Origin: a virus | IMG/VR virus record: IMGVR_UViG_3300033997_000205 | Location: 1 to 38,199 of that record | Reading direction: 5' to 3' (one strand) | DNA: 38,199 nucleotides | Shown here: piece after piece, positions 1 to 38,199 of the stretch | Numbering within the stretch: position 1 is the stretch's first letter | Layout of the letters: every line of letters starts with the position of its first letter | Position numbers and translations under genes: made by a program | Notes under the pieces: model-generated | Database searches by the model: none | What the model was told of the DNA's origin: nothing | What the model saw: the letters and a program-made list of their open reading frames with translations, nothing else

Positions 1-38
1 CAGTGACCCCATACTATACGTATAGTATGGGGTCACTG
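1..38. repeat. Left hairpin telomere palindrome (telL)
   Basis: The first 38 bases are a perfect palindrome with its axis between bases 19 and 20. The central 28 bases are identical to the palindrome at the right end; only the outer flanks differ. A full palindrome at a sequence end is what is obtained when a covalently closed hairpin is read through, so the true double-stranded end lies at about base 20. The centre, TATACGTATA, resembles the N15 telomere centre TATACGCGCGTATA. With a TelN-like gene at the other end, this is the substrate or product of protelomerase. Confidence 0.95.
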
Positions 39-141
39 TGTATGTACACTTGATGCCCTATGGCACTATGTATACTTGTGTTGGGCTTTTTGTGTACATT
101 ATTGCGGATTCTGGTTTTACGTAGGGCTTTCTGTGTATATT
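34..141. promoter_or_regulatory. Left subtelomeric repeat cluster (protelomerase arm sites)
   Basis: Just inside the left telomere lies TGCCCTATGGCA (54-65), followed by a TATGTATAC motif. Two further copies of GGGCTTTnTGTGTAYATT lie at 83-100 and 124-141. The near-palindrome TGCCCTAkGGCA recurs at the same distance from the hairpin axis at the right end. In N15, inverted repeat pairs flanking telRL are bound by TelN; these look like the equivalent arms. The binding role is inferred. Confidence 0.6.
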
Positions 142-403
142 TGTTGAGGTTTCACTACTGTCTTTTAGTTGAAGCCGTTGTTTTTCTGCTTTGTTGATTT
201 TTTCAGGCCCTAGGATTTATAGGAGAGTGGAAAATAATGCGGTTAAGGTAAATGCTAGTTTTTATTGCTGTGTATTCTGACTGTCAAGGTAAGGACCCGA
301 GCTTTACTGTAAGTAGCACAACCATTGAAAATAAAGGCTTTCAGGCTCAAACAGAAAGGATTAGCTAAATAAAGGTGCAAAGTAGTTAGTTATTTTAGAG
401 GGG
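142..403. other. Intergenic stretch, no firm gene
   Basis: This AT-rich stretch lies between the telomeric repeats and the parA promoter. The only candidate is a 38-codon reading frame at 252-368 (+) with a poorly spaced AAGG in front of it; it matches nothing I recognise. No terminator or RNA gene is evident. Confidence 0.4.
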
Positions 404-432
404 TTGCAATAAATGTGCATTTGTACTAATGT
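404..432 (+). promoter_or_regulatory. Likely parA promoter
   Basis: TTGCAA (404-409) and TAATGT (427-432) are separated by 17 bases, a reasonable sigma-70 arrangement about 40 bases upstream of parA. The spacer and the -10 box are covered by the ATGTGCATTTG repeats, which suggests autorepression by a DNA-binding partition protein. The regulation is inferred from this overlap. Confidence 0.5.
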
Positions 433-452
433 GCATTTGCACAATGCAAATT
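411..452. repeat. TGTGCATTTG repeat cluster A (parA upstream)
   Basis: Two direct copies of AATGTGCATTTG start at 412 and 428. The second runs into an inverted repeat, TTTGCA-CAA-TGCAAA. The same word family occurs upstream of terS, upstream of repA, and at two early-operon genes. It is a candidate operator/centromere for the RHH protein encoded at 1102-1365. Confidence 0.6.
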
Positions 453-470
453 AACTGAACGGAGGCGGAA

Positions 471-1109
471 ATGCCGATAGTCGTTGCGATATTAAATACA
501 AAAGGTGGCTCTGGTAAAACCACAGTTGCCACTCACCTTGCCAGCATGCTGCATCAATATGATGGCCCAGTGTTGCTTGTTGACCATGACCCGCAAGGGT
601 CGTCATCGGACTGGGGCGACAGGCGCGTTGGCGATGATTTGATGCCTGTTATCAGAATGGGTTTATCAATAGCTCGTGACCTGCCAAAAGTATCAAGAGA
701 TTACAAGTGGGTCATTATCGATGGAGCGCCAGTGGTAAACGAACTCAGCGCAGCAGCTGTCAGAGCCGCTGATGTTGTGCTGATAACCGTTATGCCTAGC
801 CCTTATGATGTATGGGCAACAGCTGGCGTCGTCGAGATGGTAAAAGTGCGTCAGCAAATTACTGACGGACAACCAAAAGCGGCATTTTTAATATCTAGGG
901 CAATAAAAAATACTAACTTGAGTAAAGATGTCAGGGATGCCCTGGCTGAGTATGAATTGCCTGTATTCAAGGCTAACACCTTTCAGTTCAAAGATTATCC
1001 GGAACTGGCCGCAGTAGGTAAGTCAGTTCTCGCACTGGGTGAAGATGAAAAGCCACGCTTTGATATAAAGAAAATCATGATGGAGTTGCAGGAGTTAGCC
1101 AATGAGTAA
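471..1109 (+). CDS. parA: ParA-family partition ATPase (ParF type)
   Basis: This 212-residue P-loop ATPase segregates low-copy plasmids by forming dynamic patterns on the nucleoid. It has a deviant Walker A, KGGSGKTT, near residues 11-18, the A' motif VDHDPQG near 38-44, and Walker B IIDGAP near 82-87. The short length and absence of an N-terminal DNA-binding domain place it with type Ib ParA proteins such as ParF of TP228, rather than the longer SopA of N15. GGAGG lies upstream of the ATG. It overlaps the next gene by 8 bases, as parFG-type operons do. It probably keeps the linear prophage plasmid stable. The family is certain; the ParF subtype is inferred from size. Confidence 0.92.
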   Translation: MPIVVAILNTKGGSGKTTVATHLASMLHQYDGPVLLVDHDPQGSSSDWGDRRVGDDLMPVIRMGLSIARDLPKVSRDYKWVIIDGAPVVNELSAAAVRAADVVLITVMPSPYDVWATAGVVEMVKVRQQITDGQPKAAFLISRAIKNTNLSKDVRDALAEYELPVFKANTFQFKDYPELAAVGKSVLALGEDEKPRFDIKKIMMELQELANE

Positions 1110-1365
1110 AACAAGTTTGTCTATCAAAAAACCGACTTTAACTGACAACGCTGACGGTAAAAAGGCACTGGAGGCGCTGGCGCGCGACGATTTAGACCAG
1201 GTATTAAAACGCCTGCCGCTGAATGTGCCGGAGGAGTACTACCGCCGTCTGCACATGATGAGAGCTGGCTCAGATAAGCCTGTAAAAGCTTTTGTCCTGG
1301 AAGCGTTGGAAGACCTGTTTAAGAAGTACGACAAGGGGGATGGTAAATACCATATACAAAACTAG
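1102..1365 (+). CDS. Partition ribbon-helix-helix DNA-binding protein (ParG-like)
   Basis: This 87-residue protein follows parA with an 8-base overlap. The flexible, charged N-terminal part (about 1-35) precedes a compact segment with the strand LPLNV and helices YYRRLHMMRAGS and PVKAFVLEALEDLFKKY (about 37-77), the pattern of an RHH fold. In type Ib systems, such a protein binds repeats upstream of parA, represses the operon, and uses its N-terminal tail to stimulate ParA polymerisation and ATPase. The likely targets here are the TGTGCATTTG repeats. It has no resemblance to SopB/ParB with HTH. The role follows from the fold and neighbour; no direct match is recalled. Confidence 0.75.
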   Translation: MSKTSLSIKKPTLTDNADGKKALEALARDDLDQVLKRLPLNVPEEYYRRLHMMRAGSDKPVKAFVLEALEDLFKKYDKGDGKYHIQN

Positions 1366-1378
1366 GCTCTACAAACTG

Positions 1379-1410
1379 AAAACCCCAGGGCGGCAACCCC
1401 AGGGCTTTCT
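1379..1410. repeat. Hairpin-like CCCxGGG element, copy 1
   Basis: AAACCCCAGGG (1380-1390) can pair with CCCAGGGCTTT (1398-1408) with two mismatches. It may end the parA operon, although the T-run is short. A closely similar element lies at 31398-31427 upstream of repA, with the same AAAACCC..GGGC..GGCA..CCC..GGGCTTTCTG layout, so it may be a shared regulatory structure rather than a simple terminator. Confidence 0.4.
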
Positions 1411-1439
1411 GAGACACAAACTAATTTGAGGATCGGCTT

Positions 1440-1586
1440 ATGTCACACGACAAATATAACATTGTTAGAAAATTAACGCTGCAACAAATACTCAGCTCTG
1501 AAGAAAACAAGGCACTGGTGCGCGAATACGCTATCTGCCTGTGCCGTTGTCGTTACCTTGAGCAGCTGCTCACTCTGGCCAACTAA
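1440..1586 (+). CDS. Small hypothetical protein, 48 aa
   Basis: An open frame of 48 codons begins with ATG preceded by GAGG at a good distance and ends nine bases before the next start. The product has a polar N-terminal helix-like half and a short Cys-rich stretch, CLCRCRY (residues 34-40), near a leucine-rich end. It lies first in a run of small genes after the CCCxGGG element. I do not recognise the family. The ribosome binding site and tight packing argue that it is translated. Confidence 0.5.
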   Translation: MSHDKYNIVRKLTLQQILSSEENKALVREYAICLCRCRYLEQLLTLAN

Positions 1587-1595
1587 GGAGCTGTC

Positions 1596-1850
1596 ATGTT
1601 TTTACTGAAAAAACCACTTCAATCCGAAATTACCCTGGTAACAACCGCCAAATGCAACTGCTGCAATTGCGATGCTGAAATCGTTGTCGACGCGCCCAAT
1701 ACCGAAGCGGCTGCACGGCTAATAGCTAAGCAAGGCTGGCATGCCTACGAACGCTCAGACGAAGTCGGTGGCAACGCCTGCCCGAGCTGCATTGAAGAAA
1801 TGCGACAACTGGAGGCAGAGGATGAAGCGGCTGCAGAACAGGGTGACTAA
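1596..1850 (+). CDS. Small zinc-ribbon protein
   Basis: This 84-residue protein has two cysteine pairs, CNCCNC (about 20-25) and CPSC (about 62-65), spaced as in a zinc ribbon. An acidic Glu/Ala-rich tail follows from about residue 70. AAGGAG lies upstream of the ATG. Such small zinc-binding proteins are common in phage accessory operons, and their partners are usually unknown. No enzymatic motif is visible. The 3' end overlaps the start of the next small gene by 29 bases. Confidence 0.65.
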   Translation: MFLLKKPLQSEITLVTTAKCNCCNCDAEIVVDAPNTEAAARLIAKQGWHAYERSDEVGGNACPSCIEEMRQLEAEDEAAAEQGD

Positions 1851-1926
1851 CATGGCAGTTCTTGCTGCCACCGGTGCTTTTGTTTTCACTGTAATGTGGT
1901 TAAACAAAGCGATACTTTTTATCTAA
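1822..1926 (+). CDS. Single-helix membrane peptide, 34 aa
   Basis: The frame starts at an ATG with GGAGG six bases upstream, inside the end of the zinc-ribbon gene, and encodes about 34 residues. A basic N-terminus (MKRLQNR) precedes one hydrophobic segment of about 20 residues, so it should insert with its N-terminus in the cytoplasm. A longer reading from 1741 exists but lacks a ribosome binding site. A start at 1852 is also possible, giving 24 residues. The function is unknown; position does not link it to lysis, since the lysis genes lie elsewhere. Confidence 0.45.
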   Translation: MKRLQNRVTNMAVLAATGAFVFTVMWLNKAILFI

Positions 1927-1942
1927 ATTTAGGGATATGACG

Positions 1943-2377
1943 ATGAGCGAAACAACTGTAATGCAAGCATCGAATGTGAAGGAGTTCACTGTTGACTATA
2001 ACTGGTTTGAAGTAGGGCTGGCTGTCGACCTGAATGTTTTCACTAAAGAAAAAGCGGAAGAAATAAATAATTTTTGGGGCGATGGCATGGAATGGCTGGA
2101 AGGCTCAAAAGGAGATGTTGTTCAGGCGGCTCTGAAGCGCATCGCACGAGTTTGCTTCTTTTTAGTTTTAGAGCATGACTACAACCGCTGGGGTGTTCAG
2201 CAGGCTTTTGATTATGACGACAGCGATGGCGGGATTGAGGGTTATCCAAAAATGGATGGCTCTGCAGGGATAGTTATTCTTTTTGCCGAACGCATCACAA
2301 TGGACGCATCTGATATGAGCATAAAATTTAAAGATATCGAACAACTGCCACCACCTGCAGTTGAGCCACAAGATTAG
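1943..2377 (+). CDS. DUF2528-like phage protein
   Basis: This 144-residue acidic protein contains FTVDYNWFEV (about 15-24) followed by an EINNFWG segment, a pattern I associate with the DUF2528 family of phage and prophage proteins of unknown function. The start at 1943 is preferred over the ATG at 1937 because AGGG (1931-1934) is then correctly spaced. There are no transmembrane segments or catalytic motifs. It sits in the rightward operon of small accessory genes. The family assignment is from memory of the pattern and is moderate. Confidence 0.6.
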   Translation: MSETTVMQASNVKEFTVDYNWFEVGLAVDLNVFTKEKAEEINNFWGDGMEWLEGSKGDVVQAALKRIARVCFFLVLEHDYNRWGVQQAFDYDDSDGGIEGYPKMDGSAGIVILFAERITMDASDMSIKFKDIEQLPPPAVEPQD

Positions 2378-2386
2378 GAGGCACCT

Positions 2387-2725
2387 ATGGACGAAGCAAC
2401 CAGAGCGCGGGTAATAAAGGCTCCTTTGATCGTTGAGATGATGCAACTCGCTGCAGCTGCAATTTTAGAACAGCATGGGGCTTTAATAGTTGAAGCAGCG
2501 CATACCAACAAGGATAAGGATGGTGAAAAAATGGCTCGTTTAATCGGCTCTGGCATGGCTGGCCAGGCAAGCATGATCAGAGCCAGAGCAAAATCAAAGT
2601 CTGCTACAGCTTTTAACCTGGCAGCAGCACGAGAAGTGCCTATCAACTGGGATGAGGCATGGCTGAATAAGCGCCTAAGCGACGATGAATTAACAAAGAT
2701 AGTGCTGGCAGCGCTGGGGGTTTAA
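2387..2725 (+). CDS. Hypothetical protein with DDELTKIVLAALG tail
   Basis: This 112-residue, alanine-rich, mainly helical protein is not recognised. GGAGG lies before its ATG. Its last residues, DDELTKIVLAALG, are shared exactly with the next gene product although the bodies are unrelated. The matching DNA continues into the start of the following gene. The tail may be a docking or oligomerisation helix, or simply mark a recombination joint. Confidence 0.6.
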   Translation: MDEATRARVIKAPLIVEMMQLAAAAILEQHGALIVEAAHTNKDKDGEKMARLIGSGMAGQASMIRARAKSKSATAFNLAAAREVPINWDEAWLNKRLSDDELTKIVLAALGV

Positions 2726-2737
2726 CCGTGGAAATAA
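2681..2737 (+). repeat. 57-bp direct repeat, copy 1
   Basis: These 57 bases match 3172-3228 with five differences. They span the last 13 codons of one gene, its stop, the intergenic bases and the first codons of the next gene (GTG-GAA-ATA). The repeat therefore brackets the gene at 2728-3216 and would allow homologous loss or exchange of that gene as a unit. Confidence 0.85.
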
Positions 2738-3216
2738 ATTCATTAGCTTTCGAGCGTTGGTTTTTGGAGCAATTTGGGAAGCGGCTGCGTGATTCAGCTC
2801 TAAGGACTGGGGAGGATGGTCAGTATAAAAATAAAGAAATTCAGGATTGCTGGCTGAGGTTTAAAGAAAGGAGGTCGAAGGAGGGTCCGTACTATTGCTT
2901 GTGCACAAACTGTTTGCTTATTACTGCATATTCACAGGACAAGCATAACGAAGTTGAATTTTGCTCTTGTGGCGGCCAGTTTTGCGGATGTCCGAGCTGC
3001 GATAGTTTTGCTGAAGCGCAAAGTGAGATTAACGAAAATCCAAGCTGGTACCTTTTCGCTAAAAATTATCCAGGCATTTTAAGAAAAGCTGCAGCAGCAG
3101 CTCCGATGAATATGAAGGCCGCAAGGGATGCTGCATCTTCAGCAGGCGCCGCTTTCCCGAGCAACCTTACCGACGATGAATTAACAAAAATAGTGCTGGC
3201 TGCACTGGGGGCTTAA
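2728..3216 (+). CDS. Cys-rich hypothetical protein
   Basis: This 162-residue protein starts at GTG, with GGGGG from the preceding coding end as the likely ribosome binding site. The middle holds cysteine clusters CLCTNC (about 57-62) and CSCGGQFCGCPSC (about 78-90), suggesting one or two zinc sites. The N-terminal region (FERWFLEQFGKRL) looks like short helical phage proteins. An Ala-rich linker leads to the DDELTKIVLAALG tail shared with the preceding gene. Its function is not recognised. It is bracketed by the 57-bp repeats and may be an exchangeable cassette. Confidence 0.6.
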   Translation: MEINSLAFERWFLEQFGKRLRDSALRTGEDGQYKNKEIQDCWLRFKERRSKEGPYYCLCTNCLLITAYSQDKHNEVEFCSCGGQFCGCPSCDSFAEAQSEINENPSWYLFAKNYPGILRKAAAAAPMNMKAARDAASSAGAAFPSNLTDDELTKIVLAALGA

Positions 3217-3228
3217 CCATGGAAATAA
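3172..3228 (+). repeat. 57-bp direct repeat, copy 2
   Basis: This is the second copy of the joint sequence described at 2681-2737. Here it links the end of the Cys-rich gene with the ATG-GAA-ATA start of the following gene. Four of the five differences between the copies are A/G or C/T transitions. Confidence 0.85.
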
Positions 3229-3848
3229 TGATTTTAACAACGGATAAAAGGCTCGGCGTAAAAGCCGGTGAAATTTATGAAGCGAAGCGGTACCAATACG
3301 ACCCGCACGAAAAATACTCGCTCATAGCGAGAATTCCGGACGGCTATGACCCGAGCTGCAATCAGTATATTGACGGCGTTGCAACAAAAGTCAGGGGTGT
3401 ATGGTGCCGAGTTGTTGATGGGGCTTTTGAAGAGATCCCAGCCAACGAACTGCCTGCTGTAGAGACTAAAAAAAGCGCGCTTGAAAACCTAAGTGATTTC
3501 ATCACTGACGACATTTTGGCTATGAGTGATGATGAGGTTGAATCAGAGCTGCAGAGTCTTGGAGTGGATGTAGATAAACAGGTTAGTAAATTCAGGAATC
3601 TTATGAACAAAAAAGTAAAAGTAACACCAGCTCAACGGTTGGCGCTCAGCAATATGGTCAAACTCAACAGGCCAGCAACGAGCCAGGAAATCGGTGTGCA
3701 GATCAAGTCGATGCAAACGCTGAAAAGTTTGGGGCTGGTGGTTAACCAGGAGCGGTTTGGAGAGGCTGAAAATGTAGGGCGGGAGTGCCAGGCAATTCAC
3801 TGGAGTTTGGCTGAAGGTTTTGACTTGGACAAAGTGGAGACTAAGTGA
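3219..3848 (+). CDS. Hypothetical protein with possible C-terminal winged helix
   Basis: This 209-residue product is not recognised. Its N-terminal third (about 1-75), beginning MEIMILTTDKRLGV, has a strand-rich, KOW/SH3-like look. A central segment, MSDDEVESELQSLGVD (about 101-116), resembles a short motif recurring in phage and toxin-antitoxin accessory proteins. The C-terminal part (about 135-200), with PATSQEIGVQIKSMQTL and HWSLAEG, reads like a winged-helix unit. The start lies inside repeat copy 2. DNA binding is an inference from the pattern only. Confidence 0.55.
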   Translation: MEIMILTTDKRLGVKAGEIYEAKRYQYDPHEKYSLIARIPDGYDPSCNQYIDGVATKVRGVWCRVVDGAFEEIPANELPAVETKKSALENLSDFITDDILAMSDDEVESELQSLGVDVDKQVSKFRNLMNKKVKVTPAQRLALSNMVKLNRPATSQEIGVQIKSMQTLKSLGLVVNQERFGEAENVGRECQAIHWSLAEGFDLDKVETK

Positions 3849-4126
3849 TGCGTGATGCAGATATCAACGGCGCGGTGCTTGGCACTGAGTCAAAAGTTCA
3901 GGTTAACTCTATCAACTTAACTTTATCATTCAACGACGCTTATGCTCTGTGTAACGTACTTCACCCGCAGGCTTTGGCTGATGTGAAAAAGTGGCTGAAT
4001 GACGCTCAGCTTGAAGCTGTGAAGCGTATAGGACGGGATTTAGGTGTTTTTGTGGACCATAGCTCAAGGAATAATCTTGGCGAGTGGATGATAGCTATAC
4101 TGCCAGAGCCAGAATCGGCAGAGTGA
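3848..4126 (+). CDS. Hypothetical protein, last gene of the left operon
   Basis: This 92-residue protein is translationally coupled to the gene before it through a TGATG overlap, so the ATG at 3848 is preferred to the GTG at 3845. The sequence has a beta-rich beginning and a helical centre (YALCNVLHPQALADVKKWLNDAQ) but no motif I can name. The paired DnaA boxes and the terminator follow directly. Confidence 0.55.
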   Translation: MRDADINGAVLGTESKVQVNSINLTLSFNDAYALCNVLHPQALADVKKWLNDAQLEAVKRIGRDLGVFVDHSSRNNLGEWMIAILPEPESAE

Positions 4127-4127
4127 C

Positions 4128-4150
4128 TTATCCACAGAAGTTGTGGATAA
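4128..4150. promoter_or_regulatory. Inverted pair of perfect DnaA boxes
   Basis: TTATCCACA (4128-4136) and TGTGGATAA (4142-4150) form a 9+5+9 inverted repeat, and both match the DnaA box consensus exactly. They lie just after the last gene of the left operon. DnaA binding is known for this motif; that it serves plasmid replication here is inferred. Confidence 0.7.
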
Positions 4151-4160
4151 AAGTTGAACA

Positions 4161-4189
4161 ATAGCCCTGCATATGCGGGCTATTTTTTT
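4161..4189 (+). terminator. Rho-independent terminator of the left operon
   Basis: ATAGCCC pairs with GGGCTAT around a GCATATGC loop, followed by TTTTTTT. This is a strong intrinsic terminator on the + strand, 35 bases after the last gene of the rightward operon. Confidence 0.9.
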
Positions 4190-4204
4190 GTGTTGCGGGT
4201 GTTG

Positions 4205-4236
4205 CCTGGTGTTGCGCGAAAAGTTGCAACACCAGG
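4205..4236. repeat. 11-bp perfect inverted repeat
   Basis: CCTGGTGTTGC (4205-4215) and GCAACACCAGG (4226-4236) flank ten bases. There is no T-run on either side, so it is not a classical terminator. It lies between the terminator and the TTACCA repeats; it could be a protein binding site or an RNA hairpin. Confidence 0.7.
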
Positions 4237-4242
4237 CGCGGT

Positions 4243-4310
4243 TTACCAAAGGCTTACCAGCTGCAGGCCACTGTTTACCAGTGAAAAGCTGCCAAGTGGT
4301 AAAGTTACCA
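4243..4310. repeat. TTACCA short repeats (iteron-like)
   Basis: TTACCA occurs at 4243, 4254, 4275 and 4305, and inverted (TGGTAA) at 4297: five copies in 68 bases, the last overlapping the stop of dam. Spacings are 11, 21, 22 and 8 bases, near whole helical turns for the first three intervals. Iteron or operator function is inferred. Confidence 0.5.
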
Positions 4311-5063
4311 GTTAAAAATGACCAGTTCGCCAGCTTCTTTACCACCACGGCCACCCACGGTATGCCGCAGGTTTATTTCTTTCATCCGGAAGCCAGCAAA
4401 GACTTTACGAATGTCCGGATGGTCGTTGATGCTGATGATCATCTTACCTTTGACTGTTCTGGCCAGCTCGGCCATTGCCTGGTAATTCTCAAAAGGGAAG
4501 TCCACGCCGTAGCCGGTTGTTTCCCAGTACGGCGGGTCCAGATAAAAAAGGCTGTGAGGTCGGTCATAGCGCTTTATACACGCCTGCCAGTCCAGATGTT
4601 CAACAAAAGTCCGGCTCAGCCTTAAATGCGCCTGGCTTAAATTTTCCTCCATCCGGAGCAGGTTTAGTTTTGGCGCTGTGGTGGTCGCGGTACCAAAGGT
4701 GCGGCCCTGTATTTTGGAGCCAAACGACATCTGCTGCAGGTAATAAAAACGCGCTGCGCGTTGGATGTCTGTCAGCGTTTCGGTTGGGGTATCGTCCAGC
4801 CACTCAAACATTTTGCGGCTGATCAGCGCCCACTTGAACTGGCGGACGAACTCCTCGAGGTGATGCTGCACCACGCGATATAAATTCACCAGGTCGCCGT
4901 TCACATCGTTGATCACTTCAACCTTTGTCGGCATCTTCATAAAAAACAGCGCGGCACCGCCGCAGAACGGCTCTACATAGCACTCATGTTCAGGGAACTC
5001 TGGCAGGATTTCTTTAGCCAGGCGGCGCTTGCCACCCATCCATGAAAAAAACGGTTTACTCAT
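4305..5063 (-). CDS. dam: DNA adenine N6-methyltransferase (D12 class, Dam-like)
   Basis: This 252-residue enzyme transfers a methyl group from S-adenosylmethionine to adenine in DNA. The N-terminal FSWMGGKRRL (about 6-15) and EPFCGGAALFF (about 31-41) form the cofactor site. The catalytic DPPYW is near 175-179. The order fits alpha-class D12 MTases such as Dam. It is the last gene of the leftward late region, after tail gene D. Expressed late, it probably marks virion DNA against host restriction or tunes DnaA/GATC processes; the recognition sequence cannot be read here. Confidence 0.92.
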   Translation of the reverse strand: MSKPFFSWMGGKRRLAKEILPEFPEHECYVEPFCGGAALFFMKMPTKVEVINDVNGDLVNLYRVVQHHLEEFVRQFKWALISRKMFEWLDDTPTETLTDIQRAARFYYLQQMSFGSKIQGRTFGTATTTAPKLNLLRMEENLSQAHLRLSRTFVEHLDWQACIKRYDRPHSLFYLDPPYWETTGYGVDFPFENYQAMAELARTVKGKMIISINDHPDIRKVFAGFRMKEINLRHTVGGRGGKEAGELVIFNW

Positions 5064-5104
5064 AACGTGAGCCTTTCCTTTGCAAATTTAACAATGATCG
5101 GATA

Positions 5105-5200
5105 GTCTCCCCGCGCCTCGCGAGGCGGGAGGGCCTTGGTTTGGCTCACATGGCATACTCATGTGGGTAAGACGTCAGCCCGGTGTGCAACCACCGGGTT
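5105..5200 (-). promoter_or_regulatory. Structured leader upstream of dam
   Basis: The 153-base gap between gene D and dam holds two inverted repeats: GCCTCGCGAGGC (5115-5126), extended by CTCCC/GGGAG, and CCCGGTG (5179-5185) with CACCGGG (5192-5198). Neither has a T-run. A 24-codon frame starting ATGAGTATGCC on the - strand lies between them. It may be an attenuating leader for dam, as com-mom regulation is translational in Mu; that comparison is only an analogy. Confidence 0.4.
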
Positions 5201-5216
5201 GTCGCCCTCTTCTCTT

Positions 5217-6227
5217 TTAAAGCGGTTCTGTGGCTTCCAGCCAGCATCGATAGCCACTCCCTCTGTCACCCTTGGCTGTGACCTTATCTAAGGACCAACG
5301 GCCGCGCATGTAGTCAGGAAAGCTGCTATCCAGCTCAATCAATCCCTCTGCTACCAGGCGAGGGTCGCCTGGTACTTCCATCTTTAACGTGACCCCTGTG
5401 CGGACCACTTTTCTCAGCTCGCTATCAGCTGACTCCCGGGCGTGTATTTCGCTTTCAAACTGGTCAGCCAGCTTTTTAAACGGAGCATCGCCCAGCGTGA
5501 CCTCCACTTCCTTTCCGGCATCAGCGTCCCAGTACTTTGCAACCACACCTTTGAACGTAGTCCGACTGGGAAAGTCGACCTCCGCATTGATGAAGCTGGT
5601 ACTGGTTGGAACGTTGTTCCTTGGCAAGCTGAATTTGACCGGCTCCAGAGTTTGTCCGGATATGCTTTTCAGCTGCCCCCTTCTGGCCATGATGTAAAGC
5701 TGATCCACAGGCTTAGTCACAGCGTCGTAGCGTTTCGCCAGGCGCGTTAAAAAGCCCATGTCGGTCTCGTCGGTCTGGTCGATGTGTTCAACCAGGAGCG
5801 CATCAAGGTCGGGTGCAACCCGGGGCGAAAATCCGTGGGCTTTCACCACTTGGCGGAAAATATCCCCGAGTTTCATTTTTGAAAAACTGCGTGACCGGCG
5901 CAGCTTGAACTGCGTCTCATCTTTCACCTGAAACGGTGCTGCAGTTGCCACAATAGTCACGCTGTCCGGAAATATCCTGGGCGTGACCCTTGTGATTTTA
6001 AACATCCCTTTATCGGTCAGCGCCGGTGACTCAGCATACCCCTCAGACACCCCGATGCTTTCGCCTTCCCTTGGTCGTCCAGGCATGCCCTGCGTGTCTA
6101 TTTTTAACGTCAGCTGGTCGGATTGTCTGCCTGCAGCGTCTATCCGTTCCCAGGAGATCAGCCGCTGATTGATGAGGGCGGCATGCGCTCCTCTTGCAAT
6201 AAAACGGGGTGTAAAATTTAGTCCCAT
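5217..6227 (-). CDS. D: P2 gpD-like tail protein (late control D family)
   Basis: This 336-residue protein matches the phage late control gene D family. In P2, gpD is the tail hub component related to the gp27 half of the T4 spike complex. It begins MGLNFTPRF, and its central region (RSFSKMKLGDIFRQVV and LLVEHIDQTDETDMGFLTRLAKRYDA, about 95-170) is typical of the family. It overlaps the end of gene X by 10 bases and comes after T and U, as in P2. Length is close to the usual 350-390. Confidence 0.92.
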   Translation of the reverse strand: MGLNFTPRFIARGAHAALINQRLISWERIDAAGRQSDQLTLKIDTQGMPGRPREGESIGVSEGYAESPALTDKGMFKITRVTPRIFPDSVTIVATAAPFQVKDETQFKLRRSRSFSKMKLGDIFRQVVKAHGFSPRVAPDLDALLVEHIDQTDETDMGFLTRLAKRYDAVTKPVDQLYIMARRGQLKSISGQTLEPVKFSLPRNNVPTSTSFINAEVDFPSRTTFKGVVAKYWDADAGKEVEVTLGDAPFKKLADQFESEIHARESADSELRKVVRTGVTLKMEVPGDPRLVAEGLIELDSSFPDYMRGRWSLDKVTAKGDRGSGYRCWLEATEPL

Positions 6228-6427
6228 ATGTTCACCGCTTTGGCCAGTGGAGCCTCTGGCATATCAGGGATAAGAACCGTCACTCCGGAGGGTAAAACGG
6301 GGCCATATTTAGCCAGCCCCGGGTTACTGTCATAAATAGCCTCCTCAGTTTCATCGTCATCGCGCCCCAGGTGAAGGTGAGCCAACAGGCCCACGCTATC
6401 ACCGGCTTTGCTTACTACTGATTTCAT
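6218..6427 (-). CDS. X: P2 gpX-like tail protein
   Basis: This 69-residue protein lies in the P2 order between U and D. The start at 6427 (MKSVVSKAGDSV) is chosen because GGAGG precedes it; the longer frame from 6484 lacks support. The pattern SNPGLAKYGPVLPSGVTVLIPD matches the LysM-like tail protein X family, which helps join tube and baseplate parts. It overlaps the end of U by 29 bases and the start of D by 10, consistent with coupled translation. Confidence 0.88.
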   Translation of the reverse strand: MKSVVSKAGDSVGLLAHLHLGRDDDETEEAIYDSNPGLAKYGPVLPSGVTVLIPDMPEAPLAKAVNIWD

Positions 6428-6803
6428 CTGCGAACTCCTCCAGCTCAACACTAAACTCAACCACCAGCGCTGTACCGTCATCAATGATCCGGCTTTGTGT
6501 TTCAGTGATGTTGTTTATTTTCCAGCGCCCCAAGTTCCGGCCTTGGCCAGTAATGAGAGTCTGTGGCTTTCTGGTTGCCTGCAGCGCACGGAGTTTATCC
6601 AGGGCGTCCATGCCTGGTACGCCGTGAACTTTGCCGGTGATGCTGATGCTTTCCAGACCCTGACCTGTGTTGTGACTGATGGGCTTGCCGTTGGTGATAT
6701 CGATACTGACCCAGCCACCAGAAGACTGGCGGACCCACTTATCAAACGCTGTTTTGTTTCCCAGGCTAAAGACATAAGTCCCTAATGCCGCTTGTTGATT
6801 CAT
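6399..6803 (-). CDS. U: P2 gpU-like tail protein
   Basis: This 134-residue protein has the features of P2 gpU: the FSLGNKTAFDKWVRQSSGGW opening (about 12-31), the LESISITGKVHG centre and the GRWKINNITE segment. gpU-type proteins cap or terminate the contractile tail. It follows the tape measure gene, with start and stop abutting at 6803. Confidence 0.9.
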   Translation of the reverse strand: MNQQAALGTYVFSLGNKTAFDKWVRQSSGGWVSIDITNGKPISHNTGQGLESISITGKVHGVPGMDALDKLRALQATRKPQTLITGQGRNLGRWKINNITETQSRIIDDGTALVVEFSVELEEFADEISSKQSR

Positions 6804-9361
6804 CAGCTGCTACTCCTATCTGACAGCGAACCATCCAGACGAACCGACAAACCATTGCTGCCCATCATCGTCATAAACTCAGCCTTTAAGCGCTGCATGA
6901 TGGAGTCTACAAGGCGCTGATCCGCTTCTTTGTTGCCGGAGGAACCAGGTATCGTAATGGTCGGACTAAAGACCATCTGCCTGTTGTCCTGACTGCTTAT
7001 CTGCTTCCGGATAGCTTCCGGAGGTGGTAGCCGGTCACTGACTGCTGCAAGCAAAGGTGGAGCCTCTAAAGACGTCGGTAACTTATTCGCCTGGCCCACG
7101 GGCGGGACTGGAGAGTTCGACGTGCCAGCGTCAAACATCCCACCGATTTTCCCGCCCGCCCACTCGCCGAGCATGCCGCCGCCTAAGCCGCCAATAATGG
7201 ATCCGATTAAACCGCCGATGGCGGTGCCAATGACTGGCACGACGGATCCAATTGCAGCTCCGGCCATGCCGCCTGCTGTTGCTCCTCCCAAACCTCCCAG
7301 CATGTCACCAGCTGCTGCGCCGGTGGCCACGTTGTCACCTGCAGATAAACTGGATGCAAGGTCAGCTCCTGACATCGCAAGAGCTAACGGCCTGATTAAC
7401 TTGCCTGCACCTTGAAGTACATCTGCACCCATTGGCAGCGCAGCCATAGCGCTACCCGCCATGAGCGCTCCTCCACCCAGTACTGCTCCCGCTCTGGCCA
7501 GTCGACCTGTGCGAGCTGGGCGAACACGACGTCGACGCGAACTGCCACCTATGTCAGCACTAACTGGCGTCCGCCGTGACCCCATTCGGGCCATAGTGGC
7601 GTTTAGCTTCTGCAGTGCTAAATTGGCGAGAGTCGCTGTTCGTGCGGTGTTGCCGGTGGTCGCGGATAATTTTGCTCTGCCAAGGTTCAGCACATTCATT
7701 CCCTGGCCAAACGTCAGGCCAACGAATTTCAGCGCCAAAGCGCCCACTTTGAGCGCCACCAGACCCATACCAACCATGGCAAGGCCCTTGGCTATAGTCG
7801 GGTACTTTTCAGCCCCGTCTGCCAGCAGATCAGCAAAATCTGCCACTGGCCCCATGATTTCATTAAGCGCTGGCAGCAGTAACGTGCCGATGCTAATTTG
7901 CAGCCGGTCAAACTTATTGGCCAGCAGCTGCATCCCGTTTGCTGTTGTTGCTGATCGGGCCTGATATTCCGCCTCCATCGAGCCGCGATACTTGGTTGCA
8001 TCGCCGGTCATCTTAAAAGCGTTCTTCAGGTTGTCTAAGTTCTTCAGCATCGGCATAACCGAGCCTTTGACCTCCTCCCCGAACAGCGTCGATACCAGGG
8101 CGCTGACTTCTTCTTCAGGTACGCCTTGCATCGCTTCAAACACTTTGATCATCGTGCCAGGTGCATCAGACAGCATGTCCTTAGCCAGCATCTGAGGATC
8201 GAAGCCTAACTCCGACCAGGCACCTTGTTGGGCCGCTGTAGCGGTGTCGCCTTTCATCATTGCGCCGGTGATATTTTTCAGCGCCGTGGCTGCAACTTCT
8301 TCACCCGCACCGCCTGACAGCAAGGCAGCTGACAACGAGGCTGCTTGTATCTGATCTAAGCCTGCCGCCATGGCGACAGCGCCCTGGCGTTTCAGCACCC
8401 CGGCAATATCTTTTGCCTGGGCATTCATATTGTTCGACAGGTAGTTTGTCGCATCAGCAAGGTCTACAGCCTGCTTTTGTGACAAACCCATCGAGGCGCG
8501 CCAGGCGGCCATTGTGCTGCCTGCCTCTTCTGCAGAGACATCAAACGCCGTTGCCATTTTTGCGGCACTGGTGGTGAAGTTCAGCAGCTCCGCTTTGGCG
8601 ATACCGGATTGACCGGCTGCTGCAGTAATTTCAGCAAGACCTGCAGCAGCAATCGGAATTTGAGTCGACATCTTGAGGATGTCTCGGCCCATTTTGTTAG
8701 CTTCAGCATCGTCCTCAAAATTGACGACCTTTTTCACATCCGCCATCGAGGACTCGTACTCAATGGCTTTCATAATTGGCTGGGCGGCGACATAACCTAT
8801 CGCTGCTGTCTCCAGCATTTCACCGCGTAAATCGGCTCTGGCGGCTTTATTGGCCTCCACCCTGTCTTGTGCGTCAGACACTGACTTTAATCGCGCCTGC
8901 TGCACCTTGAGCGCGGCATTGGCTTGTTCTGTTGCCTTTTCTATCCGGCTTTGCTCGGTGGCAAATTTACTGGCATCAACACCGGCTTTTTCGAGGCTTC
9001 GCTCCAGGCTGTTGAGTTTGTTTGTTTGGGCCTGGTGTTCAGCGGTTAACTGAGCGGTTTTATTCCTGGCTTTATCAAACTCTGCAGCCATTTTTTTGGT
9101 CGGAACACCGACCGCATTAATCTCGGCGGTCAGTGCTTTTTCGGCCAGTCTCGCTTTATCCAGGGCGCTGGTGGTTTCACCCAGTTTTGCTTTCATCTGG
9201 TTAAAGCCAGATAGATCACGCTGAGCTGCAGCCAGGCTTCTCAGCTCGGCCTTTTGCCCCTGAATTTGCGTGACCAGCTTTGAGCTGGTCGCGCTGAAGG
9301 ATTTAAACGGGGCTGTGAACTGGTCGACTGCAGCAAGTGCGATACTGTATTTTGCGGACAT
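6803..9361 (-). CDS. T: Tail tape measure protein
   Basis: This 852-residue protein sets tail length. The N-terminal 170 residues are coiled coil (long runs of K, E, A and Q heptads). A TP901-like minor tail region follows (about 190-460, with MKAIEYESSMADVKKVV and ISTQIPIAAAGLAE-like segments). The C-terminal half has Gly/Ala-rich hydrophobic stretches (about 630-745). The ATG at 9361 shares its A with the TGA of the E' frame (TGATG), which fixes the start. Its place after E/E' and before U is that of P2 gpT. Confidence 0.95.
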   Translation of the reverse strand: MSAKYSIALAAVDQFTAPFKSFSATSSKLVTQIQGQKAELRSLAAAQRDLSGFNQMKAKLGETTSALDKARLAEKALTAEINAVGVPTKKMAAEFDKARNKTAQLTAEHQAQTNKLNSLERSLEKAGVDASKFATEQSRIEKATEQANAALKVQQARLKSVSDAQDRVEANKAARADLRGEMLETAAIGYVAAQPIMKAIEYESSMADVKKVVNFEDDAEANKMGRDILKMSTQIPIAAAGLAEITAAAGQSGIAKAELLNFTTSAAKMATAFDVSAEEAGSTMAAWRASMGLSQKQAVDLADATNYLSNNMNAQAKDIAGVLKRQGAVAMAAGLDQIQAASLSAALLSGGAGEEVAATALKNITGAMMKGDTATAAQQGAWSELGFDPQMLAKDMLSDAPGTMIKVFEAMQGVPEEEVSALVSTLFGEEVKGSVMPMLKNLDNLKNAFKMTGDATKYRGSMEAEYQARSATTANGMQLLANKFDRLQISIGTLLLPALNEIMGPVADFADLLADGAEKYPTIAKGLAMVGMGLVALKVGALALKFVGLTFGQGMNVLNLGRAKLSATTGNTARTATLANLALQKLNATMARMGSRRTPVSADIGGSSRRRRVRPARTGRLARAGAVLGGGALMAGSAMAALPMGADVLQGAGKLIRPLALAMSGADLASSLSAGDNVATGAAAGDMLGGLGGATAGGMAGAAIGSVVPVIGTAIGGLIGSIIGGLGGGMLGEWAGGKIGGMFDAGTSNSPVPPVGQANKLPTSLEAPPLLAAVSDRLPPPEAIRKQISSQDNRQMVFSPTITIPGSSGNKEADQRLVDSIMQRLKAEFMTMMGSNGLSVRLDGSLSDRSSS

Positions 9362-9558
9362 CACGCCCCCTGTTTAAGTCTCTGGATAGCTAACTCATAA
9401 CGCCGCAGCGCTTTGTCCGTTGACCAGGACAAAATTTCCTGTTCGCTGACGTTGTAAACAAGCGGGATTATGTCGGTGAGAGTGTCGACGTCTCGGCTGG
9501 AAAGTAATCCGCCGTTTCGTTCAAAAAACTGTTGATCCGCCCCTGCAGGTGATTCCAA
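9361..9558 (-). CDS. E': E' extension, reached by -1 frameshift from E
   Basis: This frame has no good start of its own and lies in the -1 frame of E. It is joined through the slippery heptamer T-TTT-TTG at 9522-9528 (on the - strand). After slippage, reading continues for about 53 codons to the TGA at 9361-9363, giving a fusion of about 233 residues. P2-like phages use the same slippery sequence for gpE+E', the tail assembly chaperone pair that wraps the tape measure protein. Only 9361-9522 is expected to be translated. Confidence 0.85.
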   Translation of the reverse strand: MESPAGADQQFFERNGGLLSSRDVDTLTDIIPLVYNVSEQEILSWSTDKALRRYELAIQRLKQGA

Positions 9559-10061
9559 TCCGGAGCCGACAGCCGGCTAATTTCTTTCGCACTCAAACCA
9601 GTGCAGGCCATTGTGATAAACAGGTTTCGCTCATCAGGGTTTGTGTGCTTTTTCATCAGCTCCGTGGTGGCCACTGTCGGGATTTCCAGAAACAGCTCCG
9701 AGATGGTTTCGTTTGTATCGCTGAGGATAGGTTGCAGCAATAAAGGCGAATCCGGATTGAATGCAACACCCGCACGCTTAAAGTAAAAGTCGCTGCCTTT
9801 GGCAACCAGGTCGGATAGTTTCAGGCGCAGCTTGTTCCAGTCTGGTGCCTTCATGCGGTTGACTTCGTCTGCAGCTATGCCACACGACAGACGGGCAAAC
9901 TCGGTAAAAATCTGAGTTTCGTCTTTATGGTCTTCCAGCACTTTGGCATGATCAGCATGGGATATAAGGCGCAGCGTTAACGCCGTCAGAGAGCCGGTGG
10001 CGCTCTGAACTGGCCAGCGAAGGGTTAACACTTCTGGTTGAAACAACTCTTGTTTTTTCAT
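9468..10061 (-). CDS. E: Tail assembly chaperone E (duplicated domain)
   Basis: This 197-residue protein starts at 10061 with GGAGA upstream; the track-length frame from 10112 is not supported. It holds two copies of one domain. The first contains FARLSCGIAADEVNRMKAPDWNKL (about 58-81) and the second MACTGLSAKEISRLSAPDWNHL (about 143-164). P2 gpE is about 91 residues, so this version is twice as long. A slippery T-TTT-TTG near the end yields the E-E' fusion. It lies between the tail tube and tape measure genes, as in P2. Confidence 0.85.
   Translation of the reverse strand: MKKQELFQPEVLTLRWPVQSATGSLTALTLRLISHADHAKVLEDHKDETQIFTEFARLSCGIAADEVNRMKAPDWNKLRLKLSDLVAKGSDFYFKRAGVAFNPDSPLLLQPILSDTNETISELFLEIPTVATTELMKKHTNPDERNLFITMACTGLSAKEISRLSAPDWNHLQGRINSFLNETADYFPAETSTLSPT
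9522..9528 (-). promoter_or_regulatory. Programmed -1 frameshift slippery site
   Basis: On the - strand the heptamer is TTTTTTG read as T-TTT-TTG in the E frame. A -1 slip gives TTT-TTT-GAA and enters the E' frame. It lies six codons into the overlap, well before the E stop. This is the form known for P2-like E/E'. Confidence 0.85.
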
Positions 10062-10073
10062 ACGTTCTCCGAA

Positions 10074-10101
10074 TAAAAAAAGGGGCCACCGAAGTGACCC
10101 C
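10074..10101 (-). terminator. Intrinsic terminator between FII and E
   Basis: On the - strand GGGGTCAC-TTCG-GTGGCCCC is followed by TTTTTTT. It would stop transcription after the sheath and tube genes, making tail assembly genes dependent on read-through or another promoter. Confidence 0.85.
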
Positions 10102-10124
10102 AATGCGCGCAAACTACAGGGAAA

Positions 10125-10628
10125 TTAAATGCCGACGTTGCGGCGGTGAACAGCCATCACATCACCTTTGCCTAAGTCGATGACTTGGGTTTTTGTGTTG
10201 ATGTCATACACTGTCTTACCATCTTCAGTTTTTTTGTATACCTTCACACTGGCCGTAATCGTCGCGCCAGGCTTAGATTTTGATTTGATGGTTTCTTCTT
10301 TCACGCCGGTGATTTCACCGCTCATGCTGTAATGGACTTTGAACGTCTTGCCATCACCATCGACTTCTGACGACTTCACATCCACCTGACAAACTTCGCC
10401 AGGCTTCAGGCCGTAGGCTGACAACAAGTCGGCTGTCGGGCCTGAGATTTTCAGCTCATACCCCATCTTCTCCAAACCGACCCAAATTTCATCCGGGATA
10501 AAACGGCCGCCGAGGACTTCTTCCATGACCTTTTTAATTTCCGGAGCTGTGAACTCTTCCAGTTCTGCCAGAATGGGGCTGCCATTGACTGTCGCCCCAA
10601 GCAACATACGTGCGCGCTGTCCACTCAT
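10125..10628 (-). CDS. FII: Major tail tube protein (P2 gpFII-like)
   Basis: This 167-residue protein forms the inner tube of the contractile tail. Its N-terminal GATVNGSPILAELEEFTAPEIKKVMEEVLGG-type opening (about 10-42) and the beta-rich remainder match the FII family, whose usual length is about 170. The gene overlaps the sheath gene by four bases (ATGA), so the two major tail proteins are coupled. A strong terminator follows. Confidence 0.93.
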   Translation of the reverse strand: MSGQRARMLLGATVNGSPILAELEEFTAPEIKKVMEEVLGGRFIPDEIWVGLEKMGYELKISGPTADLLSAYGLKPGEVCQVDVKSSEVDGDGKTFKVHYSMSGEITGVKEETIKSKSKPGATITASVKVYKKTEDGKTVYDINTKTQVIDLGKGDVMAVHRRNVGI

Positions 10629-11794
10629 GACAGTACCTCTTCAATGAATTGCTCTACGATGCTATCGACCGCATTCAGGTGTAAAATCATGTGCTCGTTA
10701 GGGCTGTAACGGCCGTAATCGATCACCACGTACCAGGAGCCGTTTTTATAGCGCTCTACAGTGTTCAGCGTCGGGTGTAAGTACACCGAGCCGCCTGGTA
10801 TCACTTGAGCAGCAACAAGGTCCTGAACAAACAGGTCAATTTTCTTGACCTCCTGCTCCCAAAAGTTCGCCGTCATTTGCTTGGCCATAGCCGTTTGGCT
10901 TGCCGCTTCAAGTTTGCGAGCAATCGCATCCTCAAGACCCACGAACGAAATAAACTGGCCTGTCACTGACCGGTTGCCAATCAGACTGAAGCCGCCCAGG
11001 CTGGTCCGGCCAAAATAGCTCACGCCGTTTTTGTTCAACAGATCACCTTCGGTGTTTGTATCCAGAATGTTGTAATCCACTGAGCGGGAGACATCCTGAA
11101 TAGCCACGCCCTGATTGCCCGGTGATTCCCACGGCTGGACGCTGGCCAGCGCACCCACTGCAATAGTGGAGGCTGGGACGTAGATGTCACCTTTCGCCTT
11201 TTTGCTGTAAATCGCAGGCAATGGATCCACCATGTAGACGCGCTCATGGCCTGTGCCAACGCCGCCTAACTGGGCTGATAACGCAATCGCTTCAGCCGTA
11301 GTTGTGCCTGGTGCATCAACCACAACACGACAGCGCAAACGCTTGGCCATAGCAGCAAGCGCATCAATCACTTCTTTGTTTTTACTGAAACCCGGGGCTG
11401 CAATAATCGTCGGCTTTTCCAGGCATTCAGACAGAGCTGAAATACCAAGACGGCGGCCGGTGCCAGCTTCCACGCCACCAATGATATTGACTATCGTTTC
11501 CGCTTCGGTCTGGCCTTCTGGTACCACAATAAAATACTGAGGAACCGAGGTCTTTTTCATCGTCTGCGTTGCCGCATGCCAAGCTGTACCCAGCTCGTTG
11601 CCAGTCGTGTCCAGCAAAGCAGCGTGCTGCTCATTCGATACACGAAACGGAGAGCTGAAACCAATGCTGGCGTGCTTGTCCGGAGCAGTCACAACCCATG
11701 CCACCACGTTAGGACCAGGTGGCCCCATTGGGGCTGGCGGCTCAGACGTCAGTATGCTGGCGCCATTGTGCTCAAAATTATCAATTACAGGCAT
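10625..11794 (-). CDS. FI: Contractile tail sheath protein (P2 gpFI-like)
   Basis: This 389-residue protein polymerises around the tube and contracts on infection. The family is recognised from APGFSKNKEVIDALAAMAKRLRCRVVVDAPG (middle part), VPASTIAVGALA, the YFGRTSLGGFSLIGNR segment, and the C-terminal handshake region. The length matches P2 gpFI (396). The ATG at 11794 overlaps the TAA of the small upstream gene (TAATG), so translation is coupled. Confidence 0.95.
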   Translation of the reverse strand: MPVIDNFEHNGASILTSEPPAPMGPPGPNVVAWVVTAPDKHASIGFSSPFRVSNEQHAALLDTTGNELGTAWHAATQTMKKTSVPQYFIVVPEGQTEAETIVNIIGGVEAGTGRRLGISALSECLEKPTIIAAPGFSKNKEVIDALAAMAKRLRCRVVVDAPGTTTAEAIALSAQLGGVGTGHERVYMVDPLPAIYSKKAKGDIYVPASTIAVGALASVQPWESPGNQGVAIQDVSRSVDYNILDTNTEGDLLNKNGVSYFGRTSLGGFSLIGNRSVTGQFISFVGLEDAIARKLEAASQTAMAKQMTANFWEQEVKKIDLFVQDLVAAQVIPGGSVYLHPTLNTVERYKNGSWYVVIDYGRYSPNEHMILHLNAVDSIVEQFIEEVLS

Positions 11795-11949
11795 TATTCA
11801 GCCCCCTTCTTTGCTGCTTTAACTTCTTCAATTTTTTGAGTCTGCAGGAGGCTTTGTGCTTCGCAATTCAGTAAGTCCAATTGCGAACCGACATCGACCC
11901 AAGCACCGCGCCATTTAAAGCTGACCAGCACCTTGTATTTTTTCTTCAT
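11794..11949 (-). CDS. Small basic protein upstream of the sheath gene, 51 aa
   Basis: This frame of 51 codons has GGAGA before its ATG and ends in a TAATG overlap with the sheath gene, both strong signs of translation. It begins MKKKYKVLVSFKWRGAWVDV and ends in a Lys/Ala/Glu-rich helix. Similar short proteins that begin with a beta hairpin are found ahead of sheath genes in several myophages, but I cannot name a function. It lies directly after an intrinsic terminator. Confidence 0.7.
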   Translation of the reverse strand: MKKKYKVLVSFKWRGAWVDVGSQLDLLNCEAQSLLQTQKIEEVKAAKKGAE

Positions 11950-11964
11950 CTTTTCTCCAGGCAT

Positions 11965-11988
11965 AAAAAAACCGCTCAGAGAGCGGCT
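11965..11988 (-). terminator. Intrinsic terminator ahead of the sheath module
   Basis: On the - strand GCCGCTC-TCT-GAGCGGT is followed by TTTTTTT. It lies between the tail-fibre accessory gene and the small gene that precedes the sheath gene. Confidence 0.9.
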
Positions 11989-12004
11989 TATGTGTTGCTT
12001 AAAA

Positions 12005-12355
12005 CTAATGGGTTTCGTCGGGTTCTATCGACGCCCTGCAGTGTCCTACCTGCCGGATAGCGATGTAAAAAATCGCATCAATGATACACTCCGCGACTAT
12101 ATAGCCAGTGCGGCCCTGCATCGCATAGTAACCAACACGACCACTGATGGTCGTATCCGGGTTCCCACCAAAAACAGCATTCATATGCTGGTCTGATGCA
12201 ATCCACAAGTCAAAGGCGTACCCCCTGAACTGGCGAAAGGGTTGAGATAAAATCGTGATGGCCAGTCGATACCAGCCCACCGGAGTAAGCAAAGTCTCAA
12301 TGAGCCAAACAAGACCAACTATCAATAATGTGAATACTGCAGTTAGTTTTTTCAT
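12005..12355 (-). CDS. Small phage membrane protein, unknown function
   Basis: This 116-residue protein has a hydrophobic N-terminal helix (about 5-25; TAVFTLLIVGLVWLI) that could be an uncleaved anchor. It is followed by the motif DQHMNAVFGGNPDTTISGRVG (about 55-75). The D-Q-x-x-N..GG-x-P-D-x-T-I-S pattern recurs in small proteins of many unrelated tailed phages with no assigned role. It overlaps the gene before it by four bases. Position after the fibre genes might suggest a moron or a lysis-related role, but nothing here decides. Confidence 0.6.
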   Translation of the reverse strand: MKKLTAVFTLLIVGLVWLIETLLTPVGWYRLAITILSQPFRQFRGYAFDLWIASDQHMNAVFGGNPDTTISGRVGYYAMQGRTGYIVAECIIDAIFYIAIRQVGHCRASIEPDETH

Positions 12356-12813
12356 TGCACAACCACCTGACTATCAATGTCGACAGGGGCGAACATAAAG
12401 CGGAACAGCGCGCCTATTTCCTCCAGACCTCTGTTTATCCGCTCCGGACTGATTAGGTAATTACCAGACGGTAGTTTCAGGGGCAAATTCATACGCACAA
12501 CACCTGTCTCATCAGTCGTGATTTGAGACTCAAACCGCAGAGTTTTAACCGCCTTGCCATCTACAATTTCCTCAACCGGCGTCGACATAACGGTGTTGCC
12601 AAATGGGATGGCAACCAACTCACCGTCAGCACCAAGGATTTTGTTATCGATAACAGCTGAAATAGAAAAAACAGTCGATTCTTTTACCCAATAAATTTGA
12701 CCCACTAAATTAGCGCCAGTCACTACAACATCTGTAAGCTGCAGCACGGGGTAATTTTGTTCAGCGGCCGTCTTGTTTGAATCGCTGAAATAAATACTTT
12801 TAATCACTGACAT
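12352..12813 (-). CDS. Hypothetical tail-fibre-associated protein
   Basis: This 153-residue, strand-rich protein is not recognised. It begins MSVIKSIYFSDSNKTAAEQNYP and its C-terminal third contains a PSGNYLISPERINRGLEEIGALF segment. It lies between the propeller-type fibre protein and a small membrane protein, where P2 has the fibre chaperone gpG, so it may be a fibre chaperone or a further adhesin part. It abuts the upstream gene (stop and start share base 12813). Confidence 0.5.
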   Translation of the reverse strand: MSVIKSIYFSDSNKTAAEQNYPVLQLTDVVVTGANLVGQIYWVKESTVFSISAVIDNKILGADGELVAIPFGNTVMSTPVEEIVDGKAVKTLRFESQITTDETGVVRMNLPLKLPSGNYLISPERINRGLEEIGALFRFMFAPVDIDSQVVVQ

Positions 12814-13964
12814 TAGCTAATCCTCACATGGCAAGGCGCGCCCGTTGTTTTAATATCCTGACCATTTGCAGACACCACATTAGGCCAACCCGCATATGGC
12901 TTTCCGTTCCCTCGATACAGGTACTGTGTTTCACCAATCACATAATAGTTTTGACCTATTTTTTTTACGGAAACAACGCCTGACGGGGCGGCTGATATAG
13001 GGTCAACATCAATGCAGCGCCAATTTTTTAAATCTTCGGATTTATAAAATGTGCCGGTGACATATCCCAGCCAATAGCAGCCATCGGAGTAAGAAATCCG
13101 AGTCTTGTTATTGATTAATGCGTCATGCTTAACCAGCACCCAATTTTTGCCATCAACAGACGTCCGCAGCAAACCGGAGTATTGAGCGATAAATTTTTCG
13201 CCATCATGAATAAGCCCATAAATTCCGGCTGTTGTTGAGCCGTCTATCGTCATCAATGTAAATGTGGCTCCTCCATCGGTAGATACAGCCGAGTTATTTG
13301 TACCAGCTTCGCTGCCGACAACAATGATTCCATCACCGGATGCCGCAGACAGGAACAACTTTGTCGCGCCACTTAAAGCAACTGATTTGTTTGCCCAGTT
13401 GGTGCCATTCGCTGACGTTAGTATCACACTGGATTTACCAGCAGCAACGAGGAGTGCGCCTGTCCAATGTACGATGTAAAGGTCTGTGGCAACTCCTGAC
13501 CCCCTGGTTGTCCAATTTATTCCATCCGGTGATGTATAAATATTCCCGCCATCACCTACCGCAACGAACAATCCGAGCGGTTGAACCCAGATAACACAGC
13601 GGACTCGCAAGTTGTTTGTGGGAAAATTGTGAGGGCCTGTGAATGTCACCCCATTATCTATAGAGCGATAAAACTGGCCCGTGGTGGTTGTGGCTACTGG
13701 AGCAATAATGACCCCTGCGTTATTCCCAGCAATATCTTCAAACACAACCGTACCAGGTGATGTTATCGCTTCAAAATAAGTGCCGATGCTGCCTCGCCAA
13801 AATTCAGTGTCAAATTTTGACGGATCAGTCTCCATATAGCCGGTGCGTAACCAGCGTTCTCCACCTTGGGTAAAATCGTGTGGCAAATTATTGGGAAAGA
13901 ACCGCATTTCACCGATTAAAGCGCCACCTGCCGCTCCGGTTGCAGGTACGTCAGCTGTACTCAT
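12813..13964 (-). CDS. Tail fibre tip with six Asp-box repeats (beta-propeller)
   Basis: This 383-residue protein follows the P2 H-like fibre gene with a four-base overlap. Residues 1-45 include MRFFPNNLP, a common fibre joint motif. From about 100 to 315 there are six Asp-box-like motifs: SIDNGVTF (101), SPDGINW (145), SANGTNW (184), STDGGATF (228), SVDGKNW (269) and SEDLKNW (309). They are spaced 39-44 residues apart, as expected for blades of a sialidase/BNR-type propeller. No catalytic set is evident. It is probably the receptor-binding tip; the fold is inferred from the repeat spacing. Confidence 0.75.
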   Translation of the reverse strand: MSTADVPATGAAGGALIGEMRFFPNNLPHDFTQGGERWLRTGYMETDPSKFDTEFWRGSIGTYFEAITSPGTVVFEDIAGNNAGVIIAPVATTTTGQFYRSIDNGVTFTGPHNFPTNNLRVRCVIWVQPLGLFVAVGDGGNIYTSPDGINWTTRGSGVATDLYIVHWTGALLVAAGKSSVILTSANGTNWANKSVALSGATKLFLSAASGDGIIVVGSEAGTNNSAVSTDGGATFTLMTIDGSTTAGIYGLIHDGEKFIAQYSGLLRTSVDGKNWVLVKHDALINNKTRISYSDGCYWLGYVTGTFYKSEDLKNWRCIDVDPISAAPSGVVSVKKIGQNYYVIGETQYLYRGNGKPYAGWPNVVSANGQDIKTTGAPCHVRIS

Positions 13965-14761
13965 AATTGTCTCCAGGCGTTTTGTTTACGTAAAAAGCGA
14001 TAGGGCTGGCCATAGGTAACAAGTCTGATACTGTCGTGGTCGCCTTTAATCGACTTCACTTTTTCATCTTCAGGCGCGACCAAATGGGGCGGCTCAATGC
14101 CAGGTGATACAACAACAACCAACAAAGAGTTTTCTGGCGATTTCTGCAGTTGGTAATTCCCTGTAGCCTGAATAAAGGCATCACCGGCTGCTGGCATAGC
14201 CCCCGGCGCTTCAAGTACTGGCGGCTGACTAAGCCGGGCTTCGACTGCAGAAACAGCGTCAGTCAATTCCTGTTTTGTCGCATATCTGGCATTAACCCAT
14301 GACTGGGTCGCGGCCTGCAGGCTGGGGTTTACTGACAACGTAATCGTCGCTTCACTGCTGTGGACAAAGTACGCTTTCAGTGGCAGCTCATACATCATCG
14401 GGCCGTTTGCAGCTGGTTTCAGCCACTCAGGAATGGTATGGACAGCGAACAGCTTTCCGGACTCCGTCCAGTAGCCCACGATTCTGCACCAGCGGTTGGC
14501 TCCAACGTCGTGCGGGACAAAACCTTCAGCGATATAGCCCGGACCTTCAGGGTTCGGGTAAACCTCTGTCAGGTTGCGCTTATCCCATTCACCTGGGATA
14601 GACGTCAGTGCCTTCAGCTGGGCATACGTAGGGTTGTAATTGGCTGCAACGCCGCCATCACCAATGGAAAATTTTTGAAGTTTTAACTCAGTGCCGGAGA
14701 TCCCTGCGTTATTAAGCAACGCCTCTCCGACATCCGTAATAATGACACCTAACTCACTCAT
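13961..14761 (-). CDS. H: Tail fibre protein (P2 gpH-like, N-terminal region)
   Basis: This 266-residue protein carries the conserved baseplate-attachment end of P2-type tail fibres: MSELGVIITDVGEALLNNA, the KLQKFSIGDGG segment, and EWLKPAANGPMMYELPLKAYF (about 100-150). P2 gpH is about 670 residues, so the shaft and tip are missing. The next gene (propeller protein) may supply the distal part as a separate polypeptide. It overlaps gene I by four bases. Confidence 0.88.
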   Translation of the reverse strand: MSELGVIITDVGEALLNNAGISGTELKLQKFSIGDGGVAANYNPTYAQLKALTSIPGEWDKRNLTEVYPNPEGPGYIAEGFVPHDVGANRWCRIVGYWTESGKLFAVHTIPEWLKPAANGPMMYELPLKAYFVHSSEATITLSVNPSLQAATQSWVNARYATKQELTDAVSAVEARLSQPPVLEAPGAMPAAGDAFIQATGNYQLQKSPENSLLVVVVSPGIEPPHLVAPEDEKVKSIKGDHDSIRLVTYGQPYRFLRKQNAWRQL

Positions 14762-15363
14762 CTGACTGTTACCTTATAAGATGCGACAAATGCACCGCCT
14801 ACCGTCATTGTCTTGGTTGTAACGATGCTGGGCGGCCGCCATGGGCCTACAACAATGCGTGGTGCAATATGCACTGCAGCGCCAAAATAAAACTGGCCTG
14901 ATGCTTTAACGCCTAAGGACAAGCTGATAACGTCCCGACCACTCTGTGCGTTCTCCAGGCGGTCTGCCACCAGGGAAAGAAGCTCATCCGTTGGGGCAGC
15001 TGGCAACCAGGCAACGACCCGCAAGTGATAGGGTTCGCCTCCGTACTTGTGCCACGGCTCAACATCCACATCACCGCTCAGCGGAGACAGCGCTACTTTT
15101 AAACCTGCTGGAGTTCCGGCTTGCTTGTATTGCTGATAGGCCGTCGCAACAACTTGCTCTTGCTCTGAACGTGGGGCCTTCGCATTCCACTCAATAACCC
15201 CTCTGTCCTGCGCGATGTAAGGCAGGATCCGAGTCGGTGTTTTTCGTGGGTTAAGCAGGTTCGGGTATGGGGTTTCTATTTCCCCTAGCAGCTCAGTAAA
15301 CGCCAGCTCCAAGCCGCGCTCTAATGCGCTTTTGTTGTCGGGCAATAAGCTGTAATCACTCAT
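14758..15363 (-). CDS. I: Baseplate protein gpI
   Basis: This 201-residue protein belongs to phage tail protein I. It begins MSDYSLLPDNKSALERGLELAF and carries LLNPRKTPTRILPYIAQD (about 38-55) and the GTPAGLKVALSPL segment typical of the family. With gpJ it forms the baseplate wedge and anchors the fibre. It overlaps J and H by four bases on each side. Confidence 0.92.
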   Translation of the reverse strand: MSDYSLLPDNKSALERGLELAFTELLGEIETPYPNLLNPRKTPTRILPYIAQDRGVIEWNAKAPRSEQEQVVATAYQQYKQAGTPAGLKVALSPLSGDVDVEPWHKYGGEPYHLRVVAWLPAAPTDELLSLVADRLENAQSGRDVISLSLGVKASGQFYFGAAVHIAPRIVVGPWRPPSIVTTKTMTVGGAFVASYKVTVR

Positions 15364-16352
15364 AGCGTCTCAATCTCTATGCTGATATTGAGGCAAAACG
15401 GGGCTTGATGCCTGGCACAAACCATCTCTGCAGCTGGACTGGTTAAGACCGCTTTTTTCGCTCCTGCACTAATCAGAAGGTGCTTGATATAGTCCAAGTC
15501 AACGACGCCACCTAGCCTGTGGCTTGATTCGGCATAAGAGGCCAATGCGGCCTCTGCTGAAGCCTTGGTAATGGAGGCGTCAGGCCCCTTGTTTATATAA
15601 GCCGTCCCAGTGATTTCATAGGTCTGAATTTCGGCCTTTTTAAAGGTGACTTCATCCGTTGCTACACCCACATCATCGCGTGAAAAGTGTTGCTCCACGG
15701 CCTCCATCAGCTCGTCTGACGGTATGCCTTGGCCCTCCCAGGATAAAATGTTTAACTGAATTTTCCCGGGGCCTATCCGGTCTGCAGCGGCGTCTTTTAC
15801 CTGACCGGCTAAAGTGCCTGCGCCCAGTTCATACGTCACAACAACTTTGCCTGGCGATGGAGATTCAATGCTGATCACCGGCCGCTCATCCAAGGCCATG
15901 GCCTGAAACTTGTAACCCAGCTTAGGCCCGGCAGAACTAAATCCGTAGGGAGCTAGGTAGTAGCGCAACTTTAAGTGTTCATCACTTTCTTTCACGGCTG
16001 GCACTGGAGGGTAAGCAGCAAGGTCTTCAGGCGATATGATTTGGCGCTTTAACCCAAGGTCGCTCACTTTCGCATCCAGATTGTTTCCTTCCGCCCAGTA
16101 AGCAAACATCTGCAAAGCCTGCTCGTTCTCGTTTCGCATAAAAGTCTGCAAAACCACGGTGCTGGCTTCGATTATCTTTGTTGACAACTCCGCCTCGTTC
16201 GCCAGTGTCTCTGCCACTTGTGCGGCCATCACCGGATCAGTTTTTGCGATATGAGCTATCACTGTGTCTTTGAATTTCTTCAGCTGCTGCTCAAATGGCG
16301 GCACAATCAATGCGTCTGGTTTAGCCAGTGTATTTTGTCCAGGTAAAAACAT
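15360..16352 (-). CDS. J: Baseplate wedge protein gpJ
   Basis: This 330-residue protein is the P2 gpJ type (related to T4 gp6) and forms the baseplate wedge. Recognisable parts are the AEGNNLDAKVSDLGLKRQII segment (about 88-108), HLKLRYYLAPYGFSSAGP (about 125-142), and PSPGKVVVTY in the central beta domain. The length is close to the P2 protein (302). It abuts gene W at 16352. Confidence 0.92.
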   Translation of the reverse strand: MFLPGQNTLAKPDALIVPPFEQQLKKFKDTVIAHIAKTDPVMAAQVAETLANEAELSTKIIEASTVVLQTFMRNENEQALQMFAYWAEGNNLDAKVSDLGLKRQIISPEDLAAYPPVPAVKESDEHLKLRYYLAPYGFSSAGPKLGYKFQAMALDERPVISIESPSPGKVVVTYELGAGTLAGQVKDAAADRIGPGKIQLNILSWEGQGIPSDELMEAVEQHFSRDDVGVATDEVTFKKAEIQTYEITGTAYINKGPDASITKASAEAALASYAESSHRLGGVVDLDYIKHLLISAGAKKAVLTSPAAEMVCARHQAPFCLNISIEIETL

Positions 16353-16684
16353 CAGACAAGCACCTCCATTTTTGACTGCTGGCCCTGCCAGATCCCGCTA
16401 ATTGTTAAGGTCAAGCCACCTACGCGCCTTGTGGCTACGCACTGCGTCGGCTGAAAATCATCTAAGCCGTTTTCAGGGTTATAAAACGCTTCTATCGCAT
16501 ACACCTGCGCCATCATCAGTAAATCGTCATTCATGTTTTTGCCCTGCAGGGTCGGGACACTGCTTCCAAATGCGCGACGTTTTTCTCTGGCACCGATGGG
16601 CGTGGTCATGACTTGCTGGACTCTGGAGACCAGCTGCTGCCAGCCCGTCAAAGTTCGGCCTGTTTGTCTGTCAATACCGATCAC
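16352..16684 (-). CDS. W: Baseplate protein gpW (gp25-like)
   Basis: This 110-residue protein has the gp25/gpW pattern: [31 protein letters not shown] (split here for its key parts GIDRQTG and [15 protein letters not shown], about 3-45) and a C-terminal beta hairpin. It belongs to the conserved sheath-initiating component of contractile baseplates. It overlaps V by four bases. Confidence 0.92.
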
Positions 16685-17319
16685 TGTTTTTGCTCCGTAG
16701 GTTGTGCTTTGCCTGTGCCTGGCTGAACACCCGGGTGCTGGTGGTTGTTGTAGATGTCACGATCAGCTGCCATTGAGCGCTTGGCATCAGTGATGTCTGC
16801 ATCTGATTTGATGTTGCCGGTCACATGGAGCAGCTGGGTTTGAAACTTGATTTCTTCAGGAATAACAAACTCAGCTTTGCCAGCTGACATTTCAACAAGC
16901 AGCTTGTGCTTCGCCTGGTCGTAGGTTACTGCAGTACCATCTTTGTAGACCCGCTTGTGGACATCCGGATTATCTGCAGGGGCTGGGAATTGGTCGCTGA
17001 ACAAACCAAACAAAGCCACCGACTGGGAGCTGTTGTTTCCGGCCGCATAATTCAATATGAGGCATTGCTCGCCTTTTGATGGACATCGATATTCACGGAT
17101 ATCACCGGCGCTGACAGCAAACCATTTTATCCATGGGGTTTTGTTTTCGCCGTGACTGATTTTTACCTTGCCTTTAGCGTCTACATCAACGCAGGTTCCT
17201 ATCCGGATGTTATTGCGAAGTCTCCGCTTCAGGTCTTCAATTTCTTCGGACATCTCAGCCATCTGCTCAGCGTATTGGCTAAGCTCCGACTGTATTAATG
17301 ACGCTATCAAGTCCCTCAT
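16681..17319 (-). CDS. V: Baseplate spike protein gpV
   Basis: This 212-residue protein forms the membrane-piercing spike. A coiled-coil N-terminus (about 1-40) leads to an OB-fold region ([19 protein letters not shown]) and a beta-helical repeat region. Near the end lies [15 protein letters not shown] (about 193-207), whose His-x-His resembles the iron-binding tip of P2 gpV. AAGGTGG precedes the ATG, which lies 41 bases inside the preceding gene. Confidence 0.92.
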
Positions 17320-17842
17320 TGACCACCTTCTCGTACTCTTCAGGGTTGTCTGAGTTAGCCGGTGGCGTGACTGTCATCCACACATCTGACACAACCGGAT
17401 TGTCGTCCAACAGGCTTGGGCCTAAGTAAATTTTCTGGCTAAAGCTCACGCCCCAGGCTTCGTAACCGTCAGCACCTTTTTTAAACATGCTGGGCGATTG
17501 GCGGATGTCTTCAGGCCATCCGGCCTGCAGTCCTGGTATGCCCCATTTGTTGTATTCAACGACCTGAGCTATGGCGGCGGATAAGTTAATGGCCTCCAGT
17601 TCCGGCCGATGCCGGTGACGGCCAACGACCGCATGCAACGTGATCTGATAGTCGTAACCTTTGCGGCCTTCAGCTGACGGATCACATGGCAATGCCTCTT
17701 CAAACTCAATCAGGACCATTGCATCAGCGACGTCTGTATCACCAAACTCTGCATAGCTGTGCATGGTGACACCCTTTAATTTGGCCTCTAACACGCTTGA
17801 AATAGCGTCATAAAAATCTGAGGGTTGTTTAAGCGTATCCAT
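17279..17842 (-). CDS. Putative tail terminator / neck protein
   Basis: This 187-residue protein lies between the gpZ-like gene and the spike gene. The N-terminal [17 protein letters not shown] and the beta-rich centre ([32 protein letters not shown], key parts about 42-75) resemble tail completion or terminator proteins that use an alpha/beta fold. I do not have a firm family name. Its neighbourhood (connector genes before, baseplate genes after) supports a role at the head-tail junction. Confidence 0.55.
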
Positions 17843-18362
17843 TGACTATCGCCTTAGCTTCTTGGTCGAAAATCTCTTTAAATCTGGTAAAAACCCGACT
17901 CTCCCAGCGCTCCAGTACAGCCATGGCCTGCTGGTCGATGTCCTCTTTTACCTGGTCAATAGGCAGACGTTCACGGCCGCGCCGTTTATAAACGGTCAAC
18001 TGGGAGGATTTCATCGGGTTAATAAATGCTTTGTCGTATTCTTTGCGGTTTACTTTCACCCCTTTACTGGTGACGGTGGGCGTCCCAAGGCGGTGAATAC
18101 CGATAGGGTCCAGACCGACCCAAAATGTAACCTGTCCTTTTTGGCGCTTAGGATAGACCCTAAAACGCTTTTTAAGCGGCTCCTGCTTTACTCCCAGCTC
18201 CTGACCTAACTCGCGCAAAGAATGCGTCTGCAGCCACTGGCCAACTTTTACCAGGGCGCGATGCGCGGCCGTCTCCAGCTGTGAAGTAGTGGCGGCCACA
18301 AAAGCCGCCACATCAGTTTCGTTCAGAGATAAATCAATTTTCAGCTCGAAGCCATTCGCCAT
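17829..18362 (-). CDS. Minor tail protein Z-like (tail completion)
   Basis: This 177-residue protein resembles the lambda gpZ / HK97 gp10 type tail completion family. The parts that show this are AAHRALVKVGQWLQTHSLRELGQ (about 32-55), the FWVGLDPIGIHRLG segment (about 80-93) and a helical C-terminal end. It probably acts at the tail-proximal neck. It overlaps the previous gene by 29 bases and the next by 14. Confidence 0.75.
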   Translation of the reverse strand: MANGFELKIDLSLNETDVAAFVAATTSQLETAAHRALVKVGQWLQTHSLRELGQELGVKQEPLKKRFRVYPKRQKGQVTFWVGLDPIGIHRLGTPTVTSKGVKVNRKEYDKAFINPMKSSQLTVYKRRGRERLPIDQVKEDIDQQAMAVLERWESRVFTRFKEIFDQEAKAIVNGYA

Positions 18363-18717
18363 GTTCCTGGCCTCTCGGTTTGTACGGGGTTAGCGTTAAA
18401 TCAGAACTTCCGTCAGGGTTAGGATCCACATCAACGATGCTGTAATTCTGACCCTGGTACGGCGATTTGTTTATTCGCACTGCCCAGTTCTGCCAGTCAG
18501 TTGGTACCGCCGAAGTCGGTATCTGAAAGCGAACGCTAACAGGCGCTACTTTTACACCGGCTTTACCAGTTGACTGGCGCTGCAGCTTGTTGTCGTTTTT
18601 TTCTGGAATGATGCGGCCGTTTACAGGTATCTCTGAATCACAAATCAGCACTGCAGCAGCGCCACATTCGTTGGGGTCAAAGAAAACTGACCAATCATCA
18701 TCAAAAAAATCTGACAT
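18334..18717 (-). CDS. Head-tail connector protein
   Basis: This 127-residue protein has an acidic N-terminus and a central beta barrel-like part ending GQNYSIVDVDPNPDGSSDLTLTPY, which resembles lambda gpFII / HK97 gp7-type stoppers (for instance the xxYxVxxVxPDGxG..L pattern). It lies between the capsid gene group and the gpZ-like gene, where such connectors usually are. The ATG overlaps the TAA of the preceding gene (TAATG). Confidence 0.65.
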   Translation of the reverse strand: MSDFFDDDWSVFFDPNECGAAAVLICDSEIPVNGRIIPEKNDNKLQRQSTGKAGVKVAPVSVRFQIPTSAVPTDWQNWAVRINKSPYQGQNYSIVDVDPNPDGSSDLTLTPYKPRGQEHGEWLRAEN

Positions 18718-18983
18718 TACTCTTGTTCTTCCTCTTCTTCCTCTTCACCGAAGAAGTCGTCCAGTTCGTCGCGCTCTTTTTCCAGTGGTTTCACTTCAAG
18801 GTTTACTTTTGCGTTATTAGGGGCGCGTTTTGCCTGGCGTGAGCGGATCAGCTCTGTGGCAATTTTTTCGTCTATATCAATGACTGTTGGCTCTTCTTGA
18901 GCTTTAGCGCCAGTACCTACAGTCTGATGAGTGAAGCAAGGCGTACCCATCACCATAACGTTGCTGATAATTATGATTTTCAT
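18717..18983 (-). CDS. Small acidic protein downstream of capsid (DUF7210-like)
   Basis: This 88-residue protein has a short beta-rich start (MKIIIISNVMVMGTP), a DEKIATELIRSRQAKRAP helix (about 43-60) and a very acidic end with eight or more glutamates in a row. The first two parts resemble small head proteins found after capsid genes in many phages. It may be a head accessory or scaffold-like component. It is separated from the capsid gene by a strong terminator. Confidence 0.5.
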   Translation of the reverse strand: MKIIIISNVMVMGTPCFTHQTVGTGAKAQEEPTVIDIDEKIATELIRSRQAKRAPNNAKVNLEVKPLEKERDELDDFFGEEEEEEEQE

Positions 18984-19002
18984 TGTTTGTTCTCGGTTGG
19001 AG

Positions 19003-19033
19003 TAAAAGAAAAAGGCCAGTAGTTACTGGCCTT
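19003..19033 (-). terminator. Intrinsic terminator after the capsid gene
   Basis: On the - strand AAGGCCAGTA and TACTGGCCTT form a perfect ten-base stem with a two-base separation, followed by TTTTTCTTTT. It lies directly after the capsid stop and would favour capsid mRNA over the tail genes unless antiterminated. Confidence 0.93.
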
Positions 19034-19056
19034 CATTGCGCTTTATCAGCGTTCAG

Positions 19057-20985
19057 TTAGATTTTACGGCCATACGCAAAAGCTTTGGCATGGCGTACAG
19101 CAACATCACCATCCTGGAATACACGAAGTACTGTGCCACCACTGGCAGCCTTGGTGGTCTTGTCAACCATCAGATCAAGCGCACCCCATATTCCGAACAT
19201 GGCCTGTCGGAAGTCACCGGCCAAAATAGCCTGGTGAGCTAGCCATTTCGCACAAATAGCCGCATAACCGTTCAGCTCGTTACCGTCCCACAAATAACGC
19301 TCTGAATTCGCGTTGATTGGAGTGGTCTTCAGGATGCCTTTGGTTGAAGGGCGTGTCAGGTAGTGCAACTGGCCTGTCATGGCGTCAGCTTCTTCAATAG
19401 CCGTTTCAAAAGCGACCAGTGCTGCATGAGAGAGGCCCAGAGTCGTCAGGTCAATCGCATTAACACCGCTTTGATTAACAATGCCCAGAGGCTCGTTACC
19501 TGTGCCGGTGCCAACAAAAATCGCTTTATCAATACCTAAACCTAAACCTTGCAGCATGTCATCACGGATCATGATGTCAATATCTGGCGTTGACTGCTGC
19601 ATCAGACGGCGAGTGATCGGCACTGCACCGGCAATTGTCTTCGGACTCATTTTTACTATGCCAAATTGTGCATCTGACTCTGAGCCGTCTGCACCTTCGT
19701 CAATCCAGTAAAATGATGAACCAGAAAGCATTTTGGGAATATCAACGTTACCGACTAAACCTGTCACCATACGAACACCGAGCTGAGCAGCTACAGAGTT
19801 AGGCCGTAACAATTCGATAAATTTATCCGAATGATGCTCGGTAGCAACCAGCGCACCGCCCTTGCCTTCTGTTTTGGTATCTTGACCACGGCCAAGACCG
19901 CCTAAAATCTCATAGTTAACCATGAAACCACGGGCATCACGACCCATCTTCTCAGCCAGCGCAACAGAAACTTCGCGCTCAAAGCCTGCCTTTTTCCAGT
20001 TGCCAGAGATGTTGGCGCGAATAGCGTTTAACAGTGAATATTGCTCACGTTCCTTAGCTGACAGGCCCAAATCCATATCTGTGCCAGCTGGTTTGTTGCC
20101 GGTGGTGCGTACATGCGATAAAACGGTTTTGCGGAACTCGTCCAACTGAGTGCCGTTAGCAACAGCCTCAGCTGCCTGACGCGCCAAGCCGAACTGGGCA
20201 CCGATGGCTTGAATTTCAGAGCAACGGGTGCGCTCTGAAGCGATATCGTCCACTGGGGCGTTACGTTGCGCTTGTGGCGCAGGTGTTTGTGGTGCAGGAG
20301 CTTGCTGGCCACGGGTGCCATCTTCACCGCCATTGCCGCCGTCTAATAAATCGTCTTCATCCATTGGTATACCCCTTAGTTGGACATTAAAAATTGTTGG
20401 TTTCGTCTCGTCCTGACTCCGGCCAAGGCCGACAGCTGTGTCAGCTGGGACCGATACGGACGATATTTCGTAAGGTTGCCACTTGGTCGCGCGGTACCAA
20501 TCGACGTTGTTTTCATCACGCTTAACGTGAATGATTTCGATGATTCGATAACCAACCGATATATGCGGCCGGATACCATCTCGCATTTCTTCTAAAAGCT
20601 CTTGCCCGCGCTCAGACTTCGATAATCGGATCCTTGCGCGGCCTTTTTTGGCATCAATCCAAGCCTCCTCAATCACACCACGCTGATCGCGCATAACGTG
20701 GTCCATCAGAAAAGCGCCGGAATTATTCAGCCTGGATAAATCACATTCGCCGGGGTCATGCCCCAGTATTTCCATCCCCCACCAGCGCTCCACCGGTGTT
20801 TCTGAAGAAAAAGACAGCTCAACTGTCCTTTCGTCCATGTTCACCGATTCACGCGTAAGGGTTAGGGTGCGAACCTGCTCACCGATTTCAAGCTGTTTGG
20901 TTTTCTGCTTTTTGGTGGCTTCGCGGGTAAGCGTCTGATGTTTAATCAGACGCCTTAGTAGCAGCATTCTGAGTAGATGCGGCAT
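19057..20985 (-). CDS. Fused prohead protease / HK97-fold major capsid protein
   Basis: This 642-residue protein joins two functions usually made from two genes. The N-terminal part is a U35/S78-type prohead protease: His96 in FLMDHVMRDQRG and Ser143 in HISVGYR are the likely catalytic residues. A Pro/Ala/Gln-rich linker (about 215-255) follows. The C-terminal part (about 330-642) is an HK97-type capsid with SFYWIDEGADGSES, PKTIAGAVPITRRLMQQS and MFGIWGALDLMVD. Self-cleavage would release the capsid protein. The start is supported by GAGGG and overlaps the portal gene by 44 bases. Confidence 0.93.
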   Translation of the reverse strand: MPHLLRMLLLRRLIKHQTLTREATKKQKTKQLEIGEQVRTLTLTRESVNMDERTVELSFSSETPVERWWGMEILGHDPGECDLSRLNNSGAFLMDHVMRDQRGVIEEAWIDAKKGRARIRLSKSERGQELLEEMRDGIRPHISVGYRIIEIIHVKRDENNVDWYRATKWQPYEISSVSVPADTAVGLGRSQDETKPTIFNVQLRGIPMDEDDLLDGGNGGEDGTRGQQAPAPQTPAPQAQRNAPVDDIASERTRCSEIQAIGAQFGLARQAAEAVANGTQLDEFRKTVLSHVRTTGNKPAGTDMDLGLSAKEREQYSLLNAIRANISGNWKKAGFEREVSVALAEKMGRDARGFMVNYEILGGLGRGQDTKTEGKGGALVATEHHSDKFIELLRPNSVAAQLGVRMVTGLVGNVDIPKMLSGSSFYWIDEGADGSESDAQFGIVKMSPKTIAGAVPITRRLMQQSTPDIDIMIRDDMLQGLGLGIDKAIFVGTGTGNEPLGIVNQSGVNAIDLTTLGLSHAALVAFETAIEEADAMTGQLHYLTRPSTKGILKTTPINANSERYLWDGNELNGYAAICAKWLAHQAILAGDFRQAMFGIWGALDLMVDKTTKAASGGTVLRVFQDGDVAVRHAKAFAYGRKI

Positions 20986-22390
20986 TAGCTTTTCCCTCTT
21001 GGTTTAAATGTTTAGTCCTGGCGTACCACTCCTCTATTTCACTGAGGACAACTTCAGGGTCTTCACCCCTCTCCCTGATAATCGACTGGGGCGATCTGGT
21101 CCGGTTATTGATGGCTTCAGTGTTGGCTTTTTCGTCCTGGAGTGGATTGACCCAGTCCCAGCGTCTCCCGAAAAAAACAGGCTGGTTTAACCGATCAAAA
21201 TCAAGCAAGGTCAGCTTGCCCAGCTCAGCAGATAGCAGCGCCATCTGAAGCCAGCTTTTGAACACCCGCTCAAGCATTGTTTCACGCATCCAGCCTTGGC
21301 GTTTTCGCCAGTTGTCACGGTCTTCTAACACCCCGTGCCGGAGGCTTGAGAAGTTCACCCCTTCAAGGTCATTCGCCAGAGAGTTGTAACTAACATCAAG
21401 CGACGATGCGCCGCCCCGTAATGCGGTTTTGGTAAAAGCCGCAGCGTTCTGGCCATCAGCTTTAAAGTTCAGCTCCTTGATGTCATAACCATAAGGAACG
21501 ACGATACCGCCACCAGGCTCCAGCTCCTGCTCAAAGACTTCCTCTTCATCATCTTCCGCTGGCTCGACCTCACTGTCAGGCACATACGCAAACGCCTTGC
21601 TGGCAGCGACTCTGGCCAGCGTAATTTCTGCTTCGCGGTAGTTGTACAAGTCCAGCAGCTCAACGAGTGCTGCATGCGGCCACGGAACGCCAATGGTTTG
21701 ACCTATCCGAAACGGGTAGTAGGCAAAGAGCAGCTCTTCTGCAGGGATCCGTTCATAACGGGTATTACCGTGAAAATAGGCACGATCCCCGGGGTGAACG
21801 GTCAATATGTGGTAGGCGATGTGCCGACCAAAGTCATCCAGTTCGACACCATGTTTAATCTGGTTGCCGTTGTAGTTTGACCGGTTGTAATTGATGTCCA
21901 GGTGGTCAGCTTCTAACAGCTGAAGCGCATACCCATACTTATTCGGAAAGCCCCTAACCTCACGAACAAGGCAAGCCCCATCCTGTGCCACGGTTTTGAT
22001 AAAAAGCCGCTGAATATCCATCCAGGAATACTGGCCAGTCACATCACAGCAGCCCTTCTTTCCCCATTCTTTAAAACCAGCCTCGATGATGTCGTTACTG
22101 GCTTTATCTTGTTTGCCGTTGGCCAGCTTGGCCTTGTTCTGCAGGGAAAATCCTTCAGGACCTACAATGTGGGTTTCGCACATCGACAAAAACCGCACGA
22201 TATAGCCGTCATCTTCGCCTGCTTTACGTGAAGCTGCACGGATGGCCAGCACATCACGCCGCAGGCTTTCGTCGATAGTCAGACCAAAACCAGCAACTCG
22301 GGTGCCAAATGACTGCGTTTTTTGAGCAATAGCAAACCGTTTATTTTTGCCAGCCATAACACGGCGGCTTTTTGCTTTTTCTTCGCTCAT
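20942..22390 (-). CDS. Portal protein (lambda gpB family)
   Basis: This 482-residue protein forms the dodecameric DNA entry channel. Recognisable parts are VRFLSMCETHIVGPEGF (about 64-80), the LLEADHLDINYN segment (about 168-180), ERIPAEELLFAYYPFRIGQTIGVPW (about 220-245) and SYNSLANDLEGVNFSSLRHG (about 338-357), all typical of lambda-type portals. It overlaps the preceding gene by four bases. The combination of lambda-like head genes and a P2-like tail is that of VP882 and PhiHAP-1. Confidence 0.94.
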   Translation of the reverse strand: MSEEKAKSRRVMAGKNKRFAIAQKTQSFGTRVAGFGLTIDESLRRDVLAIRAASRKAGEDDGYIVRFLSMCETHIVGPEGFSLQNKAKLANGKQDKASNDIIEAGFKEWGKKGCCDVTGQYSWMDIQRLFIKTVAQDGACLVREVRGFPNKYGYALQLLEADHLDINYNRSNYNGNQIKHGVELDDFGRHIAYHILTVHPGDRAYFHGNTRYERIPAEELLFAYYPFRIGQTIGVPWPHAALVELLDLYNYREAEITLARVAASKAFAYVPDSEVEPAEDDEEEVFEQELEPGGGIVVPYGYDIKELNFKADGQNAAAFTKTALRGGASSLDVSYNSLANDLEGVNFSSLRHGVLEDRDNWRKRQGWMRETMLERVFKSWLQMALLSAELGKLTLLDFDRLNQPVFFGRRWDWVNPLQDEKANTEAINNRTRSPQSIIRERGEDPEVVLSEIEEWYARTKHLNQEGKANAASTQNAATKASD

Positions 22391-22917
22391 GTCCTAAACC
22401 TTGGTCTGACAATTTTGGGTCGGAAACTCGGTTTACCTTGCGCTCTTCGGCGCTCAATATGGACCGTGTTCATGTACTGCTTTTTCAACGTCATCAGCTC
22501 AAGCATTGGTATTTTTGTGATGCTACGGCCGTCTATTTCATAGGCTTCAACGTCCTTAGTTATCCGGCCTAATAGCACCTGCTCTATGGCTTCCAGCATT
22601 CTTTGTGCGTGACTCCGCACGTCAATGCCTCCGGCATGCGCATTAAAGTCCGGCTCGATACGCACAAACCCTTGGCTAACGATGTGCCGGTCATTACCTT
22701 GAGCAGCCTGCAGCTGATATTTGTAATTACCTGCAGGCCACTCTGCAGTGACAGCAGCTGATGCGTTGACCACCAGCTGGTGGCCATCAATGCTGGCCGT
22801 TACTGTGATTTTTTGTGGCCCCTGCAGGATGAAGCTGAACTCATGGCCCGGATAGCCATCAGGCAATGGCTGGGACCAATGTGCAGTTATGCCAGCTTGA
22901 ATTAAGTGAGGGATCAT
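22387..22917 (-). CDS. Head protein, gpW-like C-terminal segment
   Basis: This 176-residue protein lies between TerL and portal, where lambda has the small head-completion protein gpW. The N-terminal two thirds (about 1-100) look like an all-beta domain (EFSFILQGPQKITVTAS). The C-terminal part, EIDGRSITKIPMLELMTLKKQY (about 126-147), resembles the gpW-type helix-hairpin-helix with its IDGRSI turn. It may be a fusion of a beta domain with a gpW-like connector; this is inferred from order and pattern. Confidence 0.6.
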   Translation of the reverse strand: MIPHLIQAGITAHWSQPLPDGYPGHEFSFILQGPQKITVTASIDGHQLVVNASAAVTAEWPAGNYKYQLQAAQGNDRHIVSQGFVRIEPDFNAHAGGIDVRSHAQRMLEAIEQVLLGRITKDVEAYEIDGRSITKIPMLELMTLKKQYMNTVHIERRRAQGKPSFRPKIVRPRFRT

Positions 22918-25037
22918 CTGCTATTCCTACCCCGAGCAACAAAGCCCTGGCGCGGCCGCCTCTTGGCAGCTGTTGACCGGCGCTTCACTGGGCGGGTTTT
23001 CTTTGGTTCATCGTCTGAATCGCTGGGCAGATCATGTTTTTCATCATCTGGCACAGGTTCGCTTTTGTCTGTGGGGGCTTTTTTACGGTCAATCCTGAGC
23101 ATTCGAGCGCACATATAATTCATGCCTTCGCAGTCTAGGTAGTCGTTACGCTTGGCGACCTTTACCCACTTGCCTGTGCTTTCGTCGTATTCTTCAGCAA
23201 CAATGTGCTGGCAATACTCTTCCGACACGTCTGCAGGTAAGCGCCAGTCACCATCCTGACCTTTTGGCCAGCGAACTCGGCTATGAACCCAGGCTTTTGC
23301 TAAACCAGCATCAAAGTCCCAGCGTTTATCGCCGTGCTTACGGGTTTTGCCTTTGGTGTCTACTTCGAGCCGTGCCATCCGAAACGCTTTTGACAGCCGT
23401 TCAAATCCCATCAGCGCCCTGGTGCGGCCCTTATGCTTTCTGACAAACATCAGCACTTCATCAGTGCGATAACCAGCATCTACCCCCATCAGGCTGAGCG
23501 TTCGGCCTTCCCACTCTTGTTCCAGTAGGTTGGCGACTTCGTCCCAGACTTCTGGCTTGTCGGTATCGCCCCAGATTTCACCCCATTCAACCAGACGGCT
23601 GGTCATGCCTGGACGCCATGCCCTGACCACGTAATAAACTCGGTCTTTTTGCACGTCCACCGTGCAGATCAACTGGTCAAATCCTTCTGGGACCTGACCA
23701 GCTGAATAGGTGTCGCGCAGTTCGTACACTTCTTCCCAGGCTGGAGCGTCACCAATGGCGCTATGCACTTCACCAAAACCGGTGTTATGTACAGCCATCA
23801 TCTTGCCAGGGTCGCCCGACTTGATGGCTTCCAGCAGCTTTTTAGCTAGGAAACCAAATGATTTTTTTGCGCTGAAGGAGCAAAGGCCGCTGACCCATAT
23901 GCTGAAACTGTCGTTACCATCATCCGTTTCAACGGCTGTCCAGTACGGCACTATATGCACCTGATCACCCTGGGTGATGGACACAAAACCTTCACTGTGA
24001 GACTTGGCTAGTTGCCCTGGAGCAACGGCCACCCCTCTGGCGTTCATGCGGCTTCGTTCAGAATCATCAATCTGAGCGCCGCAGTGCGGACAAATCAGCT
24101 TGGCATGGCGACTGGCATGGCTCGGGGTGCATTCCGCATCAGTACCCTTGCCTGGCCACCACAGTAGTTCACTGGATGGGCTGAAGTACTCGCCACAAGC
24201 AGGATCAAGGTGCGGCACCATCCATTCGTGCTTGGTGCCTGACTGCCATAGTCGCCATACAGGTGAAAATAGCTGTTTTGGATCTGTCACGGCCCAGTGT
24301 GTGTGACCGGTGACTGGGTGCGTGTAACGCTCGGCGCGCCCTTCTGTCGGGGTCGCGGTATAACCCGTTTTAGAGTCTGCGTAAGCATCGCCCCGGGCTT
24401 CGGCAATTTCTTCTAGTGAACCCTCGCCGCTGGCGTTGTCATCTGGTCTGTCGATTTCATCAACCAGTGTCAGCGCGGCCGAGTCAGACGCCAGCTCAGT
24501 GGCTGAACCTGCCCAGGCTAAACGCAAGTGAACACCGCCAACGTTTTTCCGGTGCTTTGAAGTTTCGCCTTTTTCCTTCTTCAGCTTGCGGTTCAGGCTG
24601 TCGCACTCCCTGAACATTTCAGCAATTTTCGGCTCGACCACCTTGTCAATGTTCGACTGCGTTGGGCCAACGTAGATCACCGGCGCTGGGTCATCATCCA
24701 GACGCCACCCAATCACGTTAAACATGGTCGCTGACTTACCCATCTGCGTTCCCATGACAAACGTAACCCGCTTGTATCTTGGGGAGGCAAAGGCGCGGCA
24801 CACAGGCACCATGTAAGGGGTTCGGGTATAACGGAAAGGACCTGGCTCCGGACTGCCAGGCGGCAATATGCGGTTAGCTTCTGCCCATTCGTCAGCTGCC
24901 CTCGGTGGTGGCGCTGTCACTATCTCCGCTGTCGTAGCCACGATATTCAGCAATAAACTTATAGATGCGGTCAGCGGTTTGAGCTCGAATTCGTCTTGAT
25001 TCTTCGAGCATCCTGGCTTTAATAATGGCTGGGTCAT
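22914..25037 (-). CDS. terL: Terminase large subunit (lambda gpA family)
   Basis: This enzyme packages DNA: the ATPase part translocates and the nuclease part cuts cos. MGTQMGKSA (about 95-103) is the P-loop, with LTLVDEIDRPD (about 183-193) as Walker B. Nuclease-domain acidic residues lie in CTVDVQKD (about 458-465) and MGVDAGYRTDE (about 517-527). The start is uncertain: the ATG at 25037 has no ribosome binding site and overlaps terS by 146 bases, so a GTG near 24941 or 24920 may be the true start. Full length would be 707. Confidence 0.93.
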   Translation of the reverse strand: MTQPLLKPGCSKNQDEFELKPLTASISLLLNIVATTAEIVTAPPPRAADEWAEANRILPPGSPEPGPFRYTRTPYMVPVCRAFASPRYKRVTFVMGTQMGKSATMFNVIGWRLDDDPAPVIYVGPTQSNIDKVVEPKIAEMFRECDSLNRKLKKEKGETSKHRKNVGGVHLRLAWAGSATELASDSAALTLVDEIDRPDDNASGEGSLEEIAEARGDAYADSKTGYTATPTEGRAERYTHPVTGHTHWAVTDPKQLFSPVWRLWQSGTKHEWMVPHLDPACGEYFSPSSELLWWPGKGTDAECTPSHASRHAKLICPHCGAQIDDSERSRMNARGVAVAPGQLAKSHSEGFVSITQGDQVHIVPYWTAVETDDGNDSFSIWVSGLCSFSAKKSFGFLAKKLLEAIKSGDPGKMMAVHNTGFGEVHSAIGDAPAWEEVYELRDTYSAGQVPEGFDQLICTVDVQKDRVYYVVRAWRPGMTSRLVEWGEIWGDTDKPEVWDEVANLLEQEWEGRTLSLMGVDAGYRTDEVLMFVRKHKGRTRALMGFERLSKAFRMARLEVDTKGKTRKHGDKRWDFDAGLAKAWVHSRVRWPKGQDGDWRLPADVSEEYCQHIVAEEYDESTGKWVKVAKRNDYLDCEGMNYMCARMLRIDRKKAPTDKSEPVPDDEKHDLPSDSDDEPKKTRPVKRRSTAAKRRPRQGFVARGRNSR

Positions 25038-25449
25038 TTATGCTGGCAAACTCCGAGGCAATACGCCCCCCAAGGGCATCAGATTGCTGGCCAAAAATGT
25101 TGGCGACTTCAAAAAGAACCGGCTTCAGCTCTTCTAAATCGATAGAAAGTCCCTGGGCTTTTTTGGCTTTTATTTCTTCTTGGATCCGCTTGGCTTTAAT
25201 GAGCAGTAATTCTTCTTCACTTTTTGAGCCTGATGCGGGTGCATCATCTCCGTCACGCATTCCCAGCTCTTTGGCCAGAGCTTCACGGATAAGCCAGGCG
25301 ATTGCTTCCTCAGAATCAATGACCAGCTCAACCCCTTTACCTCCACCCGATTCGACGGGCATCCCTTCTTCAGTTATCAACTTTGTAACCCAGCGAGGAG
25401 ACTTGCCAATGAGCTGGGCAAAGGTGGCTTTGTTAAATTTCAGACCCAT
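24892..25449 (-). CDS. terS: Terminase small subunit (Nu1-like)
   Basis: This 185-residue protein recognises the packaging site. MGLKFNKATFAQLIGKSPRWVTKLITEEGMP (key parts FAQLIGKS and WVTKLITEEGMP, about 9-30) is the winged HTH-like start of Nu1. A long coiled, charged middle part follows. The start at 25449 is chosen because AGGG precedes it and the domain begins there; the TTG-initiated frame from 25497 runs into repeat cluster B. It lies next to terL and after the presumed cos region, as in lambda. Confidence 0.9.
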   Translation of the reverse strand: MGLKFNKATFAQLIGKSPRWVTKLITEEGMPVESGGGKGVELVIDSEEAIAWLIREALAKELGMRDGDDAPASGSKSEEELLLIKAKRIQEEIKAKKAQGLSIDLEELKPVLFEVANIFGQQSDALGGRIASEFASINDPAIIKARMLEESRRIRAQTADRIYKFIAEYRGYDSGDSDSATTEGS

Positions 25450-25471
25450 AAACAACCCTGTAAGAAAGGAC

Positions 25472-25506
25472 AAAAGCGCAAAAGTGCAAATGTTCAAATG
25501 TTTCTT
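25472..25506. repeat. TGTGCATTTG-type repeat cluster B (terS upstream)
   Basis: GTGCAAATG (25484-25492) is followed by a second TTCAAATG unit and preceded by GCGCAAAAG. On the - strand this reads CATTTGAACATTTGCAC, sharing the word of clusters A, D and E. It lies 23 or more bases upstream of the terS start. Confidence 0.5.
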
Positions 25507-25552
25507 TTTGGTCCTTTGTTTTAAAGCCTACTGTGAAGCCCTAAAACAAAGA

Positions 25553-25581
25553 ACGCCCGGCCAAAATCACTGGCTGGGCGT
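25553..25581 (-). terminator. Terminator-like hairpin upstream of terS
   Basis: On the - strand ACGCCCAGCCA pairs with TGGCCGGGCGT around a seven-base loop, followed by TCTTTGTTTT. The stem has one mismatch. It would stop late transcription coming from the lysis/Acb2 side before terS. Confidence 0.7.
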
Positions 25582-25779
25582 CAACTAAACACTGCTTGGT
25601 CCTTCCTCCGCAGAAGAGAAGAAAGGACTTGTTCCGAAAATCTTCAATGTCGTAAAGGCCGCGAGTCTTCTACCCGTCTCTGTTGGAAGTCCGGGGAGTA
25701 CCTTTTTTGCCCCGGGGTGCGCCCCAGTCGATGGCCTGAGCCATGTTGGTTCAGAGCTTGCACCCGAGGGCAATTGGTT
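25582..25779. other. Noncoding gap, likely cos nicking region
   Basis: Almost 200 bases without a convincing gene lie between the Acb2 gene and the terS leader. The GC-rich near-palindrome CCCCGGGGTGCGCCCC (25711-25726) stands out from its surroundings and could be a cosN. A 62-codon frame on the - strand has odd composition and no clear ribosome binding site, so it is not taken as a gene. A cos function here agrees with the lambda-like order around it. Confidence 0.4.
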
Positions 25780-26118
25780 TTAGACGCCAGCTGGCTGCGC
25801 TACAGCGCGCACCATGGCCATCAAGCCAGTCTGTATATCGGTCTTGCCGATGTTGGCCCAGCGTTCAGGTTCTGCATCACTGAAGCGGCGGAACTCAATC
25901 GCTTCATCAGTCGCTCCTTGATAGATGCTGAAGCCTGTACCTTCTTGTGCTTTCACTGCTGCATTAAGCTTTTCTGCATAAGCTGTGCTTAATGAGCCTG
26001 CTAGTTCTGCCTGTAAAGCCAGTAGCTCAGCGCCCTTATCTTTGATGCGGTTCATCAAATCGATTTCAGATGCAGAGAGTTCACGATAACCTTTAATTTT
26101 GCGGTGCTGGTTTTCCAT
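25780..26118 (-). CDS. acb2: Acb2-family anti-CBASS cyclic-nucleotide sponge
   Basis: This 112-residue protein opens with ENQHRKIKGYRELS (2-15) followed by EIDLMNRIKDKGAELLALQ (about 17-35). It ends with ERWANIGKTDIQTGLMAMVRAVAQP, split by its key parts RWANIGKTD and MAMVRAVAQP (about 85-109). This is the Acb2/Tad1 hairpin family. Acb2 binds cyclic di- and trinucleotide messengers and blocks CBASS immunity. Usual length is about 94, so this one has a longer middle. The start at 26118 has AGGA upstream; the longer frame from 26214 would overlap the previous gene. It lies in the late operon after the lysis genes. Confidence 0.88.
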   Translation of the reverse strand: MENQHRKIKGYRELSASEIDLMNRIKDKGAELLALQAELAGSLSTAYAEKLNAAVKAQEGTGFSIYQGATDEAIEFRRFSDAEPERWANIGKTDIQTGLMAMVRAVAQPAGV

Positions 26119-26131
26119 TTTTTTCCTGATT

Positions 26132-26395
26132 TTATGATTTACTGTTGTTACCTTCCGCATCGATGGCCTGACCCAGTGCGAACTGAAAGCCATGCTCCTC
26201 ATCAGGCCAGACAACTGACTGGATGAATCCCTCGATGTAATGAAATAGAGTCATCAGCAGTTCAGCAGGCGCCCACTTGGTGGCGACCATGAAGTCACCT
26301 TCAGGGTCTCCAATCCAAACCGGGATGCCGTAATGGCTGCCATGATGTGTAAAGCCTGCTGCCTTAGCCTGCTTTGCGCTCATGAAGCCGAGCAT
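26132..26395 (-). CDS. Conserved small phage protein next to Acb2
   Basis: This 87-residue protein begins MLGFMSAKQAKAAGFTHHG and continues with YGIPVWIGDPEGDFMVATKWAP (key parts YGIPVWIGDPEG and ATKWAP, about 22-43). I recall similar proteins next to Acb2-type genes in other phages, but without a known role. The C-terminal half has FHYIEGFIQS. It starts five bases after the stop of the holin gene, with no clear ribosome binding site, so translation may depend on reinitiation. A helper role in counter-defence is only a guess from the pairing. Confidence 0.6.
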   Translation of the reverse strand: MLGFMSAKQAKAAGFTHHGSHYGIPVWIGDPEGDFMVATKWAPAELLMTLFHYIEGFIQSVVWPDEEHGFQFALGQAIDAEGNNSKS

Positions 26396-26397
26396 GG

Positions 26398-26934
26398 CTA
26401 ACGCGCCGAGCTGAGGGAGGGCTGTGGCTCATCTGGTCGGTCACGGCCAATGCTGCTACCGAAGAAAAAGCCGATGATGCCAGCAATCACGGTGCCAAGC
26501 AGAAAGCCTAAAACCGTATCAGCAAAGCGCACGTTAGCTTCTGGCACTGTAGTGAACGTAATGCCCAGCAAATAGATAAAAGCGAAAGCGGTCCAAGCTG
26601 ATGCCAGGTAGTAAATGAAACGCTTACTAAATACGTCAGTTTGGTTAAGCGCAACTATCTGCAGATTGCGCGCACTTTCCACGTTCTGAAGGGACAGCTT
26701 CTCCAGCTGCAGCTCACGCTGGAAGACTTGCTCTTCAAACTCCATCAGTTGGGCCTTATTGGCCAGAACGGCAGCCGCCGCTTTTTCGGGATCAGGTTCA
26801 CCGGTGACTGACTGGGCGATGCTGATCACTTGTTCAGCAACTGCCTCGCCGTTCTTTCCGCCAATCCATTTGCCAAGCTTTCCAGCGAGGCCAGTTGATG
26901 CGGCTAATTGTAGGGCGACAGCTATTAAGCTCAT
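26398..26934 (-). CDS. 3TM holin-like protein
   Basis: This 178-residue membrane protein fits the 'holin of 3TMs' family known from gene transfer agents and many phages. An amphipathic N-terminal region (about 1-60, GKLGKWIGGKNGEAVAEQ) and a charged helix (about 65-95) precede two clear hydrophobic helices (about 107-128 and 140-162). AGGAG lies before the ATG. It is adjacent to the endolysin gene, so a role in host lysis is likely. Confidence 0.8.
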   Translation of the reverse strand: MSLIAVALQLAASTGLAGKLGKWIGGKNGEAVAEQVISIAQSVTGEPDPEKAAAAVLANKAQLMEFEEQVFQRELQLEKLSLQNVESARNLQIVALNQTDVFSKRFIYYLASAWTAFAFIYLLGITFTTVPEANVRFADTVLGFLLGTVIAGIIGFFFGSSIGRDRPDEPQPSLSSAR

Positions 26935-26944
26935 CTATTTACTC

Positions 26945-27499
26945 CTAAAGGTTGACGATGCGATGCAACCAGCCAAAGCCAAATGCTTCCTGACTTTCAT
27001 CGCTTTCCATGATGCGAACGCAAAACTCAATGCGAAGGCTGTTAAGCGACTCAGTCAGCACCTTAGTGCCTTCAGAGCCGCGCTTTTTGGCAAAATCAGT
27101 CACGGCCAGAACCGTTTTTGAGCCTGGGACTCCATCTACAACTAAATCCGGATAAAGCGTTCCTTTTTGATTCAGAACGTTCAGCAGACGCTGCAGCTGG
27201 CGCGTTGCAGTTGAAACACCGCTATTCACAGCAAAATCAAAAATCACGGTGGCCAGCTGGCCATCGATGGCAGCAATTTCATCCAGGCGAATTTTGTCCC
27301 AAAAGTCAGCGGCGTAAATGCGGTACGCCAGCTCGACGGGAAACTCAGCCATGTGGCCTGTGTAGTCGAACTCTTTAGCTTTCTTTTGAGTTATACCGTA
27401 ACGAGTCGGACCGCCACGATCTGACGGGTGGAATACATAACCTCCTTCACGCTCTATCACCTTGGTGATTGCGGCCGTCTTAGTTTCTGTTTTAGCCAT
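26945..27499 (-). CDS. Endolysin, glycoside hydrolase family 108
   Basis: This 184-residue muramidase cleaves peptidoglycan glycan strands. EGGYVFHPSDRGGPTRYGIT (18-37) is the GH108 signature, with Glu18 as the catalytic residue. The C-terminal half (about 95-180) has the peptidoglycan-binding domain seen in this family (LYPDLVVDGVPGSKT). There is no signal peptide, so export would depend on the holin. It overlaps the preceding membrane/coiled-coil gene by eight bases. Confidence 0.93.
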   Translation of the reverse strand: MAKTETKTAAITKVIEREGGYVFHPSDRGGPTRYGITQKKAKEFDYTGHMAEFPVELAYRIYAADFWDKIRLDEIAAIDGQLATVIFDFAVNSGVSTATRQLQRLLNVLNQKGTLYPDLVVDGVPGSKTVLAVTDFAKKRGSEGTKVLTESLNSLRIEFCVRIMESDESQEAFGFGWLHRIVNL

Positions 27500-27764
27500 C
27501 GCTCATCCTCTTACCATGTGTAATTGCTGCAAAAATTTGCTTATTCTGCTCTTCAATCTTCTCCAGCATTTTCTCCACTGGCTTAATGGCCTGCTCCAGG
27601 CGTCGGTCCATTTCAACGGAGGTGATGTACTGTTTTGCGACATTTACCCGTTCATCAACTAACGCATTGCCTAGGTCATTCAATCGCGACCAAAGTACGC
27701 CGACCACGGCTCCAACGACGACGACGATTAAAGTCAGGAGAGCTATCAATGTGTTGAGATCCAC
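27492..27764 (-). CDS. Membrane-anchored coiled-coil lysis protein (holin or spanin-like)
   Basis: This 90-residue protein is read from the GTG at 27764, which has GGGGG at the right distance; the ATG at 27791 would lie inside a terminator. One hydrophobic helix (about 3-25, TLIALLTLIVVVVGAVVGVLW) is followed by a long coiled-coil helix (about 30-80). That shape suits an inner-membrane spanin or a small holin partner. It is the first gene of the late operon, and the endolysin gene follows directly. No outer-membrane spanin lipoprotein was found next to it. Confidence 0.6.
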   Translation of the reverse strand: MDLNTLIALLTLIVVVVGAVVGVLWSRLNDLGNALVDERVNVAKQYITSVEMDRRLEQAIKPVEKMLEKIEEQNKQIFAAITHGKRMSDG

Positions 27765-27777
27765 GATTACCCCCAAT

Positions 27778-27803
27778 AAAAAAGCCCGCAAAATGCGGGC
27801 TTC
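27778..27803 (-). terminator. Intrinsic terminator at the head of the late operon
   Basis: On the - strand AGCCCGCA-TTT-TGCGGGCT is followed by TTTTTTA. It lies right before the first lysis gene. With the second terminator at 27999, it isolates the late genes unless read through, as the tR' terminator does in lambda. Confidence 0.93.
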
Positions 27804-27998
27804 ATAAAATTCATGTTGTCATAGCTTACTGATGCGCTAACCGGGCGCTAACCGGACCTGTTCCTTGCCGTTACGGCCACCTTTCCCAGGATACGTCGCG
27901 AGGGGAATTCTTGAATGAAGGATCAAGCTATCCTGGCTGAATGCTACTGCTTCAGCTGTGGGTGTTTTCTAGTTCATGGCGGCTCCGGATTTTAGGCA
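27804..27998 (-). promoter_or_regulatory. Inter-terminator region, possible late promoter
   Basis: These 195 bases lie between two strong leftward terminators and hold no convincing gene; a 26-codon + strand frame (27915-27995) with CxC/CxC is doubtful. A tandem GCGCTAACCGG repeat (27834-27855) stands just before the terminator. In a lambda-like plan this is where the late promoter and the Q-acting site would be. I could not pick reliable -35/-10 boxes. Confidence 0.45.
27834..27855. repeat. Tandem 11-bp repeat GCGCTAACCGG
   Basis: Two exact copies stand head to tail with no spacer, one helical turn each. They are placed about 30 bases upstream (in the leftward direction) of the late terminator. 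They may be a binding site for a late regulator. Confidence 0.7.
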
Positions 27999-28024
27999 AC
28001 AAAAAACCCGCCGAAGCGGGTTGT
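27999..28024 (-). terminator. Intrinsic terminator of the early leftward operon
   Basis: On the - strand AACCCGC-TTCG-GCGGGTT is followed by TTTTTTGTTG. The stable TTCG loop and T-run make this a strong terminator. It follows the gene ending at 28085. Confidence 0.95.
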
Positions 28025-28084
28025 TTAGATTTCTAGCAATTTAGCTGAATATGTCGGAAAGATACCTCAAAGCGTGTCAAAGTG

Positions 28085-28381
28085 TCAACTGCCTGTTTTT
28101 TGTACGTCACGCAGCAGCCTAAATGGACTGCCATTGTCTAATGCGTCCAGGATAAATTGGCGCTGGTTAGGCGAGTGCTTTAAACACCTAACAGAGTAAG
28201 TCACTCTGTCCACATCGAAAGCCCCAAAGCAAAAGTCAGGCGCTTTTTCAAAAATCTCATTAGCAAAAAATTTGAGTAGCTTATCGTCAAACTGTCGCCA
28301 CATCGATAGGGGGCCGCTTGACATATCGTCCGTGATTTTCCCAAAAACATAGCGGTTGATGTGCATTTGCTGATTATTCAT
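28085..28381 (-). CDS. Hypothetical protein, end of early operon
   Basis: This 99-residue protein starts at 28381, where its ATG overlaps the TGA of the previous gene (TGATG). It begins MNNQQMHINRYVFGKI and is followed by mixed alpha/beta sequence with ALDNGSPFRLLRDVQK near the end. No family is recognised. It is the last gene before the tandem terminators and so is probably made early, before the late genes. Confidence 0.5.
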   Translation of the reverse strand: MNNQQMHINRYVFGKITDDMSSGPLSMWRQFDDKLLKFFANEIFEKAPDFCFGAFDVDRVTYSVRCLKHSPNQRQFILDALDNGSPFRLLRDVQKTGS

Positions 28382-28620
28382 CACGCTACCTGCAGTATCT
28401 TTTTTGCTGATAAAAGCTCGGCGTTTTGAGCGATACAGCAAAGGCCGAGTGATGTCCGGTTATCAATATGTCGGTGCATAAACTTGAGCGCCTGCTCAAA
28501 ATAGACAGCTGACGGGCTACGGCTGCAGGCCAGTGCGGTGGCGGTAATATAGACTAAGTTGTCGCGTTCCGGCACAGGCCATTTTACTTGTGCTTTTGTG
28601 CATTTGTGCTTTTGTGTCAT
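28381..28620 (-). CDS. Hypothetical protein, early operon
   Basis: This 79-residue protein is not recognised. Its ATG overlaps the stop of the PapB-like gene (TAATG) and its end overlaps the next start (TGATG), so it is coupled on both sides. The first dozen codons are made of the TTTGTGC-type repeats (cluster C), giving a Lys/Thr-rich start (MTQKHKCTKAQ). The rest has a helical CSRSPSAVYFEQALKFMHRH segment. Confidence 0.45.
   Translation of the reverse strand: MTQKHKCTKAQVKWPVPERDNLVYITATALACSRSPSAVYFEQALKFMHRHIDNRTSLGLCCIAQNAELLSAKKILQVA
28586..28620. repeat. TGTGCATTTG-type repeat cluster C
   Basis: Units TTGTGCTTTTGTGCATTTGT and TGCTTTTGTGTC follow each other with a period of about 11 bases. 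Unlike the other clusters, this one overlaps the 5' end of a coding region. The core GTGCATTTG is identical to that of clusters A and E. Confidence 0.6.
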
Positions 28621-28925
28621 TACTCATTTACGCCTGAGCTGTTTTCTTTATTATTTTTTATATCGGTTAACTGATATTGTTTTCGCCTTCTTTCGTCATG
28701 CTCTTTTATCTTTTCAACTATTTCGGCCTTTTCGTTCAGCGTAGCTAAGGCGCGGCTGACGTTCGGCTGCGGGACGTTGTTTAGCGCAGCTGAGGTCGTA
28801 ACACTCAGACCTCTTTCGAGGTGATCCACCAGAGCAGCAATAATATCCTCGCTGGTGATTTCTGTTAACTGAAGCAGCAGCAATATCCGCTCTTTTGATT
28901 CAATGCCTGGCGTTAAACTGTACAT
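28620..28925 (-). CDS. PapB/FaeA-family transcriptional regulator
   Basis: This 101-residue protein resembles PapB, a regulator of fimbrial operons. LTPGIESKERILLLLQLT (about 4-21) leads to TSEDIIAALVDHLERGLSVTTSAALNNVPQPNVSRALATLNEKAEIVEKI, of which the HTH core is TTSAALNNVPQPNVSRALATL (split at the turn; about 43-63). PapB-type proteins bind AT-rich DNA cooperatively. In a phage operon it likely regulates early or late genes. It overlaps the start of the next gene and is itself overlapped by the previous gene end. Confidence 0.75.
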   Translation of the reverse strand: MYSLTPGIESKERILLLLQLTEITSEDIIAALVDHLERGLSVTTSAALNNVPQPNVSRALATLNEKAEIVEKIKEHDERRRKQYQLTDIKNNKENSSGVNE

Positions 28926-29176
28926 AACAAAGCCTCCGGAGCTGGCAACATAGGAAGCACAATATTCAGTGCTGCCTGCTTGTCCATGATGTTGAAAATA
29001 TGGTTAATCCGTTCACGGCCAGCTGGGCCAGAGCCGCCAACGACTATTTTAATCGCCTGCCCACCTTTTGGCTTTGCCGTCAGTGTGATCTGCGATAAGT
29101 CTGCATCGCTAGTGTCATCCAGTACAACGAGGATCTGCGTTCTTGCGGTGTTAAACAGTTTTGCGAATTCTTCCAT
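28913..29176 (-). CDS. Hypothetical protein, early operon
   Basis: This 87-residue protein is read from the ATG at 29176, which has AGAAGGA upstream; the earlier ATG at 29203 lies in repeat cluster D. It begins MEEFAKLFNTARTQILVVLDD and contains GGQAIKIVVGGSGPAGRERI (about 38-57). The family is not recognised. It overlaps the PapB-like gene by 13 bases, so the two are probably coupled. Confidence 0.5.
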   Translation of the reverse strand: MEEFAKLFNTARTQILVVLDDTSDADLSQITLTAKPKGGQAIKIVVGGSGPAGRERINHIFNIMDKQAALNIVLPMLPAPEALLCTV

Positions 29177-29190
29177 TTCGTCGGTCCTTC

Positions 29191-29246
29191 TGTGAATGTG
29201 CAAATATGCTTTTGTGTAAATGTTCTTTTGTGTAAATGTTTATGCT
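29191..29246. repeat. TGTGCAAATG-type repeat cluster D
   Basis: AATGTGCAAATATG is followed by two copies of CTTTTGTGTAAATGTT. The two CTTTTGTGTAAATGTT units are exact direct repeats 17 bases apart. The cluster fills the gap between the Lar-like gene and the next early gene, so it overlaps the probable promoter of 28913-29176. Confidence 0.65.
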
Positions 29247-29632
29247 TGATTCTGAAGCTCCGCTGCTCTCATCTGCCACAGCTCCATGATGTGCATGTCG
29301 CCAGGCGTATTTGAGCGATGCCAGTCACAGAGCGCGCCCTGTGATGAGTGGCTTAGGTTGCCTTGCCAGTTACAACCGGTGCATTGATAAACCCACATCT
29401 GTCGAAGCTTGCTGTGCTTAATCGTTGGCTGGCTTCCGCAGCCTAAGCAGGCACGGTGTTCCTGGGCAAAGTTATTCCAGTAGCCAATGGCGGCCTCGTT
29501 GCTGGATGTCGCCTCTGTGTAAACTTTGCAGGCTATACACGCCACCATAAAGAATCCCGTCGCTGAGTCTGTTCTGAGCGACGGGATGTCTTTGCAGTGA
29601 GGGCATGGGTTTGGGCTATTCGGTTCTGTCAC
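29240..29632 (-). CDS. Lar-like restriction alleviation protein (double zinc ribbon)
   Basis: This 130-residue protein starts at the GTG at 29632, with GGAGG seven bases before it. CPHCKDIPSLRTDSATGFFMVACIACK (key parts CPHC and CIAC, about 10-35) followed by SSNEAAIGYWN is the Lar-family pattern, in which one zinc ribbon is followed by an EAIxxWN motif. A second zinc ribbon (CLGC, CTGC) extends the C-terminus to about twice the usual length. Lar in Rac prophage reduces type I restriction. The assignment rests on the first domain. Confidence 0.7.
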   Translation of the reverse strand: MTEPNSPNPCPHCKDIPSLRTDSATGFFMVACIACKVYTEATSSNEAAIGYWNNFAQEHRACLGCGSQPTIKHSKLRQMWVYQCTGCNWQGNLSHSSQGALCDWHRSNTPGDMHIMELWQMRAAELQNQA

Positions 29633-30254
29633 CGGCCACCTCCAAAATTGACGACAGGGCAGCATGATCGATGCTGGCCAGTTCGGTTCGCATTAGTCTC
29701 CAGCGCGGCAGCCAATCCCTGCGCCAGTTGCCCTCTGGTATTTCCACCAGCTGGCGAATGCGTTCAGGGGTATGTGCAGGCTTGCCTTGGGTACGGACAG
29801 ACTTATAGTTTTGGACGGCGAGATAAACCATACCCCTGACTTTCGCCAGGGTTTTTCCGCGCAGGCCTGTGAACTGGGGCGCAAGCTTTTCCCATAGGTC
29901 AAAAACAATACCTGACTCATCATCCCAGGTGTAATTGCCACTATAGGCGTAGCGAACCCACCGGCGCTCAGTGTCTGGCAAGCGGCCAACAGCGCGGACA
30001 ATCTTTGTGTCATCAAACGCCCATGGCGGCAACAGCACAGCGCTTTTGCCCTTGCGTACTTCACGGGCTTTCACTCGGCTCATATCGCCACTCATGTGTT
30101 CGTCTGTGTTTTTCTTGCGGGTGTGAGCGGCAGGGATCACATAAGCGGCAACGCCGTCGTCTCCCCTGGTCTTTATATGTACCGAGTGCGCCTGAAAAAT
30201 TCGAAGGCGCACCCAGTCCAGTTGTTGGCAGTACTCGCTCACAGGCATCTCCAT
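29616..30254 (-). CDS. Q-like late regulator (putative antiterminator)
   Basis: This 212-residue basic protein is the best candidate for late gene control. The C-terminal two thirds contain GRLPDTERRWVRYAYSGNY (about 90-108), LWEKLAPQFTGLRGKTLAKVRGMVYLAVQNYK (key parts LRGKTLAKV and VYLAVQNYK, about 120-152) and a Trp/Arg-rich stretch (NWRRDWLPRWRLMR). Similar proteins stand in the Q position of VP882/PhiHAP-1-type phages, to my recollection. It is in the early leftward operon, and tandem terminators follow before the late genes. An antitermination role is inferred from this context. Confidence 0.5.
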   Translation of the reverse strand: MEMPVSEYCQQLDWVRLRIFQAHSVHIKTRGDDGVAAYVIPAAHTRKKNTDEHMSGDMSRVKAREVRKGKSAVLLPPWAFDDTKIVRAVGRLPDTERRWVRYAYSGNYTWDDESGIVFDLWEKLAPQFTGLRGKTLAKVRGMVYLAVQNYKSVRTQGKPAHTPERIRQLVEIPEGNWRRDWLPRWRLMRTELASIDHAALSSILEVAGDRTE

Positions 30255-30454
30255 CAGCTGTCTTTCCAGCCAGCATGGTCTACACAGGTTTGAATGCCTG
30301 GTAAAATTTGCTGCCGTTTTTTTGGGATGGGTGTATCACAGATGCAGCAATGTTCTGCACTAGGGATGGTTCGGTCTGGCACCTTGATCCTGCTCAGTGC
30401 CAAATTCAAATAATGTTCCGTGAACCCCTGAGCCACGTCTGCATCGTCAGCCAT
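30254..30454 (-). CDS. TraR/DksA-type zinc finger protein
   Basis: This 66-residue protein is a small TraR-like member of the DksA family. An N-terminal helix (MADDADVAQGFTEHYLNLALSRI) leads to CCICDTPIPKKRQQILPGIQTCVDH (key parts CCICDTPIP and PGIQTCVDH, about 36-60). The last zinc ligand is His rather than Cys. TraR binds RNA polymerase through the secondary channel and changes promoter choice without ppGpp. As the first gene of the leftward operon it may redirect host transcription early. Confidence 0.88.
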   Translation of the reverse strand: MADDADVAQGFTEHYLNLALSRIKVPDRTIPSAEHCCICDTPIPKKRQQILPGIQTCVDHAGWKDS

Positions 30455-30511
30455 GGTTCAGTTTCCGGTCCGTATTGTAGGTAAGTTGATAATTTGCTTA
30501 TCTTTAATCAT

Positions 30512-30529
30512 CGTAAGTGATAATTTACG
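30512..30529. promoter_or_regulatory. Operator-like inverted repeat CGTAA-n8-TTACG
   Basis: CGTAA (30512-30516) and TTACG (30525-30529) form a symmetric site in the divergent space between the TraR-like gene and the repressor gene. A partly similar GTAAGTTGATAATTTGC stands at 30481, and TATTAG/CTAATA form a second symmetric pair (30532-30558). These are the likely repressor binding sites. Confidence 0.55.
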
Positions 30530-30625
30530 GTTATTAGTAATTACCTATTTTGCTAATAGTTAAATTTTATTTCAATGCTTTTTTAACTATATTCAAAAAA
30601 GAGTGGGGAAACTGAGGATCTATTC

Positions 30626-31243
30626 ATGGACGTTGGGAAAATTCTGCGGCGAATTCGCAAGTCAAAACAGCTAACTTTGCAAGAAGTCAGCGACAAAGTT
30701 GGCGGTGCAATTCAGCCTGGTCATTTATCTCGGATAGAAAGAGAAGGGCTGGAACCATCCGGCCAGCTGCTCTTCATCCTGACCACGGCGCTCGGTATTT
30801 CGCTGGATAGTCTTTTTAGAGAAGCCTGTGGCGGTGCTGCAGCTGACCAAAAAACTCCAAGTGGCCAGCTGGTACCAGTTATAGACTGGGGGTTGGCTGA
30901 GTCGTTTGACCCTACCGTTGATCCTGTACTGGAGTACGTGTATTCGCCGTACCCTGTGGCGGGTAATGCCTATGCGCTAAGGGTTTCAGGCGAAAGTATG
31001 CAGTCAGCACAAAATGAGTCGTACCCTGATGGATCCATCATCATTGTTGTGCGTGAAAAGAACATGAGAAACAACACGCCGGTTGTTGTGACAAACGGTG
31101 CTGAAACTCCTGTGTTTAGAAAACTCATTGTTGACGGCACAGGCGCATTCCTGAAGGCTTTAAACCCTCAGTACCCTTCAGCAATTTTACATGACGAAGC
31201 TGTATTTTGTGGTACAGTGAAATTCTGTATTCAGATCGCTTGA
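30626..31243 (+). CDS. cI: CI-like repressor (HTH plus S24 peptidase domain)
   Basis: This 205-residue protein has an XRE-type HTH at about 5-60 (LRRIRKSKQLTLQEVSDKV) and a LexA/CI-type C-terminal domain. The catalytic Ser124 is in VSGESMQ and Lys166 in FRKLIVD. In this family the chain is cut at Ala-Gly about 35 residues before the serine. Here the equivalent position reads IDWGLAES, so Gly is replaced by Glu92. RecA-stimulated self-cleavage may be weak or absent. A Cys-Gly pair (68-69) is present but far from the usual spacing. It faces the leftward operon across the operator region. Confidence 0.9.
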   Translation: MDVGKILRRIRKSKQLTLQEVSDKVGGAIQPGHLSRIEREGLEPSGQLLFILTTALGISLDSLFREACGGAAADQKTPSGQLVPVIDWGLAESFDPTVDPVLEYVYSPYPVAGNAYALRVSGESMQSAQNESYPDGSIIIVVREKNMRNNTPVVVTNGAETPVFRKLIVDGTGAFLKALNPQYPSAILHDEAVFCGTVKFCIQIA

Positions 31244-31308
31244 TGGATCTATTTCACTGAAAGACGATCTCTTTCTTTGATTATAGTTAAATTTTGGCTT
31301 AGTATTCG

Positions 31309-31341
31309 CGCAGCCGTATTGCGATCCGGGTGCGTTTTTTT
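31309..31341 (+). terminator. Intrinsic terminator after the repressor gene
   Basis: CGCAGCCG (31309-31316) pairs with CGGGTGCG (31327-31334) with one mismatch, followed by TTTTTTT. It ends the repressor transcript and separates it from repA. Confidence 0.75.
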
Positions 31342-31513
31342 ATGCAGGTGAGCAATGATTTAAGAAGATTTAAAAAATTTTACCTGTTTCAGAAATGAAA
31401 AACCCGGGCTGGCACCCGGGGCTTTCTGGATAACTGTTTGAGACAGGTTAAAGGGCCTGAACAAAAACTGCGCTAACAAGCAAAGCGAAGTTTAGTTAAG
31501 GCCCTTAGAAATA
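31342..31513. other. repA upstream region with nested inverted repeats
   Basis: ACCTGTTTCA (31382-31391) and TGAGACAGGT (31439-31448) are inverted with one mismatch and enclose the CCCxGGG element. AAGGGCC (31452-31458) and GGCCCTT (31500-31506) form a second inverted pair. No gene is seen. The layout suggests a structured RNA or origin-related element upstream of repA. Confidence 0.4.
31398..31427. repeat. Hairpin-like CCCxGGG element, copy 2
   Basis: ACCCGGG and CCCGGGG stand either side of CTGGCA and are followed by CTTTCTGG. It is the counterpart of 1379-1410 after the partition genes. Both lie close to genes for plasmid maintenance. Confidence 0.45.
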
Positions 31514-31572
31514 GCAAACAAATGTGTTTTTGTGCATTTGCTCATATGTGCAAATGTTCATTTGTGTATTTT
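31514..31572. repeat. TGTGCATTTG repeat cluster E (repA upstream)
   Basis: AAATGTGTTTTTGTGCATTTG is followed by ATATGTGCAAATGTTC and ATTTGTGTATTT. Copies of GTGCATTTG and its inverted form GTGCAAATG both occur. The cluster ends about 13 bases before the repA start, so it must overlap the leader or promoter. Confidence 0.65.
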
Positions 31573-31584
31573 TAAGGATGAACT

Positions 31585-34500
31585 GTGTCCCATAATAAAA
31601 GTTCTCTCATAGAGTTCTACCAAGCGCGCTTTAACTCTGATCCATATACGCTGCTCGACTTCTGCAGCTCGGATGTTGCAGCAACAGCTGCAGAGGTTCA
31701 GGTCGACTGGCACGCTATTTCATCCGATGTCCAGCTGAACGACCAAAAGCTGCGCGGCAAAATAAAGACCCTCAAAAAAGGCTATAACGGCAAGGTTGCT
31801 GTTTACGGCTCTATTAAGCGCACAGCTGGCGGCATCGAATACCCTCACATCAACTTCACAACGCAAAAAGACGGCGGCTACACCGCGACGTTTGACGGCT
31901 TTAAAGCGCTTCTGGAGATATATCAGCAGGAGGGCGGCCAAAGAATTGATTCAGCCAGGCAAAACGCCTGGGCAGAGCAGCAAGCAAAAAAACGCCGGGA
32001 CCGACAGGACCGGCTTGCTGCTTTGGAAGCCAAGGAAAAGAAAGCCAGGGAGCTGCGCTATAACGAGCATCTGGCGTACCAGGATGTTTTTATCCGGCAG
32101 GAAAACCGTCAGCTGCCCCGTAATGCAGTTCAGTACTTAGGTGCTGAAGACGGCACCGCCCCATATTTTCAGCTAAAGCAGATTGCTGACATTGTCGCCA
32201 CTGGTGCTATTGAATTGAAGCGCATGCGCGACTGGTCAGGGGATTTCACAGCCATCGCTCTGCATGACATTCACGGCGAGTACAAGGGCCTGCAGCGGCT
32301 ATACGAAAAATTTAAAAAATATACCGTGGCCGTCGATGACCATCAGTTCGATGGCGCGCACTGTATTATTGGCGACCTTGAGTCCAGTGATAAGGCGTAT
32401 GCCACCGAAGGTTTCGCCACCGGTGCTACTGTGTTTTTAGCCACCAGCATCCCTGTTATTGTCGCAATGAACGCCGACAACCTGAAGAAGGTTCTGCGCG
32501 ATTACAGTCGCTACAGACCGGAGTTGCAGATCACTAACGCGGCAGATAACGACGCATTTAAAATTAAGGTCGGCAACAAAGGTTTAATGACGGCCATCGA
32601 GCTGCATAAAGATTTTGGGATCCGTTCTGTTTATCCGTTGTTCGATGAGCTGGACATCAGCAAGAAGCCTACCGACTTCAACGACCTGCATTGCATCGCA
32701 GGTCTGGACGAAGTGAAGAAGCAAATTAAAGCCCGTAAAAATCGACTGGTGGCACATCCTCATTATTTTGAGTACTGCCTGCAGCGGCTTAGTTTTTCTG
32801 GTCATGACAATGCAAACGATGAGGCGCTGAAGGCCGTTGGCGCTGGCATGATGCTGTCGCCAATAAAGTACAGTACAGAGCAGGTTTATCGCTATGTGCA
32901 AAACAGTCTGCCAGCTGGCGTAAGCATCAGCGAATTTAAAGTCAGAGGCCGCATTAACTGGCTGGCCAAAGGTAAACTGCACCGCGCCAGGACATTACGC
33001 TCTTTTTCAGACCAGGCACTCAGTCAGCCGAATGTAAATTATATACGCCTGCAGGGCGAAGAAACGGAGCATGGTAACGTCAGGATCCCAAGCGCTGTTG
33101 TCGACCTGGTGGAAGGTCTGCAGGGCTGTATAATTATCCGCTCCCCGATGGGTTCAGGCAAAACTGACCTGTTGATCCAGCCCATCATGCACCGCGCACC
33201 AAAGGCCGCTTACATCGCCCACAGGGTCAGCCTGATCGGTGATGCGTCAAACCGCCTGAACATTAGCAATTACCAGGACACCATGGCTTCGGAAATGCCG
33301 TTTGTTTCGCACCTGGCATGCTGTGTAAATTCCATCATTAACCCTAAATTTTCCAACGCTGACGGCCTGAACTGGTTTCAGACGGTTGATACATTGTGTA
33401 TTGATGAGGCCAGCCAGGTAATGCGACATACAACCAATGGTCCTGTCGATAATCCTGTCCTAGTGATGGACGGTTTAGTGCAAGCCATGCGCGCCTCCAG
33501 GCGTGTTCTGTTGTGCGATGCTGATGCCAATGACGGCCTGATTGACCTGTGTGAGATGGCGCGCCCTGGTGAACCTATTCACATTATCGAAGTGACCGGC
33601 ACATGCAAACACATCAGCGTCCTGCACACCGACATCAATAGCGCTTTTGCTGAAGTTATCTCGCTGGCCAAGGCTGATAAGACCGTACTGGTGGCCAACG
33701 ACTCAGCCAAAGACGGCAAAAAAATGGTTGAAGTGCTGAAGCAACAAAAGCCCGATATTCGTGTAATGCACGTTCACAAGGACAGCAAAGCGGATGCAAA
33801 CGTGGAAGCGTTTTTGAACGATCCAAACGGCGAATGCACTAAATACGATGTCATTATTTATTCACCGGCTATCAGCTCCGGGGTATCAATTACCGTTCCG
33901 CACTTTAGCAACCATGTGTCTATTTTTCATGGGGTGGTACCGCCGACAGACGCTGTACAAATGATGAGACGCGACAGAACGGCGCGCCAGTACGTCATGG
34001 GAATAGGCATAAACAACACGCAGCGGGATATTGACCGCGAGGCTATTTATCGCGGCCTGGTGGCAGCTGATGAGCTAACTGTCGATTTTGAAGAGACAAG
34101 CACAGAAATTATTCTGCGTCGGAAAAAAACCATCTATGACGAAGTTCGCCTGGCATCGATAGCGGAAGAAAACCGAAGCCGCAACGACTTCGCCAACAAC
34201 CTGCTGCTGATCCTCATAGCTGACCGCTATGTTGTCGACGCGCTTTGTGCTGATGACGATGCCATAGCTGCAGCGAAGCAAATGAAGAAGTGGGGCAAGG
34301 GGATTATCGAGATGAAACGCATCGAGATGATCATGAGCCAGCCAACACCAGACGACGACGTCTATAACCGGTTGAGCCGCTCAGAACTAAGGTCAGAGGC
34401 CGAGGCAGCACAGATTGACCGGTACCACATGGAAACGCAGTTATGCGTGGCAGAAATTACTCCGGAAGTAATAGCGTTTTATGATGACCGGGGCATCAAG

Positions 34501-35307
34501 AAAGTGGCGGCCATGGAGCTGCTGCAGTCCAGTGATGCAGAGGCCGTTGCCTACGATATGGCGCAAATAAAAAACAAGGTGGTTTTGACCAGGCATAACT
34601 ACAAACGCGCCACCAGGAATCTTTATGTGAAGCTGTTCCAACAGCTCGGCATAAACCCGATGACCGGTGAAGGTAAATTTACGCATAAAGCGGCTCGGGT
34701 GGCCATGTCGGACATACTCAAAGACAGGGCCTCTATAGAGCTGTATAACGCGCTTAAAATCGGGGCCTATGTAAACCCTAGCGCAATGCCTAAAGACCCG
34801 ACAACGTTCATTAAAAACATTCTGGAGCGTTTTGGTCTTGTGATCCACAAGTGGAAGTCAAGCGGCCACAACATGCTAATGATTGAACCCGGCTCCTGGG
34901 CCCACATGATGCGTTATGTTCAGCTCAGAAAATCGAACGGCATCAGCAGCCTTCAGTTCCACGATAAGGACGCACCTGCAGCCCTACGCAGAGAGACAGG
35001 CCTGGACGCGCAGCCAATACCTCCAGAAGCCTTTGAGGCCGAGCTCTGTGGCGATGGGGACACTTTCCAAATTAGTCATATATGTACAGATGAGAAGTAT
35101 CCCTATGTTCGAGATCGAGTGATAAGGATCGTGCATGAGTTTATATCCGGCACAGAGATCCCTCCGGAATTTGCCCAAGCCCAGTTGTCAGTACAGGACA
35201 TTTTGGATATTGACCGGCAGCTGATAGGCAAAGCGGAGCTGGTACAGCTTCTGAGGTCGCGGTATCGCGAAAGGCAGCTACGATTGAAGGTTAACCAGAA
35301 GTTATAG
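31585..35307 (+). CDS. repA: Replication protein RepA (primase-helicase)
   Basis: This 1240-residue protein is the replication initiator of the N15/VP882/PhiHAP-1 kind. A Toprim-type primase part has YATEGFATGATVFLA (about 271-285) and the later acidic AADND (about 318). The helicase part has Walker A SPMGSGKTD (about 519-527), DEAS box CIDEAS (about 605-610) and the arginine-rich QMMRRDRTAR (about 791-800). Together they resemble herpes-type origin-binding helicases. The start is GTG with AAGGA before it. In N15 the origin lies within repA, so the same may hold here. Confidence 0.92.
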   Translation: MSHNKSSLIEFYQARFNSDPYTLLDFCSSDVAATAAEVQVDWHAISSDVQLNDQKLRGKIKTLKKGYNGKVAVYGSIKRTAGGIEYPHINFTTQKDGGYTATFDGFKALLEIYQQEGGQRIDSARQNAWAEQQAKKRRDRQDRLAALEAKEKKARELRYNEHLAYQDVFIRQENRQLPRNAVQYLGAEDGTAPYFQLKQIADIVATGAIELKRMRDWSGDFTAIALHDIHGEYKGLQRLYEKFKKYTVAVDDHQFDGAHCIIGDLESSDKAYATEGFATGATVFLATSIPVIVAMNADNLKKVLRDYSRYRPELQITNAADNDAFKIKVGNKGLMTAIELHKDFGIRSVYPLFDELDISKKPTDFNDLHCIAGLDEVKKQIKARKNRLVAHPHYFEYCLQRLSFSGHDNANDEALKAVGAGMMLSPIKYSTEQVYRYVQNSLPAGVSISEFKVRGRINWLAKGKLHRARTLRSFSDQALSQPNVNYIRLQGEETEHGNVRIPSAVVDLVEGLQGCIIIRSPMGSGKTDLLIQPIMHRAPKAAYIAHRVSLIGDASNRLNISNYQDTMASEMPFVSHLACCVNSIINPKFSNADGLNWFQTVDTLCIDEASQVMRHTTNGPVDNPVLVMDGLVQAMRASRRVLLCDADANDGLIDLCEMARPGEPIHIIEVTGTCKHISVLHTDINSAFAEVISLAKADKTVLVANDSAKDGKKMVEVLKQQKPDIRVMHVHKDSKADANVEAFLNDPNGECTKYDVIIYSPAISSGVSITVPHFSNHVSIFHGVVPPTDAVQMMRRDRTARQYVMGIGINNTQRDIDREAIYRGLVAADELTVDFEETSTEIILRRKKTIYDEVRLASIAEENRSRNDFANNLLLILIADRYVVDALCADDDAIAAAKQMKKWGKGIIEMKRIEMIMSQPTPDDDVYNRLSRSELRSEAEAAQIDRYHMETQLCVAEITPEVIAFYDDRGIKKVAAMELLQSSDAEAVAYDMAQIKNKVVLTRHNYKRATRNLYVKLFQQLGINPMTGEGKFTHKAARVAMSDILKDRASIELYNALKIGAYVNPSAMPKDPTTFIKNILERFGLVIHKWKSSGHNMLMIEPGSWAHMMRYVQLRKSNGISSLQFHDKDAPAALRRETGLDAQPIPPEAFEAELCGDGDTFQISHICTDEKYPYVRDRVIRIVHEFISGTEIPPEFAQAQLSVQDILDIDRQLIGKAELVQLLRSRYRERQLRLKVNQKL

Positions 35308-35362
35308 GGCATTGACGGGCAGTACCTATAACTGTATTTTGACAACCCGAAAAAGGAAAAAA

Positions 35363-35620
35363 ATGGACATTAAAAATCTCGGCACATCAGTATTGACGAC
35401 GGCAACTCAAGACCCAGCCCTTTCAGGCGGAACAGTTAGCCCAATGACATCAGGCGGCAAAGACAAAACTGACCCGCCAGTCGTTAAAACTGTAACCTCA
35501 GAAGATATTGTGACGCTTAGTTCTGGTGAAAAGGAAGAGCCGTCAACGTATGAAGTAAGAGCTTTAACTTCTGGCGGAAAAGATAAAACCGATCCTCCGG
35601 TAGTAGTAAATCAGCAATAA
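35363..35620 (+). CDS. Small repeat protein with TSGGKDKTDPPVV motif
   Basis: This 85-residue protein starts at 35363 with AGGA upstream. It carries TSGGKDKTDPPVV twice exactly (residues 29-41 and 69-81), with a degenerate copy LSSGEKEEP between. The codons of the two exact copies differ at 10 of 13 positions without any amino acid change. The N-terminus, MDIKNLGTSVLTTATQ, could be a leader. There are no cysteines and no membrane segment. It is the first gene of an unrecognised module with the two genes that follow. No known family comes to mind. Confidence 0.6.
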   Translation: MDIKNLGTSVLTTATQDPALSGGTVSPMTSGGKDKTDPPVVKTVTSEDIVTLSSGEKEEPSTYEVRALTSGGKDKTDPPVVVNQQ

Positions 35621-35636
35621 GCCGGGGAATTAGTTA

Positions 35637-36155
35637 ATGCCGCCAGTCATTGAAAATGGATTTTTGTGCCTCTGGATACTTTTGCTGGTTTTTTTGGCTA
35701 AAAGGAATAGTAACCTGCATTCGATTTTGTTATTGATGCTGGTGCCAAAGCTACTAGATATTGCTGTGTTATCACCTTTGCTTCAGTCGATGAAAAAAGG
35801 CGACTACCGTCAATTTTTTTATGTGGCTCACAGCTTTAATGATTTATTTATGTGCCTGGTTATTTTGTGGAGGCCTTATATCCATGTTTTTACAGGCTGG
35901 CGTGTGGTGTACCATAGATTAAAATCAGAGTGGGTTTTAATTGGCACTTACTTTGGTTCTATTGCTGTCAATCTGATGGTATTCGTCGAATTTGAACAGG
36001 CCCGGCTTGGAATACAGCCGAGCCTTTTCTTCTTCGACAATTATGAGATATTTAAAGGCATACTGAGCTATGCAGAAGTAGCAATTTTAACCTGGCTCAC
36101 AATTCAAACAGTGATTGTTGTCAGAATGCTGCGTAAGAAAGGATTTTTAAAATAG
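35637..36155 (+). CDS. Multi-pass membrane protein, unknown
   Basis: This 172-residue protein has about five hydrophobic helices (about 8-22, 28-50, 65-85, 98-120 and 142-162), separated by short basic or acidic loops. The end is basic (RMLRKKGFLK), which would face the cytoplasm. The frame begins 16 bases after the repeat-protein gene, with GGGGA upstream. I do not recognise the family. Next to a small repetitive protein it could be an immunity, exporter or superinfection-exclusion component, but the sequence does not decide. Confidence 0.65.
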   Translation: MPPVIENGFLCLWILLLVFLAKRNSNLHSILLLMLVPKLLDIAVLSPLLQSMKKGDYRQFFYVAHSFNDLFMCLVILWRPYIHVFTGWRVVYHRLKSEWVLIGTYFGSIAVNLMVFVEFEQARLGIQPSLFFFDNYEIFKGILSYAEVAILTWLTIQTVIVVRMLRKKGFLK

Positions 36156-36167
36156 GAGTTTTAACTT

Positions 36168-36401
36168 GTGAATGATGTAGTACAGCAAGTATTGGCGACG
36201 GAAAGGCTACGACAGGAAGTCTCGACGTCATTAGAAGATTTATTAGATGAAGCAACTCTGTCTGCAGAGGAACTGGTAGGGATGGCCAGCGTTGCTAACC
36301 AGGTTAATCAAGGCTCTGAAAGCGGCGGCTTTTACACCGCCCTGCTAAAACAAAGTCGTAGGCTTCAAGAGCTAGTAAAGTTAATGTCGACCAACAGCTG
36401 A
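36168..36401 (+). CDS. Small helical acidic protein, unknown
   Basis: This 77-residue protein starts at GTG with AGGAG upstream. It is almost wholly helical and acidic, with leucine repeats (TSLEDLLDEATLSAEELVGMA, key part SLEDLLDEATL about 20-30). The last 21 bases overlap the 3' end of the protelomerase gene on the other strand, leaving no space for a terminator. No family is recognised. It is probably the third member of the module begun at 35363. Confidence 0.55.
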   Translation: MNDVVQQVLATERLRQEVSTSLEDLLDEATLSAEELVGMASVANQVNQGSESGGFYTALLKQSRRLQELVKLMSTNS

Positions 36402-38003
36402 CGATTTCTTAAAAGCCTCCAGGGCGGCCGTCATAGCTTCAACTCTGCCGCCCTTAATTTTTACTCGAGCGACCTCCTCTCCATTCACCAGCGCCACCGC
36501 TTCATAGTGTTCATCATCCACTTTTTGGGCCTTCAGGAATGGTTTTACACCAGCACCATCTGCAGGTTCTGTTTTATCCTGGCGCGCACTTTTGGCAGGA
36601 ACAGGCGCCACAGTCACCTCCACATTAGTCACCGCTAAAGCGTCGGCCGTTAAGTCTAAATAGTCCTTGATCACTTTCCGGCCGGAGCCGATTTCCCTGG
36701 TGATCACTGACTGGTTGATGGTGGCATTTGGGTCCTGCTTCAGGCGCCCCTTTGCCCAGTCGTGAATTTTTAAAAGAGCTGGCCGTTCCGCCATCTCCTC
36801 ATCCAGTGCCATCATAGCCTCCAGTCTGGTTTTGAATTTGACCGGTTCAGCTGCAGTAGCTTCTGGTTCGTCATAGTTTATTTTGAACTGTTTGTAAGCT
36901 TTCTGCGTTTCCATATCCTCGTGGCCCAGCATCTCTTGCCAGAAAACATCCTCATCCTTTTTAGCCCAGCGTTTGTCGCGCTTAAAAAACAGCTCATACA
37001 CCAGGCGCGCCCATATTGCCCGGGAGTCTTTAAAAACCCGCTCATTATCGTCAAAAAATTGCTTTGCAGTGGTATTAAGCGTTTTTGCACAACGCTTATT
37101 AATCGCGTCGTTTCGCTTCACTTCTGGCAGCTCGTCAAAGTCATCCAGGGCTACAACTTCAGGCAGCTGTCGCATTTGCTCTATAGCCTGCATTACAAGG
37201 TTAGCGTCGACCAGAGTGTAAATCGTGTATGAGTCGCTGTAGTCGGCACCACCGCGCTTTTTGGCCTGTCCGGAGAATTCCATCCGTTGTTTATCCAGGA
37301 CTTTAAACTCACCCTGTTTTAGTATTTCGACTGACCTGCGGCCAGTGGCAAAGCCTATGCCGAGTGCCAAGCGGCTGAAACTATAAGCACTGTCGCTGCC
37401 AACAGTCTTTGTTTTCTTCGTCAGTAGGTCGACCACACTGGCGAGCAGTTGGTGATAGTTAATTTCAACAGTGGAGTGCTTCTTATATTCCAACGATTCG
37501 GCCGCCTGGTCTGCCAGTTTCGCTTTTTGGGCGCTGGCAACAGTTAAATGGCGCATCACCTCGTGGTCCAGTTTCATGCCCTTAATATCTTCATAGGCTT
37601 CATTGTTATCTTTGATGCTATTTAACAGGTCTCTATGAGCAAGCCTTATATCAGTTATGTGATATTTTTCATTCATTTTTAGAAAGGCATCAGCGAACTG
37701 AGGATACTTCTTAGAAAGCCTCTCTATTTGCTGCCCTAAGCTGTGGTGCTTCCAATTCTGAGCCGTTACCTCTGCTCTAGCCTGCGTCATATACTTGCGA
37801 TAGGTGCCGAGCGCTATCCTGGCATCGTCTTTTTTTCGGCCGTCATCATGCAATTTGTTTTTAAACTTTGTTGCTGCCCGAGTTATCAGCTTTGTTTTTT
37901 CTGACCGATTCAAAGAGTCATCAGCATCGATGACTTTCACCTCTGCTATCAGCTCATCAACTAACTTTTTTAAGTCTACCTTCTTTCTGCTTTCGCCACT
38001 CAT
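36381..38003 (-). CDS. telN: Protelomerase (TelN-type hairpin telomere resolvase)
   Basis: This 540-residue enzyme cuts replicated telomere joints and reseals them as hairpins. The start at 38003 has GAGG upstream; the frame from 38033 adds ten unlikely residues. Compared with TelN and TelK, the active-site residues are visible: Arg in ATGRRSVEI (about 222), Lys in SGQAKKR (about 249), Arg in KDSRAIWARLVYE (about 328), His in LGHED (361) and the nucleophile Tyr in KAYKQFK (370). The length is nearer VP882 and PhiHAP-1 (about 520-540) than N15 (631). Its gene lies beside the telomere it acts on. Confidence 0.96.
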   Translation of the reverse strand: MSGESRKKVDLKKLVDELIAEVKVIDADDSLNRSEKTKLITRAATKFKNKLHDDGRKKDDARIALGTYRKYMTQARAEVTAQNWKHHSLGQQIERLSKKYPQFADAFLKMNEKYHITDIRLAHRDLLNSIKDNNEAYEDIKGMKLDHEVMRHLTVASAQKAKLADQAAESLEYKKHSTVEINYHQLLASVVDLLTKKTKTVGSDSAYSFSRLALGIGFATGRRSVEILKQGEFKVLDKQRMEFSGQAKKRGGADYSDSYTIYTLVDANLVMQAIEQMRQLPEVVALDDFDELPEVKRNDAINKRCAKTLNTTAKQFFDDNERVFKDSRAIWARLVYELFFKRDKRWAKKDEDVFWQEMLGHEDMETQKAYKQFKINYDEPEATAAEPVKFKTRLEAMMALDEEMAERPALLKIHDWAKGRLKQDPNATINQSVITREIGSGRKVIKDYLDLTADALAVTNVEVTVAPVPAKSARQDKTEPADGAGVKPFLKAQKVDDEHYEAVALVNGEEVARVKIKGGRVEAMTAALEAFKKSSAVGRH

Positions 38004-38048
38004 AGCCGTCAACCTCGCAATAAAAGTACACAATAAACCCTACATATA

Positions 38049-38077
38049 TTTTTAGTTCACAACTATGTATATGTCAA
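38049..38077 (-). promoter_or_regulatory. Protelomerase promoter
   Basis: On the - strand TTGACA (38072-38077) and TAAAAA (38049-38054) are 17 bases apart, close to the sigma-70 ideal. AGGGC lies directly upstream of the -35 box, as part of the subtelomeric repeats. Binding of protelomerase there could repress its own gene; this is inferred. Confidence 0.65.
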
Positions 38078-38100
38078 GCCCTATTTTTACCATCTATGTA

Positions 38101-38159
38101 CATTTATAACCCTATGGCACTGTGTATATACACAATGCCCTAGGGCAATATGTGGTGTA
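38101..38159. promoter_or_regulatory. Right subtelomeric repeat cluster (protelomerase arm sites)
   Basis: TGTGTATATACACA (38121-38134) and TGCCCTAGGGCA (38136-38147) are perfect palindromes. CCCTATGGCACTGTGTATA (38110-38128) matches 56-74 at the left end with one difference. Measured from the hairpin axis, the TGCCCTAkGGCA element lies at nearly the same distance at both ends. These are probable protelomerase contact sites. Confidence 0.65.
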
Positions 38160-38199
38160 CATTACACCCCATACTATACGTATAGTATGGGGTGTAATG
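38160..38199. repeat. Right hairpin telomere palindrome (telR)
   Basis: The last 40 bases are a perfect palindrome with its axis between 38179 and 38180. The central 28 bases equal those of the left telomere and the flanks differ, so the left and right half-sites can be joined into a hybrid telRL in the circular phage form. It reads as a sequenced-through hairpin. Confidence 0.95.

What the first reader, a model, noticed from the sequence alone, without database searches (positions are those of the whole stretch)
411..452. TGTGCATTTG repeats dispersed over five loci: a split centromere or master operator
Clusters of GTGCATTTG / GTGCAAATG words occur upstream of parA (411-452), upstream of terS (25472-25506), at 28586-28620, at 29191-29246 and upstream of repA (31514-31572). 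Each lies at the 5' end of a gene. N15 is known for centromere sites scattered through the genome and bound by SopB. Here the partner would be an unrelated ParG-like RHH protein, so the dispersed design may have arisen twice.
Basis: partly seen in the sequence, partly recalled or inferred. Interest (0 to 1): 0.75.

Follow-up and report, generated by a model that had tools for sequence, protein, structure and literature searches.

The report
Dispersed partition-protein sites in telomere phages
A virus that lives inside bacteria as a linear plasmid carries the same short repeated DNA address at five gene starts, and the pattern, conserved in its relatives, suggests that one small DNA-segregation protein reads all of them, linking inheritance of the virus DNA to control of its replication and packaging genes.

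Summary
Four exceed every shuffle; the terS array is weaker alone but conserved in relatives. The window is a complete 38.2-kb linear prophage of the VP882/phiHAP-1 telomere-phage kind. About 17 complete or near-complete relatives carry such arrays, recurrently at parA, repA and terS and usually after lar. Eight telomere phages without the small RHH gene have none. Of 28 window genes tested, only parA and the RHH gene track the arrays perfectly. The consensus shifts between lineages at all sites of one genome together (TGTRC to TRCGY, for example; 0/10,000 permutations), pointing to one trans-acting reader, most likely the RHH ParB. The parA array spans a -35/-10 pair in all nine lineages inspected. 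Best reading: a ParF/ParG-like partition system whose binding sites are dispersed operators, as for pSM19035 omega, here extended to packaging and early/lytic genes; the parA array is the probable main centromere. Binding, and centromere activity of the remote arrays, are untested. I found no description in the open papers searched. New variant of a known kind; interest 0.6.

The parts
414..445 (+). Array 1, upstream of parA: TGTGCATT TGTACTAA TGTGCATT TGCACAAT (8-bp register)
   Evidence: same place in the relatives
404..432 (+). Probable parA promoter overlapping array 1: TTGCAA (404-409), 17 bp, TAATGT (427-432)
   Evidence: a comparable -35/-10 pair overlaps the array in all 9 lineages inspected. 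Consensus match only
471..1109 (+). parA, ParF-like Walker-type partition ATPase
   Evidence: NF041546 ParA_partition 212 bits, cut-off 180; ParF 4dzz E 2.8e-35
1102..1365 (+). Small ribbon-helix-helix protein (87 aa), proposed centromere-binding protein and regulator
   Evidence: phrog_15913 E 3e-21; Antitox_RHH E 1.9e-5, just below cut-off; in all array-bearing genomes and no control
25465..25506 (-). Array 2, 16 bp upstream of the likely terS ATG (25449): TGAACATT TGCACTTT TGCGCTTT TGTCCTTT
   Evidence: terS start from alignment with VP882
24892..25449 (-). terS, small terminase subunit
   Evidence: 45% identical to VP882 terS
28589..28628 (+). Array 3, over the first codons of ORF 28381-28620(-): TGTGCTTT TGTGCATT TGTGCTTT TGTGTCAT TACTCATT
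29197..29244 (+). Array 4, between lar and the next gene (likely ATG near 29176): TGTGCAAA TATGCTTT TGTGTAAA TGTTCTTT TGTGTAAA TGTTTATG
   Evidence: an array after lar also in VP882, phiHAP-1, G007 and others
29240..29665 (-). lar-like restriction-alleviation gene
   Evidence: phrog_6795 E 2e-26
31523..31570 (+). Array 5, upstream of repA: TGTGTTTT TGTGCATT TGCTCATA TGTGCAAA TGTTCATT TGTGTATT
   Evidence: highest score in the window, 54.0 against a shuffle maximum of 17.0
31585..35307 (+). repA, plasmid/phage replication protein
   Evidence: phrog_4913 1180 bits
36381..38033 (-). Protelomerase; with the palindromes at 1-38 and 38161-38199 it marks the window as a linear telomere prophage
   Evidence: ResT-TelK_cat E 4.2e-27; palindromes

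Best explanation
The five arrays are binding sites of the RHH protein at 1102-1365, the centromere-binding partner of the ParF-like ParA. Dimers would load side by side on the 8-bp units. At parA this covers the promoter, so the par operon represses itself, and this array is probably the main centromere. At repA, terS and the genes after lar the same protein acts as an operator-binding repressor that ties replication, packaging and early/lytic gene expression to the dose of partition protein, and so to the number of genome copies. Each array of at least four contiguous units could also engage ParA and act as an accessory centromere. Shown: arrays, positions, conservation, co-occurrence with ParA+RHH, concerted change of consensus. 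Inferred: binding by the RHH, repression, and the centromere role.
For: (1) Phased arrays far above shuffles in the window and in VP882, phiHAP-1, MAR, VHML and VP58.5, including sites not used for training. (2) Same places in G001-G010 and pPHPALO418: parA, repA, terS, and usually near lar. (3) Consensus-free search: 3-8 further dispersed places in each of 11 RHH-bearing genomes; 0-1 in each of 8 telomere phages without it; 0-2 in shuffles. (4) Of 28 window genes only ParA and RHH match this pattern; RepA, Tel, Lar and Q homologues occur without arrays, CI occurs once without arrays (ST2-1pr), and MAR/VP58.5 keep arrays although RepA and Tel are only remotely similar and TerS and Q are not detected. 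(5) Consensus differs between lineages but agrees within a genome (diagonal excess 8.8 bits, 0/10,000 permutations; still 0/10,000 without G007); G007 has TRCGYWWW at parA, repA, terS and after lar. (6) Array difference correlates with RHH strand/helix-1 difference (Mantel r 0.43, 102/5,000). (7) The array overlaps a parA -35/-10 pair in 9 lineages. (8) Precedents: ParG binds parH (short boxes with AT-rich spacers) and the parFG operator (PMC7308502); omega repeats overlap copS/delta/omega promoters and four contiguous repeats are needed for full ParA activation (PMC9499535).
Against: No binding or expression data. The RHH assignment rests on weak profile hits: window protein below the Pfam cut-off, RHH_3 in 2 of 14 and Antitox_RHH in 4 of 14 relatives. 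A ParG hit at E 0.31 did not recur with the larger profile. The predicted monomer is low confidence (pLDDT 60) and found no PDB match. The terS array is degenerate in the window and weak in VP882. Co-occurrence and the Mantel result are partly confounded by shared ancestry.
Confidence: 0.75

Rival explanations
1. Operators only: the RHH protein represses genes at all five arrays, but only the parA-proximal array is the functional centromere.
For: All arrays lie at gene starts, the parA array covers a promoter-like pair, and the terS array is more degenerate, as expected of a tuned operator. ParG uses one centromere plus an operator (PMC7308502).
Against: In pSM19035 the operator arrays are themselves parS sites (PMC9499535), and the repA, lar and 28589 arrays have at least four contiguous units.
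Confidence: 0.4
2. The arrays are sites of another phage regulator (CI, a CII-like protein, Q, or RepA as iterons), not of the RHH protein.
For: CI is present in all 11 array-bearing genomes tested and in only one of the eight controls. Iterons near repA are common in plasmids in general (own knowledge).
Against: ST2-1pr has a CI homologue but no arrays; RepA homologues occur in controls without arrays, and MAR keeps arrays with a very different RepA. No array lies in the cI-dksA intergenic region, where CI operators are expected.
Confidence: 0.1
3. A split centromere in the N15 sense: the dispersed arrays exist mainly for segregation, and their position at gene starts is incidental.
For: Arrays lie on both arms of the linear prophage; N15 has the separate sites IR1-4 (PMC7205306).
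Against: Arrays are strongly concentrated at gene starts, and specific genes (parA, repA, terS) keep them across divergent lineages.
Confidence: 0.1
4. Chance AT-rich low-complexity words common upstream of genes.
For: The single 9-mer with one mismatch is not enriched.
Against: Phased arrays exceed shuffles in every RHH-bearing genome, while eight controls of the same phage type have none.
Confidence: 0.01

Closest known systems
pSM19035 delta-omega partition system (Firmicutes; PMC9499535)
   Same: RHH ParB-like protein, small ParA, several dispersed arrays of short contiguous repeats that overlap promoters of the par genes and of a copy-number gene; arrays of four or more units are functional.
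   Different: 7-bp WATCACW repeats against 8-bp TGTRCWWW here; unrelated host and replicon; no phage packaging or lytic genes among the targets.
TP228 ParFGH (PMC7308502)
   Same: ParF-like ATPase (4dzz, E 2.8e-35), downstream small protein of RHH type, array of short boxes with AT-rich spacers, operator upstream of the par operon.
   Different: Centromere and operator at one locus; box sequence differs; RHH homology to ParG not established by sequence (E 0.31).
N15 SopABC with dispersed IR1-4 (PMC7205306)
   Same: Linear telomere prophage with several partition sites spread over the genome.
   Different: SopA is the larger type-Ia ATPase and SopB an unrelated ParB; sites are single inverted repeats (GTGCGACC..GGTCGCAC type); N15 has no 8-bp arrays.
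VP882, phiHAP-1 and VHML telomere phages
   Same: Same phage group; they carry the same par pair and the same arrays.
   Different: Arrays mostly TGTACWWW against TGTGCWWW in the window. Papers on VP882-like phages that I could read do not mention partition sites.

Membership tests
Type Ib ParA (ParF-like) partition ATPase | Small ParA without N-terminal HTH, Walker motifs, match to curated family | tested here: met
   212 aa, NF041546 above cut-off; ParF/pNOB8 ParA best PDB hits
RHH centromere-binding protein | RHH fold, gene directly downstream of parA | tested here: inconclusive
   Gene overlaps the parA stop; Pfam RHH hits below or near cut-off; model shows extended stretch plus two helices but pLDDT 60
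RHH centromere-binding protein | Binds the array DNA and stimulates ParA | not testable with these tools
   Needs binding and ATPase assays
pSM19035-like dispersed parS/operator system | Several arrays of contiguous short repeats at the starts of par and replication genes | tested here: met
pSM19035-like dispersed parS/operator system | Heptad WATCACW repeat | tested here: not met
   8-bp TGTGCWWW units; so it works like omega-parS, but is not claimed as a member
N15 dispersed centromere | SopB-type ParB and inverted-repeat sites | tested here: not met
   The gene after parA is the 87-aa RHH protein, not a SopB-type ParB; N15 lacks the arrays
Hapunavirus-type telomere phage | Protelomerase, terminal palindromes, VP882-like gene set | tested here: met

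The most novel reading that the evidence does not exclude
The partition protein of these phage-plasmids is an extra layer of lysogeny control: bound at repA, terS and the early/lysis region it senses copy number and holds replication, packaging and lytic genes down while the genome is segregated as a plasmid, and its titration by rising copy number helps release the lytic programme.
Probability: 0.4. Interest if true: 0.8.

Novelty: new variant of a known kind. Interest (0 to 1): 0.6.

Why it matters
Phage-plasmids must switch between being a stable plasmid and a lytic virus. A partition protein with conserved sites at parA, repA, terS and early genes would link segregation, copy number and the lytic switch directly. 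VP882 is a genetically tractable model in which this can be tested. It would also be a further case of dispersed centromere/operator design, beside pSM19035 and N15, in an unrelated replicon.

Tried and rejected
Single-word scan with one mismatch: not informative. ParA as viral-contig query found only two loci; the RHH alignment found 28. The genome-contig scan gave five loci, one (L068, Nitrospira) without a visible array. The first concert test (repeated) used a wrong repA region for G006; corrected, where the MAR 'lar' region was replaced by its array at 34225-34288 because Vhmlvirus has none after lar. PDB profile hits other than ParG and a CopG-type regulator look spurious. Chance, RepA iterons and CI operators were considered and rejected as described under rivals.

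Full report
WHAT THE WINDOW IS. The 38,199-bp window begins and ends with palindromes (1-38 and 38161-38199) and encodes a protelomerase. Protein similarity places it with Vibrio phage VP882 and Halomonas phage phiHAP-1: RepA 66%, protelomerase about 69%, ParA 61% and the RHH protein 55% identical to VP882. It is a complete linear phage-plasmid, a virus of bacteria, held as a virus record in IMG/VR.

THE OBSERVATION. The five clusters exist where stated. They are arrays of 8-bp units in fixed register, consensus TGTGC[A/T]TT from 23 units. As a single word with one mismatch the motif is not enriched; exact copies are (6 against 0.8). As phased arrays four clusters exceed all shuffles. With a matrix trained on the parA and repA arrays of four genomes the window scores are 54.0, 42.0, 39.2, 37.9 and 26.3, against a shuffle maximum of 17.0; the parA and repA values are training data, the other three are independent. 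All five lie within 40 bp of a start codon against 16% of random positions.

RELATIVES. The same matrix finds 6-10 arrays above 20 bits each in VP882, phiHAP-1, MAR, VHML and VP58.5 (some in Vhmlvirus are telomere-linked words), and 4-6 in G001-G006 from IMG/VR. For lineages with a changed consensus I trained on the parA array only: G007 then shows arrays upstream of parA (3135-3182), upstream of repA (9375-9414), upstream of terS (16007-16078), after lar (13326-13365) and at 13621-13660, all TRCGYWWW-like, against a shuffle maximum of 18.7. G008-G010 and the P. aeruginosa plasmid pPHPALO418 show the same places. The parA, repA and terS sites recur in nearly all genomes; the terS array is weak in VP882 and the site after lar is missing in Vhmlvirus.

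CONTROLS. Eight protelomerase phages without this RHH gene (K242, HY01, N15, ST2-1pr, PY54, Valp1, ARM81ld, PhAER-1) give no dispersed arrays in a consensus-free search: 0 or 1 further place, against 3-8 in eleven RHH-bearing genomes and 0-2 in shuffles. Of 28 window genes, only ParA and RHH follow the arrays (ParA has only weak 33-37-bit ATPase matches in some controls). CI comes next but occurs in ST2-1pr without arrays. MAR and VP58.5 keep arrays although their RepA and protelomerase are only remotely similar and TerS and Q are not detected.

ONE READER. If one protein reads all arrays, their consensus should change together. Matrices from each genome's parA array were scored on the repA, terS and lar regions of all genomes. 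Own-genome scores exceed expectation by 8.8 bits (0 of 10,000 permutations), by 5.3 bits without G007 (0 of 10,000), and by 3.6 bits without G007, G008 and pPHPALO418 (9 of 10,000). Array difference correlates with difference in the RHH strand/helix-1 segment (Mantel r 0.43, 102 of 5,000); shared ancestry is not removed from that number.

MECHANISM. ParA is a ParF-type ATPase. The downstream 87-aa protein is most likely RHH, although structure prediction was inconclusive. In nine lineages a -35/-10 pair (TTGTAC, TTGCAC, TTGCAA and similar, 16-17 bp, TAATGT and similar) overlaps the parA array, which fits autorepression. ParG represses parFG while also binding parH (PMC7308502). In pSM19035 the omega repeats overlap the promoters of copS, delta and omega, are the parS sites, and need four contiguous units for full ParA activation (PMC9499535). 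The window arrays have about four to six units. I therefore think that the RHH protein binds the arrays (about 0.85), represses at several (about 0.75), and that the remote arrays also serve as accessory centromeres (about 0.45). Binding itself is inferred throughout.

NOVELTY. The type of system is known, and the dispersed design has precedents in pSM19035 and N15. New here are the conserved places in telomere phage-plasmids, the reach to terS and early/lytic genes, and the lineage-specific change of the repeat code. Full-text searches did not show a description, and three VP882 papers searched for it do not mention partition sites. The original genome papers of VP882, phiHAP-1, VHML and VP58.5 did not turn up in the library, so prior mention cannot be excluded.

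Noticed in passing
window 25464 (+) and 25621 (+); VP882 69/124/194 and 25837/25901/25930; G006 11961/12005; G008 25901/25945: A second short word, GAAAGGAC, occurs as an inverted pair around the terS array in several relatives and repeatedly upstream of the parA array; possibly a packaging or other regulatory site.
   Followed up: partly
L009 26153-26339 (MAR), L010 46-101 and 43136-43175 (VHML): TGTACAGT/TGTACACT words recur next to the telomere site in Vhmlvirus; they score as weak arrays but look like a different, telomere-linked repeat.
   Followed up: no
window 30490-30565: TGATAATTT-type repeats between dksA and cI look like CI operators and are unlike the 8-bp arrays.
   Followed up: no
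window 28620-28925: PapB-like HTH regulator gene in the early operon between two arrays, without a detected homologue in the genomes tested.
   Followed up: no
L071 (pPHPALO418), L064 (Spirulina contig), L065 (Halomonas sp. KAO): A P. aeruginosa 'plasmid' is a telomere phage of this group; a contig filed under Spirulina carries a Halomonas-like one, probably a contaminant.
   Followed up: partly
L008 32952-32983 (phiHAP-1): The repA array lies inside the annotated repA start, so the annotated start may be too early.
   Followed up: no
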